Virus record (IMG/VR): IMGVR_UViG_3300030107_003032
Span: 1 to 39,771 of that record
Direction: 5' to 3' (one strand)
Origin: a virus
Length of the DNA stretch: 39,771 nt
Both the position numbers and the translations under genes were made by a program. Each line of letters begins with the position of its first letter. The first letter of the stretch is position 1. A model generated the notes under the pieces. The model saw nothing but the letters and a program-made list of their open reading frames with translations, ran no database searches and was not told the DNA's origin. Positions 1 through 39,771 of the stretch are shown one piece after another.

Positions 1-467
1 TTTTGGTTATAGATTTTTATGAAAATAACCGAGAAGGGTTGCCGCATTATATCCAGGTGGTGAAAGATAAGGATTATATTTACGGAGATCATTTTGCACC
101 CCACGATATTGAAGTTACGGAATTTTCAACGGGTAAGACCAGAAGAGAGGTAGCTTACCAATTAGGAATAAGGTTTAAGATTTTACCTAAAATAAATTTA
201 GAAGATGGTATCCACAATTTAAAAATGGTTTTACCTAAGTGTTGGTTCGATATAGAAAACACAAAACCATTAATAGATTCATTAAGACATCATCATCGAA
301 AATATAACGAGAAGATGAAAATGTTTAGTAATAAACCTATTAAAGATTGGAGTTCTCATGCTTGCGATGCTATGAGATATTTAGCTTTAGGAATTACTGA
401 ATTACCAAGAAACAAAGTTGCGGCTCAAAAATTAGCTGTCAACGATTATACAATACACGGAGAATAA
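1..467 (+). CDS. terL: Terminase large subunit, C-terminal part (partial)
   Basis: This is the nuclease end of the DNA-packaging motor; the frame is open to the left edge, so the start lies outside the window. Visible motifs are VIDFYENN at the edge, APHD near residue 34 and DWSSHACDAMRY near the end. They match the later acidic motifs of the RNase H-like nuclease of T7/P22-type terminases. The first nuclease aspartate and the ATPase domain are absent here; the ATPase domain is at 39172-39771. The TTG at position 3 is an internal codon, not a start. Identity is firm; the full gene cannot be read. Confidence 0.9.
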   Translation, partial: LVIDFYENNREGLPHYIQVVKDKDYIYGDHFAPHDIEVTEFSTGKTRREVAYQLGIRFKILPKINLEDGIHNLKMVLPKCWFDIENTKPLIDSLRHHHRKYNEKMKMFSNKPIKDWSSHACDAMRYLALGITELPRNKVAAQKLAVNDYTIHGE

Positions 468-469
468 TT

Positions 470-694
470 ATGGGATTTATGAAACCAACAATACCACCAA
501 TGCCTGCAATACCAGCGGTTCAACCATTACCCGATCCACCTAAGTATGATGATAAGGATAGGGAAGCGGAAGTTAAAGCTACAAGAGCAAAAATTAGAGC
601 TGGAAGAACAGGTAGAGCATCCACTATTTTAACTACAGCTAAAGGTTTAGAGGATGACGAATATTCAACAAAGAAAACTTTATTAGGAGGATAA
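470..694 (+). CDS. Small proline-rich virion-module protein, copy 1
   Basis: A 74-aa protein with a proline-rich N-terminus (PTIPPMPAIPAVQPLPDPP) and a basic C-terminal block ending GRASTILTTAKGLEDD...KKTLLGG. Proteins with this C-terminal block are common between terL and the portal in podoviruses, where their role is unknown. It starts 3 nt after terL and is paralogous to the next gene, so it is probably translated in the same late operon. The function is not recognised. Confidence 0.8.
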   Translation: MGFMKPTIPPMPAIPAVQPLPDPPKYDDKDREAEVKATRAKIRAGRTGRASTILTTAKGLEDDEYSTKKTLLGG

Positions 695-695
695 T

Positions 696-920
696 ATGGG
701 AGGAGCAGCACCAAAACCATTTAGACCAAAACCACCATCACCAGCACCCGCACCCATTTATACACCAGCTCCAACTAGAGCTGAGGTATCACAAGGAACA
801 TCAACAGACGCTATGGGATTAGCAAGAGGTAAAGGTAGATCAAGCACAATATTAACAGGTGCAAAAGGTTTAGGCGATAACGCATTAACAACAAGCAAGA
901 AATCATTACTCGGAGGGTAA
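696..920 (+). CDS. Small proline-rich virion-module protein, copy 2
   Basis: A 74-aa paralogue of the gene before it. The N-terminus is rich in Pro and Ala (KPFRPKPPSPAPAPIYTPAP). The C-terminal half repeats the pattern GRSSTILTGAKGL followed by KKSLLGG. A GGAGG-type ribosome site lies in the end of copy 1, and the stop directly abuts the portal start. The pair looks like a tandem duplication whose N-termini diverged while the C-terminal motif was kept. Function unknown. Confidence 0.8.
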   Translation: MGGAAPKPFRPKPPSPAPAPIYTPAPTRAEVSQGTSTDAMGLARGKGRSSTILTGAKGLGDNALTTSKKSLLGG

Positions 921-2522
921 ATGGCAGAAGATCCAAAAGCAAAAATGGTAATAGAGAGATATAAAACTCTCAAAGCACAAAGAGTTACTTGGGAAGATCA
1001 TTGGCAAGATATTGCTGATTATTTCTTACCAAGAAAATCTAACATTACAATTAAAAGAACTAAAGGCGATAAAAGGCACGATCAGATTTATGATGGTACA
1101 GCTACCCACGCTTTAGAATTATTATCAGCTAGTTTAAATGGTATGTTAACAAATACTATTTCTCCGTGGTTTATATTAAAATTTAGAAACGAACTTATTA
1201 ACGAAGATGATACCGCTGTTGAATGGTTAGAGAGCTGTTCTAAAGTCATGCAACAAGTCTTTGCAAGATCTAATTTCCAACAAGAAATATTTGAATTATA
1301 CCATGAGCTATTAGCTTTTGGTACATCGGCAATGTTTATTACGGATGATGTTCAAGATGATTTGAGATTTAAAACTTTACATATTTCAGAAATTTTTATT
1401 ACTGAAGATGATAAAGGAATGGTAGATAGCTTAACGAGAAGATTTCATCTTAAAAATAAAAACATTCCATCTATGTATCCTGACGCAGAACTTCCAAGAG
1501 CTATCCTAACGGATATAGATAAAGCTCCTTATGACGATGCTGTAATTATTCATTCAGTTTATCCTAACGAAGTTAAAATGGGATATGACAATAATAAAAA
1601 TATGGATTGGATTTCTTGCCATGTTCACGAAAAAACAGGTACACTTTTAAGAGAAAGTGGATTTAAAGAATTTCCTTATGTCGTTCCAAGATATTTAAAA
1701 TCTTCATCCAATGAGATTTATGGCAGATCACCAGCTATGAATGCTTTACCAGATACGAAGATGTTAAACACAATGTCTAAGACGACAATTAAAGCAGCTC
1801 AAAAACAAATTGACCCACCTTTAATGGTTCCTGATGATGGATTTATTTTACCCGTAAGAACTGTTCCTGGTGGATTAAACTTCTATAGAGCCGGAACCAG
1901 AGAAAGAATTGAACCATTAAATATAGGATCCAATAATCCTTTAGGATTACAAATGGAAGATCAAAGAAGAAAAGCAATAAGAGAAAACTTCTTTGTTGAC
2001 CAGTTAATGACAGTTCAAGGTGTAAACATGACAGCAACTGAAGTGATGCAAAGAACTGAGGAAAAGATGAGATTACTTGGACCCGTTCTAGGCAGACTTC
2101 AATCTGAATTATTACAACCTTTAATTACAAGATCATTTAATTTATTATTAAAAAATAATAAGCTACCCGCTATACCAGAAGAAATTGGCGAACAAGATGT
2201 TGAGATAGAATATGTATCTCCATTAGCTAAAGCTCAAAAGACACAAGAACTATCATCGATTATGAGAGGAATTGAAATATTTGGTTCAATGCAAAACATT
2301 GCACCTGTATTTGATTACATAGACATAGATGGTTTAGTTAATCATGTTAAAGATGTGTTAGGCTTACCCGCTAAAATTATGAGATCAAAAGCAGAAGTTC
2401 AACAGATCCAACAAGAAAAACAACAAGAACAAATGGAACAAATGCAACTTCAACAAGCTCAACAAGTAGCAGAAGCAGCGGGTAAAGTAGCTCCCGCTTT
2501 AAAGGTAGCAAATGAACTCTAA
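921..2522 (+). CDS. Portal (head-to-tail connector) protein
   Basis: A 533-aa protein of the T7 gp8-like head-tail connector family. It forms the dodecameric channel at the capsid vertex through which DNA is packaged and ejected. The N-terminus (YKTLKAQRVTWEDHWQDIAD, then YFLPRK) is the family signature, and the Gln-rich C-terminal tail (QQIQQEKQQEQMEQ) is usual. Length fits T7 gp8 (536 aa). It follows the preceding stop with no gap and has a GGAGGG ribosome site 3 nt upstream of the ATG. Confidence 0.93.
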   Translation: MAEDPKAKMVIERYKTLKAQRVTWEDHWQDIADYFLPRKSNITIKRTKGDKRHDQIYDGTATHALELLSASLNGMLTNTISPWFILKFRNELINEDDTAVEWLESCSKVMQQVFARSNFQQEIFELYHELLAFGTSAMFITDDVQDDLRFKTLHISEIFITEDDKGMVDSLTRRFHLKNKNIPSMYPDAELPRAILTDIDKAPYDDAVIIHSVYPNEVKMGYDNNKNMDWISCHVHEKTGTLLRESGFKEFPYVVPRYLKSSSNEIYGRSPAMNALPDTKMLNTMSKTTIKAAQKQIDPPLMVPDDGFILPVRTVPGGLNFYRAGTRERIEPLNIGSNNPLGLQMEDQRRKAIRENFFVDQLMTVQGVNMTATEVMQRTEEKMRLLGPVLGRLQSELLQPLITRSFNLLLKNNKLPAIPEEIGEQDVEIEYVSPLAKAQKTQELSSIMRGIEIFGSMQNIAPVFDYIDIDGLVNHVKDVLGLPAKIMRSKAEVQQIQQEKQQEQMEQMQLQQAQQVAEAAGKVAPALKVANEL

Positions 2523-2721
2523 AGATTTAGAGCAATTAAATATTGCTTACAAACAAGTTTTTGAATCTGACAATGGAAAAAAAGTATTGGAAGATTTAGA
2601 AAAAAGATGCAGTTATCATACAACTACTCACATTAAAGGTGATAGTCATGAGTCTGCATTTTTAGAAGGAACAAGATCTGTTGTCTTGTTCATTAAAAAT
2701 ATGCTCAATAAAAAACCATAG
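2512..2721 (+). CDS. Small conserved phage protein (Bbp19-like)
   Basis: A 69-aa protein overlapping the portal end by 11 nt, with AAAGG upstream of the ATG. The pattern YKQVFESDNGKKVLEDLEKRC, then EGTRSVVLFI, resembles the short family found between portal and scaffold in many podoviruses (Bbp19-like). Biochemical role unknown. Position and pattern suggest a late head-module protein. Confidence 0.75.
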   Translation: MNSKDLEQLNIAYKQVFESDNGKKVLEDLEKRCSYHTTTHIKGDSHESAFLEGTRSVVLFIKNMLNKKP

Positions 2722-2729
2722 GAGGAAAA

Positions 2730-3563
2730 ATGAGTAGTGAAAATCAAGAGGTAGCAGTACAAGAACAACCATCGGTACTGTCTGGAGACCCTAAAACAGA
2801 AACTCCACAAACAAACGCAGATTGGAAAGCAAGTCTTTCTGATGAAGTAAGATCTGATAAATCTTTAGAAAATATTAAAGATATAGAAGGTTTAGCAAAA
2901 TCTTATGTTCATGCACAAAAAATGGTAGGAGCGGATAAAATTCCAGTTCCAAACAAATATGCAACTGAAAAAGATTGGGATGCCGTTTATGAAAAATTAG
3001 GCAGACCGAAAACTTCGGATGGATATAAATTTGACTTACCACAAGATAAACAAGTGGATGAGGCATCATTAAAAGAATTTTCAACCCAAGCACATAAGCT
3101 AGGATTACTTCCTGGGCAAGCTCAAGGGGTGGTTCAATTCTATAATGACATGACGTCTAAATCTCTACAAGATGCTGATAGTAAAGCTCTTGCAGCTAGA
3201 GAAACTAGCACGAAGGAACTAAAACAAGAATGGGGTCAAGCATTTGACCAAAAAGTTTCACAGGCAGCAACCTTAGCGAAATCGGTTGGTGCTACTGAAC
3301 TTTTAAATGCTAATCTAGCAGATGGAACTAAACTGGGAGATCATCCGGTTATGATTAAAGCTTTTGCAGAATTAGCAAATAAAATGGGAGAAGATAGTAT
3401 TGTTCAGGCATCTGGACCAACATATCTAACACCATCACAAATAGATAAACAAATTGGAGAACTGACACAAACAGGTTCGGCTTATTGGGATAAAAACCAT
3501 CCAAACCATTCAGACGCAGTTCAAGAAGTTTTAGCTTTACGAGAAAAGAAAAACATTGTATAG
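2730..3563 (+). CDS. Capsid scaffolding protein
   Basis: A 277-aa acidic, Lys/Glu/Gln-rich protein directly before the major capsid gene, the standard place for a podovirus scaffold. It would template procapsid assembly and then leave the head. The N-terminal half has the common scaffold pattern (LENIKDIEGLAKSYVHAQKM, then VPNKYATEKDWDAVYEKLGRP), and the rest is predicted helical. An AGGAGG ribosome site precedes the ATG. No protease motif is seen. Confidence 0.85.
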   Translation: MSSENQEVAVQEQPSVLSGDPKTETPQTNADWKASLSDEVRSDKSLENIKDIEGLAKSYVHAQKMVGADKIPVPNKYATEKDWDAVYEKLGRPKTSDGYKFDLPQDKQVDEASLKEFSTQAHKLGLLPGQAQGVVQFYNDMTSKSLQDADSKALAARETSTKELKQEWGQAFDQKVSQAATLAKSVGATELLNANLADGTKLGDHPVMIKAFAELANKMGEDSIVQASGPTYLTPSQIDKQIGELTQTGSAYWDKNHPNHSDAVQEVLALREKKNIV

Positions 3564-3704
3564 CTGAAAATAGTTAGGATAATCGAAAGACCCTAGTTGA
3601 CACTATGAAAGTATAGGTTCCAGGAGAACTAAAATCGAGGAGAGACCCGCAAGGATAATCATCCGCTTAACAATAACATAAACTATAAACAGGAGGAACT
3701 TATA
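3564..3704 (+). promoter_or_regulatory. Leader region of the major capsid gene
   Basis: A 141-nt non-coding stretch, the only sizeable gap in the head module. It contains AGGATAATC twice (about 3576 and 3652), CCTA and TAGG segments near 3591-3617 that could pair, and a strong AGGAGG ribosome site just before the capsid ATG. A TTGACA at 3597 has no acceptable -10 partner. It may be a structured mRNA leader or processing site that raises capsid expression; this is inference. Confidence 0.4.
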
Positions 3705-4580
3705 ATGAGTTCACAAATAACTACTTCTTTTGTAGAGCAGTATAGTTCAAACGTATCTATGCTTTCTCAACAAATGGGAAGTAAACTAAGATCTTCTGTT
3801 GATGTGGAAACTGTTACTGGTAAAAACGCTTTCTTCGATCAAGTCGGAGTTACAGCTGCTCAATTAAGAACGAGCAGACATGGCGATACACCACAAATAG
3901 ACACGCCACACAGTAGAAGAAGATTGAGCTTAGCAGACTATGAATGGGCTGATCTTGTTGACGATGTTGACAAGGTTAGAATGCTTGTAGATCCTACTAG
4001 CTCATACGCAAGAGCAGCGGCAGCAGCGATGAATAGAGCAATGGATGATGTAATTATTACAGCATTCAACGCATCTGCATCAACTGGTGTAGCTGGTGGT
4101 TCATCTACAGCTTTGCCTTCTAGTCAAAAAACAGCGACTTCAGACCAATCAGATGGTTTGACGATCACTAAACTTTTGGCTGCGAAGAAAATCTTGGATA
4201 ACAATGATGTTGACCCTTCTTTAAGAAGATACATCGTTTGCGGACCACAACAAATCTCAGATCTATTAGGAACTACGCAAGTTACTAGCTCGGACTTCAA
4301 TTCAGTTCGTGCATTAGCAACTGGAGCCGTAAATTCTTTTATGGGATTTGAGTTCATAATGTCAACAAGACTGAACATGGATGCAACTAACACAACTGAC
4401 AGATTAATTTTTGCATATACTGAAGATGCTTTAAAATTAGGTATCGGAAAAGATATATCTGCGAAAATCTCTGAAAGAGCTGACAAGTCTTACTCAACAC
4501 AAGTTTATTACGCAATGAGCTTGGGAGCAGTAAGAATGGAAGAGAAAAAAGTTGTTCAAATTCCATGTCATGAAGCATAA
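3705..4580 (+). CDS. Major capsid protein
   Basis: A 291-aa protein following the scaffold, resembling the marine podovirus capsid family. Visible features include the N-terminal SFVEQYSSNVSMLSQQMGSKL, TPHSRRRLSLADYEWADLVD in the first third, and LDNNDVDPSLRRYIVCGPQQ in the middle. It should build the icosahedral shell through the HK97-like fold. The gene has its own long leader and strong AGGAGG site, as expected for the most abundant virion protein. Confidence 0.9.
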   Translation: MSSQITTSFVEQYSSNVSMLSQQMGSKLRSSVDVETVTGKNAFFDQVGVTAAQLRTSRHGDTPQIDTPHSRRRLSLADYEWADLVDDVDKVRMLVDPTSSYARAAAAAMNRAMDDVIITAFNASASTGVAGGSSTALPSSQKTATSDQSDGLTITKLLAAKKILDNNDVDPSLRRYIVCGPQQISDLLGTTQVTSSDFNSVRALATGAVNSFMGFEFIMSTRLNMDATNTTDRLIFAYTEDALKLGIGKDISAKISERADKSYSTQVYYAMSLGAVRMEEKKVVQIPCHEA

Positions 4581-4597
4581 TATAGGAGGATATAAAC

Positions 4598-5089
4598 ATG
4601 GCTGTTACAACACAAAAAAGTGCTGAGTACACTATAGAAACTGCTACTCCTATCGTTAAGTCAAATACTGTAGATAAACATGGTAAATTAAGAACCTTGT
4701 ATTTTACACATGACCAAGACGGTGCTGGAGATGCAAACTCAACTGTTACTTTGGGGAAATTACCCCCTGGTAAAGTTAAAATATTAGGCGGTCTATCAAG
4801 ATTCTATTGCAACTGGGTAACTAGTTCACAAACAATGGATATTGGTTGGAAAGCATACACAGACTTAAACGGAGATGCAGTTGCATTAGACGTTGATGGT
4901 TTAGTGGATGGTTTAGACGTAGATACTGCTGGATATTTCGATATGGAAAGCAACATCGCAGCTGGAAAGCTGAAAGGTGGAACTTATACATTTGAAAGTA
5001 GAGATGGCGTTGAAATTACTGCTTTAGCAATAGGTGCTTTAGTAGATGGAGACGATCTTTGCGGTTATATTACTTACGTAATTGACTAA
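4598..5089 (+). CDS. Virion structural protein, possible head decoration
   Basis: A 163-aa acidic, beta-rich, Gly/Asp-rich protein 17 nt after the capsid gene, with a TAGGAGGA ribosome site. Such proteins are common in this position in pelagiphage-like genomes and are detected in virions. The sequence (LPPGKVKILGGLSRFYCNWV) has no catalytic motif. A capsid-decorating or head-completion role is inferred from position only. Confidence 0.65.
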   Translation: MAVTTQKSAEYTIETATPIVKSNTVDKHGKLRTLYFTHDQDGAGDANSTVTLGKLPPGKVKILGGLSRFYCNWVTSSQTMDIGWKAYTDLNGDAVALDVDGLVDGLDVDTAGYFDMESNIAAGKLKGGTYTFESRDGVEITALAIGALVDGDDLCGYITYVID

Positions 5090-5098
5090 TAAATAAAT

Positions 5099-5134
5099 TT
5101 ATAGGCGGGAGCGGGAGACTTAACTCGCCTATAA
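5099..5134 (+). other. Hairpin after the capsid/decoration genes
   Basis: TTATAGGCG (5099-5107) pairs perfectly with CGCCTATAA (5126-5134) across an 18-nt loop. It lies 10 nt after the decoration-gene stop. No run of T follows, so it is not a classic terminator. It could be an mRNA-stabilising hairpin, an RNase processing site or a weak attenuator that sets head versus tail expression. Confidence 0.55.
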
Positions 5135-5160
5135 TCCAAACAAAATTTTAAAGGAATAAA

Positions 5161-5289
5161 ATGGCTTACAAAAAAAATTCTTTAGTTAGAAATATTAACA
5201 AACGAAAAAAAGCGGGAACTTCAAGACCCAAATCAAAATCAACAGTTTCAAAAAAAGCATATAGTGCTATGAAAAAAGGATGGAAATAG
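5161..5289 (+). CDS. Small basic protein
   Basis: A 42-aa, strongly basic protein (MAYKKNSLVRNINKRKKAG..., ending AYSAMKKGWK) with AAAGGAA upstream of the ATG. Its stop directly abuts the tail tubular protein A start. Lysine makes up about a third of the residues, which suggests nucleic-acid or head binding. Similar tiny basic proteins occur between head and tail genes of marine podoviruses; no function is assigned. Confidence 0.7.
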   Translation: MAYKKNSLVRNINKRKKAGTSRPKSKSTVSKKAYSAMKKGWK

Positions 5290-5871
5290 ATGGCATCAGT
5301 AGTACAAATATGTAATTCAGCTCTTAATCAACTTGGAGCAAGCTCTATTACAGCTCTTACTGAAAATTCAAAGAATGCTAGAATATGTAATGAAAGATAT
5401 GAAACAGTTAGAGATGCAGTTTACAGATCTCATCCTTGGAACTGTCTTATTAAAAGAGTTCAATTAGCACAAGATAGTGATACGCCAGCTTGGGGTTTTA
5501 CTTATCAATATACTTTACCCTCAGATTGCATACGGGTTTTACACATTAAAGATTATAATTCAGATTACAAAATTGAAGGAAGAAAATTATTAATAAACGA
5601 AAGTGAAGTTTATTTAATTTATTTGGCTATGGAATCAGATGTAAACCAATTAGATATTTTGTTAAGAGAAACTATATCTGCTGGTTTAGCTCAAGATATA
5701 GCTTATGCTATCACATCTAATTTGCAAGTTGCAAAATTGATGACAGAAAAATATCAAGCAAAATTATCTGAAGCAAGACACGCAGACGCTTCAGAAGGTT
5801 ATAATACAGATCCTAATAATGGTCCAACAGACCAAATAATAACAGAAGATTTTATAAACAGTAGATACTAA
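5290..5871 (+). CDS. Tail tubular protein A
   Basis: A 193-aa protein of the T7 gp11-like adaptor family, which forms the ring between the portal and the nozzle. The start (VVQICNSALNQLGASSI, then TENSKNARICNERYETVRDA) and the WNCLIKRVQLA motif are characteristic, and length matches T7 gp11 (196 aa). It begins immediately after the small basic gene and is followed 1 nt later by tail tubular protein B. Confidence 0.9.
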   Translation: MASVVQICNSALNQLGASSITALTENSKNARICNERYETVRDAVYRSHPWNCLIKRVQLAQDSDTPAWGFTYQYTLPSDCIRVLHIKDYNSDYKIEGRKLLINESEVYLIYLAMESDVNQLDILLRETISAGLAQDIAYAITSNLQVAKLMTEKYQAKLSEARHADASEGYNTDPNNGPTDQIITEDFINSRY

Positions 5872-5872
5872 T

Positions 5873-8641
5873 ATGCCTAAACAACTTTTAAGCATACCTA
5901 GCTTTACCGCTGGGGAGCTTTCATCATCTATGGAAGGTCGTACAGACTTCGCTAAATACTTTAACGGAGCAAGCAATATTGAAAATTTTGTTGTACTACC
6001 TCATGGACCAATAACAAGACGACCAGGAACTTATTTTGTTTCTGAAGTTAAAACATCTGCAAATTCCACACGATTAATTCCATTCACATTTTCAACTGAA
6101 CAAACTTATGTATTAGAATTTGGTAATAACTATATTCGTTTTTTTAAAGACAATGGTCAAATTACAGAAGGTAATAAAACTATTACTGCAATTACTGCTG
6201 CCAATCCAGCTGTCGTTACCTCTAGCTCTCATGGTTATTCCAATGGAGATTTTGTAAATATTTCTGGAGTTGTTGGCATGACAGAAGTTAATGGTAAAAC
6301 TTTTAAAGTTGCCGATAAAACTACTAATACTTTTGAACTACAAAATGTTGATGGTACAGATATTAATTCATCTGGTTACACAGCTTATTCTTCTGGTGGT
6401 ATAGCAAACAAAATTTATCAAATCACAACTGATTATACGACAGCTCAACTCTTTGATTTAAAATTCGCACAATCCGCAGATGTTATGTATATCTGCCATA
6501 ACTCTCACGAAGTTATGAAACTTTCAAGAACGGGTCATACTTCCTGGACATTATCAGAAGTCGATTTTGCAGAGACGGGACCCTATATGGATGTCAACAC
6601 CACAACAACAACTATAACTCCAGCTTCTTCCGGAACTGGAACTAGCGTCAATTTTACAGCTAGTTCTATAGTTGGCATTAACGGTGGTGTAGGTTGGGCG
6701 ACAACAGATGTAGGAAGAATTTTAAAATTTAATAGTGGTGAGGCAGTTATTACAGGAAGAACTAATACAACAGTTGTAGTTTGCACAATTACTAAAGCCT
6801 TTGCAAATACCGATGCTACTGCAACTTGGCAACTTGGTTCTTTTTCAGATACTACGGGTCATCCCGCTTGTGTTTCTTTCTTTGAACAACGATTAGTATT
6901 TGCAGCAACATCAGATCAACCACAAACTATGTTTTTTTCTAAATCCGGAGATTATGAAAATATGACATCAGGAACAGATGCTGATGATGCTATGATTTAT
7001 ACCATTGCATCTAACCAAGTAAATGCCATTAAATCTTTAAAAGCTACAAGAACTTTAATCTGTATGACAACAGGTGGTGAATATGCAGTTAGTTCTGGTT
7101 CATCTCAAGATGCTATTACTCCAACTAATATTAATATTAGAAAACAATCTAACTATGGATCTGCTGGAGTAGATGCTTTATCTATTGGAAACGCTACAAT
7201 CTTCTTACAAAGAGCTAAAAGAAAAGTTAGAGAGCTTGCTTATAACTTTGATACAGATGGTTATGTTGCACCAGACTTAACAATTTTGGCGGATCATATA
7301 ACAGAAAGCGGAGTAGTTCAAATGGATTATCAACAAGAACCTTACTCTGTTGTGTGGGGAGCAAGAACGGATGGTGTGTTAGCGGGTTTGACTTATAATA
7401 GATTAGAAAATGTTGTTGCTTGGCACAGACATATTATTGGCGGTAAATCAGACACTACAAAAAATATTATTCATCAACAAATTTCTTTTACATCAAATTC
7501 TACAATAGTTAATACAACTAATAATACTATAACTTTAACTTCTCATGGTTTATCTACAGCTGATCCCGTTTATTACTATGCTGGTTCTAATGCTATTGGA
7601 GGTTTAAACAATTCAACATTATATTTTGCTATCGCATCAGATAGTAACACAATCAAATTAGCAACAACCGCTTCTAATGCTACAGCGGGAACAGCTATAT
7701 CTTTTACTTCAGCTCCAAGCTCAGACACAACTCAATATATTTACCAAGGTGTAAATATTTCATCTAATTTTATTTATTCAGCTTCTCATGGTTTTACGAC
7801 AGGTGATATTTTTTATTATGATAATACAGGAACTGCTATTGGTGGTTTGTCTGAAAATACAAAATATTACATTGAAAAAATAGACGACAATCAATTTAAA
7901 CTTTATTCAAACAAAACTTTAGCTACGGTTGTTAGTTTAACATCAGCTCACACATCAGAACAAACTGATAATATTTTAACTCATGCTAAAGTAGAAAGTG
8001 TTGCCGTTATTGATGGCGATAGCGATGAAGATCAAGTTTGGGTTATTGTTAAAAGATGGATTAATGGATCGGTAAGACGATATGTTGAATATTTTACTCC
8101 ATTTGATTTTAATGAAGATTTAACCGCATTTCATTATTTAGATAGTGGATTAAGTTACACAGGAGATTTAACTTCAAGTCTTACTGGTTTAGATCATTTA
8201 GAAGGAGAGGTGGTTGATGTTATTGGAGAAGGATCTGCTCAAAATTCTAAAACTGTTAGTAGTGGAGCAATCACTATTACTAATGCTACTGAACAAGCAA
8301 AAGTAGGATTACTTTATACATCTGATTTACAAACTATGAGATTAGATGAAGGTTATACTGAAACAACACAAACGAAAACAAAAAGAATTTACGACTTATC
8401 CGTTAGATTTCAAAATACAGTTGGTGCAAGCGTTGGACCCAACGCTGGTAATTTAACCTCAATAGATTTTAGATCAAGTGGATCTTCTATGGATTTACCT
8501 ATCCCATTATTTACAGGAGATAAATCTATTGAATTTGATACAGACTACGGAACAGAAGGTTTGGTTTATGTGCAACAATCACAAGCTTTACCTATGACGA
8601 TACTTGGAATTTATCCTAGATTGGAGACAGAAAGTGTCTAA
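5873..8641 (+). CDS. Tail tubular protein B (nozzle)
   Basis: A 922-aa protein of the T7 gp12-like nozzle family. The family signature is at the N-terminus: FTAGELSSSMEGRTDFAKY, then GPITRRPGTYFV. The body contains several beta-rich SSHGYSNGDFVNISG-type and LTSHGLSTADPVYY-type repeats that resemble inserted small beta domains. These may explain its being longer than T7 gp12 (794 aa). It should form the hexameric tail tip that touches the receptor during ejection. Confidence 0.9.
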   Translation: MPKQLLSIPSFTAGELSSSMEGRTDFAKYFNGASNIENFVVLPHGPITRRPGTYFVSEVKTSANSTRLIPFTFSTEQTYVLEFGNNYIRFFKDNGQITEGNKTITAITAANPAVVTSSSHGYSNGDFVNISGVVGMTEVNGKTFKVADKTTNTFELQNVDGTDINSSGYTAYSSGGIANKIYQITTDYTTAQLFDLKFAQSADVMYICHNSHEVMKLSRTGHTSWTLSEVDFAETGPYMDVNTTTTTITPASSGTGTSVNFTASSIVGINGGVGWATTDVGRILKFNSGEAVITGRTNTTVVVCTITKAFANTDATATWQLGSFSDTTGHPACVSFFEQRLVFAATSDQPQTMFFSKSGDYENMTSGTDADDAMIYTIASNQVNAIKSLKATRTLICMTTGGEYAVSSGSSQDAITPTNINIRKQSNYGSAGVDALSIGNATIFLQRAKRKVRELAYNFDTDGYVAPDLTILADHITESGVVQMDYQQEPYSVVWGARTDGVLAGLTYNRLENVVAWHRHIIGGKSDTTKNIIHQQISFTSNSTIVNTTNNTITLTSHGLSTADPVYYYAGSNAIGGLNNSTLYFAIASDSNTIKLATTASNATAGTAISFTSAPSSDTTQYIYQGVNISSNFIYSASHGFTTGDIFYYDNTGTAIGGLSENTKYYIEKIDDNQFKLYSNKTLATVVSLTSAHTSEQTDNILTHAKVESVAVIDGDSDEDQVWVIVKRWINGSVRRYVEYFTPFDFNEDLTAFHYLDSGLSYTGDLTSSLTGLDHLEGEVVDVIGEGSAQNSKTVSSGAITITNATEQAKVGLLYTSDLQTMRLDEGYTETTQTKTKRIYDLSVRFQNTVGASVGPNAGNLTSIDFRSSGSSMDLPIPLFTGDKSIEFDTDYGTEGLVYVQQSQALPMTILGIYPRLETESV

Positions 8642-9086
8642 TGTAGTTATTGTTCCATTTGAAAATCAACACGCTGAACAAATATTAAATCAAGGTTTAA
8701 ATAGCGATTTACTGGAATTAAAACCAGAGCATAGAAAATATGCTTATTTTTTAAAAGAAGTTGGAATGTCGTTTACAGGTCTAGTCAATAATAAACCTAT
8801 TGCGGCTGGAGGTGTCTTTCATCTCTGGGATGGCGTTGCCGAGGGGTGGGTCTTAGCAACAAAAGATATTTATAAATATCCAGTTTTTTGTGCTAAACAC
8901 ATTAAACAAAGAACTGAAATAATTTTACAAGCCAACAAAATAAAAAGATTACAAACTTCCGTAAAAGCTAACTGCGATGTAGCATTAAGATTTGCCAAGT
9001 GGTTAGGTTTAAAAGAAGAAGGATTAATGAAAAGTTATGGTCCCGATGGATCAGACTTTATAAGATTTGCGAGGATAATTAAATAA
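8634..9086 (+). CDS. gp13-like virion protein with GNAT-like fold
   Basis: About 150 aa; the likely start is GTG 8634, with GGAG upstream, rather than an ATG 30 nt earlier inside the tail gene. The sequence (VVIVPFENQHAEQILNQGL, GGVFHLWDGVAEGWVLATKD, VKANCDVALRFAKWLGLKEEGLM) matches phage gp13-type proteins with an acetyltransferase-like fold. In T7, gp13 helps assembly of the ejected internal proteins. Acetyl transfer itself is not established. The gene abuts the next internal virion gene. Confidence 0.75.
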   Translation: MSNVVIVPFENQHAEQILNQGLNSDLLELKPEHRKYAYFLKEVGMSFTGLVNNKPIAAGGVFHLWDGVAEGWVLATKDIYKYPVFCAKHIKQRTEIILQANKIKRLQTSVKANCDVALRFAKWLGLKEEGLMKSYGPDGSDFIRFARIIK

Positions 9087-9538
9087 TGAGTTTTTTTGGA
9101 GACATATACGCTGGTAAAGCATCACAAGCAGCAGCTAACTTTAATGCTCAAATCATGGAGCGTAATGCTAAAATGAAAGAGCAAGAGGCTAAACAGATTA
9201 TGTCTGTTCATAATGATTATAGCCTTCCAAGATTTGATAAAACAGTTGAACAAATACAGGGTCAAACAACAGTAGCTTATTTATCTAGTGGAGCTGCTTA
9301 TTCTGGTTCTGTTTTAGAAGCCTTATATCAACAAGAACTAGAACTAGAAACCGACAGAGATATTATGCAATACAACGCAGAGAACGCTAGAGATCAAAAA
9401 TACAATGAGGCAATTCAAGACAGAGCTGATGCTGATATGTCTAGGTGGAGAGGTAAGGTTGCTAAAAAAGCATCTTACTATGCAGCGGGTCAAAGTTTAT
9501 TAGATACTGGCTTATCAGTTTATAACGCAATGAGGTAA
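9086..9538 (+). CDS. Internal virion protein (gp14-like position)
   Basis: A 150-aa Ala/Gln-rich, helical protein starting at the overlap with the gp13-like stop. Patterns such as ASQAAANFNAQIMERNAKMK and QTTVAYLSSGAAYSGSVLEA recur in small internal virion proteins of podoviruses. These are ejected first and help form the channel across the outer membrane. The assignment rests on order and pattern, since this family is poorly conserved. Confidence 0.7.
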   Translation: MSFFGDIYAGKASQAAANFNAQIMERNAKMKEQEAKQIMSVHNDYSLPRFDKTVEQIQGQTTVAYLSSGAAYSGSVLEALYQQELELETDRDIMQYNAENARDQKYNEAIQDRADADMSRWRGKVAKKASYYAAGQSLLDTGLSVYNAMR

Positions 9539-9542
9539 TTAA

Positions 9543-11678
9543 ATGGCAATAAAATTATATAAATCACAATTAGAACCAACAAGCAAAACTTCTAATGTTG
9601 CTGACAGAAGGCAAATCAGCATGAGTGAGGCTGGATCTATTGGTAGAGCTTTTAAAGGAATGATGAAATCAGGTGAAAACCTTTATGTAAAACACCTGGA
9701 TATTAAATCTGATAATGAAGTTTTAGAAAAATCTAAAGAAGTTATGAATGGTACTGAAGCTAAAACTGGTTTAAGTGAAACTATTTTAAAAGCTAAACAA
9801 ATGAAAGATCCTGATGCTGCAGTAAAATTATACAGCGATGCTTGGAAGTCTTGGTTAGATACAGAAAAAAATAATGTTTCTTGGATGGCTAAAAAGAAAC
9901 TTTCTAATTGGATGAACAAACAACAATTAAAAGATACTAATTCTATAAAAGTCTCAGCTACAGCAAACATGATAAATGGTTTGCAAAATAATATTACAGA
10001 TCAAGCAAACACTCTAGCTAAGACTATTGTTTATGGATCAACTAAATTTGAAAAAGAGACAGCTAAACAAGAATTAAAAACTTTATTAGGTAGCACAAAA
10101 ACAGCAGAGGCTATGGGTGCTAAATTAGATGTACTTAAAAAATCAGTTGAAAGAGATATAGCTTTTTACGGCTATAAAAATGTTGCAGTAGGAGATTATG
10201 CTAAAGCTTTAGAGCTGGCTAAAAAAGATAATAGATTAGAAATAGCAGATATTGAAAAATTAAAAACACATTTTAAAACTTCTAAAACAGCTAATAATAA
10301 ATTAAACAAAGATACAGTTGCTAAGATGGAAACTGCCATGACTAATGGCATTACATACAATCAAGAAGAATATAATTTAGCAATGACTACAGCTATTGAA
10401 AATGAGGATCAAGCTACAATTCTAAAATTAAAAGATTTACAAACCGAGGCTGGTTATTATGTTCAACTTTCAACAATGTCAACTTCAGATATTGAAAATA
10501 GAATTAATATTTTAAATGAATACAAAAACAAGAAAGTTTCTGAAGGAACTGGAATGGAAAATAAATACGCTATAAATTTAGCAACAAGTAAAAAATTTTT
10601 AGCTAAGTTAGAAAGCGATTTAAATAAAGATCAATTAAAAACTGGAAGTGATAGAGGCATACAACAAATTGAAGAAATAGGTTTTAACGAAATGTTAATA
10701 AGCGGTAATGTTGAAGAATTTGCTAATGCTGTTAATGTTAGAATGGCTAAAGCAGAAACGATTGCTGCCTTTTACAATAGACCACCGGTTTATTTTACTG
10801 AAACAGAATTAAAATCTATTCAGACAACTTTTGCTAATGTTCAAAATACTTCTCAGGTTATTCAATTAACTTCAGCGTTAGTAAATGCTTTTGGAGATAA
10901 AAGCGATACAGCTTTTAAACAAATTTCAAAAAGCAATACTGTATTAGCTCATCTTGGCGGACTTGTTATAATGAATGACAAAACTGCTGGAGAAAATGCA
11001 GAGCTGCTTGCTGAAGGTTATATGATTTCACAAAACGAACAATTAAAAAACATTTATCAAGTTCCAACCTCAGATGTTGGTCTTTTAACTAAAGTAAGAA
11101 AATACTCTAAAATATTTGGATCTAACACAGATACTTTTAATAATACTGTAGAGGCAGCTAATTATATTTATATGGCTACTTTAAAAAGAGACGGAAAGAC
11201 TAAAAAGAATTTTGATAAAGACGATTGGGAAAAAGCATTTTTACAAGCATCCGGACAAATTAAAATTAAAAATAAATTTTTAGGAATGGATTACTTGTCT
11301 ATAGATGACAAAATGGGTGGCTACGATAAAGATACTCGAGGCAACGATGTTCATATTCCAAGCTGGCTACCTACTGGTTCTTTTAGCAAAGTTGTTGAAA
11401 GAATCAAAGAAGATGAAAATTTATGGCTTAAATCTTCTAATGGAAAAAATGCAGTTATAGGTGATGGTGTTAATAGAGGCAATGAAATTACTTTAGCAGA
11501 AATTTTTAAAGAAGGTGATCCTTATTTTGTAAGTATAGGAAATGGTAAATATAAAATTGCTACGGGTGAAGATCCTACTAGCGATGGAGATCCTGAGTAT
11601 TTAATGAACTCTGATGGTAATTATTTTGTAATTAATATTAATAAAATTAGAGACGAAATTATAACTGGAATAAATTAA
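9543..11678 (+). CDS. Internal virion protein (gp15-like position)
   Basis: A 711-aa, largely helical Lys/Ala/Asn-rich protein without membrane segments, placed as T7 gp15 (747 aa) is. Its N-terminus (LEPTSKTSNVADRRQISMSE) resembles other podovirus internal core proteins. It should be part of the core that leaves the virion and forms the periplasmic part of the DNA conduit. Its stop overlaps the start of the next ejected protein by 1 nt, which suggests coupled, stoichiometric synthesis. Confidence 0.7.
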   Translation: MAIKLYKSQLEPTSKTSNVADRRQISMSEAGSIGRAFKGMMKSGENLYVKHLDIKSDNEVLEKSKEVMNGTEAKTGLSETILKAKQMKDPDAAVKLYSDAWKSWLDTEKNNVSWMAKKKLSNWMNKQQLKDTNSIKVSATANMINGLQNNITDQANTLAKTIVYGSTKFEKETAKQELKTLLGSTKTAEAMGAKLDVLKKSVERDIAFYGYKNVAVGDYAKALELAKKDNRLEIADIEKLKTHFKTSKTANNKLNKDTVAKMETAMTNGITYNQEEYNLAMTTAIENEDQATILKLKDLQTEAGYYVQLSTMSTSDIENRINILNEYKNKKVSEGTGMENKYAINLATSKKFLAKLESDLNKDQLKTGSDRGIQQIEEIGFNEMLISGNVEEFANAVNVRMAKAETIAAFYNRPPVYFTETELKSIQTTFANVQNTSQVIQLTSALVNAFGDKSDTAFKQISKSNTVLAHLGGLVIMNDKTAGENAELLAEGYMISQNEQLKNIYQVPTSDVGLLTKVRKYSKIFGSNTDTFNNTVEAANYIYMATLKRDGKTKKNFDKDDWEKAFLQASGQIKIKNKFLGMDYLSIDDKMGGYDKDTRGNDVHIPSWLPTGSFSKVVERIKEDENLWLKSSNGKNAVIGDGVNRGNEITLAEIFKEGDPYFVSIGNGKYKIATGEDPTSDGDPEYLMNSDGNYFVININKIRDEIITGIN

Positions 11679-14107
11679 TGAGTATATTTTTTGATGAAGA
11701 TAACGCAAAAGTTGCTCCTTCAAATGAAAGCTGGAGCTTAGGTGCTAAAACTGATTTTATGGAAAATGCTAGTGCAGCATTTAAAGCATTTAGAAAAACA
11801 GAGGTATCTACTTCAGAATATATTAATGAAGGTGAAGAAATAGGAAATGCTATTCAAATTTTAAATGAGTCTGGACACTCAGATATTTTAGATCCATTAG
11901 ATCCAATGAATTTTGTTGTTGACGATACTGAGATAACTCCCAATAGAGACGCTATGCAAGCAGATTTTTGGAAAAAGGTTGAAGAGCTTGCAGCATTAGA
12001 TCCTATTTTAAAAAATAAATTAACTGAGGCTGGATTACAATCTCAAGCAGCTATGCACGAAACAATTAAAAAAAAATCTCACAGTGCTTGGCAAGAATTT
12101 ACAGACATAAATCAAAGAGCCACGGGTTATGGAAAAGCTGGTGGATTTGCTGGAATAGCTGGAGGAGCTTTTACAGATCCTTTTATGCAAGCCGCAGTAG
12201 TTGCATCTTTTGGTTATTCTATACCAGCAACAATTGGAGCTGCTGCTTTAAGAATTAGTTTAATGGAGGCAGCTATTGGCGGTGTTGCAGAAACAGCAAT
12301 ACAATTAAAAGCTCAACCTTATAGAAAAGAATTAGGTTTTGAAGATGCTGGATTAGCAACGGGTGCAAAAAATATTGCAACTGTTTCCGTTGCATCAGGA
12401 GTATTATCTCCATTATTATTTGGAGTGTTTAAAGCTTTTGGTAAAGGCATTGATGTTGGTAAAAAACATTTAATGAAATTACCTACAGAAGATTTACAAA
12501 AAATTAATAAAGAGCTTGGAAAAATTAATCCTAAATTTAAAAATGAAGTTTTAGAAAATGCCGAAATACCTAAAAAAGATATACCTGAGACAAATACTCC
12601 AGCTGCAAGAACTGAGCATAGAGAAAGATTAGACACAGCAATAAAAGCTATTAATGATGATGCTCCAGTAGATCTACCAGCAATTAAAAATAAAATTATT
12701 TATCATGGTACAAATAAATATTTTAAAGAGTTTGATTTAAATAAAACTGCAGATCAATCTATTTGGTTCACAGATGATATTAATGCTATTAAAGCTGGGA
12801 CAGTAGGAGCTACCGGTAAAGGCAATATTATTGAAAGAATACTTGACGAAAAAAAATTAAAATTAGCAACTGCAGAACAAGCTGATAAATTAACAGACGA
12901 TCAATTAATATCCCAAGGTTTTGATGGAGTTAAATTTGAAAGATCAGCTGGTTTTACAGAAAATAACTATAGAATTTTTAATACAGAAAAATTAGATGTT
13001 ACTTCTCCCGTATCTTCTAAAAGTGGTTTTAATAAAACAGAAAGTAAATTAGCTGAGGATATTGAAGCTGTAAAAGATTTTGATGTACCTACTGAGGCAA
13101 CTTTTAAAAATCAAGCTTTAAATAATGAAAGATCTGTATTTGATGTATCAACTTCTTCATCCATTAGAAGAGAGGCTGGTGCGGGAGCTGCTGCTAAAAC
13201 GTCTCCTACTGAATTTTCTGAGGCAACCCAAGCTTTATCTGCAGCATCCCAAAGAACAGATGCAACTCCAGTATCAGTTTTAGCTAAAGCTAATATAGAG
13301 CCACCACTATTTCGTGGTTTAGATACAAGTAATGTAGGTGTCAAAAGTGCCATAGTTGGTTCTAAACATCCCACAACCAATAAGGTTATTTATCACAAAA
13401 CCGATCAGTTTGATGAGATATACAATACTTTAACAAATAAAATGCCAGATGTGAAGAGTAATCTAGAACCAATTGCTAAAAAATATGGTGGCAATTTAAA
13501 AGCAAGAATAAAGCAAAAAAAAGAACTTAATAAAAAATTAAAACAAGGAACAAAACCTGAGCATATATCTGATTATTTAGGAGCTAGAATATCTACAGAT
13601 ACCATTTTTCAAGCAAAAATGGCTGTAAATGATTTAAACAAACAATTTAAAATTCTTAGTATTGATGACTTTTTAAGTGATGCTGGAAGAGTAGTAGAGA
13701 GTGGAACTGAGTATAGAGCTATCCATGCTCAAGCTTTGACAGATGATGGATTTAGTTTTGAGATACAGATTAGAATTAAAGATCTAGATCCTTTAACAGA
13801 GAAATCTCATGCCATTTATAAGAAAAAGAAATTTCCTGAGAAAGAATATACAGATGCAGAGTTTGCAAAAATTGTTAAAGAAGAAAAAGCAATAAATTCT
13901 AAATTAAGAGCTAAGTATTTTCAAATTAAAGATAAAGAATTTTTAAAATTAAAAAGCACAGATCCAATGGATATTCCTATTCCTATAGGAACAAGAATAG
14001 ATGATGCTACGGGTGAAAAAGTACCTTTAACTAAAACAGCTAGGGAATTATTTGAGGAAGATGCTAAAAACGAAACTATGCTTAAAAGATTGGAGAACTG
14101 CGTATGA
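11678..14107 (+). CDS. Ejected virion protein with ADP-ribosyltransferase-like and RelA/SpoT-type domains
   Basis: An 809-aa multi-domain protein in the internal-virion operon. Residues about 150-255 are Gly/Ala-rich and hydrophobic, as in proteins that insert in the cell envelope. Residues about 338-446 look like the ART domain of polyvalent proteins: YHGTN at 342-346, IWFTDD at 362-367, GFDGVKFE at 414-421, then NYRIFNTEKLDV. Residues about 605-720 look like the RelA/SpoT nucleotidyltransferase fold: ARIKQKKELNKK, DYLGARI at 632-638, YRAIH at 679-683, FEIQIR at 694-699, SHAIYK at 710-715. The putative catalytic Asp632 and Glu695, the base-stacking Tyr679 and His683 are all present. No hydrolase (HD) domain is seen. 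Domain calls are by motif; substrate and activity are inferred. Confidence 0.82.
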   Translation: MSIFFDEDNAKVAPSNESWSLGAKTDFMENASAAFKAFRKTEVSTSEYINEGEEIGNAIQILNESGHSDILDPLDPMNFVVDDTEITPNRDAMQADFWKKVEELAALDPILKNKLTEAGLQSQAAMHETIKKKSHSAWQEFTDINQRATGYGKAGGFAGIAGGAFTDPFMQAAVVASFGYSIPATIGAAALRISLMEAAIGGVAETAIQLKAQPYRKELGFEDAGLATGAKNIATVSVASGVLSPLLFGVFKAFGKGIDVGKKHLMKLPTEDLQKINKELGKINPKFKNEVLENAEIPKKDIPETNTPAARTEHRERLDTAIKAINDDAPVDLPAIKNKIIYHGTNKYFKEFDLNKTADQSIWFTDDINAIKAGTVGATGKGNIIERILDEKKLKLATAEQADKLTDDQLISQGFDGVKFERSAGFTENNYRIFNTEKLDVTSPVSSKSGFNKTESKLAEDIEAVKDFDVPTEATFKNQALNNERSVFDVSTSSSIRREAGAGAAAKTSPTEFSEATQALSAASQRTDATPVSVLAKANIEPPLFRGLDTSNVGVKSAIVGSKHPTTNKVIYHKTDQFDEIYNTLTNKMPDVKSNLEPIAKKYGGNLKARIKQKKELNKKLKQGTKPEHISDYLGARISTDTIFQAKMAVNDLNKQFKILSIDDFLSDAGRVVESGTEYRAIHAQALTDDGFSFEIQIRIKDLDPLTEKSHAIYKKKKFPEKEYTDAEFAKIVKEEKAINSKLRAKYFQIKDKEFLKLKSTDPMDIPIPIGTRIDDATGEKVPLTKTARELFEEDAKNETMLKRLENCV

Positions 14108-16620
14108 GTTATAAGCAATGTATTATTAATGGCGTTAGGGAGGGTTTAATTAGTGAAGAGCAAGCTCATACATTAAATAAAAATTTTGATGAAGTTAGAG
14201 ACTTTTATCAATTTAGAAAAAATTTAAGTAAAGAAGATGCTGAGAAAGCAGCTGCTAAAAAATCTTATGATGAGCTTAAAATAGAGCAAGCTGAAAAACT
14301 TAGATACACTATAGCTATGAAAAACTATATGGATGAGTTTAATACTCATTTTAATACTTATAGAAATGCTAATGGTGAAGTAGATTATGCAAATGCTTAT
14401 AGAGCTAAGTTAGCTCAAGATAATATTTCTAATACTCCAAACATTGAAAGACAAACAGACATTGAAAGAGGTAAAGCTCATCAATTAATGGCTGATCTAT
14501 TAGATCAGTTTAGATATGGCTGGGGAGGTAGAAGATCCAAATTACAAAAAACTAACATAAAAATTATGGTTAGAGAAATATTTGGAGAAAATACTGGAAA
14601 TCAAAATGCCAAAGATTTAGCTAAAGCCTGGAAGGCTGCTGCTGAGCATTTAAGAAAAAGATTTAATTATTTTGGCGGTAAAGTTTTATCAAGAAAAGAT
14701 TGGGGACTACCACAGATCCACGATACGTTATTAGTAAGATCTGTAACAAAACAATATTGGGTAGATTATGTTTTACCAAAATTAGATTTAGATAAAATGG
14801 TTAATGAAACAACTGGTTTGCCATTTAGCGATAAAGGCATACGAGAGGCTTTAGAAAGTGTGTACGATAATATAGCAACTGAAGGTATGGCAACTTTTAA
14901 GCCTGGTACTTCAAGTTATGGAAAAGCTTTACACAATAGAAAATTAGATCATAGATTTTTAGCTTTTAAAAGTGCTGATGATTGGATGGAATACCAGGCA
15001 AGATTTGGTACAGCTGATCCTTTTAAAACTATGATGGATCATGTAAGCGGTATGTCTAGAGATATTGGTATGATGAAAATATTGGGACCCAATCCTGATG
15101 CTATACACACATACGCAAAACAAGTAATTAGAAAACAAACTGGTATTGATGTTGCAGCTGAGGCTCAAGGAAAATTTAAAAGAAAAAAAATACTTAAAGG
15201 AAGAACAGAAACAGATAGAACTGAGGCAATTTTAGAAAATGCTGAAAATCTTTATGCTTATCACAAAGGCTCTTTACATAGACCCATTGATGGATATTTT
15301 GGCAATTCATTTGCAGCTCTAAGACAGATCTTAACTTCTGCACAATTAGGAGGAGCTGCGGTTATGGCAATCACAGATTTTCACTGGTCAAGGATTACTT
15401 CTAAATTTAATGGTTTAAAAACTTATAAAGCAAATACAAATGCTTTAAAATTTTTAACAGAAGGAACAAAAAAAGATAAAGCTTTAGCAAGAACTGCTAT
15501 AAGACTTGGTTTAATTGCAGAGCATTGGTCAACTGTAGCTGGTGTTGCAGCAAGATATTTAAATGAAGTGGATGCTCCATTTTGGTCAAAAAGAGTATCT
15601 GATTTTGTTTTAAGAGGAACTGGATTATCACACATAACACAATCTGGTAAATGGGCGTTTGGAATGTCTGTAATGGGAGAACTTGCAGATCAAATTGGAA
15701 AACCTTTTAGTAAATTAGATAAAAGATTATCTGCACAAATGCAAAAATATGGCATTGGTGAAAAAGAGTGGGATATTATTAGAACAACTAAATTATATGA
15801 TGCTGGTATTGATGAGCCTAGCATGGTTGGAAAAGGAGCTACTTTTTTAAGACCCGATGATATTATGAAAAGAGCTGATCTAGATGAGGCAACAAGAGAA
15901 TTTTTAACAACTAGATTATTAACTTATGTAACAAATGAAACTAACTTTGCTGTTCCAACAGCATCTGCTAAAGGTAGAATTACTTTAGCTGGATCTGCTC
16001 AACCAGGAACATTTAAAGGCGAAATAATAAACTCTGTTTTAATGTATAAAAACTTTCCTATAACTTTAGGAATGACACATCTACATAGAGGATTACAACA
16101 AGTCGGCTTAAAAGGAAAAATGAAATATTTAGTTCCTATGGTTTTAGGCGGAGCTTTAATGGGATCTTTAGCTTATGAAATTAAACAAGTAGCAGCTGGT
16201 AAAAAACCAACTCCTCCTTCAGAAATGGGAGTAAGATATTGGCTTAACGCTATGATTTATGGTGGTGGATTAGGAATATTTGGAGATTTTTTATTTACAG
16301 ATACTAACAGATATGGGGGTTCTTTTGCTAAAACTTTAGCTGGACCCGTAGCTGGTTTTATAGGTGATAGTATTAATTTAACAGCTGGTAATCTAGCTCA
16401 ACTTGTAAGTGGTGAAAAAACTAACGCTGGAAAAGAGTTAGCAGCGTTTATACAACGATATACGCCAGGATCTAATGCCTGGTATACAAGATTAGTTTTT
16501 GAAAGAGTTATATTTGACACTATAGAAAAGCTTTTAAATCCTAATTACGATACAGATAACAGAAGGAGAACAAACCAAATGTTAAGCAAAACTGGTCAAG
16601 AATACTGGTGGTCTCCGTAA
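14104..16620 (+). CDS. Large internal/polyvalent-type virion protein
   Basis: An 838-aa protein whose ATGA start overlaps the preceding stop, so the two are probably translated together. The N-terminal part is helical and charged, and the central part contains KDWGLPQIHD and DPFKTMMDHVSGMSRDIG. Two hydrophobic segments near residues 673-694 and 710-729 could span or enter a membrane. The overall pattern resembles the C-terminal parts of large phage polyvalent proteins and gp16-position ejection proteins. No lytic transglycosylase motif was recognised. It probably completes the trans-envelope channel. Confidence 0.68.
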   Translation: MSYKQCIINGVREGLISEEQAHTLNKNFDEVRDFYQFRKNLSKEDAEKAAAKKSYDELKIEQAEKLRYTIAMKNYMDEFNTHFNTYRNANGEVDYANAYRAKLAQDNISNTPNIERQTDIERGKAHQLMADLLDQFRYGWGGRRSKLQKTNIKIMVREIFGENTGNQNAKDLAKAWKAAAEHLRKRFNYFGGKVLSRKDWGLPQIHDTLLVRSVTKQYWVDYVLPKLDLDKMVNETTGLPFSDKGIREALESVYDNIATEGMATFKPGTSSYGKALHNRKLDHRFLAFKSADDWMEYQARFGTADPFKTMMDHVSGMSRDIGMMKILGPNPDAIHTYAKQVIRKQTGIDVAAEAQGKFKRKKILKGRTETDRTEAILENAENLYAYHKGSLHRPIDGYFGNSFAALRQILTSAQLGGAAVMAITDFHWSRITSKFNGLKTYKANTNALKFLTEGTKKDKALARTAIRLGLIAEHWSTVAGVAARYLNEVDAPFWSKRVSDFVLRGTGLSHITQSGKWAFGMSVMGELADQIGKPFSKLDKRLSAQMQKYGIGEKEWDIIRTTKLYDAGIDEPSMVGKGATFLRPDDIMKRADLDEATREFLTTRLLTYVTNETNFAVPTASAKGRITLAGSAQPGTFKGEIINSVLMYKNFPITLGMTHLHRGLQQVGLKGKMKYLVPMVLGGALMGSLAYEIKQVAAGKKPTPPSEMGVRYWLNAMIYGGGLGIFGDFLFTDTNRYGGSFAKTLAGPVAGFIGDSINLTAGNLAQLVSGEKTNAGKELAAFIQRYTPGSNAWYTRLVFERVIFDTIEKLLNPNYDTDNRRRTNQMLSKTGQEYWWSP

Positions 16621-16638
16621 AAATAATGATAGACAGAA

Positions 16639-16670
16639 TTGACTAAATAATTTAAGAAAAAAAATATAGT
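16639..16670 (+). promoter_or_regulatory. Possible promoter before the tail fibre
   Basis: The 88-nt gap before the fibre gene contains TTGACT (16639) and TATAGT (16665) separated by 20 nt, which is longer than the usual 16-18. It would give the fibre/lysis block a separate start. The fibre ATG itself has no clear Shine-Dalgarno sequence. The match is weak. Confidence 0.3.
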
Positions 16671-16708
16671 GGGTAATTACACCTACAAAAAATCCAATAA
16701 TTAATATT

Positions 16709-19039
16709 ATGACAGTTACAACAACAACAATTAAAAATAGTTATAGCGGTAATGGTTCAACAACAGCTTTTGCTTATACCTTTCCTATTAACTCAACAGA
16801 CGAAATTACAGTAATTGAAAGATCAGCTACTGGAACAGAGACAGTTAAATCTGAAGGAACTGGATCTACTAATTATGGTATTTCTGATAACGGAGCTAGT
16901 GGTGGAACTGTTACTATGGTTACAGCTCCCGCAAGTGGAACGACTTTAGTTATAAGACGTAATACAGCTTTAACACAAGAAACTGATTATGTGGCTAATG
17001 ACCCGTTTCCAGCTGAGACACATGAAGATGCTTTAGATAAACTTAATATGCAGACACAAGAGCTGCAAGAAGAATTAAATAGATCATTTAAAGTTTCAAG
17101 AACCAATACCATTACCTCAGCTGAATTTACGACATCTGCAACAGACAGAGCTAGTAAAACTTTAGGATTTGATAGTGATGGAAATTTAACAACAGTATCA
17201 GATTTTCTTCCAGCTGGCGGAGATTCAGCACAATTTACTTATTCAACAACAACAACTGATTCTGATCCAGGAAGTGGATATATAAGATTTAATAACGCAA
17301 CTATATCATCTGCTACGATTGCTTATGTGGATGACAATGAGGCTAATGGAACTGACGTATCTAGCTGGGTTCAATCCTTTGACGATGTAACTGGAAATGC
17401 TACTAACAGAGGAAGAATAAGAGTATCAAAAGCTAACACATTAGATACTTGGCACGTTTTCAAAATTTCTGGTGCAATTACAGATGCTAGCGGATATACA
17501 AAATTAGCTTTAACCTATATTGATGGTTCTGGAACTTTAGCCAATAATGACAAAGTATTTTTATCCTTTGTAGCAAGTGGCGAAGATGGAGCTATTCCAG
17601 GTTATTATTATAAATTTGATACAGGTACATCTGACACAGATCCTGGAGCTGGAGAGATAGCTTTTAACAATGGAACTTACGCATCTGCTACAGCAATCTA
17701 TATTGATGATGCCGATGCTAATGGAGCAACTGTTTCTACAGATGTTTTGGCTTGGGATGATAGCACATCAACAATTAGAGGATTTGTTCATATCGTAGAT
17801 ATTAATGACAGTACCACTTATGCAAGATTTAAAATTACTGGAGCTTCAACAGATGCTTCAGGTTATAACAAGTTAGCAGTAGCTCACTTATCATCTAATA
17901 ATACTTTTTCTGCTGACGATGAGCTTTCAGTTCATTTTACTATGACTGGTTTAAAAGGAGATACTGGAGCAACTGGTTCTACCGGAAGTACAGGGTCAAC
18001 GGGTTCAACAGGAGCGTCAGGAACAAACTCTCAACTTTCAATGACGTGGAGTTCATCAACTTCTGATGCTGATCCAGGCTCTGGTAAAATAGCATTTAAT
18101 AATGGTACTGTTGGTTCAGTTTCAATTTTATATGTGGATGATGCAGACGATGCTTCTGCTGATATATCTGGCTTTGTTCAATCTTGGGATGATGTATCTA
18201 ATTCAACAGCAAGAGGATATGTAAGTGTTACTAAAGAAGGAACTGCATCAACTTATGCAATCTTTAAAGTTTCTGGTGCTATAACGGATGCCTCTGGTTA
18301 TACTAAAGTTCCAGTTACACATATTGTTTCTAATGGTTCATTTTCAAATACTGATGGAGTAGGAGTTCACTTTACACCTTCTGGAGCTGATGGTACTGGA
18401 GATATGTCGGATCTTACTGATGATAGCTCTCCTCAACTTGCTGGAGATTTAGATGTTGTTACTTATGATATAGTTTCAACTTCAAACAGAGATATTGATA
18501 TTATTCCAAACGGAACTGGCGATGTTAATCTTGGAGCCGATACAGTTCAAGTTGGAGATAACAATGCTAACGCAACAATTACTACACAAGGTACTGGAGA
18601 TTTAACTTTAAATACAAATAATGGAACAAACTCTGGCTCTATTGTAATTGCAGATGGAGCAAATGGTCATATAGATATTTCAACAAATGGAACGGGAGCT
18701 ATTAAGTTTAATGATATGGCTTATATTCCTCAACAAGCAATTACTTCATCATCGAATGCTGTTGCTTGGGATGCTCAAGCTAAACCAAACGCATATCATT
18801 TAACAACTGAAAATACGACTTTCTCTGCTCCAAGTAATGCAGTTGAAGGTGCGTTTATCTGTGTTGAGATTAATTACAATGGTTCTCATAGTATTGGTTG
18901 GAACACCATTTTTGAATTTTCAGCGAGTACAGAACCAACTGAAACAGCATCAGATGGAAAAACTGACATCCATATTTTTCGTTATAACAATGCTGTTTGG
19001 CAAGAAGTTGGAAGAACAATGAATTTAAGTGAAAGTTAA
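16709..19039 (+). CDS. Tail fibre with three tandem beta-rich repeats
   Basis: A 776-aa fibre. Residues 1-150 match the T7-type virion-attachment domain (KNSYSGNGSTTAFAYTFPI, DALDKLNMQTQELQEEL). Three repeats of about 105 residues follow, near 184-291, 305-412 and 450-557. Each opens with D-P-G-(S/A)-G...FNN, contains a DD-A/E-(N/D) turn and W/F-DD, and closes with TDASGY(T/N)K. A short collagen-like Gly-X-Thr/Ser tract near 417-438 separates repeats 2 and 3. The C-terminus probably binds the receptor or the next fibre protein. Confidence 0.88.
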   Translation: MTVTTTTIKNSYSGNGSTTAFAYTFPINSTDEITVIERSATGTETVKSEGTGSTNYGISDNGASGGTVTMVTAPASGTTLVIRRNTALTQETDYVANDPFPAETHEDALDKLNMQTQELQEELNRSFKVSRTNTITSAEFTTSATDRASKTLGFDSDGNLTTVSDFLPAGGDSAQFTYSTTTTDSDPGSGYIRFNNATISSATIAYVDDNEANGTDVSSWVQSFDDVTGNATNRGRIRVSKANTLDTWHVFKISGAITDASGYTKLALTYIDGSGTLANNDKVFLSFVASGEDGAIPGYYYKFDTGTSDTDPGAGEIAFNNGTYASATAIYIDDADANGATVSTDVLAWDDSTSTIRGFVHIVDINDSTTYARFKITGASTDASGYNKLAVAHLSSNNTFSADDELSVHFTMTGLKGDTGATGSTGSTGSTGSTGASGTNSQLSMTWSSSTSDADPGSGKIAFNNGTVGSVSILYVDDADDASADISGFVQSWDDVSNSTARGYVSVTKEGTASTYAIFKVSGAITDASGYTKVPVTHIVSNGSFSNTDGVGVHFTPSGADGTGDMSDLTDDSSPQLAGDLDVVTYDIVSTSNRDIDIIPNGTGDVNLGADTVQVGDNNANATITTQGTGDLTLNTNNGTNSGSIVIADGANGHIDISTNGTGAIKFNDMAYIPQQAITSSSNAVAWDAQAKPNAYHLTTENTTFSAPSNAVEGAFICVEINYNGSHSIGWNTIFEFSASTEPTETASDGKTDIHIFRYNNAVWQEVGRTMNLSES

Positions 19040-19050
19040 TAGGAGATAAT

Positions 19051-19659
19051 ATGTGGGGATTAGTAGAATCAGGATCAATTACAAAAATAATAAATAAACC
19101 AAGAGGTATGGTTATTGGCGATACTCGTCATTCAAGAAAAATATTTGAATTATGGAGTAAGTCTGAACTAGAGGCTAAAGGTATTTATGAAGTAGAATTT
19201 GATAACACTAATAAAAAAGATGAGCAATGGTATATCAATACCAATCAATCATTTGCTTTTGCTGACGGAAAAATTACAGCAAGTTATGGAACAGCTACTG
19301 CTAAAGCTCATGCTGATACTTTATTTACAGCACAAGATGAAACTGATGGTTTAGGTACTGAAGGTGAAGTTAAAACTAGAGGATTAAAATATAATTTAAT
19401 TCAAAATATTAAAAAACAAGCTGCTGGAATATTACAAGAAACAGATTGGTACATTACTAGAAAAGCAGATGCTGGAACAGCTGTACCAAGTGCTATTACA
19501 ACACATAGAGCAGCCGTAAGAACTAAAGCTGCATCTCAAGAAACTCAAATTACAAACGCAGCAGACACACCAGCTCTTGAGACTTTATACACATATACAG
19601 AACAAGAGGATGGTTCAATTACTAGACCATTAGGTGAGCTGCCAAGATTGGAAAGTTAA
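19051..19659 (+). CDS. Tail fibre assembly protein/chaperone-like
   Basis: A 202-aa protein with a GGAGAT site before the ATG. The C-terminal part (ILQETDWYITRKADAGTAVP, then ITTHRAAVRTKAASQE) matches the phage tail assembly chaperone type, which carries an ETDWYVTR-like motif and assists fibre folding. The N-terminal 100 residues are not recognised. It overlaps the next adhesin start by 1 nt, fitting a co-translated fibre module. Confidence 0.7.
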   Translation: MWGLVESGSITKIINKPRGMVIGDTRHSRKIFELWSKSELEAKGIYEVEFDNTNKKDEQWYINTNQSFAFADGKITASYGTATAKAHADTLFTAQDETDGLGTEGEVKTRGLKYNLIQNIKKQAAGILQETDWYITRKADAGTAVPSAITTHRAAVRTKAASQETQITNAADTPALETLYTYTEQEDGSITRPLGELPRLES

Positions 19660-21095
19660 TGATTCCAATTTTAACAGGCAACGTAGCATCAGCATTGCCA
19701 ACAGGTTATAACGTAGCTAATTCTGCTATGTTTAATAGTGCTGATAGTGCATATTTAGATCACACTCACGGAGCAGTTACAAGCACACGAAAAAACACTT
19801 TTTCTTTTTGGGTTAAAAGAGGATTGTTAGGTGCTTATCAATATATAATTTCAACAAGAAATGGAACTAGCACAAATAGAGATGGGATAGCTTTTAATGA
19901 TTCCGATCAAATTGATATAAGATATAACGCTGGATCATCTTCTCCAATAAGACTTACAACTACTAGAGTTTTTAGAGACCCTACGGCTTTTATGCACATA
20001 GTGGTTGCTGTTGATACAGAACAAGGTACAGCATCAAATAGAATTAAAGTCTATATAAATGGCACCCAAGAAACAACTTTTGCTACTGCTAATTATATGG
20101 ATGAAGATTATGATTTTGCTTTAAATGCAAAAACAGATCAAACGACTGATATAGGAAATGACGCAAGATCAGATGGTGCTTATTTTGATGGACATTTAGC
20201 AGAATTTGTAGCTATTGATGGTACACAAAATGCCGTTACAGATTTTGGAGAGTTTGATGAAGATTCTCCTACAATATGGAAACCAAAAGATGTATCAGGT
20301 TTAACATTTGGTAATGCTGGATTTTATTTAGATTTTGAAAATTCAGCAGAATTAGGAACAGATGTATCAGGAAATTCAAATACTTTTTCTGAAAATAATC
20401 TAGCCGCAACAGACCAAGGCTTAGACAGTTGTACTAATAATTTTGCTACTTTTAATCCACTTTATAAGTCTGCAAATCAACCAACATATTCTAACGGAAA
20501 TACTACTGCAACAAGTAGCGGAAGTGGTTTTCGTCTTTCTTTTTCAACAATAGCTGTTTCTACAGGTAAATGGTATGCAGAATTTAAAAGAGGAGCAGGT
20601 GAAATGATGATAGGAATTTCATCAACCAATGATGCAGAAACTCTTTATAATGTAACAGATTACTATTTAGGCGAAACAGCAAAAAGTGTTGGTATTGCAG
20701 AAAATGATGGAGATTATATTATAAACGCAAGTCAAACAGGTTATGGTGCTAGTTATGCAGACGGCACTACTATTGGTATTGCTTTAGATCTCGATAATAA
20801 AAAATTATATGCCTCTAAAAATGGCGATTGGAGTAATGGTTCAGGTTCTTGGGCTAGCTCAACTTTTAATTCTAGCACAGGTGCAATAGATATTTCTTCT
20901 GTAATAGCTAGTGGAGAATATGCTTATCTTGGATGTAGCAATACAGGTACAAGTACCGTTAGTGCTAATTTTGGCTCTCCATATTATTCAATTTCATCAG
21001 CGAACAGTGATGGCAATAATCGGGGATCGTTTGAATTTTCCGTGCCTGCGAATTTTTATTCCTTGTGTTCGGCTAATTTGGCGGAGTTTGGATAA
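19659..21095 (+). CDS. Adhesin-like protein with LamG and SPRY-like domains
   Basis: A 478-aa beta-rich protein. Residues about 30-215 have a concanavalin/LamG-like layout (NTFSFWVKRG...FMHIVVAVDTE...IKVYINGTQETTF...DGHLAEFVAIDG). Residues about 285-465 have a SPRY-like pattern (STGKWYAEFKRGAGEMMIGIS...GIALDLDNKKLYASKNGDW). Both folds bind sugars or proteins, so this is probably a receptor-binding virion protein. Comparable proteins follow fibres in other marine phages. It overlaps both neighbours by 1 nt. Confidence 0.78.
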   Translation: MIPILTGNVASALPTGYNVANSAMFNSADSAYLDHTHGAVTSTRKNTFSFWVKRGLLGAYQYIISTRNGTSTNRDGIAFNDSDQIDIRYNAGSSSPIRLTTTRVFRDPTAFMHIVVAVDTEQGTASNRIKVYINGTQETTFATANYMDEDYDFALNAKTDQTTDIGNDARSDGAYFDGHLAEFVAIDGTQNAVTDFGEFDEDSPTIWKPKDVSGLTFGNAGFYLDFENSAELGTDVSGNSNTFSENNLAATDQGLDSCTNNFATFNPLYKSANQPTYSNGNTTATSSGSGFRLSFSTIAVSTGKWYAEFKRGAGEMMIGISSTNDAETLYNVTDYYLGETAKSVGIAENDGDYIINASQTGYGASYADGTTIGIALDLDNKKLYASKNGDWSNGSGSWASSTFNSSTGAIDISSVIASGEYAYLGCSNTGTSTVSANFGSPYYSISSANSDGNNRGSFEFSVPANFYSLCSANLAEFG

Positions 21096-22162
21096 TGGCT
21101 TATACAACAATAGATAATCCTGAACTTTATTTCCAATGTAAGACTTATAGCGGAAATGGAACAGCAATAGGTAGTGGTGGACAAGCTATTACTTTAGATG
21201 GATCTGAAAATATGCAACCCGATATGGTCTGGGTTAAATCCCGTACAGATAGCCAAAACCATAATCTTTGCGATTCTGCCAGGGGAGCAACAGAAATAAT
21301 TTATGTTAATAGTACGTACTTTGACGAAACTAAAGCTGAAGCTATAGCCTCTTTTAATTCAGATGGTTTTACAGTAGGAAATTGGGAACAAGTAAATGAC
21401 TCAGGAGATACATTTGTCGCTTGGTGTTGGAAGGGTGGAACAACATCAGGAATAACTACAAATGGTTCAACAACAATTACTCCATCTCATTATTCTTTTA
21501 ATGCTACAGCTGGAATTGCAATTTTAAAATATACTGGAAATTCAACAGCTGGTGCAAAATTAGCACACGGTATTGGTGGTTGTGATGCGTTTTGGATTAA
21601 AAGAACAGCAGCTGCTGGAGACGATTGGAGAACCTATAATAGAAATTTAGGTGGTACTAAAAATATTAAATTAAATAGTGATGACCCAGCCGCTACCGGA
21701 ACTAATATATTTAATGATACTAATCCTGATAGTGTTAATATAACTTTAGGTAGTCATAATTCTGCAAACGCATCAGATGCTATGATTTGTTATGCTTTTA
21801 AATCTATTCAAGGATTTTCAAAAGTAGGTTCTTATGAAGGAAACGGAAATGCATCCGGAAGCTACATTCATCTCGGATTTAAACCAGCATTTTTGATAGT
21901 AACAAATGCAGATGCTTCAAGTTGTGATTGGGTAATTTATGATAATAAAAGAAGTGGTTATAATGGAGATAATAGACTTGTTTATCCTAGTTTAACTAAT
22001 ACTGAAGAAGCGGGGTCAGCTTTACCAATTGATTTTTTATCAAATGGCTTTAAACCTAGAACTACAGCAAACCTTGTTAATTCAACTGATACATTTGTTT
22101 ATGTAGCATTTGCAGAATCTCCATTCGTAAATTCCGAAGGTGTTCCAAACAACGCAAGGTAA
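21095..22162 (+). CDS. Fibre-associated protein of marine-phage type (DUF7483-like)
   Basis: A 355-aa protein with the pattern QPDMVWVKSRTDSQNHNLCD, FDETKAEAIASFNSDGFTVG, TFVAWCWKGG and KVGSYEGNGNASGSYIHLGF. This pattern is widespread in tail proteins of marine cyanophages and pelagiphages. It is Gly/Ser/Asn-rich and beta-rich, with no enzyme motif. It continues the fibre operon with a 1-nt overlap. A role in cell-surface recognition is inferred from position. Confidence 0.72.
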   Translation: MAYTTIDNPELYFQCKTYSGNGTAIGSGGQAITLDGSENMQPDMVWVKSRTDSQNHNLCDSARGATEIIYVNSTYFDETKAEAIASFNSDGFTVGNWEQVNDSGDTFVAWCWKGGTTSGITTNGSTTITPSHYSFNATAGIAILKYTGNSTAGAKLAHGIGGCDAFWIKRTAAAGDDWRTYNRNLGGTKNIKLNSDDPAATGTNIFNDTNPDSVNITLGSHNSANASDAMICYAFKSIQGFSKVGSYEGNGNASGSYIHLGFKPAFLIVTNADASSCDWVIYDNKRSGYNGDNRLVYPSLTNTEEAGSALPIDFLSNGFKPRTTANLVNSTDTFVYVAFAESPFVNSEGVPNNAR

Positions 22163-22166
22163 GACT

Positions 22167-22379
22167 ATGAAAGTGCTACTCGTTATGATTATGTGTAGTG
22201 CTGTTCAGCAAGAATGCCTTGCTCCACATCAAATGCCAATTCTATACGATAATTATTACGATTGTTTAAATGCTGGCTATGATGAGGCAATTAAAAAACA
22301 AAAAGAAATAGGAAAGACAGAAACTAATAAACATCAGATCTTTGTTAGGTTTAGATGTCAATATTTAAATGAAACGTAA
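22167..22379 (+). CDS. Small secreted cysteine-containing protein
   Basis: About 70 aa from ATG 22167, which lies 4 nt past the fibre stop. A longer reading from 22140 would overlap the fibre gene. The N-terminus (MKVLLVMIMCSAV) is a short hydrophobic signal, and the rest carries Cys at QQEC, YYDCLNAG and FRCQ, which suggests disulfides outside the cytoplasm. It is the first gene of the lysis/envelope block. Function not recognised. Confidence 0.6.
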   Translation: MKVLLVMIMCSAVQQECLAPHQMPILYDNYYDCLNAGYDEAIKKQKEIGKTETNKHQIFVRFRCQYLNET

Positions 22380-22599
22380 AAAGAAAAGATTAGTTTCTGA
22401 AAACACTAACGCAATAAAAATTTCATATCACGAAAAGGTATGTCAAGAACGTATGAAAACTATTTTTAAAGTTTTAGACGAAATGCGTAAAGATGTTAAA
22501 GATTTAAAAGCTGATATGAATAGAGGTAAAGGAGCTGCTGCAATAATAATATTACTTGGAGGTTTGCTTGGCTCGGTATTCTACTTCTTCACGAGATAG
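22369..22599 (+). CDS. Tail-anchored membrane protein, holin candidate
   Basis: A 76-aa protein with a basic start (MKRKKKR), a helical coiled-coil-like middle (MKTIFKVLDEMRKDVKDLKADM) and one C-terminal membrane segment (GAAAIIILLGGLLGSVFYFF). This is the layout of XhlA-type lysis proteins. It lies two genes before the endolysin and overlaps both neighbours, so a lysis role is likely. Topology and pore activity are inferred. Confidence 0.6.
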   Translation: MKRKKKRLVSENTNAIKISYHEKVCQERMKTIFKVLDEMRKDVKDLKADMNRGKGAAAIIILLGGLLGSVFYFFTR

Positions 22600-22867
22600 A
22601 AAAACTGCATCTGTTGGTTTAAGTAATGAACTATTAGCACAGGCTAAGTTTGCTAAGGATCCAGACTTAATTGTCTTTGTTCCTGTTGGCGGTACTGGAC
22701 CCATAGATATTCTAACTTTAAACACTAAGACAAAAGAGATTAAAACTTATGATGTTAAAACTAGAAATTACCGAAGTAATGGTTGGAAGATTAATAGAGG
22801 TAGAACTAAGGAACAAAAAAAACTAGGTGTTAAAATTTTTAATTTTGACCCGAATAAGGATTTATAA
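22568..22867 (+). CDS. Small PD-(D/E)XK nuclease, resolvase-like
   Basis: About 99 aa from TTG 22568, chosen because GGAGG sits 5 nt upstream; it overlaps the holin candidate by 32 nt in another frame. The fold signature is Glu21, then PID at 45-47 and TYDVKT at 60-65 (Asp62-X-Lys64). That is the classic metal-binding order of PD-(D/E)XK nucleases such as Holliday-junction resolvases. It could trim replicative DNA branches before packaging. Placement within the lysis genes is unusual. Confidence 0.68.
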   Translation: MARYSTSSRDRKTASVGLSNELLAQAKFAKDPDLIVFVPVGGTGPIDILTLNTKTKEIKTYDVKTRNYRSNGWKINRGRTKEQKKLGVKIFNFDPNKDL

Positions 22868-22870
22868 TTT

Positions 22871-23299
22871 ATGGATGATGTTAAACAAAGAATTAAGGAA
22901 CATGAAGGTTTTAGGGATACTATGTATTCCGATAGTCTTGGTTTCGCTACTATTGGTTATGGTCATTTGGTATTACCCAGCGATCATTTTGTGGAGGGTC
23001 AGCCGTATCCTAAAGAACAGCTTGAAGATCTTTTCGACATGGATTTCAACCAAGCTCTACAATCTGCGGATGACTTACTTAGAGAAATAGAAAGCAATCA
23101 TATTATTAGAGGTGTGATTTGTGAGATGTGTTTTCAATTAGGTAAGCCAAGAGTTATGAAATTTAAAAAGATGTGGCAAGCTCTCAAAGATAAAGATTAT
23201 GAAGAGGCAGCTAATCAAATGATTGATAGTGCCTGGCATAAACAGACGACTTCAAGATGTGAAAGTTTAGCAAGCGTCATGAGAGGATGCAATAAATAA
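22871..23299 (+). CDS. Endolysin, GH24 lysozyme
   Basis: A 142-aa T4-lysozyme-type muramidase that cuts the MurNAc-GlcNAc bond of peptidoglycan. The active-site block near residues 8-32 (IKEHEGFRDTMYSDSLGFAT, then IGYGH) has Glu12, Asp21 and Thr27 at the same spacing as T4 Glu11-Asp20-Thr26. There is no signal peptide, so it should depend on a holin for release. It sits between the two holin candidates. Confidence 0.92.
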   Translation: MDDVKQRIKEHEGFRDTMYSDSLGFATIGYGHLVLPSDHFVEGQPYPKEQLEDLFDMDFNQALQSADDLLREIESNHIIRGVICEMCFQLGKPRVMKFKKMWQALKDKDYEEAANQMIDSAWHKQTTSRCESLASVMRGCNK

Positions 23300-23300
23300 T

Positions 23301-23687
23301 ATGTGGTTTGGATTAGCAAAGATAGCATTACAAACAGGAGCTAAAGTTTATTCAAATAAACAAAAGCAAAAAGAGGCTATGTCTCAAGCAGCTTTATTAA
23401 CTGCTGAAAAAATGGCTAGAGGTGAAACTGAATATCAAGGCAAACTTCTTGAGGCTAGACAAAATGATTACAAAGATGAATTTGTTTTAATCATTTTATC
23501 TGCTCCCATAATTGTACTTGCCTATGCAGTATTTAGTGATGATCCAGCAATGATGCAGAAAATAGAATTATTCTTCCATCACTTTGGTAATCTTCCAGTA
23601 TGGTTCCAAACTTTATGGATTACAGTTGTAGCTAGTATTTTTGGTATTAAAGGAACACAAATATTTAAAAACGGAGGGAAAAAATAA
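23301..23687 (+). CDS. Holin-like membrane protein
   Basis: A 128-aa protein with a charged N-terminal half. Two or three hydrophobic stretches follow (EFVLIILSAPIIVLAYAVF, FHHFGNLPVWFQTLWITVVA). The W-F-...-LWITVVASIFGIKG end resembles the three-TM holins of gene-transfer-agent type. Position next to the endolysin supports a role in timed membrane permeabilisation. Which of the two candidates is the main holin cannot be told from sequence. Confidence 0.72.
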   Translation: MWFGLAKIALQTGAKVYSNKQKQKEAMSQAALLTAEKMARGETEYQGKLLEARQNDYKDEFVLIILSAPIIVLAYAVFSDDPAMMQKIELFFHHFGNLPVWFQTLWITVVASIFGIKGTQIFKNGGKK

Positions 23688-23974
23688 TGCCAATAACTAA
23701 ATCAGATTTTGATCCTAATTGTTTTGGTGGTCAATACCAAGATCCACCAGAAACATTACACTTTCAGTATGAAGGTGTGAGATGTCAAAACTATGTGTAT
23801 CGTTATGTATTGGTCGATAAGTTTAGACCCAACAAAATAGATTCAAGAAGTAAGAAAACGGAAGAAGAAAAGAATTTAGATCACAAACAGATTGTTGTTA
23901 AATATAAAAGATGCGAACACCATCAAGAGGTAAAGCCTAGCTTTATAGATAAGATTAAAAAAGTTTTATTCTAA
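23687..23974 (+). CDS. Unknown small protein
   Basis: A 95-aa soluble protein overlapping the holin stop by 1 nt and the next small gene by 1 nt. It contains scattered Cys (NCFGGQY, RCQNYV, KRCEHH) and a basic, charged C-terminal half. No motif or family is recognised. The tight overlaps and shared codon usage argue it is a true gene of the lysis block. Confidence 0.6.
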   Translation: MPITKSDFDPNCFGGQYQDPPETLHFQYEGVRCQNYVYRYVLVDKFRPNKIDSRSKKTEEEKNLDHKQIVVKYKRCEHHQEVKPSFIDKIKKVLF

Positions 23975-24108
23975 TGGCAAAAAAAAGACCATTATTCGGT
24001 GTCAGTAATTATATAAAAAAAACAAGAAAAAAAAGAAAAGGCAGACACGCTAAAAGTTATTCAAAGCGTGTTCCGTCAAGAAGTAAGTATAGGGGTCAAG
24101 GCAGATGA
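23974..24108 (+). CDS. Very basic 44-aa protein
   Basis: An extremely basic protein (MAKKRPLFGVSNYIKKTRKK..., ending SKYRGQGR) with nearly half Lys, Arg or His. It starts in a TAATG overlap with the previous stop and ends in an ATGA overlap with the next start. It recalls the 42-aa basic protein at 5161-5289 in character but not in sequence. It may bind nucleic acid or ribosomes; function unknown. Confidence 0.65.
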   Translation: MAKKRPLFGVSNYIKKTRKKRKGRHAKSYSKRVPSRSKYRGQGR

Positions 24109-24464
24109 AGATAAACGATAATACAAATATAAGTTTGCCAGTTAGAAATCTTATAGCTTTATTAGCTGCTGTGGGTATGGGTATCTTTGCTTATACAGAA
24201 ATTACTACTCGTCTTACTTCATTAGAAACTTCTAGGGAATTATTTACTGCTGATTTGCTAAAGAAGTCAGAACAATTACCAACAGATCAAGAACAGTTTA
24301 TGTTGGTAGAAGATCTATATAAATCTGTAGAAAAAATTGAAGTTAGAATTGAAGATATGATGCACAACAAAGTGAATATAGAATATATACAAAAACAATT
24401 ATCAAAAGCTCTTACTGATATTGAAGAATTAAAAGACAAAGTTAGAGCAAATGGATCGCATTAA
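24105..24464 (+). CDS. Signal-anchored coiled-coil protein
   Basis: A 119-aa protein with a single membrane segment at residues about 13-30 (VRNLIALLAAVGMGIFAY). A long helical, probably coiled-coil domain follows (YKSVEKIEVRIEDMM, IQKQLSKALTDIEELKDKV). It resembles an inner-membrane spanin in layout, though no paired outer-membrane lipoprotein is adjacent. It starts in an ATGA overlap with the basic gene. Confidence 0.62.
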   Translation: MKINDNTNISLPVRNLIALLAAVGMGIFAYTEITTRLTSLETSRELFTADLLKKSEQLPTDQEQFMLVEDLYKSVEKIEVRIEDMMHNKVNIEYIQKQLSKALTDIEELKDKVRANGSH

Positions 24465-24674
24465 ATGGAAATTGTTGTAGCACTTTTAATGTTTGTAGAT
24501 CATGAGATTAAAGAGCATCGTATTCAAGACTCAATGAGTGTCTGCTTAAAGCATAAGCGAGAGGCATCACGACAGATTAATGAAAACATAGAATACAAGT
24601 GTATTAAAACTAAAGCAGAATTAGAAACTAATATTGATGGAACTAAATCCATTAAAAAAATTATCTTAGAATAA
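24465..24674 (+). CDS. Small putative exported protein
   Basis: A 69-aa protein beginning directly after the preceding stop. A short hydrophobic start (MEIVVALLMFV) precedes charged helical sequence with two Cys (MSVCLKHK, YKCIKTK) about 20 residues apart, possibly a disulfide. The pattern is similar to the 70-aa protein at 22167 in size and style. No known family was recognised. Confidence 0.55.
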   Translation: MEIVVALLMFVDHEIKEHRIQDSMSVCLKHKREASRQINENIEYKCIKTKAELETNIDGTKSIKKIILE

Positions 24675-24686
24675 CTATGAGGGAGA

Positions 24687-25253
24687 ATGAAAAAATTAAT
24701 TATATTATTTTTGCTGCTAACAACATCGGTGTACGCTGGCTCAACTCAGACTAATGTTAGCGGAAGTAATACTGCTATAGAAGGAAATTATACAGGCGGC
24801 TCAACCACTTATGAAAGTGGATCCTCATCTAGTTCAACAACAAATTCTACAAGTAATTCTAATATAAGATCTGCACCACCAACCTCTGCATCACCAGGAG
24901 TAAACACTTCTAATAATTGTGCTATTGCTTTATCAGGTGGAGTACAGACTTTTTCTATTGGAGTATCAGGTGGTAAATCTTATCAAGATAAAACTTGCGA
25001 ATTAATTGCTTTATCAAAAACATTAAGCGGTATGGGTATGAAGGTTGCTGCAATTAGTTTGTTATGTAGCGATGAAAGAGTTTTTGAAGCTATGTTTATG
25101 GCAAAAACTTATTGTCCCGTGGATGGTGAAATAGGAGAGAAAGCCTACAACTTATTAGTTAGCAAATACAATTACGAAATGCCTAGTTATAAAAAGTATG
25201 TAGCACTTGAAAAAAAAAACAAAAACAAAATTAAAATAGAGAAATTACAATGA
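24687..25253 (+). CDS. Secreted Ser/Thr-rich protein
   Basis: A 188-aa protein with a clear signal peptide (MKKLIILFLLLTTSVYA, cleavage near residue 17). A low-complexity Ser/Thr/Asn/Gly tract covers residues about 18-70. A compact domain with Cys pairs follows (NNCAIAL, KTCELIAL, LLCSDER, TYCPVDG). It should be periplasmic or envelope-associated. Similar proteins occur near lysis genes of marine phages. The low-complexity tract may be a flexible linker; enzymatic role unknown. Confidence 0.68.
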   Translation: MKKLIILFLLLTTSVYAGSTQTNVSGSNTAIEGNYTGGSTTYESGSSSSSTTNSTSNSNIRSAPPTSASPGVNTSNNCAIALSGGVQTFSIGVSGGKSYQDKTCELIALSKTLSGMGMKVAAISLLCSDERVFEAMFMAKTYCPVDGEIGEKAYNLLVSKYNYEMPSYKKYVALEKKNKNKIKIEKLQ

Positions 25254-25363
25254 TTTGGTTTCTTTTATTTACAGGAGTAATGGTTTATGCGGTATATGCT
25301 ATCAATACTTTTGCTGATGATGTTAACCCTTACAACTTCAGCAGAAGAGATAACGACAAGTAA
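25250..25363 (+). CDS. 37-aa membrane microprotein overlapping the next gene
   Basis: MIWFLLFTGVMVYAVYAINT followed by a polar tail ending RRDNDK. It starts in an ATGA overlap with the preceding stop, and its last 77 nt overlap the signal-peptide region of the next gene in another frame. One membrane helix is obvious. Translational coupling supports it being real, but its shortness leaves doubt. Confidence 0.5.
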   Translation: MIWFLLFTGVMVYAVYAINTFADDVNPYNFSRRDNDK

Positions 25364-26729
25364 TTTACTTCCTAATGCTGGAGACAATGCGTCATCAGCT
25401 CAGAGTGTAGATAATAACATACCTAATGTTGCATCAAGCTGTGCAGAATTTACAGTAAATGGAGCAACTTGTTTTTCTAATGAAATTGAAACAACGGGAA
25501 CAGGTACAGTTAAAGCAACAGGTTCCTTATTAAATATTACAACCAACTCTGACACGACTACTCAAGATAAATTAAACAATGGAATTACTTTAGATAGTAC
25601 GACTATTGTTCAAAACTGTGAGTGGGATGGATCTTCTAATGAATGTGGAGATCGAGCTGGTGCAAGAGATACTTTTAAAACAACAGTAAAGATATTAGAT
25701 ACTAATGGAAATACTTTAGCATCAATAGATCAGATAAGAAATACTGATAGCCATTATTATTCTAATGCTCATAAATATACTGACCAGGTTATCTATACAG
25801 GAACAGGCTCTAATTCCTTTGATTGGACTTGGACAGGAATAGATAACAATGCTAATCCAGGTAATCTTGGTGGACCCAATCTACTTGGTGCATCTTTAAC
25901 TATGACGTATGAAAATGTAGTTTTAGAAGTAGAAACACAAACCGCTTTAAATGAAGTAAGTAGTGTTATAAATGCTACTGAAATTGAAGAAGCTATAAGT
26001 GTTGAGATTAAAGAGGAGACTAAAAGTTTAATTAATAAAGTTCAAACTATTTCAGCTACACCTTTACCTAGTAAAACTAAGGTGGTTCAAGTTACAGCAG
26101 CTATTAAAAAGTTTGAAAAGAAAACTGGAGCTAAGGTAGTTAAAGCTCAGATAACATCGCAGCCAACATTAACACCTACTAATACACCAACAGCTGTGGT
26201 TCAAACTAAAAAAGTTAAGGAAGAAAAGAAACCTAAAGCTATTGCAAAACAAATAATACAATCAACTGCCAGAGAGGAAAAAACAAATGAAAAAGAAGAA
26301 AAACAAAAAGAACAAAAATCAGAAAAACAAACAGAAGAAAAACAAGAAAAAAAACAAGAAAAGAAGATAGTATCTACTAAGACTAAAACTAAGAATACTA
26401 AAGTATCTAAGCTAGATGCTGCTATGGATAAGGTAGATGCCGTGGTCAAAGATACTGCAAAAAATCTTGAAGTTAAAAATATTATTTTGTTAGATGCAAT
26501 GTCTGGAGAGAATAGTCTTAATGCTTATCTTAACCAGGCATTTTATAAAACTAAAGATATTTATTTAAATCAGAATTTTATTATAGATAATCGAAAGATC
26601 TATAATGAAGTAAGTCTTGTAAGTTATATGGAAAACGATCCATTGTTTATTAAAAACAAAATTTTACAAGATATTAATTATCAAAAACAAAGACTTATCT
26701 TAAAATTGAAGGAGTTAAAAAATGGGTAA
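25287..26729 (+). CDS. Exported protein with long Lys/Glu-rich stalk
   Basis: A 480-aa protein with a signal peptide (RYMLSILLLMMLTLTTSA, cleavage near residue 19) and AGGAG 9 nt before the ATG. Residues about 20-215 form a beta-rich domain (NLLPNAGDNASSAQSVDNN, SFDWTWTGIDNNANPGNLGG). Residues about 215-390 are helical, with a highly charged KEEKQKEQKSEKQ-type stretch. The C-terminal 80 residues are helical again. It looks like a periplasm-spanning or surface protein. Role in lysis or in altering the infected cell surface is not established. Confidence 0.66.
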   Translation: MRYMLSILLLMMLTLTTSAEEITTSNLLPNAGDNASSAQSVDNNIPNVASSCAEFTVNGATCFSNEIETTGTGTVKATGSLLNITTNSDTTTQDKLNNGITLDSTTIVQNCEWDGSSNECGDRAGARDTFKTTVKILDTNGNTLASIDQIRNTDSHYYSNAHKYTDQVIYTGTGSNSFDWTWTGIDNNANPGNLGGPNLLGASLTMTYENVVLEVETQTALNEVSSVINATEIEEAISVEIKEETKSLINKVQTISATPLPSKTKVVQVTAAIKKFEKKTGAKVVKAQITSQPTLTPTNTPTAVVQTKKVKEEKKPKAIAKQIIQSTAREEKTNEKEEKQKEQKSEKQTEEKQEKKQEKKIVSTKTKTKNTKVSKLDAAMDKVDAVVKDTAKNLEVKNIILLDAMSGENSLNAYLNQAFYKTKDIYLNQNFIIDNRKIYNEVSLVSYMENDPLFIKNKILQDINYQKQRLILKLKELKNG

Positions 26730-26982
26730 ACTTAAAGATCAATTAGCGGGTATAGCTGCATTGATAGCAGCTGTAGTTGCAATCGGTGGTGGCTTTGCAA
26801 AGTTTGGAGAAATGCAAACACAATTAAACACATTGTCTGAACAGACAGCACCAGATCTTACACCGCTTGCTGCACTTATTGGTGAGAACAATAAAAATAT
26901 TGCAGTATTACAAACGGAAGTAGAATTACTTAATCTTACAATTAAGGAAATGAAAGCTAAAGCATCTAATCCTTTACAATAA
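26722..26982 (+). CDS. Small membrane-anchored coiled-coil protein
   Basis: An 86-aa protein overlapping the previous gene end by 8 nt. It has one Ala/Ile/Val-rich membrane segment (LAGIAALIAAVVAIGGGF), then helical sequence (NKNIAVLQTEVELLNLTIKE). It is the last gene of the rightward late block and ends 5 nt before the tRNA. In form it repeats the 119-aa anchored protein at 24105. Confidence 0.65.
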   Translation: MGKLKDQLAGIAALIAAVVAIGGGFAKFGEMQTQLNTLSEQTAPDLTPLAALIGENNKNIAVLQTEVELLNLTIKEMKAKASNPLQ

Positions 26983-26987
26983 GATCC

Positions 26988-27064
26988 TGGTCTGGCTGGT
27001 TGGATTTGAACCAACGATCCTCTGCTCCCAAAGCAGATGCGATACCAGGCTTCGCTACAGCCAG
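26988..27064 (-). tRNA. tRNA-Pro (anticodon UGG), complete
   Basis: On the minus strand a full cloverleaf can be drawn. The acceptor stem CTGGCTG/CAGCCAG has 7 perfect pairs. The D-stem is GCGA/TCGC, the anticodon stem is TCTGC/GCAGA around loop TTTGGGA (anticodon TGG), and the T-stem is GTTGG/CCAAC around TTCAAAT. A discriminator A and an encoded CCA follow. The first base is C, as usual for bacterial tRNA-Pro. It lies downstream of the integrase on the same strand, so it may be read from that transcript. Such tRNAs are also common integration targets. Confidence 0.93.
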
Positions 27065-27077
27065 AACTTCTATAAAA

Positions 27078-27097
27078 ACAGAGACTAAACAGAGACT
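27078..27097 (+). repeat. Paired ACAGAGACT repeats beside the tRNA
   Basis: ACAGAGACT occurs at 27078-27086 and 27089-27097, 11 bp apart, which is one helical turn. The same 9-mer family recurs as pairs at 27275-27295 and, inverted, at 38651-38671. Evenly phased short repeats near an integrase are typical of arm-type integrase or excisionase sites. The protein bound is inferred. Confidence 0.7.
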
Positions 27098-27212
27098 ATA
27101 CGATAAATCAATCTGATATATCACTTATAAATCAATGCTTATTTATATGGATTTTTGGCAACTATTTAGTTTCTATTTTAGGTAGAAGTGTTGTAAACAT
27201 TAACTTAATTGG

Positions 27213-27295
27213 GGTTGTAGTCTATAGGTTCAAATACTATCGACAACCATTGGTATTATTAATTAATTTAATAAACAGAGACCAAAACAGAGACT
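27213..27295 (+). other. Att-like module A: imperfect palindrome plus paired 9-mers
   Basis: Part one (27213-27248) is an inverted repeat: GGTTGTAG and CGACAACC outside, ATAGG and ACTAT inside, around the 7-nt centre TTCAAAT. Part two is ACAGAGACC (27275) and ACAGAGACT (27287), 26 bp further on. A second copy with the same order and nearly the same spacing lies inverted at 38651-38729. The layout resembles a tyrosine-integrase core with arm sites. The centre matches the T-loop of tRNA genes, a usual integration point. Confidence 0.55.
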
Positions 27296-27349
27296 GAAAT
27301 AAATATTGTAAAAAATTAGAAAAATAAATTTTTGCGGGTATCTAATAGA

Positions 27350-27355
27350 TATAAT
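27350..27355 (+). promoter_or_regulatory. Perfect -10 element of a probable small-RNA promoter
   Basis: TATAAT matches the sigma-70 -10 box exactly. The -35 region is poor: TTGCGG sits only 12 nt upstream, and the correctly spaced sequence is T-rich. Transcription from about 27362 would end at the strong terminator 110 nt later with no long reading frame between. Confidence 0.45.
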
Positions 27356-27405
27356 GCAACACTTAAATAGCTTTCTAGTAGTTAAATTAGTGAGCCGTAC
27401 CTTGC

Positions 27406-27588
27406 TTATAGATAGGAGGTGCTGGATGAATAAATAGTATTATGCGGGGATTTAAGGATCCCCGCTTTTTTTTTGTGTTCTTCTAAATATGCCTGATATT
27501 TCTTTTTAACGATATGATCTTTTTCAAAGGTATCAAAGTGGTGCATTTCCAACGTAAGCTTAAACAAACGATAGCTCATTATTGACAA
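27406..27588 (-). CDS. Possible small protein after the integrase
   Basis: A 60-aa reading frame starting 3 nt after the integrase stop. The first 43 residues (MSYRLFKLTLEMHHFDTFEK, then HIVKKKYQAYLEEHKKK) look like a natural charged helical protein. The last 17 residues are encoded by the terminator and minigene DNA of the opposite strand and look random. The Shine-Dalgarno sequence is weak. It may be a real gene whose end was overwritten, or chance. Confidence 0.4.
   Translation of the reverse strand: MSIMSYRLFKLTLEMHHFDTFEKDHIVKKKYQAYLEEHKKKAGILKSPHNTIYSSSTSYL
27426..27437 (+). CDS. Three-residue minigene (Met-Asn-Lys)
   Basis: ATG-AAT-AAA-TAG preceded by a near-consensus AGGAGG at ideal spacing. 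The initiation signal is among the best in the window, yet it drives only three codons. Lambda bar minigenes, one of which lies near attP, are a known parallel: they release peptidyl-tRNA and deplete a tRNA. Whether this one is translated is unknown. Confidence 0.35.
   Translation: MNK
27444..27474 (+). terminator. Rho-independent terminator
   Basis: GCGGGGAT (27444-27451) pairs perfectly with ATCCCCGC (27458-27465) around a 6-nt loop, followed by nine T. It is the strongest intrinsic terminator in the window. It ends plus-strand transcripts before the convergent integrase operon. The minus-strand side has no T run. Confidence 0.9.
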
Positions 27589-27590
27589 GA

Positions 27591-28763
27591 CTAACCTTCT
27601 AAAAGATTATTGATTGCTTTGATTCTTTTCTCTTTATTGTGATCCAAGTCTCTATAGTACCACCTGTCAGGAGTATCAGAGTTCGTCCAGCCTAATCTTC
27701 TAAGCAACTGATCCTTTGGAAGAGCTTTAGTATCTTTAAGATAAGAATAACTAAACTTTCTAAAGGGAGATATTCCACCTTCCCATTTAATTCCTAGTTT
27801 ATCAGCAGCTTTTTGAACTCTTCTTTTAGCCATCTTCTTAGATACATATCCAAAAATCATTCTATATTGACCGGATCTCTTAGGGTTCACTTGTTTTCTT
27901 ATCCATCTTTTTAAAATAACTGATAGCTGATGACTAATTTCCACTCTTCTTTTAGAACTAGCTGTCTTTAAAAAGTTTTCTCTAAAGTTATTCCATTTAT
28001 CAGTTGTATGATTAAAATTGATTGTTGGAGGATCGCTTATTAAATTGGTATCTGAGTAAGTTAATCCTAGTAATTCATTTAATCTACAACCTGTTTCCGC
28101 TGCGGTATGGAATAAAGCTCTATTCAATATATCCTTTTCACTATTTACCAATAAAACTATATCTTTATACTTAGGCATAAACTTCTTTTTAGTATTCTCT
28201 CCCTGGAAAAAGTTTTTATTAAATTTCCAATCTAAAATAGCTCTATCAATAACCCACTTTCTATCCATGCAATACTTCACAAATAATTTAAAGTTGGCAA
28301 CTGTATCTTTAACAACCTTTTTACCAATGGTTTTATTGGTTCTAACTATTGTACTAGCTCCACCTGGTAAGTTCTTAACCATAGTGCATTTTGAGGCTAG
28401 GAGCTGCGGTAAGTAGCTTTCTTTAAAGTCGTGGTAGGTGTAGTCGGATAATAGCTTTTTGCTTATGTATGGCGATATATGGTTGTTTATATAGCCACAA
28501 ATATGCAGTTTAGTCTCTTCCACCTTAAATTGATCCTTTAATATTGATTTCTTATATTCTTTAAAAGCAAGATCAAAAGACACCTCTTGAGGCATTACTA
28601 AATCAGGATCTTTATTTTTTAACTCTTCAACATAAGCATTGGCTTGTCTCTTCTGGTTAAGATCAAATATTTGTAAGTTTTTCTTTTTGCCTAGATTATC
28701 CATAGCTTGAACAACCCAAACTGATTTAGTTTTTCTTTTAACTTTACAGATTTTAAACTTCAT
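27591..28763 (-). CDS. int: Tyrosine-family site-specific integrase
   Basis: A 390-aa recombinase that would join phage and host DNA at att sites. The N-terminal part is basic (arm binding). A core-binding domain covers residues about 60-170 and the catalytic domain about 195-385. Key residues are Arg227 (ETGCRLNELLGL), Lys271 (SSKRR), Arg335 in SPFRKFSYSY, Trp359 (RRLGWT) and the nucleophile Tyr369 or Tyr370 (DRWYYRD). The usual His of the HxxR box is Ser332, a tolerated change in this family. It is last in the leftward operon and 1 nt overlaps the gene before it. Confidence 0.93.
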   Translation of the reverse strand: MKFKICKVKRKTKSVWVVQAMDNLGKKKNLQIFDLNQKRQANAYVEELKNKDPDLVMPQEVSFDLAFKEYKKSILKDQFKVEETKLHICGYINNHISPYISKKLLSDYTYHDFKESYLPQLLASKCTMVKNLPGGASTIVRTNKTIGKKVVKDTVANFKLFVKYCMDRKWVIDRAILDWKFNKNFFQGENTKKKFMPKYKDIVLLVNSEKDILNRALFHTAAETGCRLNELLGLTYSDTNLISDPPTINFNHTTDKWNNFRENFLKTASSKRRVEISHQLSVILKRWIRKQVNPKRSGQYRMIFGYVSKKMAKRRVQKAADKLGIKWEGGISPFRKFSYSYLKDTKALPKDQLLRRLGWTNSDTPDRWYYRDLDHNKEKRIKAINNLLEG

Positions 28764-29047
28764 TATTTATCCTCCTCTGTTGGATCCCAGTATTTATCCG
28801 TCATGACACCCGCCATCCAGGCAGCGTTCTCTTTCATGTCTTTAGGTAAATTAGCAAAATAATCTCTGTAAGTTGGATAGCTTACGACTATTTTAAAATT
28901 AGGTTCATTATACTTTTCGATATTTACTTTCTTAACTTGACCCGCAGCTTCAGCATAGTTTTTTAAAAACTCTTTGTGAGCTAGCGGGATTGTTTTAGCC
29001 GAGTAGGTTTTTTCCCTACCTGGCAATTTATATGTAATTACATACAT
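28763..29047 (-). CDS. Unknown 94-aa early protein
   Basis: A small soluble protein whose ATG overlaps the stop of the preceding gene in a TAATG junction with an AGG upstream. It overlaps the integrase start by 1 nt. Residues 1-45 look alpha/beta (MYVITYKLPGREKTYSAKTI), and the C-terminus is acidic (PTEEDK). Its location directly before int fits an excisionase or regulator, but no helix-turn-helix or known motif is visible. Confidence 0.6.
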   Translation of the reverse strand: MYVITYKLPGREKTYSAKTIPLAHKEFLKNYAEAAGQVKKVNIEKYNEPNFKIVVSYPTYRDYFANLPKDMKENAAWMAGVMTDKYWDPTEEDK

Positions 29048-29229
29048 TAAGCAGCCTCTGGTTGTTGAACTTCACTTTTTAATACTCTAACTGTTGTACC
29101 CAAATGTTTTCCAGTAATTATTTTAAAATTAAATAAATCTATTGAGTATGTAGTATTTGCTTTTTCAATAAATCTTATTTTACAATTTAACTTTGGTAAA
29201 AAATAAATTCTATCTTTAATAAAATCCAT
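29047..29229 (-). CDS. Unknown 60-aa early protein ending in Ala-Ala
   Basis: A 60-aa, probably beta-rich protein (MDFIKDRIYFLPKLNCKIRF) ending PEAA. Start and stop are both in TAATG-type junctions, with AAGGAGG embedded in the end of the preceding gene. The beta-rich pattern hints at a small OB- or SH3-like fold, but no family is recognised. Confidence 0.6.
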   Translation of the reverse strand: MDFIKDRIYFLPKLNCKIRFIEKANTTYSIDLFNFKIITGKHLGTTVRVLKSEVQQPEAA

Positions 29230-29561
29230 TAAGAAACCTCCTTATTTAAATAATTATGATTTTGAACTATTGCATTCATATTCATTGGACCAGTACCAAC
29301 TTTTATTCCAGTATCTTTTAAAAGTTTTCTACCATCAGAAGTTTTTTGCAATCTAGCAGCAGTTAAATACCCATGAACAAATCTATCAAATTTATTCCAG
29401 GTTTTTACATCTGTTTTATTAGGATCTAAATTTGATCCTCCAAATGCAGCAAGCAAATCAAATAAACTAACAACTTTTATTTTACCGCTTGGAAGTTTAA
29501 ATTTATCTCCAACTTTCGGTAAGTTAGTTAAAGAGTAATTCATTTCTTTTAATGTTTTCAC
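29229..29561 (-). CDS. Unknown 110-aa early protein
   Basis: Starts at GTG 29561, with GGAGG 4 nt upstream and a GTGA overlap with the preceding stop. The central part (DKFKLPSGKIKVVSLFDLLA) and LNPNKTDVKTWNKF-like sequence give a mixed alpha/beta protein, with no catalytic motif recognised. It lies within the short leftward early operon upstream of int. Function unknown. Confidence 0.6.
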   Translation of the reverse strand: MKTLKEMNYSLTNLPKVGDKFKLPSGKIKVVSLFDLLAAFGGSNLDPNKTDVKTWNKFDRFVHGYLTAARLQKTSDGRKLLKDTGIKVGTGPMNMNAIVQNHNYLNKEVS

Positions 29562-29827
29562 GCAGCCTCCTTATATTTTGGTTGATATTTTTTAGCATGC
29601 TCTGTTGCACCTAGTTTTCCAGAGCAAGCAAAACCCTCAGCATCATATTTGTTATCAAATTCAAAACCCTTATTATCTAATTTGCCAGATCTAATTCCCC
29701 AAGGATATAAGACACCAGGAACTTTCAATCTGTAGCATAGAAAATTTGGATATTTAGAATTGTGATAATAATCTGTTGGACCAGATTTAAACTTAACCCA
29801 GCCAAACTTATCTTTTCTAAATGCCAT
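29558..29827 (-). CDS. Unknown 89-aa early protein ending in Ala-Ala
   Basis: Start ATG 29827 (MAFRKDKFGWVKFKSG) is chosen because it forms a TAATG overlap with the preceding small gene and has AAAGG upstream; a longer frame from 29854 lacks this. It is rich in aromatic residues and Gly (TDYYHNSKYPNFLCYRLKVP) and ends KYKEAA. No family is recognised. Confidence 0.6.
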   Translation of the reverse strand: MAFRKDKFGWVKFKSGPTDYYHNSKYPNFLCYRLKVPGVLYPWGIRSGKLDNKGFEFDNKYDAEGFACSGKLGATEHAKKYQPKYKEAA

Positions 29828-29973
29828 TAAGCAGCCTTTCTTTTTTTCTCCCAAACATAAATAGTCTTGCCAATAACTTTAGATCTATTGTTTTTGTATG
29901 GGAGGATTTTAGTTTCGAAGAAATTCTCAAGAGCTTTGAAAGTCTTGAATTTGAATTTTTTAAATTTCTTCAT
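29827..29973 (-). CDS. 48-aa basic first gene of the int operon
   Basis: MKKFKKFKFKTFKALENFFE..., ending EKKRKAA: a short, very basic protein that reads straight from a strong promoter. The ATG is about 4 nt from the predicted transcription start and has no Shine-Dalgarno, so it may be translated leaderlessly. The stop forms TAATG with the next gene. A DNA-binding excisionase-like role would fit size and charge, but there is no motif proof. Confidence 0.6.
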   Translation of the reverse strand: MKKFKKFKFKTFKALENFFETKILPYKNNRSKVIGKTIYVWEKKRKAA

Positions 29974-29983
29974 TGACAATATA

Positions 29984-30012
29984 TATATAATCATTCATTG
30001 CCATCTTGTCAA
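29984..30012 (-). promoter_or_regulatory. Strong leftward promoter of the int operon
   Basis: On the minus strand TTGACA (30012-30007) and TATATA (29989-29984) are separated by exactly 17 nt, close to the sigma-70 consensus. The -35 box overlaps an operator-like palindrome (29999-30011), so repressor binding would block it. The predicted start is near 29977, almost at the first ATG. Confidence 0.78.
29999..30011. promoter_or_regulatory. Operator-like palindrome O1
   Basis: TGCCATCTTGTCA differs by one base from the reverse complement of O4 (34165-34177) in front of the Cro-like gene. It covers the -35 box of the leftward int promoter. The half-site TGMCAA is shared by all four sites, which are probably bound by the CI-like or Cro-like protein. 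Confidence 0.6.
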
Positions 30013-30038
30013 CAAAATAAATTAATGTGATATTACAT

Positions 30039-30051
30039 TGCCAATTAGACA
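30039..30051. promoter_or_regulatory. Operator-like site O2
   Basis: TGCCAATTAGACA, 40 bp from O1, matches the same 13-mer with three differences. The O1-O2 pair upstream of the int operon looks like a double operator. The rest of the gap 29974-30119 is AT-rich non-coding DNA. Confidence 0.45.
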
Positions 30052-30106
30052 ACTTTCAGAAGGCGTAAGGGTGGGTATTCTTCAGTTAAGAAGCTTTAAT
30101 TTGACT

Positions 30107-30136
30107 TATATAACCTTAATTAAACTTGGTTATATA
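30107..30136. repeat. Nine-bp perfect inverted repeat
   Basis: TATATAACC (30107-30115) and GGTTATATA (30128-30136) with a 12-nt loop, spanning the 3' end of the 66-aa gene. No T run follows on the minus strand. It could slow transcription into the int promoter region or bind a regulator. Confidence 0.45.
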
Positions 30137-30320
30137 TACTTTGTTCATCCTTCAACTGTAATATATCTATTAAAGTTGAATGGCTTTGTTTAGAGAGAGC
30201 AGCAATACTTGGATTAACAGTTTCACTTTTTAACTGTTTTGTTATCTTTGCGTTCAACTTTTTTCTCTCCTTTTCCTTCGCCTGGATTTGATCTTCCAGG
30301 TGTTGGTAGTGTGTTATCAT
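30120..30320 (-). CDS. 66-aa coiled-coil early protein
   Basis: A helical, charged protein (HLEDQIQAKEKERKKLNAKI). Its ATG is preceded by AAAGGAGG at ideal spacing, inside the end of the previous gene in another frame. The strong ribosome site favours this reading. It is the last gene of the leftward recombination operon. Function not recognised. Confidence 0.6.
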   Translation of the reverse strand: MITHYQHLEDQIQAKEKERKKLNAKITKQLKSETVNPSIAALSKQSHSTLIDILQLKDEQSIYNQV

Positions 30321-30492
30321 TTACAACCTCCTTTATGGTGCTGTGCTGGTATCTAATACTATTATCAGACACCTTTATTTCCGCAGCTGTGCTTGGCACT
30401 ACCTTCTTGGCAGCTACGTCTAAGGAATTGAAAGACTCAACAGCTTTAAAACTGCACTCTCCACTCCAAATTTTTACAAAATTTTTACTCAT
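30223..30492 (-). CDS. Unknown 89-aa early protein with basic tail
   Basis: Starts in an ATGA overlap with the preceding stop (30489-30492). The first 55 residues look folded (FVKIWSGECSFKAVESFNSL), and the tail is disordered and basic (GEGKGEKKVERKDNKTVKK). The last 98 nt also encode the start of the 66-aa gene in another frame. The tail may owe its composition to that shared DNA. Function unknown. Confidence 0.52.
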   Translation of the reverse strand: MSKNFVKIWSGECSFKAVESFNSLDVAAKKVVPSTAAEIKVSDNSIRYQHSTIKEVVNDNTLPTPGRSNPGEGKGEKKVERKDNKTVKK

Positions 30493-30845
30493 GGATGATC
30501 GTATAACATTTTGTTATGTTCCTTTAATTTTTTTATTTCTTTTTTTAATTTTTTATTTTCTTCTACTAAAATTTGATATTCTGCTACTAAAATTTCATAT
30601 GAGAGGATTGCTTCTATTAAATATCTTGAAAGATCTATTGCTTCTTCTAATGATTCATTTAACCATTTTTTACAATCAATAGGATTTTTTAACATAGCTT
30701 GCCGCATTGTCAAACCAAACTTATCCATACCTTGTTTGTCTCGATCTACAATTTTACTAATTAAAGTATTTGTATTGGGATCGGGAGATAAAGTTATCGG
30801 TTGATTTGGATACTTCGATGTTTTCCGTTCAGTTTCTTTATCCAT
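30489..30845 (-). CDS. Early protein with MazG-like pattern
   Basis: A 118-aa protein with GAGG 7 nt before the ATG; it overlaps the upstream gene by 52 nt. Residues about 30-85 (IVDRDKQGMDKFGLTM, then WLNESLEEAIDLSRYLIEAI) resemble short phage helical proteins of the MazG/dUTPase-like all-alpha type, which bind nucleotides through EExxE/D residues. The C-terminus is a lysine-rich coiled coil. Nucleotide pyrophosphatase activity is only a possibility. Confidence 0.55.
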   Translation of the reverse strand: MDKETERKTSKYPNQPITLSPDPNTNTLISKIVDRDKQGMDKFGLTMRQAMLKNPIDCKKWLNESLEEAIDLSRYLIEAILSYEILVAEYQILVEENKKLKKEIKKLKEHNKMLYDHP

Positions 30846-31009
30846 TTTCTATCCTCTAGTTGTTGTAATATTGCTCCAATGCCAGACTTTGATTTCAAAC
30901 CCACCGCTACCTTCATTTCTTCGTAAGAAGGTGCGATAGGTTTTTTCTTCATATATGATTTAATATAATTAAATAATTTTAATTGTTTATTCGTTAAACC
31001 ATACTTCAT
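30794..31009 (-). CDS. Stand-alone LexA-like winged-helix DNA-binding protein
   Basis: A 71-aa protein matching the LexA N-terminal domain along its whole length: LTNKQLKLFNYIKSYMKKKP, IAPSYEEMKVAVGLKSKSGI, then LEDRKWIKKLNGKHRSI. The recognition helix would be near residues 39-52. LexA's self-cleaving protease domain is absent. AGGGG lies 5 nt before the ATG. It could compete with host LexA for SOS boxes or control phage promoters. It sits beside the SSB-like gene. Confidence 0.8.
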   Translation of the reverse strand: MKYGLTNKQLKLFNYIKSYMKKKPIAPSYEEMKVAVGLKSKSGIGAILQQLEDRKWIKKLNGKHRSIQINR

Positions 31010-31018
31010 GTTTCCCCT

Positions 31019-31324
31019 TTAAAATTGATCCATGAAATCGCCACCACTTTGCTGCGGTGCAGCTTCAGTAGTACCTGTTTTCTTGATCGTGATTTTGAGA
31101 GACTTGTCATCCTGGATATACCCAGAAGCCTCACTCCAATTACCATGCACAGTAAAATTCTTTTTAAAAAAGTCTCCTTTTTTATTTTTCTTTTCACTAT
31201 TTACTAAAACAAAGTCTGGTCTGTTTTTAGTCTTTGCATCGTTAGGAACCTTGTCTGGGTTTCTTTTCAGTTGAAAAGTACAAATCCAGTTAGGATCTTT
31301 TGGTTTGTTGTTGTAGTCAGCCAT
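31019..31324 (-). CDS. Single-stranded-DNA-binding-like protein
   Basis: About 101 aa from ATG 31324, chosen for the GGAGG 8-9 nt upstream. It is beta-rich (WICTFQLKRNPDKVP, FTVHGNWSEASGYIQDD), followed by a flexible linker (TTEAAPQQSGG) and an acidic-aromatic tip ending DFMDQF. That tip is like the SSB C-terminus that recruits repair proteins. Position next to the annealing protein and exonuclease supports a replication or recombination role. The core fold is not proven. Confidence 0.62.
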   Translation of the reverse strand: MADYNNKPKDPNWICTFQLKRNPDKVPNDAKTKNRPDFVLVNSEKKNKKGDFFKKNFTVHGNWSEASGYIQDDKSLKITIKKTGTTEAAPQQSGGDFMDQF

Positions 31325-31325
31325 A

Positions 31326-31916
31326 TTATTTTTTTCCTCCATTATTTAATTGCTGCTTTTTATTCTCAAAAGCTTTCATAATTTCTTTAGCCTTTGCAGA
31401 ATTTTGTTTAGCAAGCTGTAAGAGGTAGTCTTTATTCTCTCTTTGCAGTTGCTCTAAATTTGCTTGATGTGATGCGTTGTTAATTCGTTCTAAAATTAAT
31501 TGTGAGTGGTCTAATTTAATACCTTGGTTCTCATTTCTTTGTTTAGGAGGTAGCTCTGATTGGGAATATAAATCTCCATGAATATTTAAAGCTTTAAGAA
31601 TAACTCTATCCGCAGCTCTCTTTTCACATACAGCTATAGGATAAGTAAAAATGTTATTAGCGGGAGAAACTTCTCCTAAGCTTGTAAAGCGTTTGCCTTG
31701 GTATTTAGCCGTAGCTTTAACAACAGCACAACCTTTAGGTAAATCACAATATTTTAATTCTATATCTGTTTCTATTCCATAGTCATTAGCAAGTCTTTCA
31801 ACTTCTTTATGTAAAATGGCAAATTTACCTTTGTCAAATTCATAGATCCCACCGCTGGTTCTTAATTTTGCTAAATGTTTTTCCAATATCTGTGGAAAGT
31901 TAACTACATTACCCAT
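31326..31916 (-). CDS. Single-strand annealing recombinase candidate (Rad52/Erf-like)
   Basis: About 196 aa from ATG 31916, chosen for the AAAGGAAT just upstream. The centre (KATAKYQGKRFTSLGEVSPA, then PIAVCEKRAADRVILKALN) resembles the GEASPxN...AEKRAxDRAILKAL block of phage annealing/recombination proteins. The C-terminal third is a Gln/Lys-rich helix. The exonuclease two genes upstream makes the usual exonuclease-annealase pair. The family name is tentative. Confidence 0.6.
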   Translation of the reverse strand: MGNVVNFPQILEKHLAKLRTSGGIYEFDKGKFAILHKEVERLANDYGIETDIELKYCDLPKGCAVVKATAKYQGKRFTSLGEVSPANNIFTYPIAVCEKRAADRVILKALNIHGDLYSQSELPPKQRNENQGIKLDHSQLILERINNASHQANLEQLQRENKDYLLQLAKQNSAKAKEIMKAFENKKQQLNNGGKK

Positions 31917-32145
31917 AATTCCTTTCTGACAACCAAGGCTTAGTATAAAGCTGCTGCAATTCACTAAGCACCTGGTTATCTTTATTAGTTGAAATACCTA
32001 ATCCAAGGGAGGTAATAACAATAATAAAAAAAGTTATAATTGTTATTTTAAAAAGGGAAAAACCTTTTTTTTTTTCAACTAATTCTGTAAGCTTTTTATT
32101 TTTTAAAAGAAACATTTGAGGATTTATAACATTTGGATTTTTCAT
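31909..32145 (-). CDS. Small membrane protein
   Basis: About 78 aa from ATG 32145 (MKNPNVINPQMFLLKNKKLT); a longer frame from 32226 has unnatural-looking sequence. One membrane segment (FKITIITFFIIVITSLGLGI) is central, with a short outer tail ending ERNYG. It overlaps the annealing-protein start by 8 nt. It could be an early inner-membrane protein such as a superinfection-exclusion factor, from topology and location only. Confidence 0.5.
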   Translation of the reverse strand: MKNPNVINPQMFLLKNKKLTELVEKKKGFSLFKITIITFFIIVITSLGLGISTNKDNQVLSELQQLYTKPWLSERNYG

Positions 32146-32260
32146 ATATTCATCATCAATTCTGTAAATTCGATTGCTACAATAAAAGCTAATTCTATGG
32201 CTAGTATGGTATGATAAATATGCCAAACAACACCTTTTGATTTTATAGTAATTCTTCTTG

Positions 32261-33235
32261 TCATAATTGACCCCATAATCTCATAGCTTTTAATTTATGA
32301 TCTCCCATTCCATTCCAAAAAAAATGATCGAAGTTAGATAAAATATCTTCAACCCAAGTAGTTTTGCCAGCGTGTTTCTCCATAATTTTTTCTCTGTTTG
32401 AACAGATCTGGCTCATCTTAACTAAATATCTTTCTAAATTTTTTGGTTTTAATTGATCGCAGTTTTCAGGTGTGTAAATATGATAACCTTCTTCTGTTAC
32501 GACAACTAAGTGAGGTTTCTTACGAGTGGCTAAATAATAGAATGCGACTTGGAGTAGGTGATTAAACCAACCTTTATATTTTTCAATTTTTTCATCTTTA
32601 GCATCAGCAATTTTTTTTAAAGTAAAAGTATATGATCCATCTTTTTTTGCTCTGTTTTTTGATTTGTACTTTGTTTTCAGCTCAACAAAATTATACATAT
32701 CCTCAAAATCTACTCTTCCAATCATTGGTAATTGACAATCAGGTAAGTCTAAAGCAACAGATCTTTCGCATTCAATGGGATTTTTTAAACCAATTTCTTT
32801 AATAGCATCCTGACAATTTTTCCAAGTTAACGCAAAACCAAGTTTATTTTCTTCGTGTTGTCTTTTATCTTTATCATCGACAGGTATATATTGATTAAAT
32901 TTATCTATAGCTGCATCAAATATTTTTTTTTCTTGCGGAATTTCTTTTTTAACTAAACCATTGGGTCTTTCGTATTGCCATAAATAATTTCCAAATTTCT
33001 TTTGACCCAATTCTCCAATCCAATTACCGCATTTCATATTGGAATTAACTGGAAGTAATCTTCTTTCTTCTTGGGTAAGATGTAAGTATTTATAACCCCA
33101 TTGGTCATCTTCCGTATTAGCTTGCGATGGTGAGTGGTGGTTTAGTTTGTAAAGTTTAACCCAATCTGGAAGAGGTTTTATGGATTGTATCCACTCTGAT
33201 AAATCTTTATCTACAATATTGTCTTTTAATTCCAT
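32261..33235 (-). CDS. RecB/YqaJ-like PD-(D/E)XK exonuclease
   Basis: A 324-aa nuclease. The core is ECERSVALDLPDCQLPMIGR, then VDFEDMYNFVELKTKYK, with catalytic Asp in RVDFED, Glu and Lys in VELKTK and an upstream Glu. The conserved HLLQVAFYYLATRKKPHLVV segment follows. It probably resects DNA ends to feed the annealing protein in phage recombination and concatemer formation. It is first in the leftward operon, starting near an operator-like site (33299-33318). Confidence 0.82.
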   Translation of the reverse strand: MELKDNIVDKDLSEWIQSIKPLPDWVKLYKLNHHSPSQANTEDDQWGYKYLHLTQEERRLLPVNSNMKCGNWIGELGQKKFGNYLWQYERPNGLVKKEIPQEKKIFDAAIDKFNQYIPVDDKDKRQHEENKLGFALTWKNCQDAIKEIGLKNPIECERSVALDLPDCQLPMIGRVDFEDMYNFVELKTKYKSKNRAKKDGSYTFTLKKIADAKDEKIEKYKGWFNHLLQVAFYYLATRKKPHLVVVTEEGYHIYTPENCDQLKPKNLERYLVKMSQICSNREKIMEKHAGKTTWVEDILSNFDHFFWNGMGDHKLKAMRLWGQL

Positions 33236-33298
33236 AAATCAAATCAATGAAACAATTAGTAAACATTTGAGAATTTATTGCAAACAAAATTAGCACAA

Positions 33299-33318
33299 TG
33301 TCAACAAAGTTGCCAACA
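33299..33318. promoter_or_regulatory. Operator-like site O3 with leftward promoter
   Basis: TGTCAACAAAGTTGCCA is an inverted repeat of the TGKCAA half-site with a 3-nt spacer. On the minus strand it contains TTGGCA followed after 18 nt by TGCTAATTT, an extended -10, and also TTGACA. Either could start the exonuclease operon, and both are covered by the site. The flanking gap 33236-33345 is otherwise empty. Confidence 0.5.
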
Positions 33319-33345
33319 TTACAAATTGTAGGTTGTATATGGTAA

Positions 33346-33990
33346 TTATTTAATAACTAAATTAAACAACTCTGGATCATATTTTGCTTTTACTGGAGTT
33401 GCTATTTCTAAAAATTCTGGTGGTACATTATGACAAGCTTCATTTAAAGCTTTTCCAGTTGAGCTGTTAACAATGGCTAAAGTTCCATCACCATTAGGTT
33501 TAAGTAAAGCAACAACAGGAGTGCATTTGTGTTTAAATTCTTTTAAACATAATTTGTATGCTTCTTTTGTAGGAACTAAATAACAAATTCTTCCTATTGC
33601 AGATTTATGAAATTTTTTATTTTTAGGTATATCAAACAACCAAATTTCTCCATCAGTATGCGTTCCTGGGCTTTCCATTTGTATAGCCATTATCTTCTCA
33701 TGGTTGTATTCGTATGGAATAGGTATTTTATGTTGTTCTTCTTTAGTTAAATCATGAACCTTACCATCCCAAAAACATTTTTTTTTTAATTGTACCTCTG
33801 ATTTACCACCTTCAATAATATCTATTGGATGACACTCTAAAACTTTTGCTATTTCAACAGCATTATCCCAAGCAACTTCACGACTATTTTTAACCCATCT
33901 ATTTACTGTTGTTTTATCTCTTCCAAGTTGTTTTGCTAATTCCACTTGACTCATATCCTTCTCTTTTAAGAGTTTGGATAAGTTAGCCAT
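33346..33990 (-). CDS. CI-like repressor
   Basis: About 214 aa from ATG 33990, which has AGGA 7 nt upstream; an ATG at 34047 would add 19 residues and fits a leaderless start. The N-terminal helix-turn-helix is clear (KEKDMSQVELAKQLGRDKTT, then VNRWVKNSREVAWDNAVEIA). The C-terminal part (YNHEKIMAIQMESPGTHTDG, then EIWLFDIP) resembles the LexA/CI S24 fold, but the catalytic Ser-Lys pair is not evident. It may dimerise without self-cleavage. It faces the Cro-like gene across the control region and should maintain lysogeny. Confidence 0.82.
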   Translation of the reverse strand: MANLSKLLKEKDMSQVELAKQLGRDKTTVNRWVKNSREVAWDNAVEIAKVLECHPIDIIEGGKSEVQLKKKCFWDGKVHDLTKEEQHKIPIPYEYNHEKIMAIQMESPGTHTDGEIWLFDIPKNKKFHKSAIGRICYLVPTKEAYKLCLKEFKHKCTPVVALLKPNGDGTLAIVNSSTGKALNEACHNVPPEFLEIATPVKAKYDPELFNLVIK

Positions 33991-34053
33991 TGTTTTTTCC
34001 TGATGTGTATTCTCTATAATTTTAAATTTTTTATTAATTATTGTCATGCTGGC

Positions 34054-34081
34054 AATATATTCAATAGGATTTATTTGTAAA
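34054..34081 (-). promoter_or_regulatory. Promoter of the repressor gene
   Basis: On the minus strand TTTACA (34081-34076) and TATATT (34059-34054) are 16 nt apart. The predicted start falls at or next to ATG 34047. This recalls lambda PRM, whose cI message is leaderless. Confidence 0.55.
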
Positions 34082-34108
34082 GCTATTTGTTTAAAGTTAT
34101 ATTTTAGG

Positions 34109-34139
34109 TTGTATAAAAGCTAACTTTATACCCTATTAT
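34109..34139 (+). promoter_or_regulatory. Possible rightward promoter before the Cro-like gene
   Basis: TATTAT (34134-34139) is a good -10; TTGTAT (34109) is a weak -35 at 19-nt spacing. The start would lie near 34146, about 6 nt before ATG 34152. It faces away from the repressor promoter. Confidence 0.4.
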
Positions 34140-34151
34140 CCCCAACATATT

Positions 34152-34388
34152 ATGAATGTTCTTTTGACAAGTTGGCATTATTACCTACAACAGTTGCCAA
34201 TGACGCTAAAAGAGTTTCAAAAAAAAGAAGGATTATCTCATCAAAAATTAGCAGAGCTTTTAGGCGTAAGTGCAGCCAGTACAGTTTACAGGTGGATTAA
34301 AGGTACGAGGATGCCAGGTAAAGCCAACATGGATTTAATTAAAAAGAAAACTAAAGGAAAAGTTAAACCCGCTGACTTTTATGCTTAG
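34152..34388 (+). CDS. Cro-like helix-turn-helix regulator
   Basis: Up to 78 aa; an inner ATG at 34200 gives 62 aa beginning MTLKEFQKKEG. The helix-turn-helix is LSHQKLAELLGVSAASTVYR, then WIKGTRMP. It lies opposite the repressor across a control region, the classic Cro position, and would switch the phage to lytic growth. An operator-like palindrome (34165-34177) lies inside the 5' end of the longer frame, suggesting the shorter start or autoregulation. Confidence 0.8.
   Translation: MNVLLTSWHYYLQQLPMTLKEFQKKEGLSHQKLAELLGVSAASTVYRWIKGTRMPGKANMDLIKKKTKGKVKPADFYA
34165..34177. promoter_or_regulatory. Operator-like palindrome O4
   Basis: TGACAAGTTGGCA is a near-perfect palindrome (TGACAA-G-TTGGCA). 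It is the best member of the TGMCAA-N-TTGKCA set. A further half-site TGCCAA lies at 34195-34200, at the inner ATG of the Cro-like gene. It probably controls the Cro-like and repressor genes. Confidence 0.6.
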
Positions 34389-34665
34389 GAAGAAAGCTAG
34401 AAAAAAATTAAAAGGAACAATAAATGACTATCCGCTGGTTCTTGTTACTACTCATGATTGGGTTAGTGAGTCTCAATGGCTGCCAATCAACAAAGCCAGA
34501 AAGCTTGAACCCTCTGTCTGTTATGCGGTGGGTCATCAATTCAATAAAACAAAAACCAAAATTCAATTATTCGGATCCTACAGCTACGATGAGGATGGAA
34601 AACTTGAAATTGGAACAATCGAAACAATACCTAGAGCATGGACAATCACGATAAAACAGATTTAA
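34381..34665 (+). CDS. Small conserved phage protein
   Basis: A 94-aa protein overlapping the Cro-like stop by 8 nt. Residues about 18-90 (YPLVLVTTHDWVSESQWLPI, SVCYAVGHQF, then IETIPRAWTITIKQI) match a widespread small phage family with a W...L.P....VGW...IP..xI pattern. That pattern argues it is real although its start lacks a ribosome site. It fully contains a second gene in the +1 frame. Function unknown. Confidence 0.65.
   Translation: MLRKKARKKLKGTINDYPLVLVTTHDWVSESQWLPINKARKLEPSVCYAVGHQFNKTKTKIQLFGSYSYDEDGKLEIGTIETIPRAWTITIKQI
34424..34654 (+). CDS. Lipoprotein overprinted inside the preceding gene
   Basis: A 76-aa protein wholly nested in the 94-aa gene, +1 frame. AAAAGGAA lies 8 nt before the ATG. 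The N-terminus (MTIRWFLLLLMIGLVSLNGC) is a lipoprotein signal with lipobox LNGC, so Cys20 would be lipidated. The mature part is polar with no membrane helix. The arrangement mimics Rz/Rz1, but the outer gene has no membrane anchor. It could be an early surface-exclusion lipoprotein. Confidence 0.62.
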   Translation: MTIRWFLLLLMIGLVSLNGCQSTKPESLNPLSVMRWVINSIKQKPKFNYSDPTATMRMENLKLEQSKQYLEHGQSR

Positions 34666-34889
34666 TTATGAAAACTTTAATAGTTGTAATAGCCATCTTT
34701 TACTTTTGGTTATTGTTTAATGAAACAGCTTTTACAAGTGAACACGAAACATTTTGTAAATCCTACATGGTTTGGGTTAATAAATATCCTACAGCTCTTA
34801 ATGCTGGTTGCTGTGAAATAAATCATCCCTCTAACGATATTTTAAAAGAAGGCTGGAAAGGAGAAAGCTTACTGAATTGTTATGGATAA
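34638..34889 (+). CDS. Small exported or anchored protein
   Basis: An 83-aa frame; an inner ATG at 34668 gives 73 aa beginning MKTLIVVIAIFYFWLLFNET, which is a signal-anchor. The outer part has Cys (ETFCKSY, NAGCCEIN, LNCYG) and aromatic residues, consistent with a disulfide-bonded periplasmic domain. It overlaps the methyltransferase start by 8 nt. Function unknown. Confidence 0.58.
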   Translation: MDNHDKTDLIMKTLIVVIAIFYFWLLFNETAFTSEHETFCKSYMVWVNKYPTALNAGCCEINHPSNDILKEGWKGESLLNCYG

Positions 34890-35670
34890 AATACATAATA
34901 TAGATTGTTTAGAGTTTATGAAGGGTATTAAAGATAACTCTTATGATGTTGTAATAACTTCACCACCTTACAATATTGGAAAAAATTATAATTTATACAA
35001 TGATAACAGAAGTGATTATATTGAGTGGCAAAAACAAGTTTTTAATGAAGTATGTAGAGTTTTAAAATCTAATGGACATTTGTTTTTAAATATTGCCTCA
35101 ACAAAAAACGATCCTTTTGCTCCGTATAAAATTGCAGAAAAATTAAATTGGAAATTACAAAATAATATTATTTGGTGTAAAGCTATAGAAATTGATGGTT
35201 ATGTAAGAGGCTATTCTACTCCTACATCTAGTAAAAGATATTTACAAAATGGCTGGGAGCATTTATTTCATTTTACTAAAAATGGTAATACAGAAATAGA
35301 TTTAGAGTCTAGTGGAGTTCCTTATAATACTGATTATAACAATGCCGTTAGAAATGAAAAAAGAACTGGTAAGAATTGGCGACCAACTACTACTTGTTGG
35401 CATATAACTTATAAAAGCAAAGCTACCAAACAAATTACCAGGCAGATTACTGGAGATAAATTACACCCAGCAATATTCCCAAAAGCATTAGTTAAAAAAT
35501 GTATTCAAATATCAGGTTTAAAGAAAGGAATTATTTTTGATCCTTTTAGCGGAACTGGCACGGCTTTAGTTGTTGCTAAAGAAATGGGTTTAGATTTTGT
35601 TGGGTGTGAAATAGATAAAGATTATTCTAATTTTGCCAATCAATTATTAAATAACAAAATATTATTTTAA
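34882..35670 (+). CDS. DNA methyltransferase, beta class with SPPY motif
   Basis: A 262-aa enzyme that should move a methyl group from S-adenosylmethionine to an exocyclic amino group in DNA. The catalytic motif TSPPYNIG is at residues 26-33 and the cofactor motif FDPFSGTGTALVVA begins near 219. This order places it in the beta class with the target-recognition region between. SPPY is usual for N4-cytosine enzymes but also occurs in adenine ones. No restriction partner is adjacent, so it probably protects phage DNA or affects regulation. Confidence 0.88.
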   Translation: MDKIHNIDCLEFMKGIKDNSYDVVITSPPYNIGKNYNLYNDNRSDYIEWQKQVFNEVCRVLKSNGHLFLNIASTKNDPFAPYKIAEKLNWKLQNNIIWCKAIEIDGYVRGYSTPTSSKRYLQNGWEHLFHFTKNGNTEIDLESSGVPYNTDYNNAVRNEKRTGKNWRPTTTCWHITYKSKATKQITRQITGDKLHPAIFPKALVKKCIQISGLKKGIIFDPFSGTGTALVVAKEMGLDFVGCEIDKDYSNFANQLLNNKILF

Positions 35671-35672
35671 CT

Positions 35673-35897
35673 ATGGATAAACTTACAGAGGCTAACGAGA
35701 CAATAAAAAGATTAAATAAAGACGTTGAAAGATTAACTGAGGAGAATCTTAATTACGAAACAATTAACAAAGCTCACAAATCACTTAATGGAAATATAAG
35801 AAAAGAATTAGACGAAGTTAAAGCTGATAATAAAAAGCTCGCAAAACAAGTTTCTGATATGGAGCAGAATTACATAAGGATAGATGGCAAGAAATAA
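35673..35897 (+). CDS. Small coiled-coil protein
   Basis: A 74-aa, almost wholly helical charged protein (ETIKRLNKDVERLTEENLNY, then KELDEVKADNKKLAKQVSDM) with heptad-like Leu/Ile spacing. It starts 2 nt after the methyltransferase and overlaps the next gene by 14 nt. It may dimerise or act as an adaptor. No specific role is recognised. Confidence 0.6.
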   Translation: MDKLTEANETIKRLNKDVERLTEENLNYETINKAHKSLNGNIRKELDEVKADNKKLAKQVSDMEQNYIRIDGKK

Positions 35898-36276
35898 TTA
35901 CTTTAATAAAGGTGATCCCTACAGCGAGTGGCACAGAAGTTTAAATAATAAGCTTGGTTATATTGACATCGATCAGGTTCAAATCTGTCTTAAATGTAAA
36001 TTACCATTATTTTTAGCAGAAACTACTTTCGATGTGGGTCAACCTTGGAAAGCTACCACAACAACAGAAGCTCTGGCTCGGCTAGCTGGTTTACCTAGTT
36101 TTTTAATATTTTATAAAGTTAATGATAAAAGGGAAGTTATAAGATTTAGAATAAAGCAACTCACACCCACAAAAGATCAAAAGACAGTTATTTTAACTCC
36201 AGATGCTTGGGTACAAGCTATGGAATTAATCCAGGATAGACATAATTTAATATGTAGAAAAAAGGATGCAGCTTAA
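35884..36276 (+). CDS. Unknown conserved early protein with WHR...DID pattern
   Basis: A 130-aa protein. YSEWHRSLNNKLGYIDIDQV resembles phage proteins of a restriction-enzyme-like type in which WHR, DID and a later E-x-K lie on one fold. Here the expected E-x-K reads AETTF, so activity may be lost. It ends KKDAA in a TAATG junction with the MT-A70 gene, implying coupled translation. Function uncertain. Confidence 0.55.
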   Translation: MARNNYFNKGDPYSEWHRSLNNKLGYIDIDQVQICLKCKLPLFLAETTFDVGQPWKATTTTEALARLAGLPSFLIFYKVNDKREVIRFRIKQLTPTKDQKTVILTPDAWVQAMELIQDRHNLICRKKDAA

Positions 36277-36833
36277 TGGATCTACCTAATAAAAAATATA
36301 ATATTATTTATGCAGATCCAGCTTGGCGACACGAAACTTGGAGTGAAAAAGGTAGAGATAGATGTCCCGATGGTAAATTAGGTCATTATTCTACTATGGC
36401 ATTAGAAGATATAAAAAAACTTCCTATTCAAGAAATATCAGACAAAAATTGCATTTTATTTATTTGGGTATTAGATCATATGTTGCCACAATCATTAGAA
36501 GTTATAGAGAGTTGGGGTTTTAAATATTCTACCATAGGATTTAATTGGGTAAAAAGAAATAAAAATTTTGCTTTAGGTGATGATAATTTTTTTGTTGGTA
36601 TGGGTTGGTGGACAAGAGCAAACCCTGAATTATGTCTAATAGCAAAAAAAGGTAAGATTAAAAGACAATCAGCATCAGTAAGAAGATTAGTAGTAACACC
36701 AAGAGAAGAACACAGTAAAAAACCTGATTGTGTAAGAGATCGTATTGTAGAGCTTTGTGGAGATCTTCCACGCATAGAGCTATTTGCAAGACAAAAAACT
36801 CCAGGCTGGGATGTTTGGGGAAATGAGGTATGA
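36276..36833 (+). CDS. MT-A70 family adenine methyltransferase
   Basis: A 185-aa enzyme of the N6-adenine family. ADPAWRHETWS at residues 13-23 is the DPPW-type catalytic motif, with Ala at the third position. LGHYSTMALEDIKKLPIQEI, WGFKYSTIGFNWVK and NPELCLIAKKG follow in family order, and REEHSKKP is the usual late block. It is the second methyltransferase within 1.4 kb. It may mark phage DNA against restriction. Confidence 0.9.
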   Translation: MDLPNKKYNIIYADPAWRHETWSEKGRDRCPDGKLGHYSTMALEDIKKLPIQEISDKNCILFIWVLDHMLPQSLEVIESWGFKYSTIGFNWVKRNKNFALGDDNFFVGMGWWTRANPELCLIAKKGKIKRQSASVRRLVVTPREEHSKKPDCVRDRIVELCGDLPRIELFARQKTPGWDVWGNEV

Positions 36834-37450
36834 GTTTATATTTTGTAGGAGATCTTAATATTTTGGCGGACAAACGATTATCTATGGCTGATAAAATAGT
36901 TTACTTCTGTTTGGTTTCGTTCATGAATGTTAAGGATGGAAAGTGCTACCCTAGATTTGCCACTATTAAAACACGAACAGGCTTATCTATTGCTACAATT
37001 CAAAGGAGCATTTCACACCTTGCCAAGCTACAGTTGATTAGTAAAAAACGATTACCTTCTACTAATCTTTATCTATTAACGAGACAGAAGATATTACAAG
37101 AAACTATTAAAAAGAGAGTGATAACTCTCTCTGAGAGGAGGGATATATCACAGAGACGTTTATTAAAAGAACCAGCTTATTTAACTAATAACTTAAGATA
37201 TAAGTATAATGTTAATAAGTTCTATAATAGGAAATCCTCGAACAGGGTGGTTGGTGAACCTTCTCAAGATGAAACATTAAATTATCAAGGCGAAACTTTT
37301 AGAAAGTTTGGAGAAGAGGGTCATTGGCTCCAATATTCTAACAAGGGTAGAAGGATTAGAAAGCATAAGTTTAAAGATATTATTGAAGAGGAGAAACCCT
37401 CCCGAAAAAAGTTTGAAGCTGCTGCTGAAAAGGTAGTAGCTTGCGGTTAA
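36830..37450 (+). CDS. Winged-helix protein, replication-initiator-like
   Basis: A 206-aa protein with an ATGA start in the preceding stop. Residues about 15-85 (LSMADKIVYFCLVSFMN, CYPRFATIKTRTGLSIATIQ, then RSISHLAKLQLISKKRLPST) are the winged helix found in phage O-like replication proteins and plasmid initiators. The C-terminal part is basic and disordered. It is the only candidate initiator in the window, since no helicase or polymerase is seen. An origin may lie inside it, as in lambda O, though no iterons are evident. Confidence 0.72.
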   Translation: MSLYFVGDLNILADKRLSMADKIVYFCLVSFMNVKDGKCYPRFATIKTRTGLSIATIQRSISHLAKLQLISKKRLPSTNLYLLTRQKILQETIKKRVITLSERRDISQRRLLKEPAYLTNNLRYKYNVNKFYNRKSSNRVVGEPSQDETLNYQGETFRKFGEEGHWLQYSNKGRRIRKHKFKDIIEEEKPSRKKFEAAAEKVVACG

Positions 37451-37857
37451 TTGCTCACAAAATAATTGAAGTTTTCAATGTAGCTGGCAGAACTGAAAGA
37501 ATGATGCCTGGATTAAGTGCTATAAAACCTAAAACTCCTAAAATGTTTGACTTGCTTGAAATGACTTATAATGAAAAGGATGTGGGATTTTATGCTAAAA
37601 AACCTTTAAAATTAAGAGCTAATGCTCATCAGATTACTTGTTGGGAGCTTGCTATTGATTTACTTGGCAAGATTAAAAAGCTTGAGGATCGTAGATTAAT
37701 CTGGGCGAGAGCTTGTCGTTTTTCTTGGGTTGCTTTGGGTAAACAATTTGGAGTTCACCGTGTTACGATTAAGAGACGATACATTGCAGCTATTATTAAC
37801 CTAGAATTTAATCTTGAGAAATCTTTAGTAGACAAGATTGACAAGATAATCTATTAG
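37441..37857 (+). CDS. HTH protein of DUF6362-like type
   Basis: A 138-aa protein starting at TTG 37441 with AAGGT upstream. The C-terminal half (LEDRRLIWARACRFSWVALG, then KQFGVHRVTIKRRYIAAI) is the W-A-R-A...SW...L...GVHRxTxxRR helix-turn-helix found in small phage proteins near terminase genes. It may bind the origin or packaging site. It overlaps the preceding gene by 10 nt. The exact role is unknown. Confidence 0.65.
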   Translation: MRLIAHKIIEVFNVAGRTERMMPGLSAIKPKTPKMFDLLEMTYNEKDVGFYAKKPLKLRANAHQITCWELAIDLLGKIKKLEDRRLIWARACRFSWVALGKQFGVHRVTIKRRYIAAIINLEFNLEKSLVDKIDKIIY

Positions 37858-37879
37858 AAAAGATAGGCTTACTATTTCT

Positions 37880-38137
37880 ATGCCTGGTCGACCCTTACAT
37901 AAAATACGATGTGAAAGCTTTACCCGAGGATCTAAGTATAAAGTTCAATGTTTGTGTAAAGGATATTATCAAAAAACTTCTAAGAAATATCGTTGTAAAT
38001 TTCATGCTGGGATGTCAACGGGTCCGAGAACTATTGAAGGCAGAATAAAGGCAATACAAAATTTAAAACAATTTAAGAATAAAAGCTATCAAGAATTATA
38101 CGAATGGATCAAATCGAAAAAATATGTGAAAGACTAG
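37880..38137 (+). CDS. Small zinc-ribbon-like protein with HAGM-STGP motif
   Basis: An 85-aa basic protein. Cys residues at KVQCLC and YRCKFHAGMSTGPRTIEG form a likely zinc site; phage relatives carry CxxHGGxSTGP, here with Ala for Gly. Such proteins sit just before small terminases and may aid packaging or DNA binding. It overlaps the small terminase by 34 nt. No enzyme function is claimed. Confidence 0.68.
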   Translation: MPGRPLHKIRCESFTRGSKYKVQCLCKGYYQKTSKKYRCKFHAGMSTGPRTIEGRIKAIQNLKQFKNKSYQELYEWIKSKKYVKD

Positions 38138-38562
38138 AGCTTGGCGAACCTCTAAGTACAATTTGTAAAGACAAAGCAATGCCAAGCGTCTCATCAGTTT
38201 ATAAAAAATGTAGAGCTGATAATAAATTACAAGAGAAGATAATGAAAGCCAGGCAGACAGGTGTTTGGACTCTGTTGGATAAGATTGCAGAAGATATGCA
38301 GATCCCAAAAACAAATCAAGAAGTTCATTTTTTAAGAGAGAAGTGGAGTCATATTAGATGGCTCGCAACGAAGCTAGCAAGTAATACATTTGGAGATAAG
38401 AGCCAAGTCGAACAGAAGATAGATAATCATTTAATCATAAGTTGGAGTGAACCAAAGGATGACAAAAATATTATTCAAGCTAAAGAAGTTATGGATCAAA
38501 TATCAAGTGTGGATGCTAAAGCAATACCTGGAACAAGCACATCTTATTCGAAAGAAGGATAA
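38104..38562 (+). CDS. terS: Terminase small subunit (Sf6-type)
   Basis: A 152-aa protein that would recognise phage DNA and start packaging. The N-terminal block (ICERLELGEPLSTICKDKAM, then PSVSSVYKKCRADNKLQEKI) and the middle (REKWSHIRWLATKLASNTFG) fit Sf6 gp1-like small terminases, including the helix-turn-helix near residues 15-37. The C-terminal 40 residues are polar. terL starts 610 nt later, after a 293-nt gap and two tiny genes. Confidence 0.83.
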   Translation: MDQIEKICERLELGEPLSTICKDKAMPSVSSVYKKCRADNKLQEKIMKARQTGVWTLLDKIAEDMQIPKTNQEVHFLREKWSHIRWLATKLASNTFGDKSQVEQKIDNHLIISWSEPKDDKNIIQAKEVMDQISSVDAKAIPGTSTSYSKEG

Positions 38563-38855
38563 GAAGTAATGGTCTATTGTGTTGGTTCTTCGTTTTTGAC
38601 TATCAGTTCCACGATCCTCGCACACGCATTATGGAGTTCGTGAGCTGGTTAGTCTCTGTCTTGGTCTCTGTTTAATTAAATAAGCTAATGATTGTGAGGG
38701 TTGTCTATAGGTTATGTACCTACGACCCTATCATTTGCACAGAAAAGGGTAGATTTTGAAAGAACAAAGGTAGGGTATGACCGAAAAACCACCCGCATTT
38801 TTTAAGAATATATATAACTCGGGAGTTTCAGACACAAACACACACAGGCTTTAAG
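38563..38855 (+). promoter_or_regulatory. Intergenic control region before the late genes
   Basis: A 293-nt non-coding region between terS and the late operon. It holds the inverted att-like module B and an AT-rich stretch with TATATATAAC near 38810 that could serve as a -10. No clean -35/-10 pair or terminator is visible. The late-operon promoter, the packaging site, or both are expected here by position. Confidence 0.5.
38651..38729 (-). other. Att-like module B (inverted copy of module A)
   Basis: Read on the minus strand: palindrome AGGGTCGTAGG...CCTATAGACAACCCT around a 7-nt centre, then 27 nt, then ACAGAGACC and ACAGAGACT 12 nt apart. The 9-mer pairs lie at 38671-38663 and 38659-38651. 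Order and spacing match module A (27213-27295), but the 7-nt centre differs (TTATGTA on the plus strand against TTCAAAT). It may be an integrase or regulator binding site. Confidence 0.5.
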
Positions 38856-39056
38856 ATGTCAATAAAAGATAAATACACAGATAATTTAATAACCGCCATG
38901 GTTTTTCACGCAGAAGATACGGGGGGGTTAATTATTCACTTAAACGGATTTGAAAGCCAAGAACACGCTAATAAATTTTGTAAAAGACTTATGAAGAATA
39001 GTGGCATTGAATATAAGTCAATCAAAGAGTTATTTGATTTGCCAACAGTTCACTAA
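38856..39056 (+). CDS. Small unknown protein before terL
   Basis: A 66-aa alpha/beta protein (ITAMVFHAEDTGGLIIHLNG, then FESQEHANKFCKRLMK). It is the first gene after the control region and so likely the first of the late operon. A short AGG lies 9 nt before the ATG. The pattern looks like a small folded protein common in pelagiphage-type genomes; function unknown. Confidence 0.6.
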   Translation: MSIKDKYTDNLITAMVFHAEDTGGLIIHLNGFESQEHANKFCKRLMKNSGIEYKSIKELFDLPTVH

Positions 39057-39071
39057 TAGGGAGGAAACATT

Positions 39072-39170
39072 ATGTTAGGAATTATAGACAGCATAGAACA
39101 CTACTGGAGAGATCACAAAGAAGCCGTGATCGCTGTAGCTGTTATTATTGTTGTATTAGCAATATTGTAA
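39072..39170 (+). CDS. 32-aa membrane microprotein
   Basis: MLGIIDSIEHYWRDHKEAVI followed by a hydrophobic C-terminal segment ending IVVLAIL. It has a strong GGGAGGAA ribosome site and ends 1 nt before the terL ATG. One C-terminal membrane helix is evident. The signal strength and operon position argue it is real, and it probably carries terL by translational coupling. Role unknown. Confidence 0.65.
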   Translation: MLGIIDSIEHYWRDHKEAVIAVAVIIVVLAIL

Positions 39171-39171
39171 T

Positions 39172-39771
39172 ATGAAAGTACAAATACCCTATACGCCAAG
39201 ACCGCTACAAGGAAAATTACATAAAAGCTTGGATCAATATAGGTTTGCTGTACTAAGTTGTCATAGAAGATTTGGGAAAAGTGTAGCTATTATAAATCAT
39301 TTAATTAGAGCTGCACTAACCCATAAACTTAAAAATCCTAGGTTCGCTTACATAGCACCTACTTACAAACAAGCTAAAAGCATAGCTTGGGATTATATGA
39401 AAATGTTTGCGGGTGGAATACCTGGAGTTAGGTTTCATGAAACAGAACTAAGATGCGATTTGCCGAATGGCAGCCGTATCACCTTGTTATCCTCTGAACA
39501 ACCAGATTCACTAAGAGGATTATTCCTTGATGGAGTTTGTATAGACGAGGTAGCTCAAATAGATCCTAGATTATGGAATGAAATAATAAGACCAGCACTT
39601 TCCGATAGAAAAGGGTTTTGTTATTTTATAGGTACTCCAGCGGGTATGAGTAATATTTTTTATGATTTATACCAGCACGCTTTATCAGATGATAAATGGT
39701 TAGCTTATACGGCTAAAGCAAGCGAGACAAAAATTATTGACCAGGAAGAGCTAGACGCAGCAAAAGCTCAA
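39172..39771 (+). CDS. terL: Terminase large subunit, N-terminal part (partial)
   Basis: The first 200 codons of the packaging ATPase, open to the right edge. The Walker A-like motif is CHRRFGKS at residues 30-37, Walker B is LDGVCIDE at 119-126, and the coupling motif GTP is at 154-156 (FIGTPAGMSN). These features define phage terminase ATPases that drive DNA into the procapsid. There is no good ribosome site, so it relies on the microprotein just upstream. The C-terminal nuclease part is at 1-467, and the middle is missing. Confidence 0.93.
   Translation, partial: MKVQIPYTPRPLQGKLHKSLDQYRFAVLSCHRRFGKSVAIINHLIRAALTHKLKNPRFAYIAPTYKQAKSIAWDYMKMFAGGIPGVRFHETELRCDLPNGSRITLLSSEQPDSLRGLFLDGVCIDEVAQIDPRLWNEIIRPALSDRKGFCYFIGTPAGMSNIFYDLYQHALSDDKWLAYTAKASETKIIDQEELDAAKAQ

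What the first reader, a model, noticed from the sequence alone, without database searches (positions are those of the whole stretch)
11678..14107. Probable ejected virion protein carries a RelA/SpoT-type synthetase domain next to an ADP-ribosyltransferase-like domain
Seen: in an 809-aa gene within the internal-virion operon, residues about 605-720 contain every key block of the RelA/SpoT nucleotidyltransferase fold (RIK...K, DYLGARI, YRAIH, EIQIR, SHAIYK). The HD hydrolase is absent. Residues about 338-446 carry YHGTN, WFTDD, GFDGVKF and a YRIFNTEKL ending typical of ART domains in polyvalent proteins. Known: polyvalent proteins are injected with phage DNA to disarm hosts, and small RelA/SpoT relatives make (p)ppGpp or (p)ppApp, or pyrophosphorylate tRNA. 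Inference: the virion may deliver a ready-made alarmone or tRNA-modifying enzyme that stalls host growth or defence before phage transcription begins. This pairing in a podovirus ejection protein would be unusual.
Basis: partly seen in the sequence, partly recalled or inferred. Interest (0 to 1): 0.88.

Follow-up and report, generated by a model that had tools for sequence, protein, structure and literature searches.

The report
Phage ejection protein with alarmone-synthetase domain
A marine phage, probably of SAR11-type bacteria, carries in its DNA-injection gene cluster a protein that joins a RelA/SpoT-type enzyme domain (the kind that makes bacterial stress signals) to a probable ADP-ribosyltransferase; it is a new member of a kind already predicted from sequence, and its relatives keep the RelA/SpoT part while swapping the other.

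Summary
Confirmed. The 809-aa ORF at 11678-14107 (+) has a genuine RelA/SpoT synthetase domain at residues 610-717: Pfam E 1.7e-8, above the curated cut-off; AlphaFold pLDDT 85; top fold hits are small alarmone synthetases, Rel and CapRel. No HD domain. The ART-PolyVal match (339-417, E 9e-5) is below its cut-off but recurs in relatives. Twenty-one viral contigs and one Pelagibacter MAG contig carry the RelA domain; orthologues sit in the same internal-virion slot. The N-terminal module, RelA domain and C-terminal tail are constant; the middle cassette is exchanged (ART, DdrB/ParB-like, two unknown modules). Catalytic-site residues (R610, K612, K620, D632, R637, Y679, H683, E695) are invariant in 15 sequences and the domain is under purifying selection. 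A 77%-identical ART cassette sits on a T7 gp16-type ejection protein elsewhere. Best reading: an ejected polyvalent effector whose constant enzyme is an ATP-dependent pyrophosphokinase; acceptor unresolved, guanosine nucleotide favoured over tRNA or ATP. RelA/SpoT, ART and DdrB domains in phage polyvalent proteins were already described, so this is a new family of a known kind. Virion presence and activity are untested.

The parts
11678..14107 (+). 809-aa polyvalent protein gene (P0001)
   Evidence: ORF and translation; overlaps both neighbours by a few bases, so probably co-translated with the late structural genes
11678..12652 (+). N-terminal module, residues 1-325, conserved in all relatives, with two hydrophobic stretches (about residues 172-204 and 232-255)
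   Evidence: alignment A5 of 13 sequences; hydropathy; no family match except weak phrog_8824
12683..13015 (+). ART-PolyVal-like cassette, residues 336-446 (H343 in the YHGT strand)
   Evidence: Pfam PF18760 E 9e-5, below cut-off; recurs in relatives and in L017; low-confidence model whose best fold hits are mostly ART-fold proteins
13016..13387 (+). Ser/Ala/Thr-rich linker, residues 447-570, conserved in relatives
   Evidence: alignment A1; composition
13400..13957 (+). RelA/SpoT synthetase domain, residues 575-760
   Evidence: Pfam PF04607 E 1.7e-8; model pLDDT 85, pTM 0.79; Foldseek PDB hits SAS2, SAS1, RelP, Rel, CapRel at E 1e-7 to 1e-5; profile match to Rel structures E 2.7e-7
13505..13537 (+). 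R610, K612, K620: equivalents of RelSeq R241, K243, K251 (ATP side)
   Evidence: profile alignment to Rel; invariant in 15 sequences
13571..13588 (+). D632 and R637: equivalents of RelSeq D264 (Mg2+) and R269 (adenine stacking)
   Evidence: residue roles from PMC7983052
13712..13726 (+). Y679-R-A-I-H683: equivalents of RelSeq Y308 (guanine stacking) and H312
13760..13762 (+). E695: equivalent of RelSeq E323 (catalytic)
13970..14104 (+). C-terminal tail, residues 765-809, ending RLENCV; conserved in all relatives, possible packaging/ejection signal
   Evidence: alignments; function inferred
8604..9086 (+). gp13-like neighbour, internal virion protein family
   Evidence: phrog_4177 E 1.4e-29, phrog_308 internal virion protein E 1e-13
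9086..9538 (+). gp14-like internal virion protein
   Evidence: phrog_418 E 9.1e-7
9543..11678 (+). 711-aa protein in the gp15 slot, no family match
   Evidence: same slot in the relatives that extend that far
14104..16620 (+). 838-aa virion structural protein of the epsilon15-like kind (phrog_684)
   Evidence: phrog_684 E 6.7e-157; homologues in SPN1S and Dunaliella viridis virus SI2

Best explanation
The gene encodes a polyvalent ejection protein of a temperate, probably SAR11-infecting podovirus. Shown by sequence and structure prediction: a RelA/SpoT-fold synthetase with an intact ATP and Mg2+ site, a probable ART cassette that is exchanged between relatives, and constant N- and C-terminal modules in the internal-virion gene slot. 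Inferred: the protein is packed in the head with the other core proteins, its hydrophobic N-terminal module enters or crosses the host envelope, and the C-terminal half reaches the cytoplasm before phage transcription. There the constant RelA domain transfers pyrophosphate from ATP to a 3'-OH acceptor, most likely a guanosine nucleotide giving a (p)ppGpp-like alarmone, which lowers host rRNA synthesis, translation and replication; the exchangeable cassette acts on a second host target, such as a defence component.
For: RelA_SpoT match above cut-off in all relatives tested. Confident model with SAS, Rel and CapRel as fold matches. Donor and metal residues R610, K612, K620, D632, R637, E695 and acceptor residues Y679, H683 invariant in 15 sequences. 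dN/dS of the Rel domain 0.13-0.40 in pairs with enough divergence. Syn motifs fit the RSH type (A/S-x-H, A-x-R, I-R) and not the (p)ppApp type (GxN, RYT, YH) given in PMC12226406; PDB profile hits are Rel and SAS2, not toxSAS. Gene order is constant in the contigs long enough to show it and matched by SPN1S. ART cassette 77% identical on a phrog_342 gp16-type ejection protein in L017. The DdrB/ParB-like cassette of L007/L037 recurs in the same slot of Dunaliella viridis virus SI2. No immunity-like gene lies between the gene and its neighbours, both of which it overlaps. 120 of 147 sampled genomes of the likely host family carry a long RSH-like gene, so the pathway exists there.
Against: The acceptor loop is degenerate: the K-x-N of PKxNGY is replaced by S-G-T and the RXKD/EXDD motif by DFLx, so the acceptor may differ or activity may be low. 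The N-terminal module has no significant match to a known ejection protein. No tblastn match in 50,697 isolate phage records, so no virion proteome can be consulted. A subclade has A681R and R699S changes. The ART cassette lacks a clear strand-2 tyrosine (W363-F364 instead) and its model is poor.
Confidence: 0.55

Rival explanations
1. The RelA domain is a tRNA pyrophosphokinase of the toxSAS kind: after ejection it pyrophosphorylates the 3'-CCA end of host tRNAs and blocks translation.
For: CapRel is among the fold matches; the guanine-binding K-x-N of the G-loop is lost; the domain is net basic, 37 K+R against 29 D+E. toxSAS enzymes of this kind are known (PMC11559606).
Against: Profile search of PDB sequences finds Rel and SAS2 but no toxSAS chain at E up to 10. 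Stopping translation would also hurt the phage. Net charge is weak evidence.
Confidence: 0.22
2. The protein is a phage-borne polymorphic toxin of the MuF/Apk2 kind, making (p)ppApp for competition between lysogens and other bacteria.
For: The phage looks temperate (integrase, Cro/CI-like repressor); Apk2 toxins are phage head-associated proteins with a C-terminal RelA-fold domain (PMC12226406).
Against: Syn motifs lack the Apk signature; no iapK or aph1-like immunity gene follows, the next gene overlaps and is a virion protein; the RelA part is constant and the other cassette variable, the reverse of a polymorphic toxin's variable C-terminus.
Confidence: 0.08
3. The RelA domain is catalytically dead and serves as a binding or structural module, for example a sink for host alarmone or tRNA, or part of the core stack.
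For: Degenerate acceptor loop; changes A681R and R699S in one clade.
Against: All donor, metal and acceptor-stacking residues are invariant in 15 divergent sequences and selection is purifying.
Confidence: 0.1
4. The protein is not ejected; it is made late and acts in the infected cell, or is only a structural core protein.
For: No virion proteome was found for this phage group; by position the gene is expressed with late genes.
Against: The slot between gp14/gp15-like genes and phrog_684 and the sharing of its ART cassette with a gp16-type protein both point to ejected proteins.
Confidence: 0.15

Closest known systems
Phage-type polyvalent proteins with RelA/SpoT domains (Iyer et al. 2017, PMC5512222)
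   Same: Large multidomain phage proteins; RelA/SpoT, ART and DdrB-ParB domains are all on their list; the authors proposed injection with the DNA and an alarmone-like shutdown
   Different: [quoted passage not shown] here a marine podovirus family with a fixed RelA domain and one exchanged cassette
UniProt A0A6J5MFM5 (ART-PolyVal-like), A0A6J5KIV2 (DdrB-like), A0A6J5Q8J2 (RelA/SpoT), uncultured Caudovirales phage
   Same: Large phage proteins whose predicted structures match this RelA model at E 3e-8 to 7e-7, so ART+RelA and DdrB+RelA pairings appear to be on record
   Different: Only names and fold matches were available; sequences and gene context were not compared
Apk2 MuF toxins (PMC12226406)
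   Same: Phage head-associated protein with a C-terminal RelA-fold domain
   Different: MuF domain, (p)ppApp signature, downstream immunity genes; none of these here
Epsilon15-like podoviruses (Salmonella phage SPN1S)
   Same: Same order: nozzle, two internal virion proteins, large protein, this slot, phrog_684 protein, tailspike
   Different: The SPN1S protein in this slot (600 aa, phrog_1145) has no detectable similarity or known enzyme domain
Bacteriophage T4 Alt
   Same: ART injected with the DNA (as described in PMC5512222)
   Different: R-S-E type ART; no RelA domain

Membership tests
RelA/SpoT synthetase domain (PF04607) | Profile match above the curated cut-off | tested here: met
   35.2 bits against 27; 8 of 8 relatives match
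RelA/SpoT synthetase domain (PF04607) | Synthetase (Pol-beta-like) fold | tested here: met
   pLDDT 85 model; 72 PDB matches at E up to 0.001, the 50 listed being SAS, Rel/RelA, SpoT, Tas1 and CapRel
RelA/SpoT synthetase domain (PF04607) | ATP and Mg2+ site (R241, K243, K251, D264, R269, E323 of RelSeq) | tested here: met
   all equivalents present and invariant
RelA/SpoT synthetase domain (PF04607) | Guanosine acceptor loop PKxNGYxSxH and RXKD or EXDD motif | tested here: inconclusive
   Y679 and H683 kept; K-x-N and RXKD/EXDD not kept
RelA/SpoT synthetase domain (PF04607) | Pyrophosphokinase activity | not testable with these tools
   needs purified protein
Long bifunctional RSH | HD hydrolase and regulatory C-terminal domains | tested here: not met
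   no HD or TGS match
toxSAS tRNA pyrophosphokinases | Sequence similarity to toxSAS enzymes | tested here: not met
   no toxSAS chain in the profile search of PDB at E up to 10; fold similarity only
Apk2 (p)ppApp toxins | MuF domain, GxN/RYT/YH syn signature, iapK/aph1 immunity genes | tested here: not met
   no MuF match, other syn motifs, no gene between this one and the next virion gene
ART-PolyVal (PF18760) | Profile match above the curated cut-off | tested here: not met
   23.7 bits against 31.2, E 9e-5; 26 bits in L017
ART-PolyVal (PF18760) | H-Y-D active site in strands 1, 2, 5 | tested here: inconclusive
   H343 invariant, D416 in most (E in L012), tyrosine not evident in strand 2 (W363-F364)
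Phage-type polyvalent protein | Two or more unrelated effector domains, exchanged between relatives | tested here: met
   four cassette types around a constant RelA domain
Phage-type polyvalent protein | Packed in the virion and injected | not testable with these tools
   gene slot and cassette sharing with a gp16-type protein only

The most novel reading that the evidence does not exclude
A widespread lineage of SAR11-type podoviruses ejects a ready-made RelA-fold pyrophosphokinase with a non-canonical acceptor loop, so that the product is neither (p)ppGpp, (p)ppApp nor pyrophosphorylated tRNA but a different 3'-pyrophosphorylated acceptor, used with an exchangeable second effector to disarm the cell before phage transcription.
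Probability: 0.12. Interest if true: 0.85.

Novelty: new member of a known kind. Interest (0 to 1): 0.5.

Why it matters
If the protein is ejected and active, phages of some of the most abundant marine bacteria would deliver a stress-signal enzyme together with their DNA, into hosts in which most sampled genomes show a single RSH-like gene. The family separates a constant enzyme from an exchanged one in a single gene slot, which makes virion-borne alarmone synthesis, predicted in 2017 but as far as I found not shown for this kind of protein, directly testable with one domain and a few variants.

Tried and rejected
Isolate phages: tblastn of the protein found nothing at E up to 1, so no annotated relative or virion proteome. 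N-terminal module against the same-slot proteins of SI2 and SPN1S by profile comparison: no match; a single BLAST pair with SI2 gave a weak colinear alignment, E 0.004, not used as evidence. C-terminal tail against phages: only chance-level hits in Gordonia phages. ART profile against PDB: no match; ART model too poor (pLDDT 56) for a firm fold call, though the best hits are mostly ART-fold enzymes at E 0.03-0.4. Literature searches for RelA/SpoT in pelagiphages or podovirus ejection proteins found no direct report in the held library. MuF/Apk2 reading rejected on signature and missing immunity genes. The MAG that holds L038 shows only the phage-type RelA copy, but it may be incomplete and 120 of 147 sampled genomes of its family have a long RSH-like match, so nothing was drawn from that absence.

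Full report
Observation. The ORF at 11678-14107 (+) is open, 809 aa. Pfam finds RelA_SpoT at residues 610-717 with E 1.7e-8, above its curated cut-off, and ART-PolyVal at residues 339-417 with E 9e-5, below its cut-off; no HD domain. The window is itself a virus record of 39,771 bases, GC 33%.

Relatives. Scans of IMG/VR with the RelA part found 9 and then, with an alignment, 21 loci; a scan with the ART part found 7. The genome collection gave one, a contig of a Pelagibacter MAG. Isolate phages gave none. Full-length orthologues share the first 325 residues, the linker, the RelA domain and the last 45 residues, but differ in the middle: ART in the window, L001, L012 and L015; a second module in L002 and L003; a third in L019-L022, L030, L031, L034-L036 and L038; a DdrB/ParB-like one in L007, L008 and L037. 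The last matches phrog_10691 at E 1e-43, and the same module lies in the same gene slot in Dunaliella viridis virus SI2. The name DdrB/ParB-like rests on its DGHQR motif and on general knowledge of the family, not on a Pfam match.

Gene context. The order nozzle, gp13-like, gp14-like, 711-aa gene, this gene, phrog_684 protein, fibre holds in every orthologue locus as far as the contig reaches. Neighbours match internal virion protein families. SPN1S, an epsilon15-like phage, has the same order with an unrelated 600-aa protein in this slot. A review of podovirus ejection proteins notes that the gp16-type homologues of P22 and epsilon15 share synteny but little sequence with T7 gp16 (PMC8954989). 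L017 carries an ART cassette 77% identical to this one on a phrog_342 protein (internal virion protein with endolysin domain, E 3e-86). These facts make ejection likely but do not prove it.

The RelA domain. The AlphaFold model has pLDDT 85 and pTM 0.79. The best PDB fold matches are small alarmone synthetases, Rel, the type VI effector Tas1 and CapRel, E 5e-7 to 3e-5, TM-scores mostly 0.4-0.67. A profile of 14 sequences matches Rel chains, best E 2.7e-7, and no toxSAS chain at E up to 10. By that alignment R610, K612, K620, D632, R637, Y679, H683 and E695 correspond to RelSeq R241, K243, K251, D264, R269, Y308, H312 and E323; the roles of R241, R269, D264, E323 and Y308 are from PMC7983052, the rest from general knowledge. 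All are invariant in 15 sequences. The G-loop PKxN and the RXKD/EXDD motif are not kept. The syn motifs resemble the RSH consensus rather than the (p)ppApp signature. dN/dS in the Rel domain is 0.13-0.40 for informative pairs. Exchange of RelA modules between relatives is visible: L001 and L015 are close in the N-terminal module (dS 0.12) but far apart in Rel (dS 0.66); L007 and L037 likewise (0.12 against 1.66).

The ART cassette. Evidence is the sub-threshold Pfam match in five proteins, conserved H343 and a poor model whose best fold matches are ParT, PARP4 and tankyrases, E 0.03-0.4. I rate ART at about 0.8.

Host. The portal protein is nearest to pelagiphages (58-59%), one orthologue lies in a Pelagibacter MAG, and a tRNA-Pro near the integrase is about 80-83% identical to sequences in genomes of that family. 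Host assignment is likely, not proven. 120 of 147 sampled genomes of the family have a long RSH-like match; the four whose frame I read have the HDTIEDT hydrolase motif and the RFKDY synthetase motif.

Prior art. Iyer et al. 2017 describe RelA/SpoT in phage-type polyvalent proteins and propose alarmone-like shutdown. Fold search of viral proteins finds uncultured-phage proteins named RelA/SpoT, DdrB-like and ART-PolyVal-like that contain this fold. So the kind is known; this family, its fixed-plus-exchanged design and its altered acceptor loop are additions.

Shown against inferred. Shown: domains, residues, gene order, cassette exchange, selection. Inferred: packaging, ejection, enzyme activity, acceptor, effect on the host.

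Noticed in passing
26988-27064 (-) and 27591-28763 (-): tRNA-Pro (TGG) close to a tyrosine integrase; about 80-83% identical to sequences in Pelagibacter-family genomes, possibly the attachment site or a phage-borne tRNA.
   Followed up: partly
L030, L031, L034, L036 (RelA domain): Joint change of YRAIH to YRRIH and of the arginine in EIQIR to serine: an arginine appears in the acceptor loop where one is lost from the next strand, as if compensating.
   Followed up: partly
L017 2-3322: ART cassette 77% identical to the window's on a T7 gp16-type ejection protein of a different scaffold.
   Followed up: yes
L039 6489-8867 (Dunaliella viridis virus SI2, DVVG_00008): Protein annotated hypothetical in the same slot, with the DdrB/ParB-like module of L007/L037.
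   Followed up: partly
L001 versus L015; L007 versus L037: Nearly identical N-terminal modules with strongly diverged RelA domains: exchange of RelA alleles.
   Followed up: partly
39172-39771 and 3-467: Terminase large subunit is split over the contig ends, in different frames when joined, and together about 70 aa shorter than that of HTVC010P; the record is permuted and probably lacks a short stretch.
   Followed up: partly
34882-35670 and 36276-36833: N4/N6 DNA methylase (Pfam E 9.6e-45) and an MT-A70-like protein (DPAW motif, read by eye) in the region opposite the late genes.
   Followed up: no
9543-11678: 711-aa protein in the gp15 slot with no family match; with the finding itself, the fastest-diverging of the internal-virion genes.
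   Followed up: no
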